DNA of 64,000 bases from assembly GCA_021372615.1 (NCBI GenBank), contig JAJFUB010000102.1:1-64000 (forward strand), in the 5' to 3' direction. This DNA comes from a bacterium. GTDB lineage: Bacteria; Armatimonadota; Zipacnadia; Zipacnadales; UBA11051. Numbering within the stretch: position 1 is the first letter of the stretch; each line of letters starts with the position of its first letter. Below the pieces are notes generated by a model. It ran no database searches. It had not been told where the DNA came from and saw only the letters and a list, made by a program, of their open reading frames with translations. Shown in pieces: positions 1-64,000 of this stretch. The translations under genes and the position numbers were made by a program.

Positions 1-27
1 CCGCCCGGGGCGCTACCTTCCCGCCTG

Positions 28-51
28 AGGCGGGCTGGAAGCCCGCACTAC
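28..51. repeat. Palindromic repeat, GGCTGGAAGCC family
   Basis: A 24-bp stretch containing the small palindrome GCGGGCTGGAAGCCCGC. The same 24 bases recur at 39018-39041 inside the acyl-CoA synthetase gene, and the GGCTGGAAGCC core recurs in the long palindrome at 6699-6779. It lies downstream of the ferritin gene (minus strand), so it might also act as a transcript-end hairpin. That role is inference. Confidence 0.7.
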
Positions 52-130
52 CCTGTCGGATCTGCGTTGTCCTCCCGGATTGCCCCGTCTACACGGGCTC
101 CCTGGCTGCTCTGGCTGAGTTGCCGTCCGC

Positions 131-667
131 CTACGCCGCGCCGCCGCCCACGGCGGCCGGCATGCCGGCCGGCACGGCGAACACCCGCGCGGCCAACTCC
201 TGGTCCACCATGAACAGGCCGTTGGGGTTGTCGCCGATGAGACGCAGCTTCTGGCAGATCTGCTCGGCGTTGGCCTCCTCCTCGACCTGCTCGTCAATGT
301 ACCACTGCAGGAAGCTGGCCGAGGCGTGGTCGCGCAGCTCCTGGGCAATGTCCATCAGGGCGTTGATGCGCGAGGTGACGAACTGCTCGTGCTTGAGCAC
401 GGCCTCGAAGGCCGCCAGCGGGCTGGCCCATTCGGTCTCGGGGCCGTCAATGGCCTGCAACGTGACCTTCCCGCCGCGCTCGATGATGTAGTCGTAGAAC
501 TTGTAGGCATGCAGCGTCTCTTCCATGGACTGCACGCGCATCCAGTTGGCGAACCCGGCCAGCCCCAGGGCGTCGAAGTGCGCCATCATGGACTGGTACA
601 GGTACGCCGAGTACAGTTCCTTGTTGATCTGGTCGTTGATGGCGACCCGCATCTTCTCGTCCATCAT
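131..667 (-). CDS. ftnA: Ferritin (bacterial non-haem type)
   Basis: Iron-storage ferritin of 178 residues that oxidises Fe(II) and stores it as a mineral in a 24-subunit shell in the cytoplasm. The four-helix ferritin fold is clear: INKELYSAYLYQSM near the N-terminus carries ferroxidase-centre residues, MEETLHAYKFYDYIIERGG is the second metal-binding helix, and EQVEEEANAEQI lies in helix four. The C-terminus ends in an Ala/Gly/Pro-rich tail (VPAGMPAAVGGGAA). Start is the first of two adjacent ATGs, with a GGAAGGG ribosome site inside the end of the upstream gene. It lies 3 bp after the desulfoferrodoxin stop codon, so the two are probably co-transcribed and co-regulated by the Fur-family gene upstream. 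Confidence 0.93.
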   Translation of the reverse strand: MMDEKMRVAINDQINKELYSAYLYQSMMAHFDALGLAGFANWMRVQSMEETLHAYKFYDYIIERGGKVTLQAIDGPETEWASPLAAFEAVLKHEQFVTSRINALMDIAQELRDHASASFLQWYIDEQVEEEANAEQICQKLRLIGDNPNGLFMVDQELAARVFAVPAGMPAAVGGGAA

Positions 668-670
668 CGG

Positions 671-1048
671 CTACTCACCCTTCCACAGGCCGTGCAGGTT
701 GCAGTACGCGCGGGCGACAACGCCGCTCAGGCAGAAGCTCGCCGCCGGGTCGTCACCGGGCTTGAGGACCTGCCGGGCGCACTTGCCACCGGCGTCCGTG
801 ACCTCGATCCACTCGATGTAGTGTTCCTCGGTCATCGGGTGGGCCACGCTGCCGACGGCGACCTTCGTGCCGGAGCCCTCGGCAGTGACGACCGGCACAT
901 GCTTCTCTCTGGCGGCGTCGGTGGTGTTCTCGACGAGCCGGGTCATGGGCGCACCGCAGCACACCATGGCGCCTTTGCCGGCATGGACCACCTCAACGAT
1001 GATCCCGCACTTCTCACACTTGTATACCTGTCCCAGTTCGACGGCCAT
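671..1048 (-). CDS. dfx: Desulfoferrodoxin (superoxide reductase)
   Basis: A 125-residue two-iron superoxide reductase that reduces superoxide to hydrogen peroxide without producing oxygen. The N-terminal desulforedoxin-like centre I has YKCEKC and VCCG (four cysteines). The C-terminal neelaredoxin centre II shows the His/Cys ligands in [17 protein letters not shown] and CNLHGLW. An upstream in-frame extension exists, but ATG at 1048 has an ideal AAGGAG site about 8 bp upstream and matches the family N-terminus ([15 protein letters not shown]), so it is taken as the start. It sits between the Fur-family regulator and ferritin in an apparent operon. This is typical of organisms facing oxygen without relying only on superoxide dismutase. 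Confidence 0.95.
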
Positions 1049-1154
1049 CGTGTCACTCTCCTTTGTTCTCGCGGTCTTGTCCGCGTCGCGGTTGTTGGCT
1101 ACGCCAGGCACTTCCTCAGACACAAGAACCAATCCAGGCAGCGATACTCCTCCC

Positions 1155-1185
1155 CGGCGCCCCAACTCGCTCCCCGGGGGCGCCG
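1155..1185 (-). other. Hairpin between fur and dfx
   Basis: Perfect 9-bp inverted repeat (CGGCGCCCC at 1155-1163, GGGGCGCCG at 1177-1185) with a 13-nt loop in the 162-bp gap between the Fur-family gene and dfx. No T-run follows on the minus strand, so it looks more like a processing or attenuation hairpin than a standard terminator. No separate promoter for dfx was recognised in this gap. Confidence 0.5.
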
Positions 1186-1210
1186 TGCCTGCCAGGGGTC
1201 TGCATGCCCA

Positions 1211-1645
1211 TCAGCAGGCGCCTGGTCTCGTCCGTGTTGCGGTGGTCGCCTGACAGCGGGGGCACTGCCCCGCGAACTCCGTGTGCTGGCCGGTCACGAG
1301 GTAGTCTGTGTGCTGCTGCACCTCGCCCAGCGGCGTCTGGGCCGGCTCGACGTCCACATCGGCCACCGCCCCGCACGCCTCACAGCGGATGTGCGCGTGA
1401 GGCGCAGCCCATCCGTCGAAGCGGCGCTGGTGGCCGGCGAGTTCGAGCTTGAGGATGACGCCCTGCTCGGCCAGCAATTCCAGGTTCCGGTAGACGGTGG
1501 CCAGGCTGATGCGCGGCAGCCGTTCGCGCACGATCAGGAACAGCTCATCCACCGTCGGGTGTGAGGTGAGCTTACACAGCTCCTCCAGAACGATGTCACG
1601 CTGGCGGCTGTGGCGATGGGTGACACGGCTGTTGGTATTATCCAT
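1211..1645 (-). CDS. Fur/PerR-family metal-dependent repressor
   Basis: A 144-residue ferric-uptake-regulator-family repressor. Residues 1-75 form the winged helix (TSHPTVDELF and ISLATVYRNLELLAEQG are family signatures). The C-terminal dimerisation domain has the HxH metal site (PHAHIRCEACG) and a structural zinc site with two CxxC pairs (CEACG, CPRCQ). It heads the group dfx-ftn, which suggests control of peroxide, superoxide and iron homeostasis in the manner of PerR. Sequence alone does not settle Fur versus PerR. The promoter has a Fur-like box over its -10 region, only a few bases from the ATG, so autoregulation is likely. No good ribosome site fits in the very short leader. Confidence 0.93.
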   Translation of the reverse strand: MDNTNSRVTHRHSRQRDIVLEELCKLTSHPTVDELFLIVRERLPRISLATVYRNLELLAEQGVILKLELAGHQRRFDGWAAPHAHIRCEACGAVADVDVEPAQTPLGEVQQHTDYLVTGQHTEFAGQCPRCQATTATRTRPGAC

Positions 1646-1647
1646 AG

Positions 1648-1669
1648 CGATTATCGTTATCGATTATAG
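1648..1669 (-). promoter_or_regulatory. Fur/PerR-like operator
   Basis: On the minus strand the sequence reads as tandem hexamers ATAATC-GATAAC-GATAATC, resembling the GATAAT repeats of classic Fur boxes. It covers the -10 element of the fur promoter and ends just before its ATG, an arrangement expected for autorepression. Functional assignment is inference. Confidence 0.7.
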
Positions 1670-1690
1670 CCACGGCTCTCCTGCTGTCAA
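1663..1690 (-). promoter_or_regulatory. Sigma-70 promoter of the fur-dfx-ftn group
   Basis: Minus-strand TTGACA (1690-1685), 16-bp spacer, TATAAT (1668-1663): both hexamers match the consensus. The predicted transcription start is about 10 nt before the fur ATG. The Fur-like box overlaps the -10 hexamer. Confidence 0.85.
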
Positions 1691-1707
1691 GGGGCATTCT
1701 GGCTTCC

Positions 1708-1736
1708 TTGACGTCCTCTGCCCGCCCGTCTATACT
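1708..1736 (+). promoter_or_regulatory. Sigma-70 promoter of the valS T-box leader
   Basis: TTGACG (1708-1713), 17-bp spacer, TATACT (1731-1736), giving a predicted start near 1743, just ahead of the T-box stem I. It is divergent from the fur promoter, whose -35 ends 18 bp away. Confidence 0.8.
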
Positions 1737-1742
1737 ACGGCA

Positions 1743-2070
1743 AATCGAGTTGTGTGGCTGTGACGGGGAGGAGTAGGCGGATGGAGGGGCCGGATAGCAT
1801 CCGGCCCAGGGCGCTTCCAGAGAGCCGGCGGCAAGGTGAGAGTGCCGGCAGCGTCCCCCGCTGAACGTCGCCCCCGAGCCGTGCGGGTGAACGGCGAGTT
1901 GCGTACAACGCGCCCCTCAACTCGCACCGGGTACGCCCGTTAGCGCGTCGGCGCATGAGGGTGCGCCAGAGAGCCGTGCGGCGACGCACGGAACGTGGGT
2001 GGTACCGCGGGAGCCTTCTTCGGCCTCTCGTCCCAGGGGTGGTCACTTGCTGACCCACCAGGATGAGAGG
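1743..2070 (+). promoter_or_regulatory. T-box leader, valine specific (specifier GTC)
   Basis: A tRNA-sensing leader RNA controlling valS. Visible parts, in order: the GGAGTAGG start of stem I; AGAGAGCC followed by the GGTGAG loop (1818-1840); the specifier loop GAACGTCGC with GTC (Val) at 1867-1869; the highly conserved T-box GGGTGGTACCGCGG (1997-2010), which pairs with the uncharged tRNA 3' end; and a competing terminator stem formed by CCTCTCGTCC (2024-2033) and GGATGAGAGG (2061-2070). The terminator is followed only by a weak T-rich stretch (CGATTTCGTT). The terminator lies about 130 nt before valS, so regulation is most simply transcriptional read-through when uncharged tRNA-Val accumulates. 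Confidence 0.92.
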
Positions 2071-2197
2071 CGATTTCGTTACTGCCGCACGGTGACTGAT
2101 GAATGCTGAATGGGCGGCGACGCGCGCGGCCCCAGCGATTGGCGGTCCCATCCCCCATTCATCATTCCGCGTTCATCGTTCATCACTGGAGTTCACC

Positions 2198-4909
<2,712 letters not shown>

Positions 4910-4952
4910 CCAGTCTACATGGCCACCATCTGAGGATGATGGAGGCTCCAGC

Positions 4953-5951
4953 ATGTTCACGCTCATTGACGCGGCTGGCTGCACGAACTGCTGCCGCCAT
5001 TGCAGTGCCGAGGGACACCCTCCCTACGGCGCGTTCTTCTCGCTGGCCGAGATGGTGGAACTGGTCGCCGAGGGCTGGGAGATCTACCCGTACTACGAGG
5101 CCAGCGCCCACCCGGAGTTCCCGGCGATCCTGGGGCCGCCGATCTGCGCTGAGACCGAGGAGTACGTTCCGACCAACGGCTTCGGGATCGCGCGTGCCCC
5201 CGACCCGGGCGCTGTCCTCCGGCAGTTGCGGGACTACGGCCGGCGGTTCCTCTCGCTGACCTTGCACGGCACCGCAGAGCACCACGACTGGTTCGTGGGC
5301 CGCCATGGGGCCTATGCCGACATCATCGAGGCCAGCCGGCTGGGGCGGGAGCACGGCTTCGGCATCCACTGGAACCTCTACCTGGACAACCGCAACCTCG
5401 AAGAGATACCCGAGGTGATTGCGGTCGGCCGTGAAGCCACCGCCGGCGAGCCGTGGCTCGAAATCGTGGCCAACCGGGGGAACCGTCGCACGTGGCGTTA
5501 CGAGGCGCTGCGGCCGTCGCTGCGAGATGTGCGCGAGCGCCTGGCGCCGTGGGTCATGCAGGAAGCATGGAAAGCGGTAGACAAGCAACCCGTTCAGCCG
5601 GAGAAGCTGACGGAGGCATACTGGCTGGCGGAGTGGCAGCGGCTGGCGAACGCGGGCGAAAGCCTCGAGCCGTTCATGGGCTCTTCAGCCTTCCTGAAGA
5701 TCACCCGCGACCGGGAGGTCTACTTGATGGCCCCGCCGCCGGTGAGACTACTGGGGCATCTGTCGGAGGGGCGTGAGGCACTCGAGGCGCGGGCCGAAGA
5801 GCTGGCCGCCACCCCGGCGCATCTGACGCCACCGCCCGAGGCAGACACTTTGTTCGCGGACTCCGACCTGCTGCACCCGTACGGGGCGAGCGTGCGGCAG
5901 AAGCTGATCGGCATCTTGCAGTTCGGGCCCTGCTCTGAAGGAGCGATATGA
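4953..5951 (+). CDS. Radical SAM-like protein
   Basis: A 332-residue protein with CTNCCRHC at residues 10-17. This fits the radical SAM iron-sulfur signature CxxxCxxC, with a His before the last Cys as in many family members. Downstream, LTLHGTAEHHDWFVG and FGIHWNLYLDN are consistent with TIM-barrel strands, but no SPASM or other accessory motif was recognised, so the substrate is unknown. Start is ATG 4953 with GGAGG 7 bp upstream; an in-frame upstream ATG lies inside valS and is rejected. Its stop codon overlaps the start of the next gene (ATGA), implying translational coupling with the isomerase-like protein, so a joint role in sugar or glycan metabolism is possible. Confidence 0.6.
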   Translation: MFTLIDAAGCTNCCRHCSAEGHPPYGAFFSLAEMVELVAEGWEIYPYYEASAHPEFPAILGPPICAETEEYVPTNGFGIARAPDPGAVLRQLRDYGRRFLSLTLHGTAEHHDWFVGRHGAYADIIEASRLGREHGFGIHWNLYLDNRNLEEIPEVIAVGREATAGEPWLEIVANRGNRRTWRYEALRPSLRDVRERLAPWVMQEAWKAVDKQPVQPEKLTEAYWLAEWQRLANAGESLEPFMGSSAFLKITRDREVYLMAPPPVRLLGHLSEGREALEARAEELAATPAHLTPPPEADTLFADSDLLHPYGASVRQKLIGILQFGPCSEGAI

Positions 5952-6697
5952 ACATGAGAATCGGCATCGCAGACTACGGCATGAGTGTCTGGGACGGCGG
6001 CTGCTTCGATAGCGAGCAGCGCTGGCTCGACCTCCAGAAGATCGGCTACGAGGGCACAGAGCGCCTGGCGGCCAACGAGGGCGCCGAGGCGGTCCTCAAG
6101 GCCGCGCGGATGCACCGCCACGGGATGGACTTCGCCACCTGCCGTGGGCCGAACATCGAGGTCTCGATCCAGTGGACCGCGGCCTTCGGCAAGACGTACG
6201 TGTGGACCGAGGTCACCGGCAAGGACTTCGACACCTTCTGCCGGCAGGTCAACATCCAGGCCGAGGCGTGCCGCCGCTGGGGCATCCGGGTGGCGCTGCA
6301 CAACCACCTCGGATCCCTGGTGGAGTCACAGACGGAGTTGGAGGAGTTCCTCTCCCGGTGCCCCGACTGCGGCCTGATCCTCGACACGGCCCACCTGGCC
6401 GCCGCCGATGGCGACCCGCTAGCCATCGTCCACAAGTACGCTGACCGCCTCGTCTCGATGCACCTGAAGGACTGGCTCGTGCTCAAGCCCGAGATCGGCC
6501 TGGACCGCTGGTACGAGCGGGGCCGCTTCTGCGAGCTGGGCGCCGGCAACATCGGGATGGACAACGCCGCGGTCGTCGCGGCGCTCAAGCAGGTCGGCTA
6601 TGACGGCTGGCTGTTCGTCGAGCATGACACGCACCTACAGGACCCGCTGCTGGACCTGGCGATCAGCCGGGAGTACCTGCGAGCCGCAGGCGTGTAG
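5948..6697 (+). CDS. Sugar phosphate isomerase/epimerase (AP-endonuclease-2-type TIM barrel)
   Basis: A 249-residue protein of the xylose-isomerase-like TIM-barrel superfamily. Family features are ALHNHLG (metal-binding His region), LILDTAHLA (Asp and His ligands), MHLKDW and the terminal FVEHDTH (Glu/His). These proteins interconvert sugars, inositols or related polyols using a divalent metal; the exact substrate cannot be read from sequence. GAAGGAG lies upstream of ATG 5948, and the ATG overlaps the stop codon of the radical SAM-like gene by ATGA. A 28-bp perfect inverted repeat follows immediately downstream. Confidence 0.85.
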   Translation: MNMRIGIADYGMSVWDGGCFDSEQRWLDLQKIGYEGTERLAANEGAEAVLKAARMHRHGMDFATCRGPNIEVSIQWTAAFGKTYVWTEVTGKDFDTFCRQVNIQAEACRRWGIRVALHNHLGSLVESQTELEEFLSRCPDCGLILDTAHLAAADGDPLAIVHKYADRLVSMHLKDWLVLKPEIGLDRWYERGRFCELGAGNIGMDNAAVVAALKQVGYDGWLFVEHDTHLQDPLLDLAISREYLRAAGV

Positions 6698-6698
6698 T

Positions 6699-6779
6699 GC
6701 CGTAGGAGCGCCGGCTTCCAGCCGGCCCGCCGTTGCCGTAGGGACACGCGTGCCGGCTGGAAGCCGGCGCTCCTACGGC
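6699..6779. repeat. Long palindromic element (28-bp perfect arms)
   Basis: Arms 6699-6726 and 6752-6779 are perfect inverted repeats around a 25-nt loop. They contain the GGCTTCCAGCC/GGCTGGAAGCC core shared with 28-51 and 38975-39041. It fills most of the 114-bp gap between two same-strand genes. It could form a very stable hairpin that ends or stabilises the upstream transcript, but there is no T-run. Confidence 0.85.
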
Positions 6780-6811
6780 CACGGCATCCGTCCCGCCACG
6801 AGGGAGGCAAG

Positions 6812-9136
6812 ATGAAAGCGCTCAGCGTCCTCTGCGCACTCTGCGTCGGTGCCGCTGCCCTCGCCGCTCCCCCACTCCCCATCGCCCCTGAGGCCCGCAT
6901 CGAGCCGGGCCAGGCCCAGACGTTCACCCTCAGTATCCCCGCCGAGGCCCTGCAGCAGAAGCTCGCCCTCTCGCTCCTCGCCCGGCTGGATTCCCCCGGC
7001 CTGGGCGGCTCGACGTTCTCCATGGGGATCACCGTCAACGGCAAGGCCGTCGAGCGCAAGCGACTGCTGAACAAGCTCCCTGAGACCGAGATGCTGAGCG
7101 GTCTGAAGCTGGACTGGTTCGGGCAGGAGGGCTGGCGGGTCTGCTACTCGCCCGACTACGAGGGGGCCAACCGCGAGGATCACCCGGCCTGTCTCGTGGG
7201 AGGCCACGCCTACGACTCCGTGCTCGACGTGTCGGACCTGCTCCACGCAGGGGCGAACGAGATCGTCATCCGGCATGCGGAGACGCGGATCAAGAGCGCG
7301 CTGGTGCTCAAGGACGTGGCGCTGGTGACGGCGCCGGCAAGGGTGGTGCCGCCTGACGAGCAGCCCGAAGACCCGAACGCCCCCCTGGCCGTCATCGCGC
7401 CGACCGACCGCAGTAAGGTCGCGTACAAGCTGCAGACCCACCCCGGAGGCGGGCTGCGCGTGACCTGCGGCAAGCTCATTCTGGACCTGAACAGCAGCTT
7501 CTCGTACCGGAACGTGGGGTGGCGTATGCTGGGTGAGAAGGCCGACAGCGCCGGGCGGGAGGCGGCTGCGAAGTACTATCGTCTCGACCGCACCATCAAG
7601 CGGCTTCCCGACCACATCGCGATCAGTGACAAGCTGACCAACCTGACCGACCAGGACCTGCACATCAGCGTGCGCCACATGATCCAGACGGGCGGCCTGA
7701 ACGGGGCCGAGGTGTACCTGCGGGGGCAGAAGTCGCGGATCATGGAGGGCTACGAGAGGGGCGGGGACAATCCGACCGTCTTCCTGAGGTTGGGCGATGA
7801 CGGGCTGGGGATCGTCGCTGAGGATGATGTCCTGCGCGTGCAGTGTGCCCAGGTGGCGACGCGCCAGCCCGCCGAGGCGGGGCTCGTAGACAACTACCTC
7901 ATGCTGGAGCCCCGGGCGACGTATGAGCTGCGCTGGTCCATCTATCCCGTACTGAAGGGCGACTACTTCGACTTCGTCAACGCCATCCGGCGGAACTGGG
8001 GGACGAACTTCACGATCCCCGGGGCGTTCGCGTTCGCTCCGCACCCGACCCACGAGGCCGAGGTGCCAGACCTGAAGGGCTGGCTGCAGAACGGGGCGCT
8101 CCAGATCGTGTCCCTGCAGATCCCCATGCCGCGTCCGGCGGTGCTGGCGCACGGTCTGGCCTTCTTGCGCGAGCCGGAGGAGCAGCAGCGCCTCAAGGCC
8201 CAGGCGGACAGGCTCCGGGCGCTCATGCCCGGACTGCAGGTGCTGCAGTACCTGCACGTCTACATCACGCGTTGGGATGAGGCGACCACGCTGTATGCCG
8301 ACGCCCGGCATCTGGGGGCCGATGGCAAGCAGCTTTCGTACGCCGCCGGAAGCTGGCAGCCGACCTTCTGGCTCTTCCTGCCCACGACGACGAACGCCTA
8401 TGGGCGCGAGATGAACAAGACCTTCGACCTCGTCTGCGACGGGCTCGGCTTCGATGGCGTGTACTGGGACGAGCTGTCGCATAGCGCGACCGACGTCGCC
8501 TACGGGCTGTTCGACGGACATTCGGCCCTGCCGAACATGCAGCAGATGACCGTCCAGGAGAAGGTGGCGCTGACGCCGCTGTACTGTCAGGGCTACCAGG
8601 TCCAGCAGGCCCGGCGGGTGCTGGACGCCGGGAAGGTCCTGATCGGCAACGGCCAGCCGGTCACCGAGACGATGACGAAGCTGCACTTCCCGCGCTTCGT
8701 CGAGGCGTGGCACCCGAGCAACCTGCGCTATGCGCACCTGTACTGCCCGGTCGGGCTCAGCTCGCCCGACCGGGTGCGCGCGGAGGAGGACATCGTGCCA
8801 TCGGTGCGCGGCCACCTGCAGAACGGGGGGCTGTGGTACTACTACTGTGGCTGGAACGTCGTCAAGCTGACCCATCCGACCGTCACGGCGCACATGTACC
8901 CGTTCACGCCCGTCGAGTTGCACGCCGGCTATGCTATCGGCCGGGAGCGCATCCTGACGGCGAAGTCCGGGCTGTTCGGCTGGGGCGACAAGAGCAGGCG
9001 ACAGGTGTATGCCTATGGGCCAGACGGTCCGCAGATCACAGGGTTCCAGGCGGCGGAGAAGACCATCAAGGGGAGCCTGTACTCCGAGGTGCGCGTGCCG
9101 GCCGGGGGTGTGGTCGTGATCGAGAGGGTGAAGTAG
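6812..9136 (+). CDS. Secreted glycoside-hydrolase-like protein
   Basis: A 774-residue exported protein: a signal peptide (KALSVLCALCVGAAALAA) is followed by an N-terminal beta-sandwich-like region up to about residue 190, a second beta-rich region, and from about residue 410 a probable TIM barrel. The segment FDGVYWDELSH (about residue 548) resembles the acid-bearing strand ends of glycosidase or glycoside-hydrolase-like barrels. No named family could be assigned. GGGAGG lies 5 bp before ATG 6812. The stop codon directly abuts the next ATG, so it is co-transcribed with the small membrane protein. The setting with the GH123-like gene at 9856 suggests polysaccharide or glycoconjugate degradation outside the cytoplasm. 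Confidence 0.6.
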   Translation: MKALSVLCALCVGAAALAAPPLPIAPEARIEPGQAQTFTLSIPAEALQQKLALSLLARLDSPGLGGSTFSMGITVNGKAVERKRLLNKLPETEMLSGLKLDWFGQEGWRVCYSPDYEGANREDHPACLVGGHAYDSVLDVSDLLHAGANEIVIRHAETRIKSALVLKDVALVTAPARVVPPDEQPEDPNAPLAVIAPTDRSKVAYKLQTHPGGGLRVTCGKLILDLNSSFSYRNVGWRMLGEKADSAGREAAAKYYRLDRTIKRLPDHIAISDKLTNLTDQDLHISVRHMIQTGGLNGAEVYLRGQKSRIMEGYERGGDNPTVFLRLGDDGLGIVAEDDVLRVQCAQVATRQPAEAGLVDNYLMLEPRATYELRWSIYPVLKGDYFDFVNAIRRNWGTNFTIPGAFAFAPHPTHEAEVPDLKGWLQNGALQIVSLQIPMPRPAVLAHGLAFLREPEEQQRLKAQADRLRALMPGLQVLQYLHVYITRWDEATTLYADARHLGADGKQLSYAAGSWQPTFWLFLPTTTNAYGREMNKTFDLVCDGLGFDGVYWDELSHSATDVAYGLFDGHSALPNMQQMTVQEKVALTPLYCQGYQVQQARRVLDAGKVLIGNGQPVTETMTKLHFPRFVEAWHPSNLRYAHLYCPVGLSSPDRVRAEEDIVPSVRGHLQNGGLWYYYCGWNVVKLTHPTVTAHMYPFTPVELHAGYAIGRERILTAKSGLFGWGDKSRRQVYAYGPDGPQITGFQAAEKTIKGSLYSEVRVPAGGVVVIERVK

Positions 9137-9619
9137 ATGCCCGCTGCCCCGCCGCGGCGCTCTGCCTTGCCCGCGCGTCTGGCCGCCCTGACGGCCTTCG
9201 CCATCGCCATGGGCCACCTGGAGGCGGTGGTGGTGGTCTACATCCGGCACATCCTCGGGATCGTGCCGACACCCGAGCAGCTGGACCGGGCAGTGTACGA
9301 GCAGGTGCCGCACTGGATCATCACGAGCGAGCAGGGGCGCGAGGCCGCGACGATCATCATGCTGGTGACGCTGGCGGTGCTGGCTGGGCGCCGGCCGCTG
9401 GAGAAGCTGGCCGTGTTCCTGTACGCCTTCGCGGTGTGGGACATTTTCTACTATGTGAGCCTGAAGGTGCTGATCGGCTGGCCGGCGTCGCTGCAGACGA
9501 TGGACCTGCTCTTCCTGATCCCCACGGCGTGGTTCGGCCCGGTGTGGCTGCCGGTCTCGGTCTCGGCGCTGATGATTGTGGCGGCGTTGTGCCTGTTCGC
9601 GCGCGAGCAGAGGCAGTGA
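9137..9619 (+). CDS. Small integral membrane protein of unknown function
   Basis: A 160-residue protein with four or five hydrophobic segments (around residues 14-37, 69-85, 90-117 and 122-155) and basic ends (N-terminal PPRRSALPAR, C-terminal REQRQ). I do not recognise a family. The ATG follows the TAG of the preceding secreted protein with no gap, indicating a shared transcript, and a GAGAGG sequence inside the upstream gene can serve as ribosome site. It has no obvious catalytic motif. Confidence 0.7.
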   Translation: MPAAPPRRSALPARLAALTAFAIAMGHLEAVVVVYIRHILGIVPTPEQLDRAVYEQVPHWIITSEQGREAATIIMLVTLAVLAGRRPLEKLAVFLYAFAVWDIFYYVSLKVLIGWPASLQTMDLLFLIPTAWFGPVWLPVSVSALMIVAALCLFAREQRQ

Positions 9620-9763
9620 GGGGCCGGGCAAGCCGGTAGCCACGCCTCCGGCGCTGACGGCTACGACACGGCGCCGGTGCGTGAGGAGAAGGGGGCCGGG
9701 CGACGGGGGCCGTTGGGTGCCGTGGGACGGGGCCGTTCGAGGCCCGGAGGGCCGACTCAGTCT

Positions 9764-9835
9764 AGGCGGGGGCGGAAGCCCCCGTCATCCGGCGCCATCC
9801 CCTCCCTCCCCGCCGAGCGCCGGAGGCGCGGCTCA
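9764..9835. repeat. Paired short palindromic repeats (shared with 29262-29307)
   Basis: Within the 236-bp gap before the GH123-like gene lie two 21-bp elements: AGGCGGGGGCGGAAGCCCCCG (9764-9784) and the GAGCGCC...GGCTCA element (9815-9835). Both recur after ftsH, at 29287-29307 (one mismatch) and 29262-29282 (identical), but in the opposite order. Apart from these the gap shows no gene. Confidence 0.75.
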
Positions 9836-9855
9836 AGACCGAATGGAGTGCCACC

Positions 9856-12360
9856 ATGCGACCGATCCTGTCGTGCTGTCTCGCCCTCGTTGTCGCCTCT
9901 GCTGCCGCCCATGCCATCACCTACCGGGATGCCACCACTGCCCTCATCGCGAAGCTCTGGGACGCCAACCCACCCGGTGAGGTGCTGTGCCGCGAGGACT
10001 TCTGCGCGGGCAACCTGGACAACTGGAAGCCCGACCAGGGCTGGAGCGTCGTGGACCGGCCGGAGGGGGGCGGGAAGTGCGCGCGGGTCGTCTCCTCCGA
10101 GAAGGAGAACGAGGACCTCATCCTGGCCCGCCACGTCGCCATCACGCCCGGCCACCCCATCGTGGTGTGCTGGCGGACACGCTTCGTGTCCGGTAGCGAG
10201 CCGCTGCACCTGCGCGTGGACTTCTTCGACGCCGCGGGCAAGACCGGCAAGCCGTATGCCCGGCAGGACACGTCGCGCGAGGGCCAGCAGTGGACCGAGA
10301 ATGCGATGCTCGTTTCGGACTGGTTCCCCGCCTACACGCGCGAGATCACCATCTGGTTCCACCACAACCCCGGCGCGAACACGACCTCGCTGCTGTCGGA
10401 CATCCGCATCGTGGACCTGGGGCCGGCGGCCACGGCGCTCGTGGCGGCGGAGCTGCCCCGCGTGCGGGAGATGAGCCGCCAGCTCGTGCGTGATGCGGCC
10501 GGGTTGCCACGCACGCCCCTCGCACAGGCCTGGCGGCAACTCATCGTTGCCGAAGCGGCCCGCGCGGATGCGGCGCTGGCGGCGTGCGCGCGGATGGAGC
10601 CGGGCAGCCCCGATCTCGACCGGGTGCTGGCCGGGCCGGCTACGGCGGTGGCACGACTCACCGAAGCCGTGGCAGGGCTGAAGTCTGGCGTCGTCACTAC
10701 CCGAGGCCTCCTCGCCTATGCCACGACGCCCGTCACGTCGCAGATGGTGCTGCCCTACAGCCCGTCCCTGCACGGGGCGCGCCTGGGGCCATTGGCAGTG
10801 ACCGCCTGCCCGGGCGAGACCGAGTCGGCCAGCCTCGTACTGTGGGCGCCGCAGGGCGTGACGCGCCTGCTGCCCAGTGTGTCGGCGCTCAAGGGCCCCG
10901 GCGGCTCCATCCCGGCGAGCGCCGTGGACGTGAAGTGGGTCAAGTGCTGGTATCAGGCCGGGACGGCGCCGCATGGGGTGGCGCAGGACCGGGCGCACAG
11001 GGTGCTCGTGCCCGAGTTGCTGCTCAACGACGACTCGCTGGTGCGGGTGGACCTGGAGGGGCAGCACAACTCCCTGAAGCTCAGCTTCCCCGCCGGCGCA
11101 CGCTACGTGGGGATAGACGACCCGACGCCGCCCAAGCCCTCCTGGGGCCTGAACCTGAAGACGGACGAGTACCCGGTCCGGGATGCTGCGACGCTGCAGC
11201 CGCTCGACCTGCCGGCCGGGCAGAACAAGCAGGTGTGGCTCACCGTGCGCGTGCCCGAGGGGTGCAAGCCGGGGAGGTATGTCGGTCGGGTGACGCTGAC
11301 GGCGCAGGGCAAGCCGCTGGGCGAGACGCCGCTGACGGTCCAGGTGCTGCCGCTCAAGCTGGAGGCGCCGCGCACGCACTATGACCTGTCCCGCCCGTTC
11401 ACCGGCAGCCTGTACTACTGGGGCGAGCTGGACGGGACCGGGGCGGGCGGCATCGGCTACAAGCTCAAGAGCGAACAGCAGTTCCGCGCGGAACTGCGCG
11501 CCATGGTTGAGCACGGAATCGTCGCGCCCGCCATGATCTGGTCGCCCAAGATCATCTACGTGGACGAGCCCCTGTTCCGCCGACACCTGCAGATGGCGAA
11601 AGAGGCGGGGATGTCCGGGCGACCGCTGTACTTCGCCGACTCTGGGCTCATCGGCGCGCCCACCGAACCGGCCGCGCTGGCGGCGATGCAGGAGAACATC
11701 CGCAAGACCATCCGCGTGGCCGCCGAGTATGGCTTCACCGGCGTGTACTTCTACGGCATTGACGAGGCGCGGGGAGAGAAGCTGCGGGCCGAGCGGACCG
11801 CCTGGCAGGCGGTGCACGAGGCGGGCGGCAAGGTCATCGTGTCCGGCTTCCAGGGCCAACTGGAGGCGGTGGGCGACCTGCTCGATCTGTTCAACCGCGC
11901 CGGGGACCCCGCGGCCGACAACGCCGCCGCCTGGCACGATCGCGGGCATCTCATCTGGAACTACGCCCACCCGCAGACCCCCGCCGAAGACCCCGAGATG
12001 TACCGCCGCAACTACGGCCTGTACCTGTGGCGGATGGACTACGACGGGGCCTGCACGTATTGCTTCATGGACTCCTCGGGGGCGCAGTGGAACGACTTCG
12101 ATGACGACACCTATCGCGACCACTGCCTAGCCTACCCGACGGTGGATGGTGTCGTCACGACGCTGGCGCTGGAAGGCTTCCGCGAGGGGCAAGACGACTT
12201 GCGGTATGTGACCACGCTCAGGACGCTGATCGCCAAGTCGCCGCAGCAGCCCGCAGCCATCGAGGCGGAGAAGTGGCTGGACGGGCTCGACATGCGGACG
12301 GCGGACCTGGGGGCGGTCCGGGCCGAGGTCATCCGACGGATCGAGGGGCTCAGGAAGTAG
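9856..12360 (+). CDS. Secreted GH123/DUF4091-like glycoside hydrolase
   Basis: An 834-residue protein with a signal peptide (MRPILSCCLALVVASAAAHA). Residues about 30-200 look like a carbohydrate-binding beta-sandwich (REDFCAGNLDNW opening, FHHNPGANT). A middle beta domain is followed from about 510 by a TIM barrel with VYFYGIDEARG and HLIWNYAH. The C-terminus, with LALEGFREGQDDLRYVTTLRTL, matches the DUF4091 tail typical of GH123-like beta-N-acetylgalactosaminidases. The family name is a recognition from memory; substrate is unproven. It converges with the C45-type gene, with an 11-bp overlap of the two 3' ends. Confidence 0.7.
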   Translation: MRPILSCCLALVVASAAAHAITYRDATTALIAKLWDANPPGEVLCREDFCAGNLDNWKPDQGWSVVDRPEGGGKCARVVSSEKENEDLILARHVAITPGHPIVVCWRTRFVSGSEPLHLRVDFFDAAGKTGKPYARQDTSREGQQWTENAMLVSDWFPAYTREITIWFHHNPGANTTSLLSDIRIVDLGPAATALVAAELPRVREMSRQLVRDAAGLPRTPLAQAWRQLIVAEAARADAALAACARMEPGSPDLDRVLAGPATAVARLTEAVAGLKSGVVTTRGLLAYATTPVTSQMVLPYSPSLHGARLGPLAVTACPGETESASLVLWAPQGVTRLLPSVSALKGPGGSIPASAVDVKWVKCWYQAGTAPHGVAQDRAHRVLVPELLLNDDSLVRVDLEGQHNSLKLSFPAGARYVGIDDPTPPKPSWGLNLKTDEYPVRDAATLQPLDLPAGQNKQVWLTVRVPEGCKPGRYVGRVTLTAQGKPLGETPLTVQVLPLKLEAPRTHYDLSRPFTGSLYYWGELDGTGAGGIGYKLKSEQQFRAELRAMVEHGIVAPAMIWSPKIIYVDEPLFRRHLQMAKEAGMSGRPLYFADSGLIGAPTEPAALAAMQENIRKTIRVAAEYGFTGVYFYGIDEARGEKLRAERTAWQAVHEAGGKVIVSGFQGQLEAVGDLLDLFNRAGDPAADNAAAWHDRGHLIWNYAHPQTPAEDPEMYRRNYGLYLWRMDYDGACTYCFMDSSGAQWNDFDDDTYRDHCLAYPTVDGVVTTLALEGFREGQDDLRYVTTLRTLIAKSPQQPAAIEAEKWLDGLDMRTADLGAVRAEVIRRIEGLRK

Positions 12361-13546
12361 CCCGCGCGGCGGTGTCGGCCGCGAACTGTGCCAGGCACTC
12401 GCGGGCAGCTGCTGCGTTGCCTGCGGCCAGCAGGGCCTGCGCGTCGGTCTCGGCTGCCTGACGGCGTTGCTCCGTCTGCGCTTCGAACTGCTGCCATGAC
12501 GCCAGTGGCACACGACGCTGCCAGTGGGCGAAGGTGGCGCCATTGGCATAGGCTTCGGGGGTGCCCGTTGCGCCCATGTGCAGGGGGAAGTAGCCTGTCT
12601 CGTCGGCCTTGCCCAGCGCCGCCCAGGCGCAGGTGAACAGATCCGGGCGGTCCGGGTCAATCTGCACCGTCAGCGAGGAGCAGTTGCCGGCCACGCACAC
12701 GCCCGGCAGGCGCGAGGCGGCGTCGAAGTCGGCGGGCGTCAGCCTCCCCCGCCGCTCGTCCAGCAGGGGGCGCAGGCCCTCACGCTCCACGGTCTGCACG
12801 CAGCCGTCCCGCGTCTCGGACGTGACTTCGACCTTGCCGTGGGCGTTGTAGACCACCATGGCGTGACCGGTGGCGTCAGCGAAGGCCCAGTTGGTGGCGA
12901 TGTTGCCCCCGGCGTACCAGCCCCGGTCGTTCATCATCCGCACGATTTCCAGCGCCTCGGCGCAGGTCGTCGCCGTCTCGGCGATGTGGCGCAGGCCGTA
13001 GGGGTTCATCAGACCCCCGTAGTAGGGGTCGGGGTCGCTGCCGGCCTGGTCGGCCGAGCCGGCGAGCCCGGCAGCGTTGACCATCATCATCGCGCCGGTG
13101 TCGCTCGTGTCGCCGACAGAGATGAAGGGCAGGACGCCCGGCACGAGCGTCTCCTTGCGGTAGAAGGCCTGGGGGCGCGCGAGGTTGTCGCGGTTCTTGT
13201 GGAAGAGCGGGCGGCCGTCAGCCGTGGCGGAGCCGACGGCCGCATAGGAGATGCAGTCTTCCGCGAACAGTAGCCCCCGGTAGCGGCCTACGAGGCAGGC
13301 CAGGTAGAGATCGAGGCTGACGCCGGCCACCTGCGCGATGGCGGCGGCTTCGTCGAGCCAGTGGGGTGCGAGCTGCCGGACAATCCCGACATGACGCTGC
13401 GAACGCGCCACCAGGGTGGCCTCGTCCTGCCCGTGCTCATCGCGGGCGAGGCGCAGGAACTCGTCCAGATGGGCGACGATGTCGCCCCGGTTCATCTCGC
13501 CCCACTCACGGCCGATGGCGTCAGGGGAGCCGCATAGGTGGACCAT
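12350..13546 (-). CDS. C45-type acyltransferase/amidohydrolase (penicillin acyltransferase-like)
   Basis: A 398-residue protein of the acyl-CoA:6-aminopenicillanate acyltransferase (peptidase C45) type, an Ntn-hydrolase fold. The expected nucleophile is the Cys of EDCISYAAVG (about residue 97), exposed by self-cleavage. Further family signatures are LFHKNRDN (Arg and Asp), NAAGLAGSAD and VAGNCSSLTV. Members act on amide bonds of fatty-acyl amines or small peptides; substrate is unknown here. GAGGTT sits upstream of ATG 13546. It ends tail-to-tail with the GH123-like gene and starts next to a pair of short hairpins. No signal peptide is seen, so it is probably cytoplasmic. Confidence 0.85.
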   Translation of the reverse strand: MVHLCGSPDAIGREWGEMNRGDIVAHLDEFLRLARDEHGQDEATLVARSQRHVGIVRQLAPHWLDEAAAIAQVAGVSLDLYLACLVGRYRGLLFAEDCISYAAVGSATADGRPLFHKNRDNLARPQAFYRKETLVPGVLPFISVGDTSDTGAMMMVNAAGLAGSADQAGSDPDPYYGGLMNPYGLRHIAETATTCAEALEIVRMMNDRGWYAGGNIATNWAFADATGHAMVVYNAHGKVEVTSETRDGCVQTVEREGLRPLLDERRGRLTPADFDAASRLPGVCVAGNCSSLTVQIDPDRPDLFTCAWAALGKADETGYFPLHMGATGTPEAYANGATFAHWQRRVPLASWQQFEAQTEQRRQAAETDAQALLAAGNAAAARECLAQFAADTAARATS

Positions 13547-13566
13547 TGTGTCAACCTCGGAAAGTC

Positions 13567-13627
13567 AGTAGGGCAGGCGGCTCGCCTGCCCTACTGGAGT
13601 GTCCCTGCGCGGGCGAGCTGCCCGCGC
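13567..13627. repeat. Two adjacent hairpin repeats
   Basis: AGTAGGGCAGGCG (13567-13579) and CGCCTGCCCTACT (13583-13595) form a perfect 13-bp stem with a 3-nt loop. GCGCGGGC (13607-13614) and GCCCGCGC (13620-13627) form an 8-bp stem. They lie between two minus-strand genes and resemble the other GC-rich palindromes of this window. Confidence 0.75.
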
Positions 13628-13653
13628 TACTGTGACTGCGGCACGCGCATGGG

Positions 13654-14916
13654 CTACCCCGCCCGCCCCGTAATCGCCTTCGTCGCGGCTGATTCCTCGG
13701 CGGCGAGATACGTCGTGTCGCCCTCGCGGATGCGCTGGACGGCCTTGCTGACGGCCGCGCAGATGTACTCGTTGTCGTTCTGGCTCATGCGCGGGTGCAT
13801 CGGAATGCAGAACAGCCGCTTGGCAATGACCTCGGACTTGGGCACTTCCTGCCCCGGCACACGGTCGCGGATGAACGGCACCGTGTTGTGACACGGTGGG
13901 TTGGCGACGACGCTGGAGACCTTGTAGTCCTCGATGAGGATCTTCATGAGCTGGTCGCGCTTGGCGCCGGCCCATGCCTCGGGTACCAGCAGTGTGTACA
14001 GGTAGTACGTGTGCTTGACCTCCGGGGCCTCATACGGCAGCGTCAGCTCCGGCACGTCCTTGAGCATCTCGTTGCGGGCCTTGGCCACGGCGTAGCGCTC
14101 GGCGAGCATCTGCGGGAGCTTCCGGAGCTGCACGAGGCCGACGGCGGCCTGGATCTTGGTCATCTTGTAGTTGCTGCCCCAGCCGGTGGCCCAGCCGAAC
14201 TGCCGCAGGCCGCGCAGGCGCAGGGCCAGATCCGGGTCGTCCACCGTGACGCCGCCGCCTTCGCCCAGGGTCGTCATGAGCTTCTGGGTGTGGAACGACA
14301 GGACGCTCATCCAGGCGCCGTGGGTGTTCTTCTTGCCCTTGTACTCGCCGCCCATGCAGCGGGCCACGTCGCCGATGAACTTGGCGGGGCCGAACTCGGG
14401 GTGCGGGTTGGCGGCGGCGATCTCCTGGTACTTGTCGATCGGCGCCGAATACCCGTTCATGTGGGTGACCATCATGGCCCGGGTGTTCTTGGTCAGCTTC
14501 TTGGCCACGTCATCCACATCGGCGCACAGCGTCTGCGGGTCCACTTCGCACAGCACGAGCTTGGCCCGCTGCCCCAGTACGGCCATCAGGGCCGCCCGGA
14601 AGTTCACCGAGGGGACGATGACCTCGTCTTCGGGCCGCAGGTCCAGGCACATGAGGGTCATGTCCAGGCCGCTGCCGGCCCCGTTGATGCTCACGCAGTC
14701 CTGGGTCTGGCAGTACTCGGCCAGGGCCGCCTCGAACTCTTCGATCTCCGGGCAGATGAACCCGAAGCCCTTGGTCGGATCGAATGACTCCCGGACGGTC
14801 CGGTTGAGGACCTCCATCTCTTCTTCGCCGTAATAGCCGCCGAGCAGCGGCTCATTCGGCCAGGCAACCTCCAGGCTGCCGGTGGCCAGGATCTTGTCGC
14901 TGGTGACCGCATCCAT
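13654..14916 (-). CDS. DegT/DnrJ/EryC1/StrS-family aminotransferase (first)
   Basis: A 420-residue PLP enzyme of the family that transaminates keto-sugars for surface polysaccharides or antibiotics. The Schiff-base lysine is in SFHTQK (LSFHTQKLMTTLGEGGG); INGAGSGLDMTLM forms the phosphate-binding turn; VIVPSVNF and MNGYSAPID are family signatures. The extended reading frame beyond ATG 14916 has no family similarity. The chosen ATG has AGGAGG about 8 bp upstream. It lacks a neighbouring nucleotide-sugar synthesis cluster. A second, more divergent DegT gene lies at 19387-20544. Confidence 0.92.
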   Translation of the reverse strand: MDAVTSDKILATGSLEVAWPNEPLLGGYYGEEEMEVLNRTVRESFDPTKGFGFICPEIEEFEAALAEYCQTQDCVSINGAGSGLDMTLMCLDLRPEDEVIVPSVNFRAALMAVLGQRAKLVLCEVDPQTLCADVDDVAKKLTKNTRAMMVTHMNGYSAPIDKYQEIAAANPHPEFGPAKFIGDVARCMGGEYKGKKNTHGAWMSVLSFHTQKLMTTLGEGGGVTVDDPDLALRLRGLRQFGWATGWGSNYKMTKIQAAVGLVQLRKLPQMLAERYAVAKARNEMLKDVPELTLPYEAPEVKHTYYLYTLLVPEAWAGAKRDQLMKILIEDYKVSSVVANPPCHNTVPFIRDRVPGQEVPKSEVIAKRLFCIPMHPRMSQNDNEYICAAVSKAVQRIREGDTTYLAAEESAATKAITGRAG

Positions 14917-15010
14917 TGCGCTCAAACCTCCTGTTGCTGACGCGCGTGTTGGTGATAGCTTCCCCGCCCGTTCAGGGTTCCCTTCTTTGCCCAGGCGGGC
15001 GGAACGGCAA

Positions 15011-15034
15011 CAGCCCGGCGCGAGCGCCGGGCTG
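15011..15034 (-). terminator. Hairpin after the foldase gene
   Basis: Perfect 11-bp stem (CAGCCCGGCGC/GCGCCGGGCTG) with a 2-nt loop, 20 bp downstream of the foldase stop codon on the minus strand. There is only a weak T content after it, so termination is probable but not certain. Confidence 0.55.
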
Positions 15035-15053
15035 CGGTGGGCACGGGCGGCCT

Positions 15054-15983
15054 CTATTGGGCAGGGGCAGGGGCGGCACCCGGCACGGGCGAGCCCTCGG
15101 ACGGGAACTGCACCTTGGATTCGACCTTGGCCCCCTTCAGGATCTCGGTGCGCTTGGCCAGGGTCAGGCTCATCAGTTGCCGCCGGCGCAGCATGTCGCG
15201 CAGTGTTGCGCCCACTTCCTCGAAGGGCGGGACGCGGGCGGCCTTGAAGCCGATGCGCTTGAGCAGGTGCCAGCCCATCGCCGACTGCACCGGCGGGCTG
15301 ATCTCGTTCTGGGCCTTGAGCGCGAAGGCTGCCTTCTGGAAGTCGGTATCGCCATTGGGTACGAAGCCCATGTCGCCGCCGTTCTCGCGGGTGCGGGCGT
15401 CGAGGCTGGACTTCTTGGCGGCCTCCTCCCAGGTGGTCTTGCCGGTGGTGATCTGCGTGCGCAGGGCCTGGGCCTCTTCGGGGGTCTTCACCAGAATGTG
15501 GGCGACGCGGACCTGCGCAGGCTCTCCCACGGCTTCCTTGTTCGCCTGGTAGAGGCGCGCCACGTCCTCGTCGCTGACGCTGATCTGCTTCTCCACCATC
15601 TTCTCGATCAGCATCTGGTCGTACAGCCCGGCGACGAAGGCCTCGGGGGTGAGGGCCTGCTTGGCGAGCCACGTGGCAAAGGTCTCGCCGGTCATGGGCG
15701 CGCGGGCGTCAATCGGGGCCTGGGTGGCCTGGAAGCGCCGCTCCAGCTCCTCCTGGGTGACGCTGACGCCGGCGGCCTTGGCCGCCTGGCGGATGGCGAG
15801 GTTGCCGCACATGTCGCGCAGGACGCGCTCGCCGTAACGGGCCTGCAGGGCACTGAGGAACTGGGACTGGGTGATGACCTCACCGTTGACGATGGCTGCA
15901 GGCTTGTCGGCCGGAGCCTGGGCGTACGCCCCGACCGCTACCAACAGCAGCAGCGGCCAGACAAGCCGCACAAGGTGCTTCAT
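15054..15983 (-). CDS. Parvulin-type peptidyl-prolyl isomerase (PrsA/SurA-like foldase)
   Basis: A 309-residue exported foldase. The signal peptide (MKHLVRLVWPLLLLVAVGAYAQA) is followed by a SurA_N-like helical domain opening with AAIVNGEVITQSQF, then a parvulin domain at about residues 155-250 (VRVAHILVKTPEEA, ENGGDMGFVPNGD, GWHLLKRIG) and a Pro/Ala-rich tail. It assists folding of exported proteins, which fits the many secreted enzymes nearby. No lipobox is present, unlike Gram-positive PrsA. Its ATG overlaps the stop of the CapA-like gene (ATGA), so the two are translationally coupled. Confidence 0.9.
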   Translation of the reverse strand: MKHLVRLVWPLLLLVAVGAYAQAPADKPAAIVNGEVITQSQFLSALQARYGERVLRDMCGNLAIRQAAKAAGVSVTQEELERRFQATQAPIDARAPMTGETFATWLAKQALTPEAFVAGLYDQMLIEKMVEKQISVSDEDVARLYQANKEAVGEPAQVRVAHILVKTPEEAQALRTQITTGKTTWEEAAKKSSLDARTRENGGDMGFVPNGDTDFQKAAFALKAQNEISPPVQSAMGWHLLKRIGFKAARVPPFEEVGATLRDMLRRRQLMSLTLAKRTEILKGAKVESKVQFPSEGSPVPGAAPAPAQ

Positions 15984-17164
15984 GGGTTGCTTCCTTTCGT
16001 GTCTGCGACGGCGCCTGACGCAGGGATGCGGAGCCAGGCCTTGCCGTTCCTGATCTGCAGTTGCGTGCCCAGCGGCTGGGAGATGCGCACCAGGCGGGCC
16101 AGGATCTTGTCGCGCCGGTCGGCCGCGGGGTAGATCGGGCCCATGCGGGCGCGGGGGATCCAGATGGGCTTGGCCATGATCTGCCAGCCCCAGCCTTCGG
16201 CGTAGTCAATCTTGAAGATGGCGCTCTCCATGCGCTCACCCTCGCGCTGGTCGAACACGAAGTTGCCCATCGAGTATAGGATGGGCTTGCCCTGGAAGAC
16301 CTCCAGGCCTTGCAGCGTGTGCGGATGGTGCCCCAGCACGATGTCGGCCCCGGCCTCGATGGCCGCGTGGGCGGTGTCCTTCTGTCGCTGGCTGGGCATG
16401 GACTGGTACTCTTCACCCCAGTGGAACGAGACACACAGGATGTCGCACTGGGAGCGGGCAGCGCGGATCTGGGCGATGAGGTTGCTGCGGTCCGGGCTGA
16501 CCTTGTTGTACGAGCCGTGGTTGATGGTCAGGTCGGTGGCCCCAAGGAAGCCCATGCGCACCGGGTACGCCCCGACGCTCAGGAGGGCCGGGCGGCCGCC
16601 CTGGCGGTCACGGTCGGCGCCGCAGTACTTGATGGCGTGCTTATCCAGAACGCCCAGGGTCTGCATGATGCCTTCGCGGCCGGCGTTCAGGGAGTGGTTG
16701 TTGGCCAGGGTGACGACGTCGAAGCCCCCGTCCAGGAGCACCTGAACCGTCGCCGGGCGGGCCCGGAAGATGCAGTCACTCGGGGCATGGGGCCCCACGG
16801 TGGACAGAGGCGATTCGAGGTTGGCGAAGCTCACGTCGGCGTCTGCGGTGAGGCCCTTGACCTTCGCCAGGATGCTATGCACGCCGTTCTTGCGGATGGC
16901 GTCGTCCACGTTGCGGTCGGTCATGCAGTCACCGACCGCGACCATGGTGAACTTGCGGCAGGCAGGGGCCTGCTGCGCCGGCGAATCGGCCGTCACCGGG
17001 GCCGGCGCGGCGGCCGGGTTGGCGGCGACAGGTGCGACGGCCATCGGTTGTGCCTGGTAGTATGCGCCAACGGGAGTGACGCCCCCCAAACAGCGCATGG
17101 TGACCCCCAACAGGACCACACCGCACAACCCGATGACAAGAGGAGCGGACCGCTTCATATCCAT
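15980..17164 (-). CDS. CapA-like metallophosphatase (PGA_cap family)
   Basis: A 394-residue protein of the CapA/PgsA family, a calcineurin-like metallophosphoesterase fold linked to poly-gamma-glutamate capsule synthesis in some bacteria. The N-terminus has a membrane anchor or signal (APLVIGLCGVVLLGV) and an Ala/Pro-rich linker. Metal-site motifs are VGDCMTDR, ANLESPLS, ANNHSLNAG, FHWGEEY and LGHHPHTLQG, followed by SMGNFVFDQ. No capB or capC genes are visible, so a capsule role is uncertain. The stop overlaps the start of the foldase gene by 4 bp. CGAGGTC lies before ATG 17164; ATG 17158 is an alternative. Confidence 0.9.
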   Translation of the reverse strand: MDMKRSAPLVIGLCGVVLLGVTMRCLGGVTPVGAYYQAQPMAVAPVAANPAAAPAPVTADSPAQQAPACRKFTMVAVGDCMTDRNVDDAIRKNGVHSILAKVKGLTADADVSFANLESPLSTVGPHAPSDCIFRARPATVQVLLDGGFDVVTLANNHSLNAGREGIMQTLGVLDKHAIKYCGADRDRQGGRPALLSVGAYPVRMGFLGATDLTINHGSYNKVSPDRSNLIAQIRAARSQCDILCVSFHWGEEYQSMPSQRQKDTAHAAIEAGADIVLGHHPHTLQGLEVFQGKPILYSMGNFVFDQREGERMESAIFKIDYAEGWGWQIMAKPIWIPRARMGPIYPAADRRDKILARLVRISQPLGTQLQIRNGKAWLRIPASGAVADTKGSNP

Positions 17165-17268
17165 GTTAGACCTCGGAATGCGACAAGGGTTTCCTCTTCG
17201 TGCGGTGCATGATAGGGGAGCACAATCGCAGGAGTCAACGCAAGCGGCTCAAAATGCCCTCAAGCCCC

Positions 17269-17382
17269 TATTTCGGGGACACCATACTTAATTCGACGTC
17301 GACAGTGCCGGACGACAGGCCACGCGGGGCGGAATTAAGTATGGTGTCCCCGAAATAGCGGATGGTGTCCCCGAAATAGCGG
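17269..17382. repeat. REP-type inverted repeat (26-bp arms) with partial third copy
   Basis: Arms 17269-17294 and 17332-17357 are perfect 26-bp inverted repeats containing GGGGACACCATACTTAATT, separated by 37 bp. An 18- to 20-bp partial direct copy (ATGGTGTCCCCGAAATAGCG) follows at 17362-17381. From memory, this motif is widespread next to REP-associated tyrosine transposase genes, but no such gene is present here. It lies between the divergent CapA-like and MoxR genes. The rest of the 257-bp gap holds the moxR promoter. Confidence 0.85.
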
Positions 17383-17386
17383 TGGG

Positions 17387-17415
17387 TTGACGGTGCAGGG
17401 GGGCAGTGCTACGAT
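17387..17415 (+). promoter_or_regulatory. Promoter of the MoxR gene
   Basis: TTGACG (17387-17392), 17-bp spacer, TACGAT (17410-17415). The predicted transcription start falls at about 17422, the same base as the GTG start codon, suggesting a leaderless mRNA. Confidence 0.65.
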
Positions 17416-17421
17416 AGCCGC

Positions 17422-18447
<1,026 letters not shown>

Positions 18448-18485
18448 GCGCACGAGGCTGCTCGCCGCCGGCTCAGCGCGCAAAA

Positions 18486-18510
18486 GCCGGGCGTCTGGGT
18501 GACGCCCGGC
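18486..18510 (-). terminator. Terminator of rpsR (possibly bidirectional)
   Basis: GCCGGGCGTC/GACGCCCGGC 10-bp perfect stem with a 5-nt loop. On the minus strand it is followed by TTTTGCG, a good fit for an intrinsic terminator of rpsR. On the plus strand the T content is weaker (GTTGTCGTCTTGTT) but may also end the MoxR transcript. Confidence 0.85.
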
Positions 18511-18536
18511 GTTGTCGTCTTGTTGCGCCTGGCTGG

Positions 18537-18794
18537 TTAGCCGGAGGTGTACGGCAGCAGCGCGATCTCGCGAGCGCGCTTGATGGCGCCCGCCAGACGG
18601 TTCTGGTGCCGGCGGCAGGTGCCGGTCTGGCGCGCCTTGCGGATGCGCTTGCGGTCGTCTATGAACTGCTCGAGCATGCGGACGTTCTTGTAGTCAATGA
18701 CCCGCGCCTGCGGCTCAACGCAGAACAGACAGACCTTCTTCTTGCGGCGGCGCAGACCGCCGCGCTCACCACGGGGACCCGATTCATGTGCCAC
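18537..18794 (-). CDS. rpsR: 30S ribosomal protein S18
   Basis: An 85-residue S18, matching the usual length, with the conserved KVCLFC, IDYKNVRML, RKRIRKARQTGTCRRHQ and LAGAIKRAREIALLPYT segments. The CLFC pair plus a Cys further on resembles the zinc-binding C+ form seen in some phyla. Start codon is GTG 18794 with AAGGGA upstream. It has its own consensus-like promoter and terminator, so it is expressed alone. In many bacteria it is between rpsF/ssb and rplI, and none of those genes is nearby. Confidence 0.96.
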   Translation of the reverse strand: MAHESGPRGERGGLRRRKKKVCLFCVEPQARVIDYKNVRMLEQFIDDRKRIRKARQTGTCRRHQNRLAGAIKRAREIALLPYTSG

Positions 18795-18847
18795 GACGTA
18801 ACATCCCTTCCTGCGGACCCACGGTCCGGCGGCAACTTGAGAGTGTT

Positions 18848-18876
18848 AGTATAGCGACACAGCGGCCGCAGGTCAA
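18848..18876 (-). promoter_or_regulatory. Sigma-70 promoter of rpsR
   Basis: Minus-strand TTGACC (18876-18871), 17-bp spacer, TATACT (18853-18848), about 54 bp before the GTG start. It lies in the intergenic space shared with the divergent RidA-like gene. Confidence 0.8.
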
Positions 18877-18904
18877 ACATTTTGGCATCCCTGCGAGGGC
18901 AGAC

Positions 18905-19294
18905 ATGCGACAGACGGTACAGTCCCCCGACGTTCCTACCCCCAAGACGGCGTACAGCCAGGCCATGCTCGCCTCCGGGAGCCGCCTGCTGTTCATCTCC
19001 GGCCAGGTGGCCGTGGACGCCGCCGGGCAACTGGTCGGCAAGGATGACTTCCGGGCGCAGGTGCACCAGGTGTTCCGCAACCTGCAGGCCAACCTGGAGG
19101 CGGCCGGAGCGACGTGGGCGGACGTGGTCAAGCTCACCGTGCTCCTGACCGACATGGCGGACTTCCCCATCTTCAATGAGGTGCGTCAGGAGTACCTGCA
19201 GCCCCCCTTCCCCACCGCGACGACCGCCGCCGTCAGCGCCCTGGTCTCGCCGGACTGGCTCGTGGAGATCGAGGCCGTGGCGGTACTGGAGTAG
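18905..19294 (+). CDS. RidA/YjgF-family protein
   Basis: A 129-residue RidA-superfamily protein. Typical members trimerise and hydrolyse reactive enamine/imine intermediates. Family signatures are LFISGQVAVDAAGQLVG, VFRNLQANLEAAGATWADVVKLTV, LTDMADFPIFNEV and IEAVAVL. The catalytic Arg found in the P-A-R-S motif of active RidA is not at the expected place: the segment reads FPTATTAAVSAL. It may therefore lack imine deaminase activity and belong to an Rid subgroup of unknown function. Start is ATG 18905; upstream in-frame sequence covers the rpsR promoter and is rejected. Confidence 0.9.
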   Translation: MRQTVQSPDVPTPKTAYSQAMLASGSRLLFISGQVAVDAAGQLVGKDDFRAQVHQVFRNLQANLEAAGATWADVVKLTVLLTDMADFPIFNEVRQEYLQPPFPTATTAAVSALVSPDWLVEIEAVAVLE

Positions 19295-19386
19295 CCCACG
19301 ACAGCCTTCGCGCTGGCCGGGGCAGGTGGCGCTCTTCTTCGCGCGGAAGGCGCAGGCTGACGTCAGCAACAGGGGAGGTGAGCCTG

Positions 19387-20544
19387 GTGGCAGGCTACCA
19401 CTACTTCGATGACGAGGATCTCCAGGCCGTCAGAGCCGTGCTGGACAAGGGCAACCTGTGCTCCATCGGCACCGGCACGCAGTCCGAGCTGTTTGAGCAG
19501 GAGTTCGCGGCCGAGTTCGGCTCGCCCTATGGACTGACCGTGGTCAACGCCATGGCCGGGCTCCATGTGGCAGTGGGGGCCTCCGGCGCCGGGGCGGGGA
19601 GCGAGGTGATCTGCGATCCGCTGGTCGTCTTCGGCGCTTTGGCGGTGATGTACCATAATGCGGTGCCGATCTTCGCCGACATTGACGTGGACACCCAGCT
19701 GATGGACCCGGTGGCCTTTGAGGCCGCCATCACGGACCGCACCAAGGCCGTCATCGTCACCCACTGGGCCGGGCTGATGGCCGACCTGGACCCGATCCGG
19801 CAGATCGCCGCCAGGCATGGCATCCTGGTCATCGAGGACTGCTCGCACGCCATCTACGCCAAGTACCAGGGACAGTATGCCGGGACGGTGGGGGATGTGG
19901 GGGTCTTCTCGTTCCAGCAGTCCAAGCAGATGGCCCTCGGCGACGGCGGGATGACGATCATGCGCGACCCCGACGTACGGCGGCACATGTATGACATGAC
20001 CACCTTCGGCACCTGCCCCAAGCTGCTGTCATGGAACTACCGGATGAATGAGGTCGTGGCGGCCATCGGCCGGGTGCAGCTCAGACGCGCTCGCAGCTAC
20101 GTGGACATCTGCATCGAGAACGCCGGGCTGCTCACCGAGGCGGTCGCGGGCTACGAGGCCATCGTCAAGCCGCAGGTGAACCCCGACCCGGCGCAGTATG
20201 AGCATACCTACCACATCTGGGCGGCGCGCTTCGAGGGCGACAAGGTGGGCGTTGACTACGGGGCCTTCAAGCAGGCCTGCGCCGACCAGGGAGTGCCCAT
20301 CGGCTTCGGCTACATCGGCGCCCCGGCCTACAAGCAGGACACCATTCGCGACCAGATCGGCTACGGGCGGGACTGCCCGCGCGGCTGCCCGCTGGCCGAG
20401 CGCCACCCCGACTACACCCAGGACCTGTGCCCGAACGCCGAGTACCTGATGCCCCGGATCATGCTCAGCGGCACCGGCGGGGACCGGGCCAACTACGTGC
20501 GGACGGCGGAGAAGCTGCGGGGCGTGCTTGAGTCGTTTGGCTAA
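19387..20544 (+). CDS. DegT/DnrJ/EryC1/StrS-family aminotransferase (second)
   Basis: A 385-residue PLP-dependent enzyme of the sugar aminotransferase family. The PLP lysine is in FSFQQSKQMALGDGG; VVNAMAGLHVAVGA is the phosphate-binding region; DIDVDTQLMDP and VIEDCSHAIYAKYQG are typical. GTG 19387 is preferred because AGGGGAGG lies 8 bp upstream, whereas GTG 19378 would touch the ribosome site. Product and amino donor cannot be read. No other sugar-nucleotide genes adjoin it. The promoter of the next small gene lies inside its last codons. Confidence 0.9.
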   Translation: MAGYHYFDDEDLQAVRAVLDKGNLCSIGTGTQSELFEQEFAAEFGSPYGLTVVNAMAGLHVAVGASGAGAGSEVICDPLVVFGALAVMYHNAVPIFADIDVDTQLMDPVAFEAAITDRTKAVIVTHWAGLMADLDPIRQIAARHGILVIEDCSHAIYAKYQGQYAGTVGDVGVFSFQQSKQMALGDGGMTIMRDPDVRRHMYDMTTFGTCPKLLSWNYRMNEVVAAIGRVQLRRARSYVDICIENAGLLTEAVAGYEAIVKPQVNPDPAQYEHTYHIWAARFEGDKVGVDYGAFKQACADQGVPIGFGYIGAPAYKQDTIRDQIGYGRDCPRGCPLAERHPDYTQDLCPNAEYLMPRIMLSGTGGDRANYVRTAEKLRGVLESFG

Positions 20545-20556
20545 CCACGTTATACT
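20528..20556 (+). promoter_or_regulatory. Promoter of the 38-residue zinc-ribbon protein
   Basis: TTGAGT (20528-20533, within the aminotransferase 3' end), 17-bp spacer, TATACT (20551-20556). The AAGGAGG ribosome site follows 7 bp after the -10, so the leader is very short. Confidence 0.7.
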
Positions 20557-20577
20557 CTTCTCCAAGGAGGCCATGCC

Positions 20578-20694
20578 ATGTGCCTGAAGGGGAAGAAGAC
20601 GGCCGCGGACAAGCCAGGCAACTACCGGTGCACCAAGTGCGGGGCGATCGCCAAGAAGAAGAAGGAGCTGTGCGAGCCCAATAAGATCAAGTAG
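20578..20694 (+). CDS. Small basic zinc-ribbon-like protein (38 aa)
   Basis: A 38-residue open frame starting MCLKGKKTAADKPGNY, then CTKCG, a Lys run and CEPNKIK. Two Cys pairs are suggested (CTKC, plus the N-terminal Cys and the later Cys of ELCEP), giving a possible single zinc site. An ideal AAGGAGG site sits 7 bp upstream of ATG 20578, and a good promoter precedes it, so this is very probably a real gene despite its size. I recall similar tiny Lys-rich CxxC proteins in diverse bacteria but know no function. An RNA-binding or ribosome-associated role would fit its charge; that is inference. Confidence 0.75.
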   Translation: MCLKGKKTAADKPGNYRCTKCGAIAKKKKELCEPNKIK

Positions 20695-20726
20695 TCCTGC
20701 TCCTGCTGCCGTCTGGTGAAAAGTCT

Positions 20727-20755
20727 TTGACTTCACCCTCCTGTGTTGGTATACT
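20727..20755 (+). promoter_or_regulatory. Sigma-70 promoter of the 60-aa Lys-rich protein and possibly tRNA-Met
   Basis: TTGACT (20727-20732), 17-bp spacer, TATACT (20750-20755). Both hexamers are near consensus; the start codon of the next gene lies 27 bp after the -10. No separate promoter is seen for the tRNA. Confidence 0.8.
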
Positions 20756-20781
20756 CCCTGCCTCTGGAGGAGATCGAAGTC

Positions 20782-20964
20782 ATGGCCAAAATCGACTACG
20801 AGCGCCTGCGGCGGTTCGACCGTGAATCGCTGGGTGAGCTCGACGAGATGATCAAGCGCAACATTCGGCGCGAGGCCGAGCAGAAGGCGCGCGAACTGGA
20901 AGAGAAACTCGCGAAGAAGAAGAAGAAGAAGAAGCGCCGGATGCAGCAGCAGTCCAACCAGTAA
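20782..20964 (+). CDS. Small basic helical protein (60 aa) of unknown function
   Basis: A 60-residue protein, highly charged and probably one long helix: MAKIDYERLRRFDRESLGEL, a Glu/Lys/Arg-rich heptad-like stretch, a run of seven lysines, then RRMQQQSNQ. GGAGGAG lies about 9 bp before ATG 20782; the longer frame starting at 20743 begins before the predicted transcript start. No family is recognised. A strong promoter and position directly before a tRNA suggest a translation- or RNA-related role, by inference only. Confidence 0.7.
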   Translation: MAKIDYERLRRFDRESLGELDEMIKRNIRREAEQKARELEEKLAKKKKKKKRRMQQQSNQ

Positions 20965-20978
20965 TGGCGTGAATGTAT

Positions 20979-21055
20979 GGCGGGGTAGCTCAGTTGGTTA
21001 GAGCACGCGGTTCATACCCGCGTTGTCGGTGGTTCAAGTCCACTCCCCGCTACCA
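20979..21055 (+). tRNA. tRNA-Met (CAT), elongator type
   Basis: A 77-nt cloverleaf with encoded CCA. The acceptor GGCGGGG pairs with CCCCGCT (G1:U72 wobble), the D arm is GAGC-type, the anticodon stem is CGCGG/CCGCG with loop TTCATAC and anticodon CAT at 21013-21015, and the T arm is GGTGG-TTCAAGT-CCACT. It lacks the GGG/CCC anticodon-stem pairs and 1:72 mismatch of initiators. It resembles the B. subtilis elongator tRNA-Met as I remember it, including TTCATACCCG. A lysidine-modified tRNA-Ile2 is less likely. Confidence 0.93.
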
Positions 21056-21136
21056 TACTCTTTCGTCAGCCACAGCAACGACGGGACTTGCCGCCCGTCG
21101 TTTGTGGCATGTACGGGTCGCTCAGCCCAAACGCCC

Positions 21137-21592
21137 ATGGAACAGATCACCAACGACGACTTGATGTGGCTGATGCAGGTGCTGCAGGCCGAGCCGCTGG
21201 CGGAGATTGAGGTCGCCGTCGGCGACGACCGGGTGGTGCTCAAGGCCACTGCCGGCGGCCCGGCGACCGCGGCCCCGGCAGCGGCCGGCGCCGCATCGGC
21301 GGCTGCGTCAGCCCCGGTCGCGCCGCAGATCCCCGAAGGGACCGAGCCGCTGCGCTCCCCCATGGCGGGGATCTTCTACCGGAGGCCCTCGCCCGACAAG
21401 CCGCCGTACGCGGAGCCGGGCGACGAGGTGCAGGTCGGCGACACCATCGGCCTGATCGAGGCCATGAAGCTGTTCAACGAGGTCACGAGCCACCTGCACG
21501 GTCGGGTCGTCAAGTTCCTCCCCGACAACGGAGCGCACGTGGAGGCTGACGAGCCCCTCGTGCTCATCGAGCCGTTCCATTTCCGGGATTAG
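21137..21592 (+). CDS. accB: Biotin carboxyl carrier protein of acetyl-CoA carboxylase
   Basis: A 151-residue BCCP, the biotin carrier of acetyl-CoA carboxylase in fatty-acid synthesis. The N-terminal helical segment (ITNDDLMWLMQVLQ) is followed by an Ala/Pro-rich linker (about residues 40-65) and a biotinyl domain with SPMAGIFYRRPSP, the thumb region, and EAMKLFNEV where K111 is the biotinylated lysine. The start is ATG 21137; upstream in-frame sequence runs through the tRNA and is rejected. A clear ribosome site is not seen. accC, usually next to accB, is absent from the window. Confidence 0.95.
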   Translation: MEQITNDDLMWLMQVLQAEPLAEIEVAVGDDRVVLKATAGGPATAAPAAAGAASAAASAPVAPQIPEGTEPLRSPMAGIFYRRPSPDKPPYAEPGDEVQVGDTIGLIEAMKLFNEVTSHLHGRVVKFLPDNGAHVEADEPLVLIEPFHFRD

Positions 21593-21706
21593 GGACGAAC
21601 AGGATCGGAGGTTCGGGGGTCGCGAAGGCCAGGCCCCGTCGCGTCGTCGTTCTACCCCTGAAGGTCCCATCCCCAGTCCCTCATCCCCCGCCCTGCGGAG
21701 GACGCC

Positions 21707-22996
21707 ATGCCAGACAGCATCAAGGTCGGTATCATCGGGTTCGGCATCGTCGGCGCCGGGACGTACCGCGCGCTGACCCGCAACGCCGACAGCATCACGC
21801 GCCGCGCCGGCGCCCCGGTCGTGGTCACCAAGATCGCGGACGTGGACTGGACGCGCGAGCGCGACATCGCTGTGCCCGAAGAGATCCGCACTACCGATGC
21901 CATGGCCCTCGTCAGCGACCCCGACATTGACATCGTCGTGGAGACCATCGGCGGCGTCAAGCCGGCCCTGGACTTCGTGCTGGCCGCCATCGCCCACGGC
22001 AAGAGCGTCGTCACCTCCAACAAGGAACTCATCGCCCGCCACGGGCATGAGATCCTGGCGCGGGCCGAGGAGCAGGGCGTGGACGTGGAGTTCGAGGGCG
22101 CCGTCGGCGGCGTCATCCCCATCATCCGCTCGCTCAAGGAGAGCCTCGAGGCCGACCGTGTCGTGGAGATCATGGGGATCGTCAACGGCACGACCAACTA
22201 CATCCTGACCCGCATGAGCCAGGAAGGGCTGGACTTCGGGACGGCGCTGGCCGAGGCCCAGGCACTGGGGTATGCCGAGGCCGACCCGACCAACGACGTC
22301 GAAGGCTACGACGCGCGCTACAAGATCGCCATTCTGGCAGCCAGCGCCTTCGGGCTGAACGTGCAACTCGACGACATCTACGCCGAGGGCATCACCCAGG
22401 TCACGCCCCACGACATCGCCTACGCCAAGACGATGGGCTATGTCATCAAGCTCCTGGCCATCGCCCGGCGGGGCGACGGTGACCGCATCGAGGCGCGCGT
22501 CCACCCGGTCATGCTGCGCGACAGCCACCCACTGGCGGCCGTGAACGGCGTCTTCAACGCCATCTTCGTCCGCGGCGAGGGCTGTGACGACGTGATGCTC
22601 TACGGGCGCGGAGCGGGCGGCCACCCCACCGGCGTGGCCGTGGCCGGCGATGTGCTGGACTGCGCCCGCAACCGCCTGCACCAGGCTTCGGGCCGCGTGC
22701 TGTGCACCTGCGAAGCCCCGGCCCAGGTCATGCCGATGGCCGAAGTGCAGACCAAGAGCTACCTGCGGATGCGCGTCAAGGACCGCCCGGGCGTGCTCGG
22801 CTCCATCGCCACGATTTTCGGCACCGAGGGTGTCAGCATCGCCTCGGTGCACCAGTCGGCCACGGACGGGCAAGTCGCCGAGATCGTGTGGGTGACCCAC
22901 AAGAACCCCGAGAGCCAGTTGCAGTCCGCCCTCGGCGCGATCAGTCGCCTGGCCATTGTGGAGGAGATCCCGGCGACGCTGCGAGTGGAGGACTGA
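21707..22996 (+). CDS. hom: Homoserine dehydrogenase
   Basis: A 429-residue enzyme that reduces aspartate semialdehyde to homoserine, the branch point to threonine and methionine. The Rossmann motif is GFGIVGAG (residues 11-18), the catalytic domain has SNKELIARHG, GAVGGVIPII, NGTTNYIL and EADPTNDVEGYDARYK, and the C-terminal ACT domain (about 345-425, RVKDRPGVLGSIATIF) is expected to bind threonine for feedback inhibition. GGAGG precedes ATG 21707. Threonine synthase follows after 79 bp; no homoserine kinase gene is next to them. Confidence 0.97.
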   Translation: MPDSIKVGIIGFGIVGAGTYRALTRNADSITRRAGAPVVVTKIADVDWTRERDIAVPEEIRTTDAMALVSDPDIDIVVETIGGVKPALDFVLAAIAHGKSVVTSNKELIARHGHEILARAEEQGVDVEFEGAVGGVIPIIRSLKESLEADRVVEIMGIVNGTTNYILTRMSQEGLDFGTALAEAQALGYAEADPTNDVEGYDARYKIAILAASAFGLNVQLDDIYAEGITQVTPHDIAYAKTMGYVIKLLAIARRGDGDRIEARVHPVMLRDSHPLAAVNGVFNAIFVRGEGCDDVMLYGRGAGGHPTGVAVAGDVLDCARNRLHQASGRVLCTCEAPAQVMPMAEVQTKSYLRMRVKDRPGVLGSIATIFGTEGVSIASVHQSATDGQVAEIVWVTHKNPESQLQSALGAISRLAIVEEIPATLRVED

Positions 22997-23075
22997 GGGG
23001 CGGGAATCGGGATTCGGGCTTCGGGAGATGCTCGGCCCGTCCATGCCGCCGCAGCGGTACAAAGGTTGAACGATC

Positions 23076-24149
<1,074 letters not shown>

Positions 24150-24158
24150 GAGACCGTC

Positions 24159-24869
24159 ATGGTTGCCTATCGGCTCATGGACGAGAGCTGTCCCGTGCAC
24201 ACTTGCCTGCATGGTGCGCCCATCCAGTTGGCCGACTGCCGGCCGGGCGCAGAGGCGTACGTTGAGACGATCGGCTCGCTCCCGGCGGGTTCTGTGGCAG
24301 GTGCACTGGTGGCCCTGGCCCAGCGATACGGCGCGAGCGGCACGATGGCCCTTGACGCAGGTCGCGTAGTGGGCAAGATCCGGTTCTGGCCCGAGGCACT
24401 CGAGAAGCAGCTTGGGGGGCTGTGTGTGCAGCAGGAGGAGCACATCCGTCCTCTCATCGAGGCGGCGGAGACGCTTCCGCCGCGGGTAGAGGCTCCTGTT
24501 CTGCGCCTGAACTGCGTGCAAGTCGCCGCTGACCATCGTCGGCAGGGAATCGCTGGCAAGATGTTGGATGCTGCCCTCGAGTGGGCGCGCCGCACTGGCT
24601 GGCACGAGGTGCGCGCCATGGCGGTTTGCCACATCCCGCCCCTGCTTGACTGGTGTGGCCAGCTGAGTCGGCTGGCGCTCGAACGTCGCGGCTTCCAGAC
24701 CATCAGCCAAGCAGTCCACCCCCAGTTGCGCGAGGGGGTCGTTGCACAGCGGGCCGGCGCCCATGGCGCGGAGGTGCAGACCCAATGGGCGGACGACTTC
24801 GCGGACGTGTCCGACGACCAGGCGGGCACGATGTACGAGTTGGCGCTGCCGTTGCGAAGCGGGAACTGA
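24159..24869 (+). CDS. GNAT-family N-acetyltransferase
   Basis: A 236-residue protein with the acetyl-CoA-binding segment VAADHRRQGIAGKMLDAALEWARRTG (the R/Q-x-x-G-x-G/A motif is RRQGIAG), followed by EVRAMAVCHIPP and ERRGF. The first 90 residues precede the usual GNAT core (VVGKIRFWPEAL may be strand beta-3-like) and include several cysteines. Substrate is unknown. It starts 9 bp after thrC with TAGGAGA as the ribosome site, and purC begins 18 bp after it. Confidence 0.85.
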   Translation: MVAYRLMDESCPVHTCLHGAPIQLADCRPGAEAYVETIGSLPAGSVAGALVALAQRYGASGTMALDAGRVVGKIRFWPEALEKQLGGLCVQQEEHIRPLIEAAETLPPRVEAPVLRLNCVQVAADHRRQGIAGKMLDAALEWARRTGWHEVRAMAVCHIPPLLDWCGQLSRLALERRGFQTISQAVHPQLREGVVAQRAGAHGAEVQTQWADDFADVSDDQAGTMYELALPLRSGN

Positions 24870-24887
24870 CCCTTGCGGAGGGAACGC

Positions 24888-25793
24888 ATGTCTGACCGAC
24901 CCCAACAGGCTGTCCTGGAGACCGATCTGCCCGGCGCGATCAGCCGCCGGCAGGGCAAGGTCCGGGACATCTATGAGTACCCCGACGGGATGCTGCTCGT
25001 CGCCAGCGACCGCATCTCCGCCTTCGATGTCATCATGGCGAACGGCATCCCCGGCAAGGGCAAGGTGCTGACCCAGCTCTCCGTGTTCTGGTTTGCCCAG
25101 ACCGAGAGCATCATCCCCAACCACCTGCTCAGCCACCGCGTGAAGGACTTCCCGGCCGCGGTGCAGGACCAGGGCTACATCCTGGCCGACCGCAGCATGT
25201 GGTGCCGCAAGGCCCAGGTCGTGCCGATTGAGTGCGTGGTGCGGGGCTATCTGGCCGGCTCGGGGTGGAAGTCGTACCAGAAGAGCGGCCTGGTGGGCGA
25301 GCATAAGCTGGGGCCGGGCCTGGTCGAGTCGGCCAGGCTGCCGGAGCCGCTGTTCACCCCCACCACCAAGGAAGAGAGCGGGCATGACATGCCCGTGGAT
25401 ATGCAGGGCGTGCGCGACCGGGTGGGGACGGAACTGGCCGAGCGGCTGCGTGACGTCTCGCTGCAAGTGTTCACCGCCGCGTCGGACCTCGCCGCCTCGC
25501 GCGGCTTCCTGCTTTGTGACACGAAGTTCGAGTTCGGGATCGCTGACGGTGAGCTGATCCTCGTGGACGAGCTGCTGACGCCGGACTCGTCGCGCTACTG
25601 GGACGCCGGCAAGTACGAGCCGGGGCGCGCCCAGGAGGCCTTCGACAAGCAGTACGTGCGCGATTACCTGGAGACCCTCGACTGGAACAAGGAGCCCCCC
25701 GGCCCGGAACTGCCTGGCGAGGTCGTCGGCGAGACCCGACGCATCTACCAGGAGGCATACCGGCGCCTCACGGGGCTGGAGCCGCCGGGGTAG
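24888..25793 (+). CDS. purC: SAICAR synthetase (purine biosynthesis)
   Basis: A 301-residue phosphoribosylaminoimidazole-succinocarboxamide synthase, step eight of purine synthesis, joining CAIR with aspartate using ATP. Signatures are RQGKVRDIYEYPDGMLLVASDRISAFD at the N-terminus (nucleotide-binding), ECVVRGYLAGSGWKSY and DTKFEFG plus VDELLTPDSSRYW. ATG 24888 has GGAGGGA upstream; a longer frame from 24873 is not needed. Length fits the longer bacterial/yeast-like form. It is not in a purine operon here but follows the threonine genes. Confidence 0.97.
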   Translation: MSDRPQQAVLETDLPGAISRRQGKVRDIYEYPDGMLLVASDRISAFDVIMANGIPGKGKVLTQLSVFWFAQTESIIPNHLLSHRVKDFPAAVQDQGYILADRSMWCRKAQVVPIECVVRGYLAGSGWKSYQKSGLVGEHKLGPGLVESARLPEPLFTPTTKEESGHDMPVDMQGVRDRVGTELAERLRDVSLQVFTAASDLAASRGFLLCDTKFEFGIADGELILVDELLTPDSSRYWDAGKYEPGRAQEAFDKQYVRDYLETLDWNKEPPGPELPGEVVGETRRIYQEAYRRLTGLEPPG

Positions 25794-25795
25794 TC

Positions 25796-25852
25796 GGAGC
25801 GCGGCTCTCCATTGCCGCACCCCGGGAAAGCGGCTCTGGAGAGCCGCGCTCC
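25796..25852. repeat. Palindromic element between purC and tilS
   Basis: 16-bp perfect arms GGAGCGCGGCTCTCCA (25796-25811) and TGGAGAGCCGCGCTCC (25837-25852) around a 25-nt loop. It fills most of the 77-bp gap. The 25-nt loop length is the same as in the 6699-6779 palindrome, suggesting related architecture. It may end the purC transcript. Confidence 0.8.
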
Positions 25853-25870
25853 CACGGGCCGCAGGCCATC

Positions 25871-27247
25871 ATGCCGATCCGCGACAAGCTGCTGCAGGCC
25901 GTTGCACGCTACGACCTTCTCGACCCCCACGATCGTGTGCTCGTCGGCGTGTCCGGGGGCCAAGACTCCCTGGCCCTGCTGCTGCTCCTGCACGAGTTGG
26001 CTCCGGACCTGCAGATCGAGCTGGTCGTCGCCCACCTGCACCATGGCCTGCGGGGCGAGGCAGCGGACGCCGACCAGCAGTACGTGGGAGATCTGGCGGC
26101 GCGTCTGGGCCTGCCCTTTGCGACCGACCGGACGGACGTCGCGGCGTTGGCCGAGGGTGAGAAGATCGGGATCGAGGAGGCCGGGCGACGGGCCCGCTAC
26201 CGCTTCTTTGACCGTGCCGCCGATGGGCACGGCTGCCACAAGATCGCGCTGGCCCACACGGCCACCGACCGCGCCGAGACGCTGCTGATGCACCTGTTCC
26301 GCGGCGCGGGGCTGCAGGGCCTGCGCGCCATTCCCCCCCGCCGCGGCCGCATCATTCGCCCCCTCATCCTCGTCACCCGACAGGAAACAGGGGAGTATTG
26401 CCGAATCACTAACACTGAGGTGCGGCTGGATAGCACCAATCTCGACCCAGCGCCGCTGCGGAACCGCCTGCGGGCCGATCTCCTCCCGCAACTGGAGCGG
26501 GAGTACGGCCCGGGGATCGAGGGGGCGCTGTGCCGGGCGGCTGAGCACGCCCTGGCGGAGATCGAGTGGACCGAGCCGCTGGTAGAGCAGGCGCTCGCGG
26601 GGGCACGGCAGGGCCAGGGGCTGTCCCTGGAGCGGCTGCGGGAGATGCCGCGCGGGTTGCGACACCGGGTGCTGCGGCGCTTCCTGCACGAGGCGGGACA
26701 CCCGCTGGTTGACGTCGCCCAGGAACGCTGGGAAGCCCTGGAAGCGTTGGTAGAGGCGGGGGGCACCGGCCGGCGGCTGGAACTATCGCCCGGTCCGGGG
26801 GTCGAACTAGTGTACGGCGTCCTGGCGGTCGCGGAGCCGGCGGCGGAGACCGAGGCGGACGAGGGGGCAGTGCGGCTCTGTGTGCCGGGGCGGGTGGAGT
26901 TGCCGGGCGGTCGGGCGATGGTAGCGACTGTCGCGGCGGCGCCCACGGAGCATTACCCGCCAGCCGAGGCCAACTGCGCGGTGTTGGATGCCGACCGGGC
27001 GGGCGAGGTCCTGCTCGTGCGGCGTGCCCGGCCCGGAGACCGCTTCGTGCCGCTGGGCATGAGCGGCCAGAAGAAGCTGCAGGACTTCTTTGTGGACAAC
27101 AAGGTGCCGTCCCGGCAGCGCCGGCCGTGGCTGGTGACGCGGGAGGACGGCGAGATCCTGTGGATCGTGGGGCACCGGCTGGCCGCGGCGGCCCGCGTTC
27201 AGGGGGGGACCAAGCGACTGTTGACGTTGAGTCTGGGCGAGCTGTAG
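25871..27247 (+). CDS. tilS: tRNA(Ile)-lysidine synthetase
   Basis: A 458-residue enzyme that converts C34 of tRNA-Ile2 (anticodon CAT) to lysidine using ATP and lysine, allowing AUA decoding. The PP-loop is SGGQDS (residues 28-33). LHHGLRGEAADADQQYV, IALAHTATDRAETLLMHLFRGAGLQGL and IIRPLI are TilS signatures, and the C-terminal domain carries RRARPGDRFVPLGMSGQKKLQDFFVD. A GCAGG sequence is the nearest ribosome-site candidate for ATG 25871. It is followed by ftsH after 31 bp, a tilS-ftsH order also seen in many Gram-positives. Confidence 0.97.
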   Translation: MPIRDKLLQAVARYDLLDPHDRVLVGVSGGQDSLALLLLLHELAPDLQIELVVAHLHHGLRGEAADADQQYVGDLAARLGLPFATDRTDVAALAEGEKIGIEEAGRRARYRFFDRAADGHGCHKIALAHTATDRAETLLMHLFRGAGLQGLRAIPPRRGRIIRPLILVTRQETGEYCRITNTEVRLDSTNLDPAPLRNRLRADLLPQLEREYGPGIEGALCRAAEHALAEIEWTEPLVEQALAGARQGQGLSLERLREMPRGLRHRVLRRFLHEAGHPLVDVAQERWEALEALVEAGGTGRRLELSPGPGVELVYGVLAVAEPAAETEADEGAVRLCVPGRVELPGGRAMVATVAAAPTEHYPPAEANCAVLDADRAGEVLLVRRARPGDRFVPLGMSGQKKLQDFFVDNKVPSRQRRPWLVTREDGEILWIVGHRLAAAARVQGGTKRLLTLSLGEL

Positions 27248-27278
27248 CTGCGCCGCTCAGATAGCCCTGGAGGCAGCA

Positions 27279-29210
27279 ATGAAGCAGAACCCGATCGTAT
27301 ACCTCATCGTAGCCGCGGCGATGCTCTTTGTCTTCTTGCAGATCCCCCGGATCAGCCAGCAGACCCAGAAGACGCTGCACTATGAGAACTACACGGACAT
27401 GGAGCAGGACCTGCGTACCGGCGCCATCTCCAAGCTGACGCTGTACGGCACCAACAAGGCCATGGGCGACTTCCGCCCCGGGGCCAAGGACGGCAAGACC
27501 AACTTCATCGTGCAGGTGCCGGGCGACCCGCAGTACCATGCCCAGCTCAAGGCCATCAACCCCAACGTGCCGATTGCGTACTATGAGGGCACCTGGGGCG
27601 ACATGGTGGGGCGGCTGGCGCTCAACGTCATCCCGTTCCTGCTCATCGCCTTCCTGTTCTATGTGTTCCTCGTGCGGCAGATGAAGGCCACCGGCGGGCA
27701 GGCGCTGTCCTTCGGGCGCAGCCACGCCAAGATGGCGGCGGACAACTTCGCCAAGGTCACCTTCAACGACGTCGCCGGCATGGAGGAAGTCAAGCAGGAG
27801 CTGCAGGAGGTCGTGGACTTCCTGCGCGACCCGGAGCGCTTCCGGGCCCTGGGCGCCAAGATCCCCCGGGGCGTGCTGCTGGTGGGCCCGCCCGGGTGTG
27901 GCAAGACCCTCCTGGCCCGCGCGGTGGCCGGTGAAGCGGGTGTGGCCTTCTTCTACATCAGCGGCTCGGACTTCGTGGAGATGTTCGTGGGCGTGGGCGC
28001 CTCGCGCGTCCGCGACCTGTTCGACCAGGCCAAGCAGCATCTGCCGGCCATTGTCTTCATTGATGAGCTGGATGCGGTGGGGCGCCTGCGCGGCGCCGGC
28101 CTCGGCGGCGGGCACGATGAGCGCGAGCAGACCCTCAACGCCCTGCTCGTGGAGATGGACGGCTTCGACCCCAATGCCGATGTCATTCTGCTGGCGGCAA
28201 CCAATCGCCCCGACATCCTCGACCCGGCGCTGCTGCGGCCGGGCCGCTTTGACCGCCGCGTGGTCGTGCCTAATCCCGACGTGAAGGAGCGCGAGGCTAT
28301 TCTGCAGATCTACTGCAAGAACAAGCCCCTCGCCGACGATGTGGACCTCAAGGTGCTGGCACGGCGGAGCCCGGGCTTTTCCGGGGCGGACATCGAGAAC
28401 CTCGTGAACGAGGCGGCCCTGCTGGCGGCGCGGCGCAACAAGAAGATCATCACCATGCCTGAGTTCGATGAGGCCATCGAGCGCGTCATCGCCGGCCCGG
28501 AGCGCAAGAGCCGCGTCATCCGCGACACCGAGCGCCGCGTGCTGGCGTACCACGAGGCCGGACACGCCCTGGTCGGCAGCATGCTGCCAAACTTCGACGC
28601 CACCTACAAGGTCACGATCCTCCCCCGCGGCATGGCCCTGGGCTACACCATCAGCCTGCCCGAGGATGACCGCTACCTGATGACCAAGACCGAGCTGCTC
28701 AGCCGCATGACGCAGGCGCTCGGGGGGCGGGCGTCCGAGGAACTTATCATCGGCGACATCACCACCGGGGCGGCCAACGATCTGGAGCGCGTGACGCAGA
28801 TCGCGCGCGAGATGGTGACCGAATACGGCATGAGCGACGAACTGGGGCCCGTCACATACGGCCGCAAGCATGGCCCGGTCTTCCTGGCCAAGGAATTCAG
28901 CGAGGAGCGCAACTACTCCGAGGACATCGCGCGTCGGATTGATGACGAGGTGCGGCGGATCGTGGACACATGCTATGCCCGCGCCCGCGAGATCATCATG
29001 GACCACCGTGAGAAGATGGAGCGGCTGGTCGAGGTGCTGCTGGACCAGGAGACGCTGGATCAGGACGAGGTGGCGGCGATCATGGCCGGCGAGGAGCTGC
29101 CGGAGAAGCCGAAGGTCACCGGCACGCCGTCGCCCAAGCCGCCGACCGAGCCGCCCGACAAGCGCCCGGGCGTGGTGACGCGCCCGGTGCGCGAGGCGCC
29201 GGGGTCGTGA
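27279..29210 (+). CDS. ftsH: ATP-dependent zinc metalloprotease FtsH
   Basis: A 643-residue membrane-bound AAA+ protease that degrades unstable membrane and cytosolic proteins. Two membrane segments (residues about 6-22 and 112-130) flank a short external domain. The AAA module has Walker A GPPGCGKT (about 202-209), Walker [11 protein letters not shown] and the SRH region [21 protein letters not shown]. The protease has HEAGH (about 425-429) and the third zinc ligand in GAANDLERV. The C-terminal tail is Pro/Lys-rich. TGGAGG lies before ATG 27279. A strong intrinsic terminator follows. Confidence 0.98.
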
Positions 29211-29261
29211 ACGGCGGGAAGGCGGGATGAGGGGATGAGTAGATGAGGAGACGGCGGGGTG

Positions 29262-29307
29262 AGCGCCGGAGGCGCGGCTCACACCAGGCGGGGGCGGCAG
29301 CCCCCGG
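29262..29307. repeat. Paired short palindromic repeats (shared with 9764-9835)
   Basis: The GAGCGCC...GGCTCA 21-mer (29262-29282, identical to 9815-9835) and AGGCGGGGGCGGCAGCCCCCG (29287-29307, one mismatch from 9764-9784) lie adjacent after ftsH. The order is reversed relative to the other site. Confidence 0.75.
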
Positions 29308-29370
29308 CAGGCGGCCCCCGGCTCCTCCCTCGGGCGCTGATCTAGGGCCGCAGCATTACGCAGACGATAC

Positions 29371-29404
29371 AGGGCCGGCTCAGTTGAGCCGGCCCTGTTT
29401 GTGT
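29371..29404 (+). terminator. Intrinsic terminator of ftsH
   Basis: Perfect 12-bp stem AGGGCCGGCTCA/TGAGCCGGCCCT with a 2-nt loop, followed by GTTTGTGTT. It lies between ftsH and the convergent isomerase gene. Confidence 0.88.
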
Positions 29405-29424
29405 TGCTGCGGGACGAGGCCTGT

Positions 29425-30198
29425 CTACTGGACCGACAGCCCCATCGCCTTCATGTTGTCGAAGCTGATCTTGACACTGTCGAGGCTGTCGCCCGGGCAG
29501 ACGTCCTGCTCGACGATGCAGTACTGCACGTCGTGCGCGCGGCAGGCGGCGATGATGCTCGCCCAGTCCAGGTTGCCCTCCCCCACCTCGGCGAAGAACT
29601 GCTTCATGTCCGGCGAGATGCCCATGTCCTTGAAGTGGACCAACGGCGTGCGGTCGGCCAGCTTGGTGATGTAGGCCACGGGGCTGCCGCCGCCGTGCTG
29701 CACCCAGTACACGTCCAGCTCGTTGTGCACGAAGCGCGGGTCGGAGTTCTCACACAGGATGTCGAGGCCGGTCTTGCCGTCGAATTTGGCCAGCTCGAAG
29801 CTGTGGTTGTGGTAGCAGAAGCTCATGCCGGCGGCGGCGAGCTTCTCCCCCACCTCGTTGGCCAGCTTGGCAAAGGTCGCGAAGCCCTCGCCGGAGCTGC
29901 GGTACTCGCCGGGCATGCCACCGATGCCGGGGAACTTGCAGCCCAGCGTCTCGTGGTCGGCGATGACCTGCGCGATGTCGCTCTGCATATCGGCGAAGCT
30001 GCAGTGGGTGGAGCAGGCGGTCAGACCGTTGGCGTCGAGCAGCTTCTTCATCTTGGCGACGCCGGTGACGCCCCAGCCGCAGACCTCCACGTACTTGTAG
30101 CCGATCTTGGCGACGGTCTTGAGGGTCTTGGCGACGTCCTCGGCGGTCTGCATATGGTCGCGGACCGTGTAGAGCTGAAGTGCGATGCGGCAACTCAT
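29425..30198 (-). CDS. Sugar phosphate isomerase/epimerase, paralogue A
   Basis: A 257-residue xylose-isomerase-like TIM barrel. It opens with the characteristic IALQLYTVRD; metal- and substrate-site motifs include ACSTHCSF, FCYHNHSFE, VHNELDVYWVQHGG, VHFKDM and YCIVEQDVC. It lacks a signal peptide. ATG 30198 has AAGGAG upstream; a longer frame to 30267 is unlikely. It is closely similar to the product of 31389-32156 over its whole length, and the two flank a prepilin and a small regulatory-domain protein on the same strand. Likely acts on an inositol- or ketose-type sugar; substrate unknown. Confidence 0.88.
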   Translation of the reverse strand: MSCRIALQLYTVRDHMQTAEDVAKTLKTVAKIGYKYVEVCGWGVTGVAKMKKLLDANGLTACSTHCSFADMQSDIAQVIADHETLGCKFPGIGGMPGEYRSSGEGFATFAKLANEVGEKLAAAGMSFCYHNHSFELAKFDGKTGLDILCENSDPRFVHNELDVYWVQHGGGSPVAYITKLADRTPLVHFKDMGISPDMKQFFAEVGEGNLDWASIIAACRAHDVQYCIVEQDVCPGDSLDSVKISFDNMKAMGLSVQ

Positions 30199-30282
30199 GG
30201 TGTGTCTCTCCTTGTCATGTCCGGGCGCAACCGCACCCGCGTTTCTCCTGTGGTGGCACGAGTTCATCGCGCCTGGGTACCG

Positions 30283-30552
30283 TCAGGTGGCACACTTGCT
30301 GCAGACCCTTACCTCCTGTCCAGGCTGGGTCACCGTCAGCGGCGTCGGGCAGCCGCCGTTGACGAGCAGTGTGTAGCTGCCTGGCGGCAGGTTCGCTATC
30401 ACATAGCCATTCGCGTCAGTGACGACCTCGAAGACCACGACGCTCCCCCTGAGGATGCTGATCCTCTGTGGCCCTGTTGCCGGCACACATTCCCCGGCGG
30501 CTGTCTCCCGGCAGATCCGGAGTGGGACCATGCCTCGGGTCTGGCTGCTCAT
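30283..30552 (-). CDS. Small carboxypeptidase-regulatory-like (CarD_reg/CnaB fold) protein
   Basis: An 89-residue protein whose segment VVVFEVVTDANGYVIANLPPGSYTLLVNG matches the beta-sandwich signature of carboxypeptidase-regulatory-like domains. It has Cys residues (CRETAAGEC, and CSKC at the C-terminus) that could pair or bind metal. No signal peptide is seen, which is odd for this fold. GGGAGG lies 6 bp before ATG 30552, supporting a real gene. It sits between the prepilin and isomerase paralogue A; its role is unknown. Confidence 0.7.
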   Translation of the reverse strand: MSSQTRGMVPLRICRETAAGECVPATGPQRISILRGSVVVFEVVTDANGYVIANLPPGSYTLLVNGGCPTPLTVTQPGQEVRVCSKCAT

Positions 30553-30618
30553 GTGTTGCCTCCCTTGCGTCCCCCTGGATGTGGGCCGGGGCGGTGGTGG
30601 GTGGCCAGGCGCCCTGCG

Positions 30619-31299
30619 TCAGTTCATGGCGGCGACGTTGTCATCGCGGACGGTCCACATGCCCGGCTCGGTGTCCTTCAGCCACTTGGCGTGGCCGTCA
30701 CAGAAGACGTAGTTGTTGCCGTCGTTGTGCTTGTCGGGGGTGCGGGGCAGACGGCCGACCTCGGTGAAGACCAGCGGGTCCGGGTCGCCGCTCCAGGCGC
30801 CGAAGATCTCCGGCCAGGTCGAGTCGCAGGCCACCAGCGTCTCGGCCGGCCGGGCGATTTCGCCGATGGGGCACCTGGACAGTGAAGTGCTGGCATACCT
30901 TCCGCGATTGGACGTGATGTTGAAAACGATGGCATAGGAGCCGTCGAGCGGGCTCGGGAGGCCCGGAGGGCGGCAACCACTGTAGGGAGTGGCCCACTTG
31001 AAGCTGGGGCAGAAGTTGATCTGCCAGTTATTGATGTAGGGCTGCAACACGTCTATGGGCCAGTACAGATCGCTGGACCCCGCGGCGCCGATGTAGAAGT
31101 ACGTCATGGGCAGGCGCTCATCGTAGTCCTGCAGGTAGGCCATGAGCCCAATGCCGATCTGCTTGACGTTCGACAGGCAGCTCGCCTGTCGAGCTTTCTC
31201 ACGGGCCTTGGCAAAGACCGGAAACAGGATGGCGGCCAGGATCGCGATGATCGCGATGACAACCAGCAACTCGATCAGTGTGAAGCCTCGACGGGTCAT
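30619..31299 (-). CDS. DUF1559-type prepilin-like protein
   Basis: A 226-residue type IV pilin-like protein. [10 protein letters not shown] is a class III prepilin signal (cleavage before F, Glu at +5), followed by the hydrophobic helix and [13 protein letters not shown] and [24 protein letters not shown]. The C-terminal half holds the typical DUF1559 ending [18 protein letters not shown]. Such proteins are greatly expanded in Planctomycetota and Armatimonadota and are exported by a type II/IV-pilus-like machine. Start ATG 31299 has AGGAGG upstream. It sits between two isomerase paralogues; no pilus assembly genes are near. Confidence 0.92.
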
Positions 31300-31388
31300 G
31301 GGGTCTGCCTCCTGCGTGATGGTAGAGACAATTCGTCCTTCGACGCCCCTCCCTCGCCTCCTGCCACAGTTGCCGAGGCCCCCTGCCC

Positions 31389-32156
31389 CTACTCCACGCC
31401 CATCGCCTTCAGGTTGTCGAAGCTGATCTTGAGGCTGTCGAACGGGTCGCGCTCGCACACGTCCTGCTCGACGATGTACCACTCGATCTGGGCGGCTTCG
31501 CAGGCGGCGATGATGCCGGCCCAATCCAGGTTGCCCTGCCCGATCTCACAGTAGTACTGCTTGCGGTCGCCGGTGATGCGCATGTCCTTGAAGTGGATGA
31601 CCGGCAGCCTGCCCGCGCACTTGTTGATCCACGCCACGGGGCTGGCGCCGCCGTGCTGCACCCAGTACGTGTCCAGCTCGAACTGGAAACCGACCGGGTC
31701 GCTGTCGCCGAAGAGGATGTCCATCCCGCGCGTGTCGCCGAAGTGCTGGAACTCCTGGCTGTGGTTGTGGTACACGAACGTCATGCCGGCTTCCTGCAGC
31801 TTCAAGCCCACCGCCGAGGCGTCCTTGGCGAACTCGCGGTAGCCGTCGGCGCTGCCGGTGTAGCGGGCACTCATGCCGCCGACGCCGGGGTACTTGCAGC
31901 CATAGGCCTGGTGGTCGGCGATCACGCCCGGCAGGTCCTCGACCATGCGGTCGAAGCTGACGTGGGTCGAGCAGATGGTGAGGCCGTTGTCGTCGCACAC
32001 CTGGCGCAGCTCGGCGGGGTCCATCGGGCCGAGGGCCGAGAGCTGCACGGCCTCATAGCCGATGGCCGCGACCTTCGCCATCGTCTGCTTGATGTCATCG
32101 GGGGTCTTGGTGAAGTCACGGACGGTATAGAGCTGAGCGGCGATCTGTGAAGCCAT
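31389..32156 (-). CDS. Sugar phosphate isomerase/epimerase, paralogue B
   Basis: A 255-residue TIM-barrel protein, paralogue of the product of 29425-30198. Both share QLYTVRD, CSTH.SF, YHNHS, YWVQHGG, HFKDM, GNLDWA.IIAAC, IVEQDVC and KISFDN. This copy begins [21 protein letters not shown] lies 5 bp before ATG 32156; the longer frame to 32336 is in the leader. The pair may act on related sugars or one may have diverged. It is divergent from the membrane acyltransferase gene. Confidence 0.88.
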
Positions 32157-32305
32157 GGGGGCCTCCTGATGGGTGGATGCTGGGTCATTCGCCGCTGGGG
32201 CAACGGGAACCTTCGCGGAGCAGGTCTCCGGTGCGCGTTGCGGGAATAGAGGCAGTATTGGCGCGCACTCTTGGCGCCGGCCACGCGCATGGAGGGCCGA
32301 CCGGC

Positions 32306-33346
32306 ATGGCTCACGCCACCGCCAGCGTTGCCGCACGACCAGACGCTCGGCCGCGGGTCCTGTTCATTGACGTCTTCAAGGGTCTGCTGGTCCTGGGGAT
32401 GATCTACGGCCACGCGGCGTGCCTGCTCGGTGTGCGTGAGGTGTCCGTGGCCCGCGCCGTCATGGGCATCCTGAGCGTGTTTACGTTCCCGGGGTTCCTG
32501 TTCTGCTTCGGGTATGCCACCGACCTGGCCTACCTGAGCCGGCCTCTGGGGCAGGTCTGGCGGCGCCTGCTCGTGACTGGCCTGCGGATTCTCTTGGCCT
32601 TCTACATCTCGGCGGCGTGCTTTCGCCTCTTGGTGTCCGAGACCGTGCTGTCGCCGGCGGTGCTGGGGCGTATCGTGACGCTCAGCGATGTGGCACCGTA
32701 TTCGGAGTTTCTGATCGCCTTTGCCCTCTACATGCTGCTGGCGCTGGTCTGCTTCAAGCCGATCAGGGCCCTGCTGGAGCGCCCGCCGCTGTTCTGGGGG
32801 CTGATGGTGGCCCTGCTGGGGACTACGTTGATCCCCTACGACCGCATCCGCTCGGTGCACCTGGGCTTGCTGATCGGGACCGCAGCAACGCCGACGTACC
32901 CGGTGGTGCAGTTCGCGCCCTACTTCCTGATTGGCGCCTTCTTCCACCGGCACCAACTTCGGGTCAGTGGCCGCGTCGTCGCTCTGAGCGCGATATGCTC
33001 ATCGGTCCTGACGACGTTCTATCTGTCAACACACGCCATTCCGTCGAACTACCCGCCCAGCCTGGTGTGGGTGTTGGGCGCGCCGCTGGCGTTGTGCCTG
33101 GTCTATCGCGCGTCAGACGCGCTGGCCGCCCGCCGTGGGGTGGTGCGCGACGCCATTCTGCGGTTTGGCCAGAATGCGCTGTTCGGTCTGCTGGCCAGCA
33201 ACCTGATGCTGTTCGCGCTGGAGCGGGTGTGGCCTGGCCATCAGCTTCAGCCGGCTGGGTATGTGATCGTGGCGGTGGCGCTGATCGTCGTCATCTACTA
33301 TCTCCTGCTCATCGTGCGCTTCGTCCCACCGCCGACCGGGGAGTAG
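32306..33346 (+). CDS. Acyltransferase-3/OpgC-like integral membrane protein
   Basis: A 346-residue protein with about ten membrane segments, opening with LFIDVFKGLLVLGMIYGHA, which resembles the start of acyltransferase family 3, OpgC or DUF1624 proteins (membrane enzymes that acylate glycans or lipids, or move acyl groups). HRHQLRVSG and a further His are in loops. No clear catalytic pair was pinned down, so the function is tentative. ATG 32306 has GGAGGG 9 bp upstream. The large ATPase gene begins 61 bp downstream on the same strand and may share the transcript. Confidence 0.65.
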   Translation: MAHATASVAARPDARPRVLFIDVFKGLLVLGMIYGHAACLLGVREVSVARAVMGILSVFTFPGFLFCFGYATDLAYLSRPLGQVWRRLLVTGLRILLAFYISAACFRLLVSETVLSPAVLGRIVTLSDVAPYSEFLIAFALYMLLALVCFKPIRALLERPPLFWGLMVALLGTTLIPYDRIRSVHLGLLIGTAATPTYPVVQFAPYFLIGAFFHRHQLRVSGRVVALSAICSSVLTTFYLSTHAIPSNYPPSLVWVLGAPLALCLVYRASDALAARRGVVRDAILRFGQNALFGLLASNLMLFALERVWPGHQLQPAGYVIVAVALIVVIYYLLLIVRFVPPPTGE

Positions 33347-33407
33347 CGCGCGACGGTCTGCAGGGGTACCGGGCCGGCCTGGCAGCCCGTCATCATAGGA
33401 ACTCACA

Positions 33408-36400
33408 ATGCGCATCTCTGAAGTCATCCGTCTCAAGCCACAGGCCGAGGGTATCAGTCTGCCGCGGTTGCAGGAACTGCGGGAGGCGCTGGACCGGGAG
33501 TCCGAGGACCTCAGCCTCCTGACCGGGGCGCAGGCCGGGGAGATCATCGAGCCGTACATCACCCCCACCGACCCGGCCAGCGACCCGCTGTACCGGTTCC
33601 TCAAGGGCATTGCGGGCAACGGCGGGCGTGGGGCGGGGCTGCTGGTGCGCGGGCCGCGCAGCAGCGGCAAGACGCACCTCCTGGCCGTGGCGGACCTGCT
33701 GCTGGAGTACCCCCGGGTGCGCCCGCTCATGGCGGCGACCCATGAAGGCTACGAGGCGCTGCTCAAGTCGCTGGAGCGGGTAGACCCGCTGCTGGTCGTG
33801 CCGGTGCCGCTGCAGGAGCACCGGGCCCACGACGAGCACCTCGAGGATGTCTTCTTCGACCGCACCGAGCAGGAACTGCTGCGCAATCGGCACGGCCTCT
33901 CGGTGCCCCTGTCCGAACACTCCTACGCCCTTGACCTGGTCGAGCGACACATCATCCCCCGGTACGGCGCCGAGCTGGATGCGCACGTCGCGCGTCTGCC
34001 GGGCTCCCAACGGTCGTGGCGCGATCTGCGCGACCGCAACCCCGCGGCGGCAGTAGCCGCCGCTCGGGCGTTCGCCCAGGACATCGGCTACCCGCTGGAC
34101 TTCCGCCAATCGCGCGTCGAGCGGCTGGCGCGGCTACTGGACATCATCAGCGACCGGCGCTTCCGCGGCATCGTGTGGCTGGTGGACGATCTGGGCCAGT
34201 TCCTGGCCGCCACCGGCCAGAAGGCCGTGCGCAATGACGCCGCCTTCCTGGAGTTCCTCGGCCAGCGCAGCAAGATCGCCCCACTGTACGTGCTGGCCAC
34301 CATGAACACGTCGCCGGACCAGACTGCCGGCATCGAGCCGTACATGCTGGCCAACATCCTCGACAACTACGAGGTGGTGGACCTCAGCGCCGCCGACATG
34401 CGGCGGGTGGCCCTGCAGCGCTCGGTCAGCGTCAGCGACGAGGGCCGGCTGCGGACGACCGTCGGCGAGGTATGGGATCAGTACCGGCAGGCCTGTGGAC
34501 GCGTCAGCTTCAGTGAGGAGGACCTGCAGGCATCGTACCCGCTGCATCCGCTCGCGCAGACCTGCCTGGAGTCGGTCTACAGCCGCTTCCTCAATGAGGC
34601 CGACGGGCTGGCGGACTTCCTGCAGGCCCTCAGCGCTTCGGGTGCCGGGGCAGTGATGGACCGCCAGGCCCACCAGTTGCTGTCCCTGCAGGAGATCCTG
34701 CAGCATGTCGCCGGGCGGCTGAGCGCCCACCCGCAGGCCGCACCGTACCTGCACGAGGCGCTCGAATACTACGTCCACAACGGCCCGCAGCTCTACGCCC
34801 CGAACCCCGACCTGCCGCTGATGCTGGCCCGCAGCCTGACCGCGCTCCGGCTGGGCAACCTGTCCGCGCCGCTGGACACGCTGGTCGAGACGATCGGGCT
34901 CGACGAGCAGGGGCGGGCGCGGGTGACTGTGGCGCAGGCGCGCGAGGCGTTGGAGCAGATGCGCCTGCGAGGGCGCTATGTGGATGTGCGCCGCGGCGCC
35001 ACACCTGAGGGGGACGCGTACTACATTGATGTCGAAACGAGCCTCACGGAGCTGGCCCGGCGGCAACTGGTGACGCTGAAGGCGTCGCTGGCCGATGACG
35101 ACCCGCGCGTGTGGGATGCGGCCACGTCCGCGACGTCGAGCGTGGTGCTGCCGCTGGCCGATCTGCAGGAGCCGCGCCTGCTCGAAGTGCCGTGGGCCAA
35201 CTCCGCGCGGGTGCTGCAGGCCCAGACGTGCTCGCTGACGAGCCTGTCCGGCGACCGGCTGGCGGCACGCTCCGCTGATCTGGCCGACAGCGGGACGGTC
35301 GAGGACATCCGGCTGCACATCGCCGAGATTCTGCGGGCAGGTGAGCAGCGCGGGGCCTGGCGTGATGCCGCCGGGATCCTGCCCCAGAACCGCTGGGCGG
35401 CCGGCGTGCTGGCCTGGCTGCCCCAGGAGCTGTCCTCCGAGGAGCTGGACCGCCTCAAGGAGTTCGCGGCGTGCCGGGCGCTGCTGCAGGCGCCCGGGGC
35501 GCACGTGGATACGCGCCTGCACGACCGCCTGCTCGAAGAGGCCTCGCGCCTGGGCAATGAGGTCCGGGCGATGATCGAGAACGCCTACATGGGCGGCGAG
35601 GTCGTGTCCGGGCAGGCGACGGTGGCGCGGGCAGCGGACCTGGCCGCCACGCGCGGCGACTGGCCGGCCACGCTGGCGGCCCTCGCCCACCCGGCGCTGG
35701 CGCGGCTGTATCCGAAGTACCGAGACATCGCGCCCCGGCAGGCGCTGGCCGCTGAGACCGCGCCGGGGATCGTGCGCCGCCTGCTCGGCCCTGACGGGCT
35801 GGTCTGGCCCGACGACTCCGACGCCGGCGACCTCGCGGGGAACGTGCTGGCGCCACTGCAACTGGTGCGGCGCGAGGGCGAGAGCTGGCGGCTGCAGGTG
35901 GAGCAGAGCGAAGCAGCCGGCGAGGTGATGGATCGCGTGCGCCGCCGCGACCAGACGCCCGAGCACCAGCCGGGCCGCCCCATGGCCTACCACGACCTGC
36001 AGCGGCACATGGCCAAGTCCGTCTTCGGGCTGCCACCGGCGCTGTATGAAGTGCTCGTGGCGGCGCTGATCCGCGCGGGCTATCTCGTGGCGCTCGACGG
36101 CGAGAGACAGATCATCCAGCTTCAGGACCTGGCCGGGTCGCTGGAGCGAACGGTGACGTATGTCGCGCGGGCGGCGCTGCTGAGCGTCGGCGAATGGCAA
36201 GACCTGACGCGGGCCACGCGGGTGCTGCTCGAGCGTATGGTGCCACGCGCCGACCATGCGCTGCAGACGGACATCTGGGAGGCGTTGCGCACCGCCCGCG
36301 AGGAGCGGACCCACGAGCTGGCGCGGCTGCGGCGACTCGTCGAGGCGCTGTGGCAGCGGCTGGGGCAGGAGCCCGTCCAGTGGCGCGAGACCATGCAGGC

Positions 36401-37412
36401 CCTGGCAGAGCTGCAGCAGGTGTACGATGCCCTCGACCCCAACGTGCTGCCCGCGCAGAGCCTGGCGCGCTTCCTGGATGCGGTGCGCCCGCTGCTGCAG
36501 GGGACGCCCAGCCGGCTGTCTCAGTTGCTGCGCGAGGTCCAGGCCCTGGAGCTGTTCTTCAGCCGCACCGCCGAGGATGTCGTCACGATCTACGACTACC
36601 TGCGCAGCCCGGAACTGGCCGAAGTGCCGGACCCGGACTTCCAGAACCGGCGCGGGCAACTGCTCACGCTCATTGACGGCGGCGAGAGCCTCATTGCCGA
36701 TGAGACGGCCTTCCGGCGGCTGGTGCAGATCATCCTCTCGATCTACAAGCGCCGCTATATCGCGTGGCACACGCGCTGCTACCGGATGTCGGTGTTCGAC
36801 AAGTACCGCACGCTCAAGTCCGCGCCGGAACTGCGGGTGCTGGCGCACCTGGAGCGGCTGAGCATCAAGCCGCACCACGAGGGGGCGCATGCCGTCGAAC
36901 TGGTCGAGGCCCAGGAAGCCCGGCGGTGTGCGTTCCCCGGGCTGCACGAGGCGCTCGACCAGGCGCCGACATGCCCCCAGTGCCATCTGCGCCTGGACGA
37001 GGAGCCGGAGTTGGTCCCGCTGGAGGAGATCAAGGCGCTGGCGGACCAGGAGGTGGCCGGGTACGTGGTCGAGCTGCGCCGCCCCGCCTTCCAGACAGCC
37101 CTGCGTGCCTATGCCGAGGCGCTGCCTCAGCGCGGCGAGCTCGCCACGCGTCTGGAGCAACTGGCCAACCTGGGCGAGAACCCGCCGGCGCGCACGCTGC
37201 TCTCCATCCTGACCGACGAGGTCATCATCCATCTGAACCGCGTCTTGTCGGGCCAGCAGGTCAGGCCGCGCAACTTCGGGCAGCTACGCACGGTCCTGGC
37301 GGGGCGTACGCTCAGCCGGGAGGAAGCCCAGCAGCTCTTCCAGAAGTGGCTGGAGGGTGAGGACGGCGAGCGCGGGGACGAACGTGACGAAGTGATACAC
37401 GTCGAGCCATAA
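33408..37412 (+). CDS. Large P-loop ATPase, PglY/DUF6079-like
   Basis: A 1,334-residue cytoplasmic protein with an N-terminal AAA-type ATPase: Walker A GPRSSGKT (residues 82-89) and Walker B IVWLVDDLG (D260-D261), followed by YPLHPLAQTCLESVYSRF and long helical regions. A zinc-finger-like patch lies near the C-terminus (C1174, CPQCH at 1189-1193). Size, P-loop context and this finger resemble the BREX ATPases PglY/BrxC and DUF6079 proteins; this is recognition from memory, not a search. None of the usual BREX genes (PglX methyltransferase, PglZ phosphatase, BrxL) is nearby, so a defence role is uncertain. The preceding gene on the strand is a membrane acyltransferase. Confidence 0.6.
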   Translation: MRISEVIRLKPQAEGISLPRLQELREALDRESEDLSLLTGAQAGEIIEPYITPTDPASDPLYRFLKGIAGNGGRGAGLLVRGPRSSGKTHLLAVADLLLEYPRVRPLMAATHEGYEALLKSLERVDPLLVVPVPLQEHRAHDEHLEDVFFDRTEQELLRNRHGLSVPLSEHSYALDLVERHIIPRYGAELDAHVARLPGSQRSWRDLRDRNPAAAVAAARAFAQDIGYPLDFRQSRVERLARLLDIISDRRFRGIVWLVDDLGQFLAATGQKAVRNDAAFLEFLGQRSKIAPLYVLATMNTSPDQTAGIEPYMLANILDNYEVVDLSAADMRRVALQRSVSVSDEGRLRTTVGEVWDQYRQACGRVSFSEEDLQASYPLHPLAQTCLESVYSRFLNEADGLADFLQALSASGAGAVMDRQAHQLLSLQEILQHVAGRLSAHPQAAPYLHEALEYYVHNGPQLYAPNPDLPLMLARSLTALRLGNLSAPLDTLVETIGLDEQGRARVTVAQAREALEQMRLRGRYVDVRRGATPEGDAYYIDVETSLTELARRQLVTLKASLADDDPRVWDAATSATSSVVLPLADLQEPRLLEVPWANSARVLQAQTCSLTSLSGDRLAARSADLADSGTVEDIRLHIAEILRAGEQRGAWRDAAGILPQNRWAAGVLAWLPQELSSEELDRLKEFAACRALLQAPGAHVDTRLHDRLLEEASRLGNEVRAMIENAYMGGEVVSGQATVARAADLAATRGDWPATLAALAHPALARLYPKYRDIAPRQALAAETAPGIVRRLLGPDGLVWPDDSDAGDLAGNVLAPLQLVRREGESWRLQVEQSEAAGEVMDRVRRRDQTPEHQPGRPMAYHDLQRHMAKSVFGLPPALYEVLVAALIRAGYLVALDGERQIIQLQDLAGSLERTVTYVARAALLSVGEWQDLTRATRVLLERMVPRADHALQTDIWEALRTAREERTHELARLRRLVEALWQRLGQEPVQWRETMQALAELQQVYDALDPNVLPAQSLARFLDAVRPLLQGTPSRLSQLLREVQALELFFSRTAEDVVTIYDYLRSPELAEVPDPDFQNRRGQLLTLIDGGESLIADETAFRRLVQIILSIYKRRYIAWHTRCYRMSVFDKYRTLKSAPELRVLAHLERLSIKPHHEGAHAVELVEAQEARRCAFPGLHEALDQAPTCPQCHLRLDEEPELVPLEEIKALADQEVAGYVVELRRPAFQTALRAYAEALPQRGELATRLEQLANLGENPPARTLLSILTDEVIIHLNRVLSGQQVRPRNFGQLRTVLAGRTLSREEAQQLFQKWLEGEDGERGDERDEVIHVEP

Positions 37413-37448
37413 CCACGGGGGCACTCGTTATCTTACAGGAGGAAGCAC

Positions 37449-38447
37449 ATGTCGGAAGTCCGGGTCGGTCTGCAGGGCTGTGGCGGGATGGGCAAGGGGC
37501 TCGTCAGCCAACTCATCACCATCGAGGGCGCGAAGCTGGTCGCCGGGGCCGATTGCTTCGAGGAGAGCCGCGCCAAGTTCGCCGAGGAGCACAACGTCCC
37601 TGTCTTCGAGAGCCTGTCGGACATGCTGGCGAATGGCGGCGTGGATGCGGTCATCGTGGCCACGCCGAACAACTTCCATGCGCCCAACACCATTGAGGTC
37701 GCGCAGGCCGGCAAGCACGTCTTTTGTGAGAAGCCCATGGCCCTGACGCTGCAGGACTGCCAGGCCATGATTGACGCCTGCAAGCAGGCGGGCGTCAAGC
37801 TGCAGATCGGCCAGGTGCTGCGCTACATCCCGGACTTCCGGACGGCCATCGAGCTGGTGCGCCAGGGCGACCTGGGGCAGCCCCGGCATGGCTTGATCTG
37901 CCGCTACTCGGCCCCCCGACCCGACTGGGGCCACACCTGGCGGGACGACCCGGAGAAGGTCGGCCACTACCTGTTCGAGGTCTCGGTGCATGAGATTGAC
38001 TTCATGCGCTGCGTGTTCGGCAAGCCGGTCGCGGTGAGCGGCTGGGATGTGGCGCTGCACGGCGATGACCGGCTCTGGGCTCGCGCCACCACCGGCGCCG
38101 TCGAGTTCGAGGGCGGCGGGATGTGCCTCATCATCGAGGGCATGTTCAATCCCATCGGCCGCACCGAGGTGGAGATCTCCGGCAGCGAGGGCGCGGTGCG
38201 CTTCCAGTGGGGCAAGCAGTTCCAGTACAAGTCCATCAGCGGCCAGGGCGACTGGGAGAAGCCGTCGGCGGAGCTGGCGGTCGGCGGCGAGGACGGCCGG
38301 CGGCGCGAGCTGCGCGAGTGGATCGAGGCCATCGCCAACGACACGCCCGCCACGATCCCCGGCGAGGAGGGCAAGGCCAACATCGAGCTGGCCCTGGCGA
38401 TCCTGGAGTCCAGCAAGCGCCAGTCACGGGTCGAGTTGCCGCTCTGA
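37449..38447 (+). CDS. Gfo/Idh/MocA-family oxidoreductase (first)
   Basis: A 332-residue NAD(P)-dependent sugar or inositol dehydrogenase-like protein. The Rossmann motif is GLQGCGGMG (residues 8-16), the family signature CEKPMAL places the catalytic-site Lys near residue 96, and the C-terminal alpha/beta domain has GHYLFEVSVHEIDFMRCVFG with the active-site Asp/His region. Substrate is unknown. AGGAGG lies before ATG 37449. The acyl-CoA synthetase follows after about 110 bp of hairpin-rich sequence. Confidence 0.9.
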   Translation: MSEVRVGLQGCGGMGKGLVSQLITIEGAKLVAGADCFEESRAKFAEEHNVPVFESLSDMLANGGVDAVIVATPNNFHAPNTIEVAQAGKHVFCEKPMALTLQDCQAMIDACKQAGVKLQIGQVLRYIPDFRTAIELVRQGDLGQPRHGLICRYSAPRPDWGHTWRDDPEKVGHYLFEVSVHEIDFMRCVFGKPVAVSGWDVALHGDDRLWARATTGAVEFEGGGMCLIIEGMFNPIGRTEVEISGSEGAVRFQWGKQFQYKSISGQGDWEKPSAELAVGGEDGRRRELREWIEAIANDTPATIPGEEGKANIELALAILESSKRQSRVELPL

Positions 38448-38458
38448 GAGAGCACCTG

Positions 38459-38534
38459 TGGGGCGGGAGCTTGTGCCCCGCCCATGCCGTCTGAGTGATG
38501 CCCTGTGGGGCGGGGTACAAGCCCCCGCCCTACA
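38459..38534. repeat. Two GC-rich hairpin repeats
   Basis: Two related palindromes, TGTGGGGCGGG...CCCGCCC (38457-38483) and TGTGGGGCGGGG...CCCCGCCCTACA (38504-38534), both with a short spacer containing CTTGT or ACAAG. They fill the gap between the oxidoreductase and the acyl-CoA synthetase and belong to the window's general class of GC-rich palindromes. Confidence 0.7.
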
Positions 38535-38559
38535 GTCGTTTCTTCAGGAGAACCCACTC

Positions 38560-40107
38560 ATGCCCATCGGTCTCCCCCACATCGCCGCCTTCTGGGACAA
38601 CACCGTCGCCAAGCTCCCGAACGCCCTGGCACTCGTGTACGAGGACCAGACGCTCACATACGCCGAGGCGGATGCGCTCATCGCCCGCCTGGCCGGCCAT
38701 CTGGCCGACGTCGCCGGGGTCGGCAAGGGCGACCGGGTCTGCCTGGCCCTGCCCAACTGCCCGGAGTTCATCGTGGCGTACTGGGCGACGCTGCGGCTCG
38801 GGGCGGTCGTGGCTCCGGTGAACACCCGCCTGCGGGCCGATGAGCTGCAGTATGTGCTGAGGAACTGCGACCCGAAGGTCGTCGTCGTGCATGAGCAGAC
38901 CGCTGCGGCCACGTGCGAGGCGCTGGCGGCGGAGGGGCTGACGCCGCATGTGCTCGTAGCGGGCAAAGCAGGGGGTAGTGCGGGCTTCCAGCTCGCCCCC
39001 TTGGACCTGGAGGCCTTAGGCGGGCTGGAAGCCCGCACTACTGCTAACGATATCGCCGCCGATGACCTCGCCGTGATCCTCCACACCTCGGGCACCACCG
39101 GCGTCCCCAAGGGCGCGATGATGCGCCACAGCGACTTGCTGCTCAATGTCTGGAACGCCATCCTGGCCCACTCGCTGCGCCATGAGGACCGGCACCTGCT
39201 CGTCATCCCGTGCTTCGCGCCGACCGCCTCATACAGCCTCCTGGCCAGTTGCGCGTACCTGGGCGCGGCGATCATCATCGCCCCGCGTCCGCAGCCGGCC
39301 GAGATACTCGATCTCATCGAGCGCCACCGCTGCACGACCTTCATCGGCGTGCCCACGCTGTTCCATCTCGTGCTGCAGGAGGCACGCCTGGCGAGCGCGG
39401 ACCTGTCGTCACTGCGGCTGATCGCCTACAGCGGCTCCCCCATGCCCACGCGCACCATCCGCCTGCTGCGGGAGCGCTTCCCCGGCGTGGCGCTGCACAA
39501 CTTCTTCGGACTGACCGAGACGATCTCCATCACCCATGTCCTGCCCTCGGCCGACGCCGCCGAGCGGGCCGACTCCATCGGCAAGCTGCTGCCCGAGGTG
39601 TACGCGAAGATCGTGGATGAGCATGACGTCGAGGTGCCCGCCGGTGAGGTCGGGGAGCTGTGCCTGCGGCGGGACAACGTGATCCCCGGCTACTGGAACC
39701 GGCCGGGGCTGCTGGAGGAGGCCATCAAGGACGGCTGGTTCCACACCGGCGACTTCGCCCGGGTCGACGCGCAGGGGTACTTCACCGTTCAGGGGCGCAA
39801 GAAGGAGATGATCATCGTCGCCGGGCAGAACGTGTATGCCCACGAGGTGGAGTTGGTCATCCTGCAGCATGACGGTGTGCGCGAGGTGGCCGTGGTGGGC
39901 ATCCCGGCGACCGGCGCGCGAGCGGCGCTGGGGGAGCTGGTCAAAGCCGTGGTCGTGTGCCAGCCCGATGTGACGCTGCGCGACCTGGACATCAAGCGCC
40001 ACTGCGCCGGGCTGCTGCCCAGCTACAAGGTGCCGCAGGTGGTGGAGTTCCGCGAGGAGCTGCCGCGCAACCCGACGGGGAAAGTGCTGAAGCGGGAGCT
40101 GCAGTGA
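38560..40107 (+). CDS. AMP-forming acyl-CoA synthetase/ligase
   Basis: A 515-residue adenylate-forming enzyme that activates a carboxylic acid with ATP and links it to CoA. Motifs are the P-loop LHTSGTTGVPKG (174-185), FFGLTETISI, the A5-A8 region WFHTGDFARVDAQGYFTVQGRKKEMI and the C-terminal catalytic Lys in PRNPTGKVLKREL. Substrate is unknown. ATG 38560 has CAGGAG about 9 bp upstream; the frame extends far upstream inside the oxidoreductase but that is rejected. Oddity: residues 139-161, just before the P-loop, are encoded by an 18-bp-arm palindrome (38975-39041), an apparent in-frame insertion. Confidence 0.93.
   Translation: MPIGLPHIAAFWDNTVAKLPNALALVYEDQTLTYAEADALIARLAGHLADVAGVGKGDRVCLALPNCPEFIVAYWATLRLGAVVAPVNTRLRADELQYVLRNCDPKVVVVHEQTAAATCEALAAEGLTPHVLVAGKAGGSAGFQLAPLDLEALGGLEARTTANDIAADDLAVILHTSGTTGVPKGAMMRHSDLLLNVWNAILAHSLRHEDRHLLVIPCFAPTASYSLLASCAYLGAAIIIAPRPQPAEILDLIERHRCTTFIGVPTLFHLVLQEARLASADLSSLRLIAYSGSPMPTRTIRLLRERFPGVALHNFFGLTETISITHVLPSADAAERADSIGKLLPEVYAKIVDEHDVEVPAGEVGELCLRRDNVIPGYWNRPGLLEEAIKDGWFHTGDFARVDAQGYFTVQGRKKEMIIVAGQNVYAHEVELVILQHDGVREVAVVGIPATGARAALGELVKAVVVCQPDVTLRDLDIKRHCAGLLPSYKVPQVVEFREELPRNPTGKVLKRELQ
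38975..39041. repeat. Palindromic element inside the acyl-CoA synthetase gene
   Basis: GTAGTGCGGGCTTCCAGC (38975-38992) and its exact complement GCTGGAAGCCCGCACTAC (39024-39041) flank a 31-nt spacer. The right arm with flanks (39018-39041) equals window bases 28-51. It is translated in frame (GSAGFQLAPLDL...) without a stop. Confidence 0.88.
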
Positions 40108-40145
40108 GGCGTGGGGATGGGAGGATGATGACTGCAAAACGACCC

Positions 40146-40172
40146 GGGGCGCGGGATGGTATCCCGCGCCCC
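40146..40172. terminator. Bidirectional terminator hairpin
   Basis: Perfect 12-bp stem GGGGCGCGGGAT/ATCCCGCGCCCC with a 3-nt loop between the convergent acyl-CoA synthetase and FecR-domain genes. The T content after it is weak. Confidence 0.7.
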
Positions 40173-40194
40173 GTTGCCTTCCGTGAAGCCCTGC

Positions 40195-41370
40195 CTAGTC
40201 CTGATTCTCGGCGCGGTGCACGCCGGAGGCGTCCAGTTGGTAGCGGGTCTTGTGCCGGTCGCGCCCGCGCGCAGTGATCTGGAAGCGCTTGCCATCCGAC
40301 CAGTAGCTCTCGATCGCGGCCCCGTCGAAGTTCTTGAGCAGGCTCTCCACCCCGCCCTGCTCCTGAATGCCCAACTCCTTCAGGGTCGCCGGGTTGACCC
40401 ACAGCGGGAAGTTTGTGTCGCCCTCGAGGTTGACGTGGATCTTGCGCAGCGCCTCCTGGGCGCCCGCGCGACGGGCGAAGTCCGCGGCACCGACGGCCCA
40501 GCTACACTTGCCGATCCCCAGGATGGTCAGCGGCGCGTCGAGGGTCTGGGTGATCGTCAGCTCAGCCTGCTTGTACCAGGGGTCGGTGCGGACGATCTGC
40601 ACCATGGCGCGGCTGCGGAAGGCGTTCAGGTCGGCGGCGGGGGCGAAGGCGGGCTGGGTCGGGGTGCCGCCGGCGACGGCGCTGCAGTCGCCCTTGCCGC
40701 GGACGAACATGCGCTTGCCCGTGAAGCCCTGCACTTCCACGATACCGTCACCGACAACCGTGCGGGCCGCGGCGCCGGCCGCGTCGGCGGAGACGCTGAA
40801 GCGCGTGCCGCGGGCAGCGGCCACGCAGGCCGGCGTGTACACCCGCATCTCGGACTCCTTGCCGAAGTTGTCGGTGATGCGAGCGATGAGGCGACCGGAG
40901 CTGAGCAGGAAGGAGCGCGACCGCCACTTGCCGCCGCGGTGGTACTCCAGCAGCTTGATGCGCAGGTCGGCGTTGGCGTCCAGCACAACCTTGCTGCCAT
41001 CGGGGAAGGACAGCTCGGCCCATGAGGCCGGGCCGGTCTTGATGGTCGAGTAGTCCGGCAGCTTCTCATTGAGCTGCGGCGCACGCGCCTGGGGCAGATC
41101 GCGGGTCGTGACAGTGACGGTCCCCACGGCCTGCGTGACGACGGCGTAGAACTCCTCGTTCTCACGACGCACGGCATCGGCGATGATGACGATGACGACG
41201 ACGGCCAGACCGATGGCCACCCGCCTGTCGAGCCATTCGGGCCAACGGAGCCACTGACGCCGCCGCTTACGCTTCTCCTTGACTTGCTGGTCCTTAAGCA
41301 GATCGCCGAGAGCGTCGCTGAGCAACGCTTCATCGGTCTGCGGCGCTTTCTTCTTCTTCCGGCCGAACAT
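40195..41370 (-). CDS. FecR-domain membrane protein
   Basis: A 391-residue protein. A very basic N-terminus (FGRKKKKAPQ, later KEKRKRRRQW) is followed by one membrane segment (about residues 51-66, VAIGLAVVVIVIIADAV) and a FecR-like beta domain at about 75-215 (TQAVGTVTVTT, LPDYSTIKTGPASWAELSFPDGSKVVLDANADLRI, TPACVAAARGTRFSV). Its C-terminal half is of unknown type. FecR domains occur in anti-sigma or cell-surface proteins; no sigma factor gene is adjacent. GAGGTG precedes ATG 41370. A second FecR-domain gene lies at 55376-56788. Confidence 0.8.
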   Translation of the reverse strand: MFGRKKKKAPQTDEALLSDALGDLLKDQQVKEKRKRRRQWLRWPEWLDRRVAIGLAVVVIVIIADAVRRENEEFYAVVTQAVGTVTVTTRDLPQARAPQLNEKLPDYSTIKTGPASWAELSFPDGSKVVLDANADLRIKLLEYHRGGKWRSRSFLLSSGRLIARITDNFGKESEMRVYTPACVAAARGTRFSVSADAAGAAARTVVGDGIVEVQGFTGKRMFVRGKGDCSAVAGGTPTQPAFAPAADLNAFRSRAMVQIVRTDPWYKQAELTITQTLDAPLTILGIGKCSWAVGAADFARRAGAQEALRKIHVNLEGDTNFPLWVNPATLKELGIQEQGGVESLLKNFDGAAIESYWSDGKRFQITARGRDRHKTRYQLDASGVHRAENQD

Positions 41371-41422
41371 GGTGGCACCTCGGTACCGTCATTGATAAGA
41401 CAGACCGGCCATCGTCGTACGG

Positions 41423-42733
41423 CTACTCCAGCACCGCCCTCTGCTTTTCTAGTTCGTCACGGACCGCGGAATATCCCACCGCGCCGATCTCCCGCCCCAC
41501 GCGCGCGGCCAGGCCCGCCGATACGCCGGCGGCCTGGCCGGTGGCCATGCAGCGGGCCATCAGGCGGAAGGCATCCAGTACCCGCGCGTCGGCCGACAAG
41601 GCCCGCCCACCGGCCGCGACGTTGCCGAAGCTCACCGGCAGCAGCGTCCGCCAGGGGATGCTGCGCAGTCCCGGATTGTGCTTGTGCCACGGCGGGGCGA
41701 AGCGCGTCAGACCATGCCCGCCATAGCCGCGGGTGCCGACGGCCACGGGCTCGGCCACCTCCGTGCCCCCGTCGAGGTCCTCCGGGGTGATCGTCCCCTG
41801 CCCCACGATGCCGCGCCCGGCGCGCACCCCGACCCGGTGCGCGGTGTCGACCAGGAAGCAGTCGGCGAAGCCCGGCATCGTGGCGCGGAACCACCCGACT
41901 GCCAGCCGGGCCTGCTGGCGCAGCTCGTCGTCCATGCGGGTGAGATCTGCAGAAGACACGCCATCGCCCGCGGTCAGGGTGAAGTTCAGCAGCACCTCGC
42001 CCGGGTTAAGCAGCGCCATCCCCATGAAAGCGTCCTGGGCCGGCAGCGGGACAGTTCCGGCGGCGACGGCGGCGCGGAAGGCTGCCTCCACGTCGGGACG
42101 ATGGAAGCCCTGCACGCCGCCGACGCGCAGGAGGATCGTCTTGGTCATGCTCTGTTCGACCGGGTAGTGTCGGACCTGACCGCCGGCCCGGAAGACCAGG
42201 TCGGCGTCGCCCGTGGCGTCCACGAAGGCCTGCGCCTCGTACAGGGCGGGACCCTCGGCGCGATCCACGGCGACGGCCGCGAGGTGGTCGCCCTGTGTCA
42301 CGGCCCCGATGAGGGAGGCATAGTAGAGGCGGGTGACGCCGTAGCGATCCAGCAGGCGGTTGGCCGCCAGGCGAAAGCCCTCGAGCGAGATGATGATGTT
42401 GTCCAGCAGGGGGCGATCGCCGATGGGCTGAGTATCGGGGGTGTGTGAGGCCGGCAGGACGAACCGGGCATCGCCCCGGGCGTCCATGTCGCGCACGAGT
42501 TCGTCAGCCAATCCGCCCACGATCTGGCGCCCACCGGCGGCGAAGCCCATGAGGTACGGGCAGCAGCAGCTCGTGGCCACGCCCCCGGCGAAGCCCGCAC
42601 GCTCGACGATGAGCGTGCGCAGCCCCATGCGTCCCGCACCGCAGGCCGCCGCGATTCCGGCCGGCCCGGCGCCGCAGACAATGACGTCGCGCTGAGCGGC
42701 TACAGGCCACGATGACGATGGGTGGAAGATCAT
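41423..42733 (-). CDS. FAD-dependent oxidoreductase
   Basis: A 436-residue flavoprotein with the dinucleotide-binding fold near the N-terminus (VIVCGAGPAGIAAACGAGRMGLRTLIVE), the FAD_oxidored-type signature AGFAGGVATSCCCPY and a second site AFVDATGDADL. The C-terminal glycine-rich segment GGRALSADARVLDAFRLM closes the FAD site. Many proteins of this type oxidise or hydroxylate sugars or pyranose-like substrates in glycan-degrading bacteria; substrate unknown. ATG 42733 is used as start, though TTG 42742 just upstream is possible; neither has a clear ribosome site. The next gene ends about 157 bp upstream. Confidence 0.88.
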   Translation of the reverse strand: MIFHPSSSWPVAAQRDVIVCGAGPAGIAAACGAGRMGLRTLIVERAGFAGGVATSCCCPYLMGFAAGGRQIVGGLADELVRDMDARGDARFVLPASHTPDTQPIGDRPLLDNIIISLEGFRLAANRLLDRYGVTRLYYASLIGAVTQGDHLAAVAVDRAEGPALYEAQAFVDATGDADLVFRAGGQVRHYPVEQSMTKTILLRVGGVQGFHRPDVEAAFRAAVAAGTVPLPAQDAFMGMALLNPGEVLLNFTLTAGDGVSSADLTRMDDELRQQARLAVGWFRATMPGFADCFLVDTAHRVGVRAGRGIVGQGTITPEDLDGGTEVAEPVAVGTRGYGGHGLTRFAPPWHKHNPGLRSIPWRTLLPVSFGNVAAGGRALSADARVLDAFRLMARCMATGQAAGVSAGLAARVGREIGAVGYSAVRDELEKQRAVLE

Positions 42734-42840
42734 AGAGCACAACCGGTCCGGGGCCGAGGGCCGATGGTGGTGGGACGATTCGCGTGACGATTGGCTCTGT
42801 TCTTCGACGCCCGCTCTTCTCTCTCCTGCCCTTACGCGCA

Positions 42841-42872
42841 GCGGGGGCGACCTCAGGTGAGGCCGCCCCCGC
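42841..42872 (-). terminator. Hairpin after the glycine-rich lipoprotein gene
   Basis: 15-bp stem GCGGGGGCGACCTCA/TGAGGCCGCCCCCGC (one mismatch) with a 2-nt loop, 18 bp downstream of the lipoprotein stop on the minus strand. No T-run follows. Confidence 0.55.
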
Positions 42873-42889
42873 CACTGATTGCGCCGGCG

Positions 42890-45439
42890 TCAGCGCCGTG
42901 CCACAGACGCGGCTGCGACCGCCGGCTCCGGCCACGTCACCAGGCCACTCGTCCACTCGTGGATGGTCTCGCTCTTGGCGCAGGCCGCGCTGCCGCTGAG
43001 CGTACTGGCGTTCTCGAAGGCTAACGTGGCGCCGCCGTTGTCGGCCACGAACAGCACGTTGGTGTTGCCGTACACGTCCATGGACACCGGCTCACTGACG
43101 ATGCCCGTCGCTCCCCCCGTGACCAGGCGCGGGGATACCGCGCCGTTGGCCGTCGCGGCCGAGGTGATGATCCCGATGGCCTGCGGCAGGCCCACGTACA
43201 GGATGTCGTGCTGGCGACTGTGCGCGATGGCGAGGCCCAGCCCGGCCGGGTGGGAGCCCAGCCCTGTCATCGTCCGGCTGGCTGTGATGTTGCCACTGCG
43301 GCTGCTGGCGTTGTCCACGACCAGGACTACGTGCTGGTCGCTCGCATTGATGGCCCGCAGGAAGAGGCGGTCAGCCTGGGCATCGCCGGCGAGTCCCATC
43401 AGCTCGTACCCGGTTAGGCTGAAGGTGCGAACGGGGGTGAGGGAGGCGGTTCGAACGGTCGCGGCGCTCACGCCCTGCCAGACGGCCACCGTCGCACGCC
43501 CTGATAGGGCGCAGTACAGCAGGTCGCGGCCCTCATCCACCCATACCGGCCCGCCGACGACGCTGCCGCTGAAGGAGCAATCATACGTCGGCCCGACTGT
43601 GTGGGCGCCCAGCGGGTCGTCCACACGATACAGGCCGTTCATCGTGCCCGCCCACAGGTGCTGCCGTGAGGCGCTCATGTACATGTTCTCGCCCATGACC
43701 TCCTCGTAGGGGAGGTAGAAGGGGTCCTGGACCTGGCGCGTCGAGACCCCGGCAAAGCCGTACCAGTTGAGGACCGCGTAGACCCCATCACCGCCGGAGC
43801 GCGAGACAGCAACGCTGTAGCTCTGGGCACCCGGGGGCGGCTCGATCTCGGTGCCGTTCGCGCCGTTGGTACCTACGGTGCGATTGGCGCTGCCGTTCGG
43901 CGTGCCCAGACCACCCGTGGCGGTGGCCGCTCCTCCCCCACCACCGGTGCCGGCGCTGTGCCCATTGCCGCCGTTGCCGCCGTTGCCGCCGACAGCCCGC
44001 GCGTCGCCGCCACTGGCGGTTCGGTCAGCCCATGCCCGGCCCGAGGGGCCCCCGGTCGCGGTGGCTTCGCCCCCGACCCCGCCATTGCCGCCACGGCTGG
44101 CGGCATCACCGTTTCCGCCATCGCCGCCGCACCCCCCCGTGGCCTGTGCCCGCCCGCCGGCACCCGGACGCAACTGCTCGCGAGGCACCATGTCGAACGC
44201 ATCGCCGCCCACGCCGCCGGTGGCTGTGGCGCCCCCCCCTGCGCCGCCATCCTGCGAAGCTGCCCCGCTGCCGCCGTCCCCACCGGTGGCGACGGCGGCC
44301 CCGCCACTGCCGCCCTGTAGCTCTCTGCTATGGCCAAAGAGCAGCACGCCGGCGGCATAGCGTATGCAGTTGGCCTCCATGCAATTGGCGCCGCCACCCT
44401 CCCCGCCGCGCAAGGTCACATGGGTGCCATCGCCGCCGGGAACCGTTCCGCGGCCCCGGTACGCCAGGAGGGCTGCGTCGCCACCCTTGAACCATCCGTT
44501 GCCACCCTTCGCGCCGGTAATCCCGACGGTCGAGCCCTCACGCGGAGTGACCAGACCGGCAAGACGCACAGACCGAGCCGCGGCGCCCGGATCGTCACCG
44601 AAGGTGCTGCTCCCTGCGTCGCCGCCCTCGGCCCCGACCACGACGCCGTCCGGCAGCTCAGCCCGCGTAGCAGTCCCGCCCTCGGGAAGCTCGACGCTGG
44701 TCAGAGCGACCCCGACAACGGTGCTGACCTCGCCCGTGAAGCGGCCGCCGTTGCCGCCGGTGTTGGTGAGGGTAGCGGGGATTACGACCGTGTCCAGTTG
44801 GGCCGTGGACACCAGTCCGGTGCCGCCACTGCCGCCGTTGCCCAGCGTGAACATCCCGACGGCGGGTGTCAGGCGGAGTGTGCCGGCCAGGCACTGTAGG
44901 GCGATGTCGCCCCCGTTCCCGCCAGCCCCACCCAGGGTCCCGTCGCCGCCATTGCCACCATTACCTGATTGCAGCCCGGCGCCGTCCGCTTGGCGGGGGT
45001 GCACGCCGGCGACGACCGCGGCGCCCCCCAGCGTGATGTCCCCGCCGGCCGACGCCAGGGTGACACTGCCGCCCACCCCGCCCGCACTGTTGCTGCTCCC
45101 GTTGGTCCCGTCACCAGCCCGGATGCGGCCGATCACCGCGATGTTGCCCTCTGCCTGGATGATCAGCGAACCCCCATTCGTCCCTGCCCCGGCGGCGTCC
45201 TGAGCGAACAACTCGCCGTCCACCTGCGCCGTCTGGCATTGCACGGTCACATCACCGTCGAAGCGTACCCGCTCGCCGGCCTCCACCACGAAGTTCGTCT
45301 CGTTCACGATCCCGCGGAGAACGCGTTCCGCGCCCCCGCCGTTCCCGCCCCCACATCCTGCCTGCAATACCAGGAGAGACGCCACCACGATCGCTGTGGC
45401 CACGGCCCACGTCAACCGACCCAGGCTGTCGCAACGCAT
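42890..45439 (-). CDS. Large glycine-rich repeat lipoprotein with a beta-propeller-like C-terminus
   Basis: An 849-residue surface lipoprotein. The signal peptide ends in a lipobox, LQAGC, so Cys is the lipidated residue. Residues about 60-570 are extremely Gly-rich, with GGNGG, GGSGG and GGAGG blocks and regular TATGG or QATGG motifs, resembling PE_PGRS-like or polyglycine-helix proteins, probably a stacked beta or polyglycine structure. Residues about 575-849 look like a repeated beta-propeller (AVLNWYGF, VWVDEGRDLLYCALSGRATVAVW, DAQADRLFLRAI, ILYVGLPQA, NVLFVADNGGATLAFENA). GAGAGGAG precedes ATG 45439. Function unknown; adhesion or spore/cell-surface structure are possibilities. Confidence 0.85.
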   Translation of the reverse strand: MRCDSLGRLTWAVATAIVVASLLVLQAGCGGGNGGGAERVLRGIVNETNFVVEAGERVRFDGDVTVQCQTAQVDGELFAQDAAGAGTNGGSLIIQAEGNIAVIGRIRAGDGTNGSSNSAGGVGGSVTLASAGGDITLGGAAVVAGVHPRQADGAGLQSGNGGNGGDGTLGGAGGNGGDIALQCLAGTLRLTPAVGMFTLGNGGSGGTGLVSTAQLDTVVIPATLTNTGGNGGRFTGEVSTVVGVALTSVELPEGGTATRAELPDGVVVGAEGGDAGSSTFGDDPGAAARSVRLAGLVTPREGSTVGITGAKGGNGWFKGGDAALLAYRGRGTVPGGDGTHVTLRGGEGGGANCMEANCIRYAAGVLLFGHSRELQGGSGGAAVATGGDGGSGAASQDGGAGGGATATGGVGGDAFDMVPREQLRPGAGGRAQATGGCGGDGGNGDAASRGGNGGVGGEATATGGPSGRAWADRTASGGDARAVGGNGGNGGNGHSAGTGGGGGAATATGGLGTPNGSANRTVGTNGANGTEIEPPPGAQSYSVAVSRSGGDGVYAVLNWYGFAGVSTRQVQDPFYLPYEEVMGENMYMSASRQHLWAGTMNGLYRVDDPLGAHTVGPTYDCSFSGSVVGGPVWVDEGRDLLYCALSGRATVAVWQGVSAATVRTASLTPVRTFSLTGYELMGLAGDAQADRLFLRAINASDQHVVLVVDNASSRSGNITASRTMTGLGSHPAGLGLAIAHSRQHDILYVGLPQAIGIITSAATANGAVSPRLVTGGATGIVSEPVSMDVYGNTNVLFVADNGGATLAFENASTLSGSAACAKSETIHEWTSGLVTWPEPAVAAASVARR

Positions 45440-45645
45440 CTGTCGTGCTCCTCTCTAGCAAGCGCAGTCTGTCCTAATGCACCATAGTGCGAGGCATTTC
45501 CTCCCTGTGTTGTATCCATATGCAGCGCGATCGGTCGGCAGAGGCGCGAAGTCGCAGGGCTCTCCATACCTACGGGCATGGCGCCCCGCGACTTGTCGGT
45601 GGTCGGGTTCTCAGCAGCCCTTCCGGAGCTTGGGATCGTCTCCCC

Positions 45646-46683
45646 CTAGAGCGGCAGCTTCACCTTGCAGCCGGTGCGCTGGCTCTGGTAGACGGCGAGG
45701 TTGAACTCGACGGCGCGGCGGGCTTCGGCGGGCGGGACGACCGGCTCGCCCCGGCCCTCGATCGCGGCCAGGAAGGCCTCGATCTGCAGGGCATGGGCGC
45801 CGACGGCATCACCCAGGCCGGCGCGCGGATCGGCGGCGGAGGTCTCCTCGAGCACCCCCGGCTCGGCCAGGCTCGGCTCACCCTCCACGTCCCAGTGGGT
45901 GATCTTGTCCGCCTCGATGATGACATTGCCCTTGGAGCCATGGACAGACAGGCGGGTCGGGAGCCCCTTGTAGGTGCAGGTCGTGCCCTGCAACACGCCC
46001 TGAGCGCCGGATTTGAACTGGATGGCGGCGCTGCCGATGTCCTCGGTCTCCATGTCGTGGGCCATCGTGGCCGCATAGCCGCCCACGCTCTCGACCTCCC
46101 CCATCATCCACAGCAGCAGGTCCACCCAGTGCACCGACTGGTTCATCAGCGCGCCGCCGCCGTCAAACTCCCACGTGCCCTGCCAGCGGTCCGTGTAGTA
46201 GCTCTGCTCGCGCCACCACGGCACGAAGGCATTGCCGTAGCGGAGCCTGCCCAGGCGGCCTTGCTCGATGGCCGTGCGCAGGGCGCCATAGCTGCCGTAG
46301 GTGCGGAACTGGTGGACTGCCGCCAGCACCACATCGGCTTCGCGCGCGGCGGCGATCATCGCGTCAATGTTCGCCAGCGTCACATCCATGGGCTTGGTGA
46401 CGAAGCTGTGCTTGCCCGCCCGCGAGGCGGCGATGGAGGCGAGGTGGTGATGACTGCTGGGGGTCGTGATGTGGACGTAGTCAATGTCGTCGCGAGCCAG
46501 CAGGTCGTCCATGTCCGTGTAGTAGGCCTCGGCGCCATACTCCTCGGCGCTGTCCCGGGCACGCTGCTCCACGATGTCGCACGTCGCGATGAGCTTCGCG
46601 TTCGGCACGCGCTTGAGCGCCTCAAAATGCACCGAGCTGATGACTCCGCAGCCGATGAGACCGACGCCGTAGGTGGTGGACAT
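45646..46683 (-). CDS. Gfo/Idh/MocA-family oxidoreductase (second)
   Basis: A 345-residue NAD(P)-dependent oxidoreductase. The Rossmann start is GVGLIGCGVISSVHF; the usual EKP motif here reads FVTKPMDVTL, with the Lys kept and Glu replaced by Thr. The C-terminal domain has FDGGGALMNQSVHWVDLLLWMMG (Asp/His active-site region). Substrate is unknown. ATG 46683 is chosen; the longer frame to 46785 runs into the leader of the divergent beta-helix gene. The 206-bp gap to the lipoprotein gene shows no other gene. Confidence 0.88.
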   Translation of the reverse strand: MSTTYGVGLIGCGVISSVHFEALKRVPNAKLIATCDIVEQRARDSAEEYGAEAYYTDMDDLLARDDIDYVHITTPSSHHHLASIAASRAGKHSFVTKPMDVTLANIDAMIAAAREADVVLAAVHQFRTYGSYGALRTAIEQGRLGRLRYGNAFVPWWREQSYYTDRWQGTWEFDGGGALMNQSVHWVDLLLWMMGEVESVGGYAATMAHDMETEDIGSAAIQFKSGAQGVLQGTTCTYKGLPTRLSVHGSKGNVIIEADKITHWDVEGEPSLAEPGVLEETSAADPRAGLGDAVGAHALQIEAFLAAIEGRGEPVVPPAEARRAVEFNLAVYQSQRTGCKVKLPL

Positions 46684-46838
46684 GGGCAGGCTCCGTTGAT
46701 CGCTGAGTCGCGTGGGCGTAGACGTCCCGGATGCGCCGCGTGGGCGCGCGTGTCCCCACGCGCGCTCTGTCGCACAATTCCCCACCCACCCTCGGCCTCC
46801 TGCAAGGGAATCCCACCTGCACGAGCGAAGATGCCCCC

Positions 46839-48809
46839 ATGAGATCTCTACCCATCGCCCTGCTGCTGTCCCTCGCCTCTCTGACCGCCCATGCCGCTAC
46901 CTACCGTGTGGATGGCGACGCCGGCGACGACGCCAATGACGGCCTCGCCGCCCCCTTCAAGACGATCGCGCGGGGCCTACGGGACCTCAAGCCCGGAGAC
47001 ACGCTGCTCCTGACGAAGCTGAGCCACCCCTACCGCGAGTCCATTCCGGTGATGGTGCATGGCACGCGCGAGGCGCCGATCATCATTGACGGCGGCGGGG
47101 CCACGATCTCGGGTGCGGACCCGGCCCCGAAGGACGGCTGGACGGACAACGGGGGCATATGGTCGGTGGCGCAGGCCACGAAGGTCGAGTTCCTCTTCGG
47201 GTCGGACTGCCGCTACGAGATGGCGAAGGCACCGGACAAGCTCAAGCCGCTCGAATGGGCCTGGCAGACGGGCAAGCTGTACTTCTGCCCCGCCGAGGGC
47301 AAGACGCCGGCCGACTACGACCTGCAGATGAGTGTGCGCATCTCAGGGATCATGACCAGCGGGGCCGGGGAGATCATCGTCCGCAACCTGACCGCCATGC
47401 ACTTCTACAACGACGGGTTCAACATCCACCAGGGCAGCTCGCCCATGTGGTTCGAGAACATCAAGGGCCTGTGGAACGGTGACGAGGGCTTCAGCTGCCA
47501 CGAGAACTGCGAGTGCTACGTGCGCGGGGCGGAGTTCTCGCACAACTACTGGCACGGCATTGCGGATGTCGGCGTCGCCCGTTCTCACTACCAGAACATG
47601 ATCTGCCGCGACAACCGCTCCAAGGGCATCCATTTCATCGGCGGGATGCACTCGGTGAGCGACGCGGAGGTCAGTGGCAGCCCGATCCAGATCGCTCTGA
47701 GCGCCTCGGACCAGCAGGGATACCCGCGCTTTGAGGCGATGCCGCTGCGCACGAGCGTGACCAACCTGCGCAACGTCGCGGTGCGGTCGCAGCCCGACGC
47801 GATCGGTGTGCTACTCACCCCCAACGCGCAGGCCGTGATCGAGCACTGCGTCATCCAGGGCGGCAAGACGTGCCTGCAGGTCGAGGAGGGCGCCTCGGCC
47901 TACACGCTCAACTCGATCCTCGCCGGGGGGCAGATCGCCGAGGTGCTCGCTGCCGGCTCGTACGGGGCCGAGGCGAACCTGTACTTCCCCGGCCGGCTGA
48001 CGATCAAGGACACGACTTACCAGCCCGACCAGTTCGCCGCCTATGTCGCTGCCACCGGAAACGACCAGAAGAGCATCGTCGAGGAGCCGAAGTTCGTCGG
48101 CGACACGCTCGTCACGAGCAAGGCCAGCCACGCGACGGGGGGAGCGTTCAACCTCTACGGTTTCGGCGGGCCGGACATCGGCCTGGAGCGGCGGCAAGTT
48201 CGGCCGGAGGAGCCCGGCGTGGCGGCCCCACTTCCCGGCGCGACCCAACTCGCTGCCACAGGCGGCACGCCACAGAAGACCGAGAGAGGGGAGCTGATCA
48301 GCTACGACTTCGAGACCGTCAACCCGTGGGGGCGGATCTACCCCGAGCCGGTCAAGAACGCCGCGGGGGTGGAGGTTGCCGGCAAGGCGGAGCTGTCCAC
48401 GGAGCAGGCCCACGGCGGAGCGAAGTCGGGCAAGATCAGCGTGACGCTGCCGCCGGCCGCGCCGGGACGCTACCTGCTCAAGCTCTTCTCGGAGAAAATG
48501 CCGTACACGCGGCCGGTGTCGGCGGTGCGCGTGTGGGTGTATGGCGACAACTCCGGGCGCCAGTTCACGCTGCGCCTCCGCGACGCCGGCGGCGAGTGTT
48601 TCTACCGGGCGCCGGCGGTCATGGACTGGAGCGGCTGGAAGCAGATCGCGTGGGACGTCACCGCGGAGCCGCCAGCCAACATCATCGGGGGGAACGGCAA
48701 CAGGCAGCAGGACTGCCCCCCGCTGGAGGTCGTCCTGGATGTGAGCGCGAAGGCCGGCGAGCAGTTCGTCGTGTACCTGGACGACCTGGAAGTGGAACTG
48801 GCGAAGTGA
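46839..48809 (+). CDS. Secreted right-handed beta-helix protein with C-terminal carbohydrate-binding-like domain
   Basis: A 656-residue exported protein: signal peptide MRSLPIALLLSLASLTAHA, then YRVDGDAGDDANDGLAAPFKTIARGLRDLKPGDTLLL, the typical DUF1565/parallel-beta-helix opening. Repeated helix rungs run to about residue 450. A linker leads to a beta-sandwich (about 495-656, YDFETVNPWGRIYPEPV, VRVWVYGDNSGRQFTLRLRD, LDVSAKAGEQFVVYLDDLEV) resembling a carbohydrate-binding or PepSY-unrelated jelly-roll module. Pectate-lyase-like polysaccharide breakdown is plausible. Weak ribosome site (GCGAAG). A tandem repeat array follows the stop. Confidence 0.75.
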   Translation: MRSLPIALLLSLASLTAHAATYRVDGDAGDDANDGLAAPFKTIARGLRDLKPGDTLLLTKLSHPYRESIPVMVHGTREAPIIIDGGGATISGADPAPKDGWTDNGGIWSVAQATKVEFLFGSDCRYEMAKAPDKLKPLEWAWQTGKLYFCPAEGKTPADYDLQMSVRISGIMTSGAGEIIVRNLTAMHFYNDGFNIHQGSSPMWFENIKGLWNGDEGFSCHENCECYVRGAEFSHNYWHGIADVGVARSHYQNMICRDNRSKGIHFIGGMHSVSDAEVSGSPIQIALSASDQQGYPRFEAMPLRTSVTNLRNVAVRSQPDAIGVLLTPNAQAVIEHCVIQGGKTCLQVEEGASAYTLNSILAGGQIAEVLAAGSYGAEANLYFPGRLTIKDTTYQPDQFAAYVAATGNDQKSIVEEPKFVGDTLVTSKASHATGGAFNLYGFGGPDIGLERRQVRPEEPGVAAPLPGATQLAATGGTPQKTERGELISYDFETVNPWGRIYPEPVKNAAGVEVAGKAELSTEQAHGGAKSGKISVTLPPAAPGRYLLKLFSEKMPYTRPVSAVRVWVYGDNSGRQFTLRLRDAGGECFYRAPAVMDWSGWKQIAWDVTAEPPANIIGGNGNRQQDCPPLEVVLDVSAKAGEQFVVYLDDLEVELAK

Positions 48810-48816
48810 GTGGCGG

Positions 48817-48967
48817 TGCCCGACAAGAGTGTCGGGCGTACCACCATCCCACGTTGGTGCCCGACAAGAGTGTCGGGCGTACCACCATCCCACGTTGGCG
48901 CCCGACAGGAATGTCGGGCGTACTACCATCCCACGTTGGCGCCCGACAAGAGTGTCGGGCGTACCAC
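48817..48967. repeat. 41-bp tandem repeat array (about 3.7 copies)
   Basis: Units start at about 48817, 48858, 48899 and 48940. Each carries the palindrome GCCCGACAAGAGTGTCGGGC followed by GTACCACCATCCCACGTTGG. The third unit varies (ACAGGAATGT) and the last is incomplete. It sits 8 bp after the beta-helix stop and 10 bp before the convergent GH20-like gene, filling the gap. Each unit can form a hairpin, so it may end both transcripts. Confidence 0.9.
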
Positions 48968-48977
48968 GTCCCCTAGT

Positions 48978-51380
48978 CTACTCGCGGAGCTTCTTGAAGA
49001 AGAAATCGCCGTTGGTGGAGTCGCCCCCGCCGATGTCGGCGATGAGGGCGTAGCCGCGCGCCGGGTCGTACTGCTTCAGCTCCACCAGGTAGACATCATC
49101 CTTCACCCAGCCCCCCGCGTGGCACTGGTGCTTGTCCACGGCTTCCTCGCGCAACTCCTCCGGCTTGTCCTTGGCAAACGACACGAGCCTCGCCTGCGTG
49201 CAGACCAGGCCAAGCAGACCGCTGCGGTAGATCGGGCGGAACCAGTACTTGCCGGGCCCCGCGACGTAGAGGGTCACGTCCAGCCGTCGCGACTGTGACC
49301 GCGCCTCCTTGAACTCCTCGCTCTTCCACGAGCCGATCTGGTGCATGCGGTAGGGCTTGCCCTCGTCAGTGAAGCCGTGCTTGGCCATCAGGTCGCCGAG
49401 GTCGGCGGCCAGTTGCTCCATCAACTGTGCGGTGCGGCTGAACCGCTCGGGGGCCTTGCCACCCGCACCGGCGTTGCAGGCCTCGTGCCACTTGGGGTAG
49501 TCGGCCTGGAGCAGGTCCAGCGCCGTCTGGCACTGGTGGAACCACTTCCCGGCCGCCTCGCGGTCCTCGGGGGCGAGGCCCTTGTCTCCCTGCGCTCCTG
49601 CGGAGCGCGGCAGGATCTGCCCCAGTTGGTAGACGCCCTGCAGAACCTGCGTGTACGCGCGGACGATCTCGGTCTCCAGGATGAACTGCGGCTCGCCGAG
49701 TGCGGTGGCCACCTTGAGGGCCTCGTCGCAGCGGCTGATGTTCGTCGTGAACTGCTCGGGCGTCTTGAAGCACGAGAACATCGAGGTGCCCAGCGCGAGC
49801 TTCATCCTCCCGGCGGCCACCTGCACCGTCGGCTTGCCCCAACTCTCCAGGTACGGGTAGTTCGAGGCGTACAGGTCCCAGGCCGGCGGGCCGATGAGTT
49901 CGGTCCACTGCACGAACTGCGCGGGGTCCTTGAAGCCGTGACGCACGGCAAAGGAGGTGGCGAACTCCTGCCGGGTGCGCCCATGAGCGTTCCAGGCCCA
50001 TTCCAGTCCGCCCTCGGTGTTAACCTGGTAGTACGCCGCCGTCGGCACGATGTAGGCCACCAGGCAGGTCAGGCCCTTGTCCACAAACTCGGTGAGGCGG
50101 GCATGGGTGAACTCCGGGTTGGAGAAGGGCGCGACGGTGAGCCAACTGGAGCTGAGCGTCGGGTAGACGCCCATCCAGCCCGAGCGCTGCACATAGTCCT
50201 CCAGCAGCGGGTAGATCATCGGCTTGCGCTCGGTGTTGTAGGTCAGCCCGCCGTGGTAGTACGAGACCTTCATGCCGGGGGCCAACGCCGCCAGCACCTT
50301 GTCGTTGGAGGGGTAGCTGAACTGGGTCAGCAGCACCCGCAGGCCGAGCTTCGGGCAGGTCTTCTTCGCCTCATTCCACGCCGCCGTCAGGGCGCGCACT
50401 TCCGACTCGAAGCGGTCCACCTGCTTGCACTGCTCGCACTGACAGCCTTTGCCCTCTTCCGACAGCCAGACCATGACTTCGCTGACGCCGGGGATCTGGC
50501 CGAGGTCGGCCATCCACCCGCCGACGACCTTCACGATCTCGGGTCGGGAGAAGCAGACGTTGCGGACCGAGGGGTTGGTCGAGGGGGCGTCCACGGCCGC
50601 CAGTTGCGGGTAGGCCTGGAACATCCCCGTGCCTGGCAGTTGCTCCAGGTGGTGGATGATCGGCACGATGCGCACGGCATGTCGGCGGGCTCGTGCCATG
50701 ACCTCGGTGTCCATCGTCGCCTGGGGCACGCCCTGCTCGTCCACCTTGAGCTTGGCGTGCAGCTCGATGAGGTTGGATTTCAGGTCGGAGAGGGCCTCGA
50801 GGTCCTGGGTGCAGGTACCGCCCCACTGGCCACGCTCTTCCAGGTCGGGCCAGTCGAGGATGCGGCCGAGGGGCAGATCCACTGTGGCCGCTGCGCCGGT
50901 GCCCCGCAGTGACGACAGCAGCAGTTGCTTGAGCGTCTTCATGCCGTAGTAGCTGCCCACGTCGGTCAGGGCATCACAGCGCGCGAACGTCGCCGCCGCG
51001 ATCAGCACATAGCCCTGGTCGGCGTTGCGCTTGCCCGCGAGGGCGGTGCGGGCCGCCGGGGTGCGGGTGAAGTCGAGCGTGGCCTTCCCCGCCGGCGACA
51101 GGAGGTCGAGCTTGGCGCCCGCCCTATCGCCCAGCGCCGCCGCCAGCTCCGCGGCGAGGCACTGGTCCAGCTCCGTGGGCTGGGCAGGCAGCTTCAGACG
51201 GAGGTCGGCCAGCGGCACGGTGCGCTTGCCGGTCAGGTCCGCCTCCTTGGGCAGGGGCACGAGCCACTGCTGCCAGGCAGCGGCCTCGGCGGCCGACAGG
51301 GGGGCCGCGCCGGCTGGCAGCGCCACGGCTAGGACCAGTAGCAGCACGACCACAAGGGCTGGGACGTAGGCGATCTGCAT
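48978..51380 (-). CDS. Secreted GH20-like glycoside hydrolase (N-acetylhexosaminidase-like)
   Basis: An 800-residue exported protein with signal peptide MQIAYVPALVVVLLLVLAVALPAGA. Residues about 110-160 (ADQGYVLIAAA, SYYGMKTLKQLL) match the N-terminal GH20b-type domain, and RILDWPDLEERG opens a TIM-barrel-like domain as in beta-N-acetylhexosaminidases. The usual GH20 D-E catalytic pair was not confirmed: VMVWLSEEGKGCQCEQC holds candidate acids and a CxCxxC cluster. Substrate and even catalysis are therefore tentative. It is convergent with the beta-helix gene. No ribosome site was studied closely. Confidence 0.65.
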   Translation of the reverse strand: MQIAYVPALVVVLLLVLAVALPAGAAPLSAAEAAAWQQWLVPLPKEADLTGKRTVPLADLRLKLPAQPTELDQCLAAELAAALGDRAGAKLDLLSPAGKATLDFTRTPAARTALAGKRNADQGYVLIAAATFARCDALTDVGSYYGMKTLKQLLLSSLRGTGAAATVDLPLGRILDWPDLEERGQWGGTCTQDLEALSDLKSNLIELHAKLKVDEQGVPQATMDTEVMARARRHAVRIVPIIHHLEQLPGTGMFQAYPQLAAVDAPSTNPSVRNVCFSRPEIVKVVGGWMADLGQIPGVSEVMVWLSEEGKGCQCEQCKQVDRFESEVRALTAAWNEAKKTCPKLGLRVLLTQFSYPSNDKVLAALAPGMKVSYYHGGLTYNTERKPMIYPLLEDYVQRSGWMGVYPTLSSSWLTVAPFSNPEFTHARLTEFVDKGLTCLVAYIVPTAAYYQVNTEGGLEWAWNAHGRTRQEFATSFAVRHGFKDPAQFVQWTELIGPPAWDLYASNYPYLESWGKPTVQVAAGRMKLALGTSMFSCFKTPEQFTTNISRCDEALKVATALGEPQFILETEIVRAYTQVLQGVYQLGQILPRSAGAQGDKGLAPEDREAAGKWFHQCQTALDLLQADYPKWHEACNAGAGGKAPERFSRTAQLMEQLAADLGDLMAKHGFTDEGKPYRMHQIGSWKSEEFKEARSQSRRLDVTLYVAGPGKYWFRPIYRSGLLGLVCTQARLVSFAKDKPEELREEAVDKHQCHAGGWVKDDVYLVELKQYDPARGYALIADIGGGDSTNGDFFFKKLRE

Positions 51381-51459
51381 GGGAGGGCACCTGTCTTCAC
51401 GGGATGGCGCGCTCGGTGGACTTCCGCGCGGGGGGTGGACTTCCCTGCCGGCGCGCAGA

Positions 51460-51504
51460 AGCGAAGCCGACCCGAGGCCGGGCGGGCATCGGGTCGGCTT
51501 CGCT
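51460..51504. repeat. Inverted repeat between GH20-like and small lipoprotein genes
   Basis: Arms AGCGAAGCCGACCCGA (51460-51475) and TCGGGTCGGCTTCGCT (51489-51504), 16-bp perfect, with a 13-nt loop. It could form a transcription-ending hairpin, though no T-run is present. The rest of the 179-bp gap shows nothing else. Confidence 0.75.
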
Positions 51505-51559
51505 GCGCATCTCAGCTCTGCCAGAGGGGAGAGAGAACAGGAGCCGGGAGCAGGTGAGC

Positions 51560-51766
51560 TTATCCTGGCGACGGAATGATCGGTTCAGGCGCCAGGGCGG
51601 GGGCGACGTGCGTCACCGGCGACGGGGCCGGAGCGCTGGCCCCCACGGACGGTCCATATGACATCGCCGGGGTGATGGGCATGGCGGCCGCGTGTCGGCA
51701 GGCCACGAACACCGCCAGCAAGCACACGATGGCCCATGCCAACAACAGGACCCTGAAACTAGGCAT
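51560..51766 (-). CDS. Small secreted or lipoprotein-like Pro/Ala-rich protein
   Basis: A 68-residue protein with a hydrophobic N-terminus, FRVLLLAWAIVCLLAVFVAC, resembling a lipoprotein signal (Cys after VA), followed by an Ala/Pro/Ser-rich tail of PSPVTHVAPALAPEP type. GGGAGGG lies 5 bp before ATG 51766. No family is recognised. The 258-bp gap to the cyclase gene upstream holds no other recognisable gene. Confidence 0.6.
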   Translation of the reverse strand: MPSFRVLLLAWAIVCLLAVFVACRHAAAMPITPAMSYGPSVGASAPAPSPVTHVAPALAPEPIIPSPG

Positions 51767-52024
51767 GTGTACCCTCCCCGGGGATCGGTAGTGCGGTCTC
51801 ACATCGGGGCTCGACCCGGACGCCTCGGCACGGCGTCCGCACGGCTCATTTGAGAGTTTAGCCGACGACGCTCATGGCTTACCGGCAAGGAAGCTCACGA
51901 CTCGCGCAAGGCGCTTGCCGCAGAGCCTCCCCGGCCGGCCTCCAGGCCATGCCCCGGACGTAGCCATGGCCTCGGCAGTCTGTCCGCGCGAGTGGATACC
52001 AACATCAGTGCGGAGGTGCCCGTC

Positions 52025-53965
52025 GTGGCAGCCAACTCACTCGGGGGAGCTGTGCGCGCACGCCGCGTCAAGGGCGTGCAGGTCGCCTGCTTCACCGCCC
52101 TCGTCATCGTGGTGATGCGCTTCGTCGCAGGGCCGCAGCAGCGCCTGTTCTCGCTGATCGAGAACTTCGCGTACGACTCCTACTTCGACCACCGCGCGCC
52201 CCGCGACATCAGCGACTTCGTCATCGTCGCGGTGGACGAGGAGAGCCTCAAGCCCGAGCACCTCGGTCGCTTCCCGTGGGACCGCGCGGTCTACGCCAGG
52301 CTCCTCGAGCGGCTGGGTGGGGCGAAGGTGGTGGGCATTGACCTCCTCTTCCCCGAACCCTCGGCGGACGACGCGGTACTGGCGGCCGCGGTCCGCCAGC
52401 ACGGGCGAGTGGTACTGGCCGCGCACAAACGGCGAGTGGCGCGCGGAACGGAGTTGCCTCTCACCTGGCACGGCTATGGCCAGGCAACGACGCCTGGCGT
52501 GCCCCGCGCCTACTCCGACGCCAGACTGACGGACGAGTTCGTGCCGCCGGTGCCGGTGCTGGCGCAGGCGGCGGGGATGGGCTACGTGGACATCGTGCCG
52601 GACGCGGACGGGGTCTACCGCCGAGCCATGCCGCTGATGGCCAGTCCCGCCGATGACGTCATGCCGCACTTCGGGCTGGAGATCGCTCGGCTCGCGCTGG
52701 GGCTGGACCGGGCGCAGCTCATGCACAGCGCCGCCAGTGGCGCCCTGGCGGTCAGGAACGCCACGCTCCCCCTCGCCGGCGGCGAGATGCTCATCAACTA
52801 CGCCGGCCCGCTGCAGACGGTCAAGTATGTCCCGGCCTGGCGGGTGGTGGCGGGACAGGAGCCGGCCGAGACGTTCCGCGACAAGATCGTGCTCATCGGG
52901 CCGACGGCGGCAGGGCTGTATGACATCCGCCCCGCGCCCTTCACCCGCAACAACCGCGTCTTCTTCGGAGTGGAGACCAACGCCAACATCGCGCACACGA
53001 TCATGGCGGGGGAGACGCTGCGCAACAACACGCATGGGCTGGTGTGGGGCATCTATGCCCTCGTGCTCGGGGCGCTGGTCGGGTGGGCGGTCTGGTATAG
53101 CGACGAGAAGCAGGCGGTGTGGCTGGGGGTCGGGCTGGTGACCGTCCTGGCCCTGCCGGTGTTCATGGTCGGCGTCATGTGGCTGAACCAGGTGGTGCCC
53201 TACGGCGCCATCTTGCTGGGGGCCGCGGTCCCGATGGTCTGGGCCCTGTACGAGCGCCTCGGCCTGGAGAAGCGGCAGATTGCCGACCAGTTCGGCACTT
53301 ACGTGTCGCCGGATGTGTTGCACGAACTGGAGCGCAATCCCGAACTGGTGCGACAGGGCCAGCGGCGGGAGGTGACGCTGCTGTTCTCGGACGTGCGGGG
53401 CTCCACCGCCATCGCCGAGAAGATGCCGCCGGATGTGTGGATCGCGCAACTCAACGAGTACCTGTCGGAGATGAGTGACGCCATCTTCGCCTATGACGGC
53501 TACCTGGACAAGTTCATGGGCGATGGCATCATGGCGCTGTGGAACGCCTTCGGCAACCAGCCCGACCATGCCGAACTGGCGACCAAGGCGGCCGCGCAGA
53601 TGCTGGAGCGTCTGAAGCTGCTCAACGAGGCCTGGGAGGGCCGGAAAGACCGGGTGCCCCTGCAGATCGGCATCGGCCTGCACACGGGGGAGGCGATCAT
53701 CGGCAACGTTGGGTCATACCGGCGAGCGCAGTATACGGCGATCGGCGACTCGGTCAACTCCGCGTCACGCATTGAGGCCCTGACCAAGGAGTTCAAGGCG
53801 CAACTGATCCTGAGCGAGACGCTGGCGGAGCGCCTGGCCGGGCGCGTGAAGCTGGTGGAGCTGGGCGAGGTGGAGCTGAAGGGGCGGGCGGAGCCGCTGC
53901 GGGTGTACAAGCCCGAGGGCTACGCCGGCGAGGTCAAGGGGCACTTCCAGCAGAAGGAAAAGTAG
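52025..53965 (+). CDS. CHASE2-domain class III adenylate/guanylate cyclase
   Basis: A 646-residue membrane signalling enzyme. One N-terminal membrane segment is followed by an external CHASE2 sensor domain (about 30-330, IVAVDEESLKPEHLGRFPWDR, VGIDLLFPEPSADD, INYAGP), three further membrane helices (about 340-425) and a class III cyclase domain with metal ligands D456 (LFSDVRGST) and D500 (MGDGIMALW), plus YTAIGDSVNSASRIE. It makes cyclic AMP or GMP; nucleotide choice is not settled. GTG 52025 is preferred because GCGGAGG lies upstream; GTG 51992 is an alternative. The next gene is glgC. Confidence 0.92.
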   Translation: MAANSLGGAVRARRVKGVQVACFTALVIVVMRFVAGPQQRLFSLIENFAYDSYFDHRAPRDISDFVIVAVDEESLKPEHLGRFPWDRAVYARLLERLGGAKVVGIDLLFPEPSADDAVLAAAVRQHGRVVLAAHKRRVARGTELPLTWHGYGQATTPGVPRAYSDARLTDEFVPPVPVLAQAAGMGYVDIVPDADGVYRRAMPLMASPADDVMPHFGLEIARLALGLDRAQLMHSAASGALAVRNATLPLAGGEMLINYAGPLQTVKYVPAWRVVAGQEPAETFRDKIVLIGPTAAGLYDIRPAPFTRNNRVFFGVETNANIAHTIMAGETLRNNTHGLVWGIYALVLGALVGWAVWYSDEKQAVWLGVGLVTVLALPVFMVGVMWLNQVVPYGAILLGAAVPMVWALYERLGLEKRQIADQFGTYVSPDVLHELERNPELVRQGQRREVTLLFSDVRGSTAIAEKMPPDVWIAQLNEYLSEMSDAIFAYDGYLDKFMGDGIMALWNAFGNQPDHAELATKAAAQMLERLKLLNEAWEGRKDRVPLQIGIGLHTGEAIIGNVGSYRRAQYTAIGDSVNSASRIEALTKEFKAQLILSETLAERLAGRVKLVELGEVELKGRAEPLRVYKPEGYAGEVKGHFQQKEK

Positions 53966-53990
53966 TGTCTCATCCAGTGTGGAGGTTGGC

Positions 53991-55253
53991 ATGGCCGGAA
54001 CCATAGCTGTCATCCTGGGCGGGGGACGCGGCACCCGCCTGTATCCCCTGACGCGCGAGCGGGCCAAGCCCGCGGTGCCGCTGGCCGGCAAGTACCGGCT
54101 CATTGACATCCCGATCAGCAACTGCATCAACTCGGGGCTGCGGCGCATCTCCCTGCTCACGCAGTTCAACACCCACTCGCTACACCGCCACATCCGCACC
54201 ACCTACAACTTCGACACCTTCACCGAGGGCTACGTTAACATCCTCGCGGCCGAGCAGACGATGGAGAGCACCGGGTGGTACCAGGGCACGGCGGACGCGG
54301 TCCGCAAGAACCTGCGCCACCTGGACCTGGGCAGCGCCGACCATGTCCTGATCCTGTCGGGCGACCAGCTCTACCGCATGGACTACAGCGAACTCATCGC
54401 CCAACACGAGCGGGAGGGGGCCGATGCCACCCTGGCGGTCCTGCCCGTGCCACGCGATCAGGCGTCCGGCCTGGGCATCCTGCACACCTCCGGCCACCGC
54501 ATCGTGGACTTCGTGGAGAAGCCGCAGACCGAGGCCGAGCTGGACCGGTTGGCGATGTCGAACGGGGACATGCACCCGCCCACGCCCGGCCGCACCCATC
54601 TCGCCTCGATGGGCATCTACCTGTTCCGGACCGAGGTGCTGCGCGCAGTGCTGGCGGACGAGACCAAGGAGGACTTCGGACGCGAGATCATCCCGGAGGC
54701 CATTCGCCAGAGCCATGTGGACGCCTACTTCTTCGACGGCTACTGGGAAGACATCGGGACCATTCGCGCCTTCTATGATGCCAACCTGGAGTTGACGCGG
54801 CCCGACGCCCGGTTCAACTTCTTCGACGAAGAGGCCCCCATCTACACCCATCCGCGCAACCTGCCACCCTCGCGCATGGACCACTGCCACGTCGAGCGCA
54901 GCATCATCGCCGATGGCTGCATCATTGACGATGCCGAGATTCTTGGCTCGGTCATCGGGGTGCGCACCCTCATCGGGGCCGGCACGACCATCCGCGACTC
55001 CATCGTCATGGGGCTGGACTACTTCGAGAGCGACGAGGTGCGCCGTCGGCGCCAGGCGGACATCCCCATCGGCATCGGGCGCCACTGCCGCATCAGCGGC
55101 GCGCTGCTGGACAAGAACTGCCGCATCGGCGACGGTGTCACCATTGACGCCTCCCGGTACGCCGAGGACATGGACAGCGAGCTGTTTGTCGTGCGCGACG
55201 GGATCGTCATCGTCCCCCGGGCGACGACCGTGCCGGACGGCACCATCATCTGA
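53991..55253 (+). CDS. glgC: Glucose-1-phosphate adenylyltransferase
   Basis: A 420-residue ADP-glucose pyrophosphorylase that makes ADP-glucose for glycogen. The nucleotidyltransferase start is ILGGGRGTRLYPLTRERAKPAVP; GTADAVRKN, LSGDQLYRMDY, IVDFVEKP and DGYWEDIGTI are conserved, and the C-terminal half shows left-handed beta-helix hexapeptides (IIADGCIIDDAEILGSVIG). ATG 53991 has GGAGG upstream. It starts 25 bp after the cyclase gene, so possible co-expression with a cyclic nucleotide signal is suggested. Glycogen synthase and branching enzyme are not in this window. Confidence 0.96.
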   Translation: MAGTIAVILGGGRGTRLYPLTRERAKPAVPLAGKYRLIDIPISNCINSGLRRISLLTQFNTHSLHRHIRTTYNFDTFTEGYVNILAAEQTMESTGWYQGTADAVRKNLRHLDLGSADHVLILSGDQLYRMDYSELIAQHEREGADATLAVLPVPRDQASGLGILHTSGHRIVDFVEKPQTEAELDRLAMSNGDMHPPTPGRTHLASMGIYLFRTEVLRAVLADETKEDFGREIIPEAIRQSHVDAYFFDGYWEDIGTIRAFYDANLELTRPDARFNFFDEEAPIYTHPRNLPPSRMDHCHVERSIIADGCIIDDAEILGSVIGVRTLIGAGTTIRDSIVMGLDYFESDEVRRRRQADIPIGIGRHCRISGALLDKNCRIGDGVTIDASRYAEDMDSELFVVRDGIVIVPRATTVPDGTII

Positions 55254-55375
55254 CCCGGCTCAGCCAGTTCCCCTCGTGCGCTAGCGCCTTGACGCGGACT
55301 TGTCCCGTTCTTGAGGAGTTCTTGCCCGGCATGCGCTAGCGGGACCACTAAACTGTCTACGAACCGAAGGCTTGG

Positions 55376-56788
55376 GTGATCTGCATGATCCAGAGGCTCC
55401 CACGGGTCTTGGGCTGTCTGTTGTTTCTTGCCGCCTGCCAGACGGCCTTCGAGCAGCCCTCCCAGATCGCGGCCTCCAGCGCCCGCCTCATCGAGTGCTA
55501 CGGGCAGGTGCAGGCGCGCCACGGTGCCGGGGGCTACCAGACCGCCCGGATCGGTGAGACGCTCCTGCCGGGGGACGGCCTCAAGACGGGGGCAAGCTCC
55601 CGCGCCCAGCTCGCCATCGGCAGCAACCAGTTCGTGCGCCTCGACCAGAACTCCCAGGTACTCGTCACCCACGTCCAGCAGGACGGCATCACCAGCTTCA
55701 AGACGCTGGTGGGCGGGGTCTGGGTGACGATCCAGAAGGCCATCGGCGTCCCGACCAAGTTCGAGGTCCAGACCCCCTCGGTCACTGCCGGCGCGCGCGG
55801 CACGATCTTCCGCTGCGAGGTGAGCGACGACGGCGAGACGGGGGTCTATGTGTACGAGGGGGAGGTGGATGTCACCGGCGCCGGTGAGGTGGTGCGCGTG
55901 GCCCCGGACCGTTTCGCCCGCGCCCGTCAGGGCGGGCGGCCCGCACTGGCGGACATCAACCCCGACGAGGATGAGCGACGCGACTTCGTGCGCTACAACC
56001 GCCATTGCGAGGCTCTCAGCGGGGTTGGCAACCCCAGGGTGCTGGTGGCCCTGAGCGTCGTCGAGAACACGCGGCCCCAAGCGGCGATGGCCACCTCCGA
56101 TCGGCTCGTGGAGCAACTGCGGCAGTTGGGCTATCTGGCCACACCGGTGAAACCCGAGCACCTGCGCGAGGCCACTTACGACAGTCAGGGTGTGCTGCGG
56201 GTGAAGCCCAAACTCGCGGACTACTACCTGGTGGGGGCCATTCGCGTGCAACTGCCCCGCGCTGGCGCCGGCCGGGCCACGGCTGGCGTGGCGACGATCC
56301 ATGCCCGGCTCGTGGGCGCGGATGACTACCACCTGGTCAGCACGGCCCAGGCGCAACGCAAGCTGCCCGTGCCGCCCCAGAAGCCATTCGGCCTCCCGAA
56401 CGGCCGGGACAGGCAGGCTATCCAGGCGGTCCTGGAAGCGCTGGGGGAGGACGTGGCACAGCAGATGGCCCCCCAGCTCATGCGTGACATCGTCGTGGAC
56501 CGCCCGGCGGCGGTGCGTGTGGATGTGACCGGGCCCGCTGACCCCCGCCAGGTCCGGGCGCTGAAGGGGCTGCTGGCCAGCCTGCAAGCGGACGGACGGA
56601 TCGCGCCCCTGCCGCGCTTTGACAGCAGCGCCGCATTTCTCGTGGCCGGACAGATGTCCCCCCAGGAGGTGGCTCGCGTCTGTCTGGAGCGCGGGGGGCA
56701 ATGGATCCAGAGCGCCGAGACTCGAGGGAGGGTCGTGCAGGTGTCATTCCGGCCGGGCGCCATGCCGCCTGAGGGGGGCATACGCTGA
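55376..56788 (+). CDS. FecR-domain lipoprotein
   Basis: A 470-residue exported protein. The signal ends in a lipobox, FLAAC, so it is probably a lipoprotein. The FecR-like domain (about 40-190) is recognisable from GETLLPGDGLKTGASSRAQLAIGSNQFVRLDQNSQV and QTPSVTAGARGTIFRCEVSD. The remaining 280 residues resemble a CsgG-like lipid-facing fold in part (VVENTRPQAAMATSDRLVEQL), unproven. GTG 55376 has GAAGG 5 bp upstream; ATG 55385 is an alternative. It precedes a hybrid histidine kinase on the same strand. Confidence 0.75.
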   Translation: MICMIQRLPRVLGCLLFLAACQTAFEQPSQIAASSARLIECYGQVQARHGAGGYQTARIGETLLPGDGLKTGASSRAQLAIGSNQFVRLDQNSQVLVTHVQQDGITSFKTLVGGVWVTIQKAIGVPTKFEVQTPSVTAGARGTIFRCEVSDDGETGVYVYEGEVDVTGAGEVVRVAPDRFARARQGGRPALADINPDEDERRDFVRYNRHCEALSGVGNPRVLVALSVVENTRPQAAMATSDRLVEQLRQLGYLATPVKPEHLREATYDSQGVLRVKPKLADYYLVGAIRVQLPRAGAGRATAGVATIHARLVGADDYHLVSTAQAQRKLPVPPQKPFGLPNGRDRQAIQAVLEALGEDVAQQMAPQLMRDIVVDRPAAVRVDVTGPADPRQVRALKGLLASLQADGRIAPLPRFDSSAAFLVAGQMSPQEVARVCLERGGQWIQSAETRGRVVQVSFRPGAMPPEGGIR

Positions 56789-56904
56789 GTGACGGCCCGC
56801 CGGAGGGCCGCAGCCTGCCGTGCGTCGCAGACAACCGCTGACCGCCCGCTCATCAGCCACACTTGCGGCGATGCTCCTGCCCGCATCGCCCCGGGAGGTC
56901 TGGG

Positions 56905-59490
56905 ATGGATCTCGAACGGATCCACGGCGCCATCGCCGAGGGCATGACAGCGCCTGTGGTCGTGTGTGACCTGGAGGGCAGGGCTCTATACATCAACCCG
57001 GCGGGGGAGCGGTTCTGCGGCCATACTCAGGACAGTCTGCGCGGCACGATGTGCCGTGACTTTATCCTCGACTTCCCCCAGCCCGCCACCAGGCCGGGCC
57101 TCCTCCGCCTCACCGAGTTCGAGAGCCGCGTCAGGGTCGGCACGACCGAGGAGCGGCAGGTGCGCGTCACCATGTGGCCTCTGCTGGCCCCCGATGGCAT
57201 CTGCGGCTACTGCATGATGCTCGAGGACGCACGCGACCACCAGCAACTCCTCGAAGCCCTGCACGAAAGCGACATCCGCTACCGCACGCTCGTCGAGAAC
57301 ATGCTCAACGGGCTGGCGCACTACCGCGTCATTCTCGATGAGCAGGGGCGCCCCGTGGATGCGGTCTTCCTCGAGGTCAACCCGGCCTTCGAGAGCATCA
57401 CCGGGATCAGTCGCGACTCCGTGGTGGGAATGCGCGTCACCGAGGTGCGGCCGGATGTGGATCGCGAATGGGTGGAACTGATCGGCCAGGTGGCGCTGAC
57501 GGGGGCGCCGGTGCGTTTCGAGCGCCATTCCGAGCGCCTGGGCAAGTGGTTCGCCATGCTGGCCTACAGCCCCCGCGAGGGCTACTGCGCCATCGTGTCG
57601 GAGGACATCACCGAACGCAAGCTGATGCTGCAGGCGCTGCAAGACAGCGAGGCGCGCTACCGCGAGTTGGTGGAGAGCGCGAACAGCCTGATCCTCAAGA
57701 TCGCCGCCGACGGGCGGCTCCTGTTCCTCAATGGCTTCGCCTGCCGCTTCTTCGGCGTGAGCAGCCGGGACGTGGTCGGCCACCCGGTCGTGGGCACGCT
57801 CCTGTCGCCCGAGGACATCACCGAGGAGGCGTTCCGGCGTCAGCTTCGCCGCGCCGGCGGACGGCGCCCCAGCTACCGCGACCACATCGTGCCGGTCCGT
57901 TCGGCCGACGGCTCGGTGCGCTGGCTCGCGTGGGTGCTGCGAGCCATCTGCAATGACCGGGACGAAGCCGAAGCGTTCCTCGCCTTCGGCCATGACATCA
58001 CCGAGAGACGGGAGACCGTGGAAGCCCTCCGCGAGAGCGAGGAGAAGTTCCGTACGCTCTTCAACGACGCCAGTGATGGCATCTTCATCCGTAGCGCCGA
58101 GGGGAGCTTCGTGGAGGTCAATGAGGCGCTCTGCCGGCGCCTCGGCTGCGATCGCCGGAGGCTCCTACACGTGCGTCCTGAGGCGATCTATGGGACGCAG
58201 TTCGCCGAGGAGGCCAGCCGCAAGACGGCCGCGGCGACGTCAGGGGACCCGGCTGTCTTCGAGGGCAAGGAGACGGGGACCGATGGGGTCATGCGGGCAG
58301 TGGAGATGAGCGTGCGCCCCATCAGCTACGGCGGCGCGGCGGCGCTGCTGGCGGTGGTGCGCGACATCAGCGAGCGGCGACGGGTCGAGGAGGCCCAGCG
58401 CATGGCCGCTCTGGGACAGCTCGCGGCCGGCGTGGCCCATGAGTTCAACAACCTGCTGGCGGCGATGATGATGAAGGCGGAGCTGGTGGCACTCGAGGAC
58501 GATCCGCAGGGATACGAGGAACTGACCGAACAGGTCATCCGGTCGTGTCGGCGGGGCGCGGAGATCTGTCAGAACATGATCGCCTTCGCCAGCCCCAGCG
58601 ACCTGCAGCGCGAGCCGCTGCGGGTCGAGGAGCCCATCGAGGCGGCCCTGGCCATCGCTACGCGTCAGATGGAGACCGCCAGTATCGCGGTCGTGCGCGA
58701 CTACCACACCGAGGGCTGCCAGGCCATGGCTGACCCCGGCCAGATCGAGCAGGTTTTCCTGAACCTGTTCATGAACGCCTGCCACGCCATGCCAGCCGGC
58801 GGGACGCTCGAGATCGGCACCCGCTGTGACAACGGCGACCTCGTCGCGACGGTCCGAGATACGGGTATCGGCATCGCCACCGAGAACCTGCCCCGCATCT
58901 TCGAGCCGGTCTTCACCACCAAGGGGCGGCTGGGGCAGAGCGACATGCCCGGCACCGGGCTGGGGCTGTCGGTCAGCCACGGGATCATCCACGCCCATGG
59001 CGGCAGCATCAGCGCCCGCAGTGAGAGTGGCCAGGGCAGCGTCTTCACAGTCAGGCTGCCGGTGTGGCAGGCGAGCGCCCCGGCCGAGGGCCAGCATCTC
59101 GCGCCGTCTCCCCGACAGCCCATCCCGGGCGTCGGCCACCGCGTGCTGGTGGCCGAAGATGAGACCGACATCTGCAGCCTGTTGGCCCAGGTGCTGCAGG
59201 GCCGAGGCTACGAGGTCGTCGTAGCCGGCGACACCAAACAGGCGCTACAGGCCCTCGATACTGAAGGCTTTAGCCTCATCATCGCCGATTGGCTCATGCC
59301 CGGCGGTGGCGGGCGCCAGGTCGTTTCCCGCGCCCGGCAGATGTCTGGCGACCCTCCGGTCATCATCATCAGCGGCAAGCTCGGCCTCGAGCTGATCGAG
59401 GCTCTGGAGCCGAACGTCGTGCGCTGCCTGCAGAAGCCCTTCCACCTCGCCGAACTCCTCGACACCATCCAGGACGCCCTCGTCCGCTAG
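56905..59490 (+). CDS. Hybrid sensor histidine kinase with PAS repeats
   Basis: An 861-residue cytoplasmic two-component kinase. Four PAS-type sensor segments (about 10-110, 130-240, 245-365 and 370-490, each ending near the DITER or DISERR motifs) are followed by the HisKA box LAAGVAHEFNNLLA with phosphorylated H512, the ATPase domain (NLFMNACHAM, DTGIGI, GTGLGLS) and a C-terminal receiver domain with phospho-acceptor D795 (IIADWLMPGG) and K844. No membrane segment is seen. GGGAGG precedes ATG 56905. No separate response regulator is adjacent. Confidence 0.95.
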   Translation: MDLERIHGAIAEGMTAPVVVCDLEGRALYINPAGERFCGHTQDSLRGTMCRDFILDFPQPATRPGLLRLTEFESRVRVGTTEERQVRVTMWPLLAPDGICGYCMMLEDARDHQQLLEALHESDIRYRTLVENMLNGLAHYRVILDEQGRPVDAVFLEVNPAFESITGISRDSVVGMRVTEVRPDVDREWVELIGQVALTGAPVRFERHSERLGKWFAMLAYSPREGYCAIVSEDITERKLMLQALQDSEARYRELVESANSLILKIAADGRLLFLNGFACRFFGVSSRDVVGHPVVGTLLSPEDITEEAFRRQLRRAGGRRPSYRDHIVPVRSADGSVRWLAWVLRAICNDRDEAEAFLAFGHDITERRETVEALRESEEKFRTLFNDASDGIFIRSAEGSFVEVNEALCRRLGCDRRRLLHVRPEAIYGTQFAEEASRKTAAATSGDPAVFEGKETGTDGVMRAVEMSVRPISYGGAAALLAVVRDISERRRVEEAQRMAALGQLAAGVAHEFNNLLAAMMMKAELVALEDDPQGYEELTEQVIRSCRRGAEICQNMIAFASPSDLQREPLRVEEPIEAALAIATRQMETASIAVVRDYHTEGCQAMADPGQIEQVFLNLFMNACHAMPAGGTLEIGTRCDNGDLVATVRDTGIGIATENLPRIFEPVFTTKGRLGQSDMPGTGLGLSVSHGIIHAHGGSISARSESGQGSVFTVRLPVWQASAPAEGQHLAPSPRQPIPGVGHRVLVAEDETDICSLLAQVLQGRGYEVVVAGDTKQALQALDTEGFSLIIADWLMPGGGGRQVVSRARQMSGDPPVIIISGKLGLELIEALEPNVVRCLQKPFHLAELLDTIQDALVR

Positions 59491-59626
59491 CCCGGTCTCA
59501 TCGTGCCCTCTCCCCCATCGTTCCCCCCACAAACGCGGAATGACCCTATCGGCCACCGCGTCATATGGGCATACACAGTGAAGCACACGCCTCCCACAAG
59601 AGGCTGACACAGAAGGAGCAGAACCG

Positions 59627-60388
59627 ATGAAGAGAATAGTGCTCATGATGACGCTGATCGCCCTGTCGGGCTTGATCGGGACGATGGTCTCGGCCCAACA
59701 GGCCGGACCGGCGCAGGGGCAGCAAGGGAAGCCCCGGCAGGCAGCAGTCCAACTGACCGCCGACCAGAAGGCCCAGCTCGAAGCCAAGCTGAAGGAGCTG
59801 CGCGCGGCCAACGCCAAGCCCGAGGAGATCAACGCGGCGATCGGCGAGCTGTTCAAGGGCTGGGGGCTAGAGCCTCCGCGCGGCCGAGCCCTGCTGATGC
59901 TGCAGCTGACTCAGGAGCAGCGCAAAGAGCTTCAGGCCAAGCTGAAGGAGATGCGTGCCGCCAACGCCAAGCCCGAGGAGATCCGGGCGGCGATCACAGA
60001 GATGCTCAAGGGCTGGGGCCTCGCAGTGCCGCAGGAGCAGGGCAAGGGTCAGGGCGCTGGCAACCGCTTTGGCGCTAACCTGACTGAAGAGCAGCGCACC
60101 CAACTGCAGGCCAAGATCAAGGAGATGCGCGCCGCCAACGCCAAGCCCGAGGAGATCAAAGCCGCCGTCGCCGAGATGTACAAGGGCTGGGGCATCGAGA
60201 TGCCGCAGGGCAGGGGCCAGGGCGGCGCCGGTCGGGCCGCGATCAAGGACCTGCTGCAGGGTTTGACCGATGAGCAGCGCCACCAGGTGCTGACCAAGGC
60301 GGATGAGATGCAGAAGGCCGGCTCCACGCCTGAGGAGATCAGGCGGACGATCATGGAGATGATCAAGGGGTTCGGCGATCAGGCTTAG
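59627..60388 (+). CDS. Secreted four-repeat LTxxQ protein
   Basis: A 253-residue exported protein: signal peptide MKRIVLMMTLIALSGLIGTMVSAQ, then four tandem modules of about 42 residues starting LTADQ (residue 43), LTQEQ, LTEEQ and LTDEQ. The first three carry (K/E)LRAANAKPEEI or KEMRAANAKPEEI and KGWG; Gln/Gly-rich linkers separate them. LTxxQ is the motif of Spy/CpxP-like periplasmic chaperones and metal-resistance proteins, but here it is repeated in short helical hairpins. AAGGAG precedes ATG 59627, and a strong terminator follows. Function unknown. Confidence 0.85.
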   Translation: MKRIVLMMTLIALSGLIGTMVSAQQAGPAQGQQGKPRQAAVQLTADQKAQLEAKLKELRAANAKPEEINAAIGELFKGWGLEPPRGRALLMLQLTQEQRKELQAKLKEMRAANAKPEEIRAAITEMLKGWGLAVPQEQGKGQGAGNRFGANLTEEQRTQLQAKIKEMRAANAKPEEIKAAVAEMYKGWGIEMPQGRGQGGAGRAAIKDLLQGLTDEQRHQVLTKADEMQKAGSTPEEIRRTIMEMIKGFGDQA

Positions 60389-60417
60389 CGATGGTGCCAG
60401 GCGAACCGAGCGCCAAG

Positions 60418-60456
60418 CAGAGCGCGCCTCCCGCACAGGCGCGCTCTGTGCTTTTG
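60418..60456 (+). terminator. Intrinsic terminator of the LTxxQ gene
   Basis: Perfect 12-bp stem CAGAGCGCGCCT/AGGCGCGCTCTG with a 7-nt loop, followed by TGCTTTTGC. It lies 30 bp after the stop codon. Confidence 0.88.
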
Positions 60457-60522
60457 CAGGGAGGGCCTGGCGCGACCACCGGGGAATTGGCCCCCAGCAC
60501 ACGCCCGACAGTGAGGACCACC

Positions 60523-61596
60523 GTGCCCCTATCCCATCGTGAGAACTACCTGCGCAATGTCCGCATGACCGGCCCGGAGTGGATGCCGGTCGCCGTCAGC
60601 ATCTCAAACGCCTCGTGGGACCAGTGGCGGGGAGAGATGGAAGAAGTCTGTCTGCGCCATCCGACGCTCTTCCCCGGCTTTGAGCAGGGCAAACGCGACT
60701 ATGACCACTTCGACTTCGGCCCCGCCCACCGCGCCGGCGAGGACTTCGTGGACACCTGGGGCGTCACCTGGCACAGTGAGGTCAACGGCCTGGAGGGCGC
60801 GTTCAGCAACCCGCCGCTGGCCGACTGGAGTGCGCTCGAGACGTACCGCGCCCCGGACCCGCTGCAGACCGGCGACCGCGGGCCGGTGGACTGGGAAGCC
60901 ACCCGGCGGCACATGGCTGCCGCCAAGGCCTCTGGCGGCCTGACCCAGGGATCGCTCGCGCACGGCTTCCTGCTCATGCGCATGTACTATCTGCGCGGCT
61001 TTGAGAACCTCATGGTGGACTTCGCCACCGACGACCCGCACCTGCCCGACCTCATCACGCTCACCAACGCCCACAACCGTGTGATTGTGGACCAGTACCG
61101 GGCGATGGGTGTGGACGTGATGCACTTCGGCGAGGACATCGGCACCCAGAACGCCTCGCTCATCAGCCCGAAGCACTTCCACCGCTGGATCATGCCGGCG
61201 TACCAGGAGCTGATGCAGCCATGCCGCGAGCAGGGGATGATTATCGGCTCACACAGCGACGGCTACATCATGGAGCTGATTGACGACCTGCTGGAGGCGG
61301 GCCTGGACATGGTCAACCCCCAGGACCTGTGCAACGGCATAGACAACCTCGCGCGCGAGGTGAAGGGCCGTGTGTGCATCAAGCTGGACGTGGACCGGCA
61401 GACCATCGTCCCGTTCGGCACGCCGCAGGAGATCCACGACCTGATCGAGGAGGAAGTCCGCAAGCTCGGCGGCCCGCAGGGCGGCCTGGAGCTGATCTGC
61501 GGCATCTACCCGCCCACCCCACCGGAGAACGTAGACGCGGTCTGTACGGCGATGGAGGAGTTCCGGACGTGGTGGTTCGACGGCAGAGGTGGGTAG
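60523..61596 (+). CDS. Uroporphyrinogen decarboxylase (URO-D)-like protein
   Basis: A 357-residue URO-D-superfamily protein. Besides haem enzymes the superfamily includes corrinoid methyltransferases, and the true substrate cannot be decided here. Recognised pieces are VDTWGVTWHSEVNG, GFENLMVDFATDDPHLPDLI, MHFGEDIGTQNASLISPKHF, IGSHSDGYIMELIDDLLEAGLDMVNP and GGLELICGIYP. The HSDG segment resembles the HTCG zinc region of methyltransferases but lacks the Cys. GTG 60523 is chosen with GAGG upstream; the frame upstream overlaps the terminator. A VapBC-like pair follows. Confidence 0.8.
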   Translation: MPLSHRENYLRNVRMTGPEWMPVAVSISNASWDQWRGEMEEVCLRHPTLFPGFEQGKRDYDHFDFGPAHRAGEDFVDTWGVTWHSEVNGLEGAFSNPPLADWSALETYRAPDPLQTGDRGPVDWEATRRHMAAAKASGGLTQGSLAHGFLLMRMYYLRGFENLMVDFATDDPHLPDLITLTNAHNRVIVDQYRAMGVDVMHFGEDIGTQNASLISPKHFHRWIMPAYQELMQPCREQGMIIGSHSDGYIMELIDDLLEAGLDMVNPQDLCNGIDNLAREVKGRVCIKLDVDRQTIVPFGTPQEIHDLIEEEVRKLGGPQGGLELICGIYPPTPPENVDAVCTAMEEFRTWWFDGRGG

Positions 61597-61608
61597 AACA
61601 GAGATTGC

Positions 61609-61637
61609 TTGCAGGCACGCACACCACCTGCTATCAT
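61609..61637 (+). promoter_or_regulatory. Promoter of the VapBC-like pair
   Basis: TTGCAG (61609-61614), 17-bp spacer, TATCAT (61632-61637), followed by TATCGATA, an 8-bp palindrome that could be an antitoxin operator. AGGGAGA follows, 9 bp before the ATG. Confidence 0.55.
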
Positions 61638-61671
61638 GTATCGATAGAGCGATTGCAGGGAGAATACGCTT

Positions 61672-61881
61672 ATGGTGCGCGTTAAGGTGTCGAGTAAGTA
61701 TCAGGTCTCAATACCTAGCGAAGTGAGAAAGAAGCTGCATATCAGACCAGGACAAGAGCTGCAGGTTGAGGTGTCTGATGGCAGCATCTGCCTGCTGCCC
61801 GTGCCTACGCTGGACGACATCATCGGCATTGCGCCTGGACTAACCTACAGGGGCGTGCGCGAGAAGCAGGACCGGATATGA
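61672..61881 (+). CDS. AbrB/MazE-type antitoxin
   Basis: A 69-residue SpoVT-AbrB-domain protein (VKVSSKYQVSIPSEVRKKLHIRPGQELQVEV), the swapped-hairpin DNA-binding fold of antitoxins and transition regulators. The C-terminal tail (DDIIGIAPGLTYRGVREKQDR) should bind the toxin. It overlaps the downstream toxin gene by ATGA, and the -10/TATCGATA region ahead suggests self-repression. Its base composition is less GC-rich than neighbouring genes, compatible with horizontal transfer. Confidence 0.9.
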   Translation: MVRVKVSSKYQVSIPSEVRKKLHIRPGQELQVEVSDGSICLLPVPTLDDIIGIAPGLTYRGVREKQDRI

Positions 61882-62255
61882 TCCTCATGGACTCGTCCGG
61901 CTGGATCGAGCTTGCGGGGCGAGGGCCCCGGTATGAGTCATTTGCGGAGATGCTGCGCGGCGCCGACGTGGTCGTCGTGCCGACCGTTGTGGTTCGCGAA
62001 GTGTACCGCGCGGTCGAGTTGTCGGCAGGGCGTGCCCGCGCTGATCAGGTATCCCGGTACATCGCCAGCTTCCATGTGGTATCGCTCGACCTCGATTTGG
62101 CCATCAGTGCGGCGCGGTGCGCGCATGACATGAAGCTTGCCCTGGCGGACTCCATCATCTACGCGACCGCGCAGGCGTGCGGAGCCCGCATCGTTACCGG
62201 CGACGCCGACTTCGCCGCCCTGCCAGGCGTAGACTTCATCCCTGTCGAGCAGTAG
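61878..62255 (+). CDS. PIN-domain ribonuclease toxin (VapC-like)
   Basis: A 125-residue PIN-domain protein, expected to cleave RNA. The acidic residues of the active site are visible: D5 (MILMDSSGW), Glu in VVREVYRAVE, Asp in LALADSIIYATA and Asp in TGDADFAAL. It is translationally coupled to the antitoxin by overlap of ATG and TGA. Target RNA is unknown. Confidence 0.9.
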   Translation: MILMDSSGWIELAGRGPRYESFAEMLRGADVVVVPTVVVREVYRAVELSAGRARADQVSRYIASFHVVSLDLDLAISAARCAHDMKLALADSIIYATAQACGARIVTGDADFAALPGVDFIPVEQ

Positions 62256-62285
62256 GGCCTGCCGCTGTCCGAGCGGAGGCCCAGG

Positions 62286-63335
62286 TCAGACCGTCACCGC
62301 CGCGTGCGTGCTCGCCGCCTGCACCGCTGCCTCGGCCAGCTTCAGTGCCGCTACCCCGTCCTCGGCTGTGGCCAGCGGCGTCTCCTCACCCCGAATGGCC
62401 TGTAGCACCGTCTCGATCTGCACGCGGTAGATGTCGTCTCGCGCCACGATGACATGCTCGACGTGATGGGCGTGCCTCGGGCTGTCGTCCCTCTCGAAGT
62501 CAAACAGCTCCAGCATGCCCGTCTGGAAGTCGTACCTGACGACCCCCCGGTCGCCGTACAGCTCTACGTGCGAGCGCTGCGGGTGCTGGATGTAGTCCAT
62601 GTGGATCTGACCGACGGCCCCGGACTTGTAGCGCACCAGCAGGCTGAATAGGTTCGGCTGCGGGAGCATCGGCAGGTCGCCCAGCGTCGCCGACTCGGCG
62701 CTCACCCGCTCGGGCTCCCCCAGGAACAGCCGCATGTAGTCCAGCAGGTGCGTGTAGTCAATGATCAGCGCGTTGGGCTCGGTCATGCGGTAGGGCGTGG
62801 TGGCGCACATGAGCGTGAAGTACGTGCCGACCATCGCCCGCCCGCCGACGAGTGTCCCCAGCACGCCGGAGCGCACGATCTCCAGCACACGCCGCAGCCC
62901 GCCGTGGGAGCGCAGGGAGTAGCCGACGGCGAACACGCGCGTGGGAGGGGTCACCGACCCCGAACTGTCGCGGTCGGTGACCGCTCCCACGCCTCCCCCC
63001 CCGCCCACCGTCTCCGCAATCGCTTCCGCATTCCCCACCGAGTCCGCCAGCGGCTTCTCGCACAGCACGTGGCATCCGGCCTGCCAGGCCGCCTCGACCA
63101 TCGGGCGGTGCAGGTGGTTAGGCGTGCAGATGTAGACCACGTCCGGCCGTTCGGCCAGCGCTGCCGCGTAGTCGGTGAAGGGCCGCGCGCCAGGCGCCTG
63201 CTCCGTCGCCGCCTGCAGGTTCGCCTCCAGCGTGTCGCAGACCCGGACCTCCGCTGCGGGCTGCTCGCACCACAGCCGCGCATGGCGCTTGCCGATTGAT
63301 CCACAGCCTGCGACGAGCACTCGTATCCGGTCCAT
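62286..63335 (-). CDS. Gfo/Idh/MocA-family oxidoreductase (third)
   Basis: A 349-residue NAD(P)-dependent oxidoreductase. The Rossmann start is VLVAGCGSIGKRH, the signature is CEKPLADS with its Lys near residue 91, and the C-terminal domain has IIDYTHLLDYMRLFLGEP. Substrate is unknown. ATG 63335 has GGAGGCG upstream; a longer frame to 63407 is rejected. Oddity: residues 116-132 (VGAVTDRDSSGSVTPPT) are encoded by a 50-bp palindromic repeat (62941-62990), inserted between the helix after CEKP and the VFAVGY strand. The Gly run before it (GGGGG) also looks inserted. Confidence 0.9.
   Translation of the reverse strand: MDRIRVLVAGCGSIGKRHARLWCEQPAAEVRVCDTLEANLQAATEQAPGARPFTDYAAALAERPDVVYICTPNHLHRPMVEAAWQAGCHVLCEKPLADSVGNAEAIAETVGGGGGVGAVTDRDSSGSVTPPTRVFAVGYSLRSHGGLRRVLEIVRSGVLGTLVGGRAMVGTYFTLMCATTPYRMTEPNALIIDYTHLLDYMRLFLGEPERVSAESATLGDLPMLPQPNLFSLLVRYKSGAVGQIHMDYIQHPQRSHVELYGDRGVVRYDFQTGMLELFDFERDDSPRHAHHVEHVIVARDDIYRVQIETVLQAIRGEETPLATAEDGVAALKLAEAAVQAASTHAAVTV
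62941..62990. repeat. 50-bp palindromic element inside an oxidoreductase gene (copy 2)
   Basis: 48/50 identical to 4571-4620 in valS; the two differences are in the central loop. It is read in frame on the minus strand as VGAVTDRDSSGSVTPPT, 12 of 17 residues equal to the valS peptide because the element is palindromic. Confidence 0.9.
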
Positions 63336-63440
63336 GGGACGCCTCCGCATCAGATTCGGCAGGTGTTTCGCCGCACGATGCCGCATTACCTTACCGCTGC
63401 CCTGCAATTCCTCGCGCCACTGCCAAAGGAGTGCTGCGCT

Positions 63441-64000
63441 GTGTCCAGGATGCTCCTGGTATCATGCCTCATGTTGCTCATGACCTCCGCCGCCCTCGCC
63501 CAGGCCCCCGAGTCGCAGTCCATCGCCGGCCTGAACTACGAAACGCCCCACTATCAGCTCCGCGTGTTCGCCGCCGGGCACTTCGCGGTGAAGATCGGTG
63601 GGTCGTGGATGCCCGGCTGCATCTGCCTGAACATCAACGGCACGCCCCAGTACAAGCAGGAGGCGCTGTCGCACATGGCCTCGACGGTCGAGACCACCCC
63701 CGACGGGCGCAAGATGACCGTGGCCGGCCGCCTTACGCCGGACTTCGCCTTCACACAGACGCTCGTGATGTCCCCGCAGGCCGTCGAGCTGACGTACGTG
63801 GTCGAGGCGCTCAAGACCGTGCAGGCCAAAGACATCAGCATCACGGCCGGGCCGCAGCTCGACCAGGCGAAGGGCCTGCAGGTGCAGATTGACGCGGCTT
63901 CGGGGCCGCGCGAGTTCATCTTCCCGCCGACGGCGCCAGGGCTGGTCGGCGACGTGCGCAGTATCACCTGGCGCAACCTGTCACAGCGGGATGCCCGCAC
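63441..64000 (+). CDS. Secreted protein, partial (runs off the window)
   Basis: An open frame with no stop to the window edge: about 186 codons. It starts GTG 63441 with AAAGGAG 9 bp upstream; ATG 63450 is an alternative. A signal peptide is evident (MLLVSCLMLLMTSAALAQA), followed by a beta-rich region (YQLRVFAAGHFAVKIGG, CICLNINGTPQY, AVELTYVVEALKTV, ISITAGPQ). No family was recognised. Such beta-domain N-termini are common on this organism's secreted glycan-active proteins. It is the divergent neighbour of the third oxidoreductase. Confidence 0.75.
   Translation, partial: MSRMLLVSCLMLLMTSAALAQAPESQSIAGLNYETPHYQLRVFAAGHFAVKIGGSWMPGCICLNINGTPQYKQEALSHMASTVETTPDGRKMTVAGRLTPDFAFTQTLVMSPQAVELTYVVEALKTVQAKDISITAGPQLDQAKGLQVQIDAASGPREFIFPPTAPGLVGDVRSITWRNLSQRDAR

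Follow-up and report, generated by a model that had tools for sequence, protein, structure and literature searches.

The palindrome that lies in frame in an acyl-CoA synthetase gene of the 64,000-nt stretch of DNA analysed here (the window) is a head-to-head doublet of GTAG-tagged REPs (BIME/REPIN), an element of a known kind. It spans 67 nt (38975..39041, plus strand) and encodes residues 139-161 of the protein. We consider it very probable that this REPIN is a non-autonomous mobile element, most likely moved into the gene by a RAYT (REP-associated HUH-type tyrosine transposase), and that the peptide it encodes is a passenger tolerated in a linker. The host gene (38560..40107, plus strand) encodes an intact synthetase of 515 aa with AMP-binding (PF00501, E=4e-90) and AMP-binding_C (PF13193) domains; its reading frame is open, with no interruption across the palindrome, and the element lies shortly before the A3/P-loop motif LHTSGTTGVPKG. 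The tryptic peptide AGGSAGFQLAPLDLEALGGLEAR of the predicted protein covers the element, and a PDB search confirmed the enzyme family and nothing beyond it.

An earlier note on this DNA had described exact 18-bp arms with a 31-nt spacer, in frame over these residues and ahead of the P-loop, and each of these features was reproduced. The arms GTAGTGCGGGCTTCCAGC (38975-38992) and GCTGGAAGCCCGCACTAC (39024-39041) are exact complements separated by 31 nt, and they extend to 23 nt when one mismatch is permitted. Each arm is a small hairpin behind a tag, the family-A unit being GTAG-T-GCGGGCT-TCC-AGCCCGC (GTAG-TGCGGGCTTCCAGCCCGC). In the left unit (38975..38997, plus strand) GTAG and a T are followed by the hairpin GCGGGCT-TCC-AGCTCGC, which differs from the family-A sequence by a C-to-T change with G:U pairing still possible in RNA; the right unit (39019..39041, minus strand) is inverted, has the exact family-A sequence and carries CTAC at its end. 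Both units of the doublet, GTAG-T-GCGGGCT-TCC-AGC[C/T]CGC placed head to head, have the GTAG tag unpaired at one end and then the short hairpin that define the GTAG REP superfamily. Their hairpins are 23 nt apart, and the inverted pair together with its spacer can fold into one hairpin, as in a REPIN; the predicted RNA fold of the element has an energy of -59.5 kcal/mol (z = -6.5).

Counting the core GGCTGGAAGCCCGC, as had been proposed, gave 94 exact copies in the 6.4-Mb genome versus 0 for the reversed control, which excludes chance. All genome counts come from pattern searches and from stretches around the copies in a single representative assembly of 171 contigs, and the searches used exact or near-exact cores, so that older copies are missed. 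The family-A copies are spread over many contigs, in keeping with a high-copy, dispersed REP; they lie in unrelated surroundings, and their flanks share nothing outside the element. Some units stand alone and others are paired head to head, in most cases 22-25 nt apart, and many of the 63 scorable clusters are such doublets. The spacer of the synthetase copy resembles those of other family-A copies at chance level (421 of 2000 shuffles reach the same likeness), and the case for a joint arrival of both units therefore rests on spacing and orientation. As the earlier note had stated, the right arm and its flank recur at the start of the window, bases 39018-39041 being identical over 24 nt to a single intergenic family-A REP (28..51, minus strand). 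The kinship it had drawn with a further palindrome at 6699-6779 held in part: an 11-bp core, GGCTGGAAGCC, is common to both (4 matches versus 0.09 expected), but that palindrome belongs to a sister family, C, and not to the same family. The hairpin core GCGGGCTTCCAGCCCGC also occurs behind another tag, GTTACTGGGACC, in a longer palindrome that is a distinct subfamily (L183, L202, L206, L211, L213, L216, L217, L229, L233).

The palindrome is absent from the linkers of 30 homologous synthetases, in which the longest perfect stem is 8 bp compared with 18 here; a general tendency of these linkers to be palindromic was thus rejected. Homologues that share the residues without the palindrome had been named as the sign of native coding sequence, and none of the homologues shares either the residues or the palindrome. 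Residues 139-161 clearly derive from the element. A discrete insertion of 20-25 residues had also been predicted, and here the alignment disagreed: from N88 to T176 this protein has 88 residues and the homologues mostly 80-84 (range 74-92), and its linker exceeds the usual length by only about 6 residues. With the element subtracted the spacing would be about 66, under the smallest homologue value (74), which suggests that the element displaced native linker, part of which was probably lost or overwritten. As 67 is not divisible by three, the insertion must have come with other changes, and insertion together with the loss of some 16 native residues would be the simplest account. The fit of the spacer-encoded residues to the homologue profile is within the range of shuffles (351 of 1000 reach it), and these residues need not be native; the spacer is supported neither as native linker nor, by the comparison among family-A copies, as a common REPIN spacer. 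The AlphaFold model has a mean pLDDT of 89.3; its blocks for residues 131-160, with values of 71, 64 and 79, are among the least confident of the protein, and this segment is probably a flexible linker.

Family A has sister families in the same genome. Family C, to which the intergenic doublet at 6699..6779 (GTAGGAGCGCCGGCTTCCAGCCGGC) belongs, has the GTAG tag and TCC loop of family A with compensating changes in the stem; its unit, GTAG-GAGC-GCC[G/A]GCT-TCC-AGC[C/T]GGC, has 58 genomic copies when one mismatch is allowed. Family B carries a GTGG tag (GTGG-GAG-GGGTC-ACC-GACCC), with 40 units in the genome at up to two mismatches versus the form of the query taken from genome G001. One family-B doublet of the window (GTGGGAGGGGTCACCGACCCC; 4571..4620, plus strand) lies in frame in the valyl-tRNA synthetase (ValRS) gene (2210..4909, plus strand), within a discrete 22-residue insertion that relatives lack, and another (62941..62992, plus strand) is in frame inside a Gfo/Idh/MocA oxidoreductase gene (62286-63320, minus strand). 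In 31 of 31 family-B units of this genome a pyrimidine, C or T, stands before the tag (background 0.49), which suggests a target preference; C precedes the unit in 32 of 32 cases in family C, and family A follows no such rule.

The position of the copies relative to genes was scored by a gene finder for which the window served as training sequence and which was applied, with uncurated gene calls, to the stretches around copies genome-wide, the coding density of the sampled stretches being 0.888. Family A has 16 of its 63 scorable clusters in genes and 47 in intergenic DNA, which bears out the proposal that one repeat family is both intergenic and protein-coding. This fraction is far under the coding density, as is that of family C (7 of 28 clusters); in family B, 22 of 28 scorable clusters (79%) are genic, a value indistinguishable from the coding density (p = 0.12). 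Family A is predominantly extragenic, as GTAG REPs are, and family B is not; the synthetase copy is itself intragenic. A frame-specific burden of stop codons was rejected as the cause of the genic excess of family B, the open-frame counts of A and B doublets being alike.

In most cases both flanks of the in-gene copies have coding bias in the frame of the gene, with the exception of one family-A copy near a gene 3' end in L176. Pfam domains were found on both sides of the element in MutS, UvrA, ValRS, a NuoF-like protein, an FGGY kinase and others, and an RNA pseudouridylate synthase is also among the element-bearing genes. In MutS a family-B doublet forms a discrete 20-residue insertion relative to its relatives, and the gene has a second insertion site; in a DUF6785 protein a family-A doublet falls where two relatives lack about 26 residues. 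The encoded peptides vary with frame and strand (AGFQ, GGLEAR, GRAGSPH, AGWKPA, VRASSPQ), and frames that read a stop are absent among in-gene copies, which argues that the DNA is kept and not a peptide. Outside the window, family-B copies in genes were seen at L239, L242, L245, L250 and elsewhere, and the NuoF-like protein contains three tandem units.

The nearest relative is a 75%-identical synthetase of Armatimonadetes bacterium Ch33 (JABLXH, G001, locus L061), which has a linker of equal length with TTGGGAGGGGTCTCCGACCCCG at the corresponding place. This unit belongs to a family-B-like repeat of that genome, which has 13 copies when two mismatches are allowed, versus 0 for the control, and 8 of its 11 clusters in intergenic DNA. 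Two genera of one family thus hold different REPs in one linker, either because a permissive linker was hit repeatedly or because one REP succeeded another there. There is a precedent in recB of two Xanthomonas species, with different REPs at about one site according to PMC3733652. In G013, from another family of the order, the identical hairpin core stands behind the tag CCGCGTGGG and is intergenic in 15 of 15 clusters (L342-L356), so that by sequence comparison the core is conserved and the tag changes; in G010 the family-A hairpin core lies in a gene in 1 of 8 cases.

The genome contains seven Y1_Tnp genes. One of them, near the end of contig C34, matches the NCBIfam model REP_Tyr_transpos with 81.3 bits (cut-off 80) and has the HUH motif NHVH; this RAYT is bracketed by family C: one flank has a full doublet, and the opposite flank has a single unit plus a second that the contig end truncates. 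Another gene (C146, L174) passes the same model with 88.7 bits and has a GTAG hairpin of other sequence nearby. No RAYT flanked by family A was found among the seven Y1_Tnp loci, and we infer the RAYT mobility of this family from its related tag, loop and architecture. At L169 (contig C56) an IS200/IS605-type Y1 transposase gene lies amid several GTAGCCGTGGGCGGCAGCCCACGG hairpins, possibly as a second REPtron.

In the account that we favour, a RAYT would recognise the tagged hairpin in single-stranded DNA and would most likely have moved the doublet into the synthetase gene. Its survival there could be owed to the flexibility of the linker that precedes the P-loop and to a frame in which the TAG within the tag is not read as a stop, while loss of native linker kept the gene as a whole in frame; the element-encoded peptide would be a passenger and the enzyme presumably still works. 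Several observations speak against this account: the bracketed RAYT is that of family C, the change of about +6 residues is unequal to the element, whose length would by itself shift the frame, and the spacer is like those of other copies only at chance level; no second genome of the genus was available to compare for an empty site. Displacement of the native linker could also be explained if the doublet had been copied in through recombination, gene conversion or replication template switching between repeats, a route by which a linker would be replaced rather than interrupted and with which the private C-to-T change of the left arm and the failure to find family A's own RAYT agree. We regard it as unlikely, as the copies lie in unrelated surroundings with no shared flanks outside the element, and the discrete sister-family insertions in MutS and ValRS resemble insertion, not conversion.

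Somewhat less probable still is that the hairpin or the peptide was retained for its usefulness, for instance by pausing translation ahead of the P-loop or by altering the linker so as to tune the enzyme. The mRNA hairpin is very stable by folding, the element adjoins a conserved motif and the nearest relative has a REP in the corresponding linker too; against this, the repeat families occur in many unrelated proteins and in various frames, variation in N88-T176 length is tolerated across the homologues, and the spacer residues fit the homologue profile at shuffle level. Hardly any weight can be given to native coding sequence that is palindromic by accident: in its favour are the open frame and an alignment of the residues with homologue linkers, but the exact arms exceed any stem of the 30 homologues and the 94 genomic copies refute it.

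Beyond insertion by a RAYT, for which the evidence argues in the synthetase, we put forward more tentatively, and as the less likely side of the question, that the GTGG family B is gene-indifferent and pyrimidine-preceded, with its 20-22-residue insertions in ValRS and MutS, proteins that are essential or act in repair, and its copies in the UvrA and NuoF-like genes; that the change of tag may redirect the transposase and make an extragenic element a protein-editing one; and that the synthetase linker could be a recurrent permissive site for different REPs in two genera. For a studied TnpAREP, a change from GTAG to GTGG shifts cleavage to CC (PMC8266576), a parallel for family B that is suggestive only.

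The architecture agrees with that of described elements. According to Di Nocera et al. 2013 (PMC3733652), the GTAG REP superfamily has, as here, a GTAG tag, a 7-bp stem and a 3-nt loop, with head-to-head doublets 20-100 bp apart and some copies in genes in frame; the likeness of stem and loop is one of architecture, not of the 24 consensus sequences given there. The same paper reports intragenic REPs in repair genes (uvrA) and pseudouridine synthases, and UvrA and RNA pseudouridylate synthase, as assigned by Pfam, recur here; it counts RPE-4 and RPE-6 among the intragenic REPs of R. conorii, describes CGTC-type repeats as having no transposase link and, in the sections consulted, mentions no Armatimonadota family. 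REPINs (Bertels and Rainey 2011, PMC3116915) share the inverted REP doublet with variable spacer, the folding into one long hairpin and the link to RAYTs; they are described as random in extragenic space, whereas here roughly one in four family-A copies and 79% of those of family B lie in genes. The Rickettsia palindromic elements (RPE) are likewise in-frame palindromes in many unrelated proteins, although RPE-1 is longer than the present element and the likeness is by description, not sequence. RU-1, RU-2 and RU-3 of enterobacteria (PMC2759123) are small mobile repeats with intergenic and in-frame coding insertions as here but, unlike the doublets described here, they are MITE-like, 103-168 bp long and not tagged REP hairpins.

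As a type, an intragenic in-frame REPIN is not new. Novel here are the lineage of the host, the native linker probably displaced by the element, the presence of different REPs at a single site in two genera, and the gene-indifferent GTGG family. A literature search, mainly of papers outside subscription, found no report of REPs in Armatimonadota. REPs are extragenic by name, and in this uncultured lineage they contribute part of the protein sequence of core enzymes. The gene-tolerant family B is the most interesting part, and one genome with families that are 79% versus 25% genic offers a natural comparison for REP landing or survival in coding DNA, a contrast that bears on how new protein segments arise from mobile DNA.

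An Rfam search of the window returned a tRNA only, and further repeats were observed in it. Upstream of the synthetase, at 38460-38535, lies a REP-like pair of GTGGGGCGGGAGCTTGTGCCCCGCC and inverted GTAGGGCGGGGGCTTGTACCCCGCCCC, of which a GTAGGGCGGGGGCTTGTACCCCGCC form is also present near the Y1_Tnp gene in L169. In addition, the window holds a palindrome at 17265-17382 with a 30-nt inverted repeat and an additional arm, an intergenic 26-nt inverted repeat at 25793-25855 and an array of GCCCGACAAGAGTGTCGGGC units at 48818-48961.
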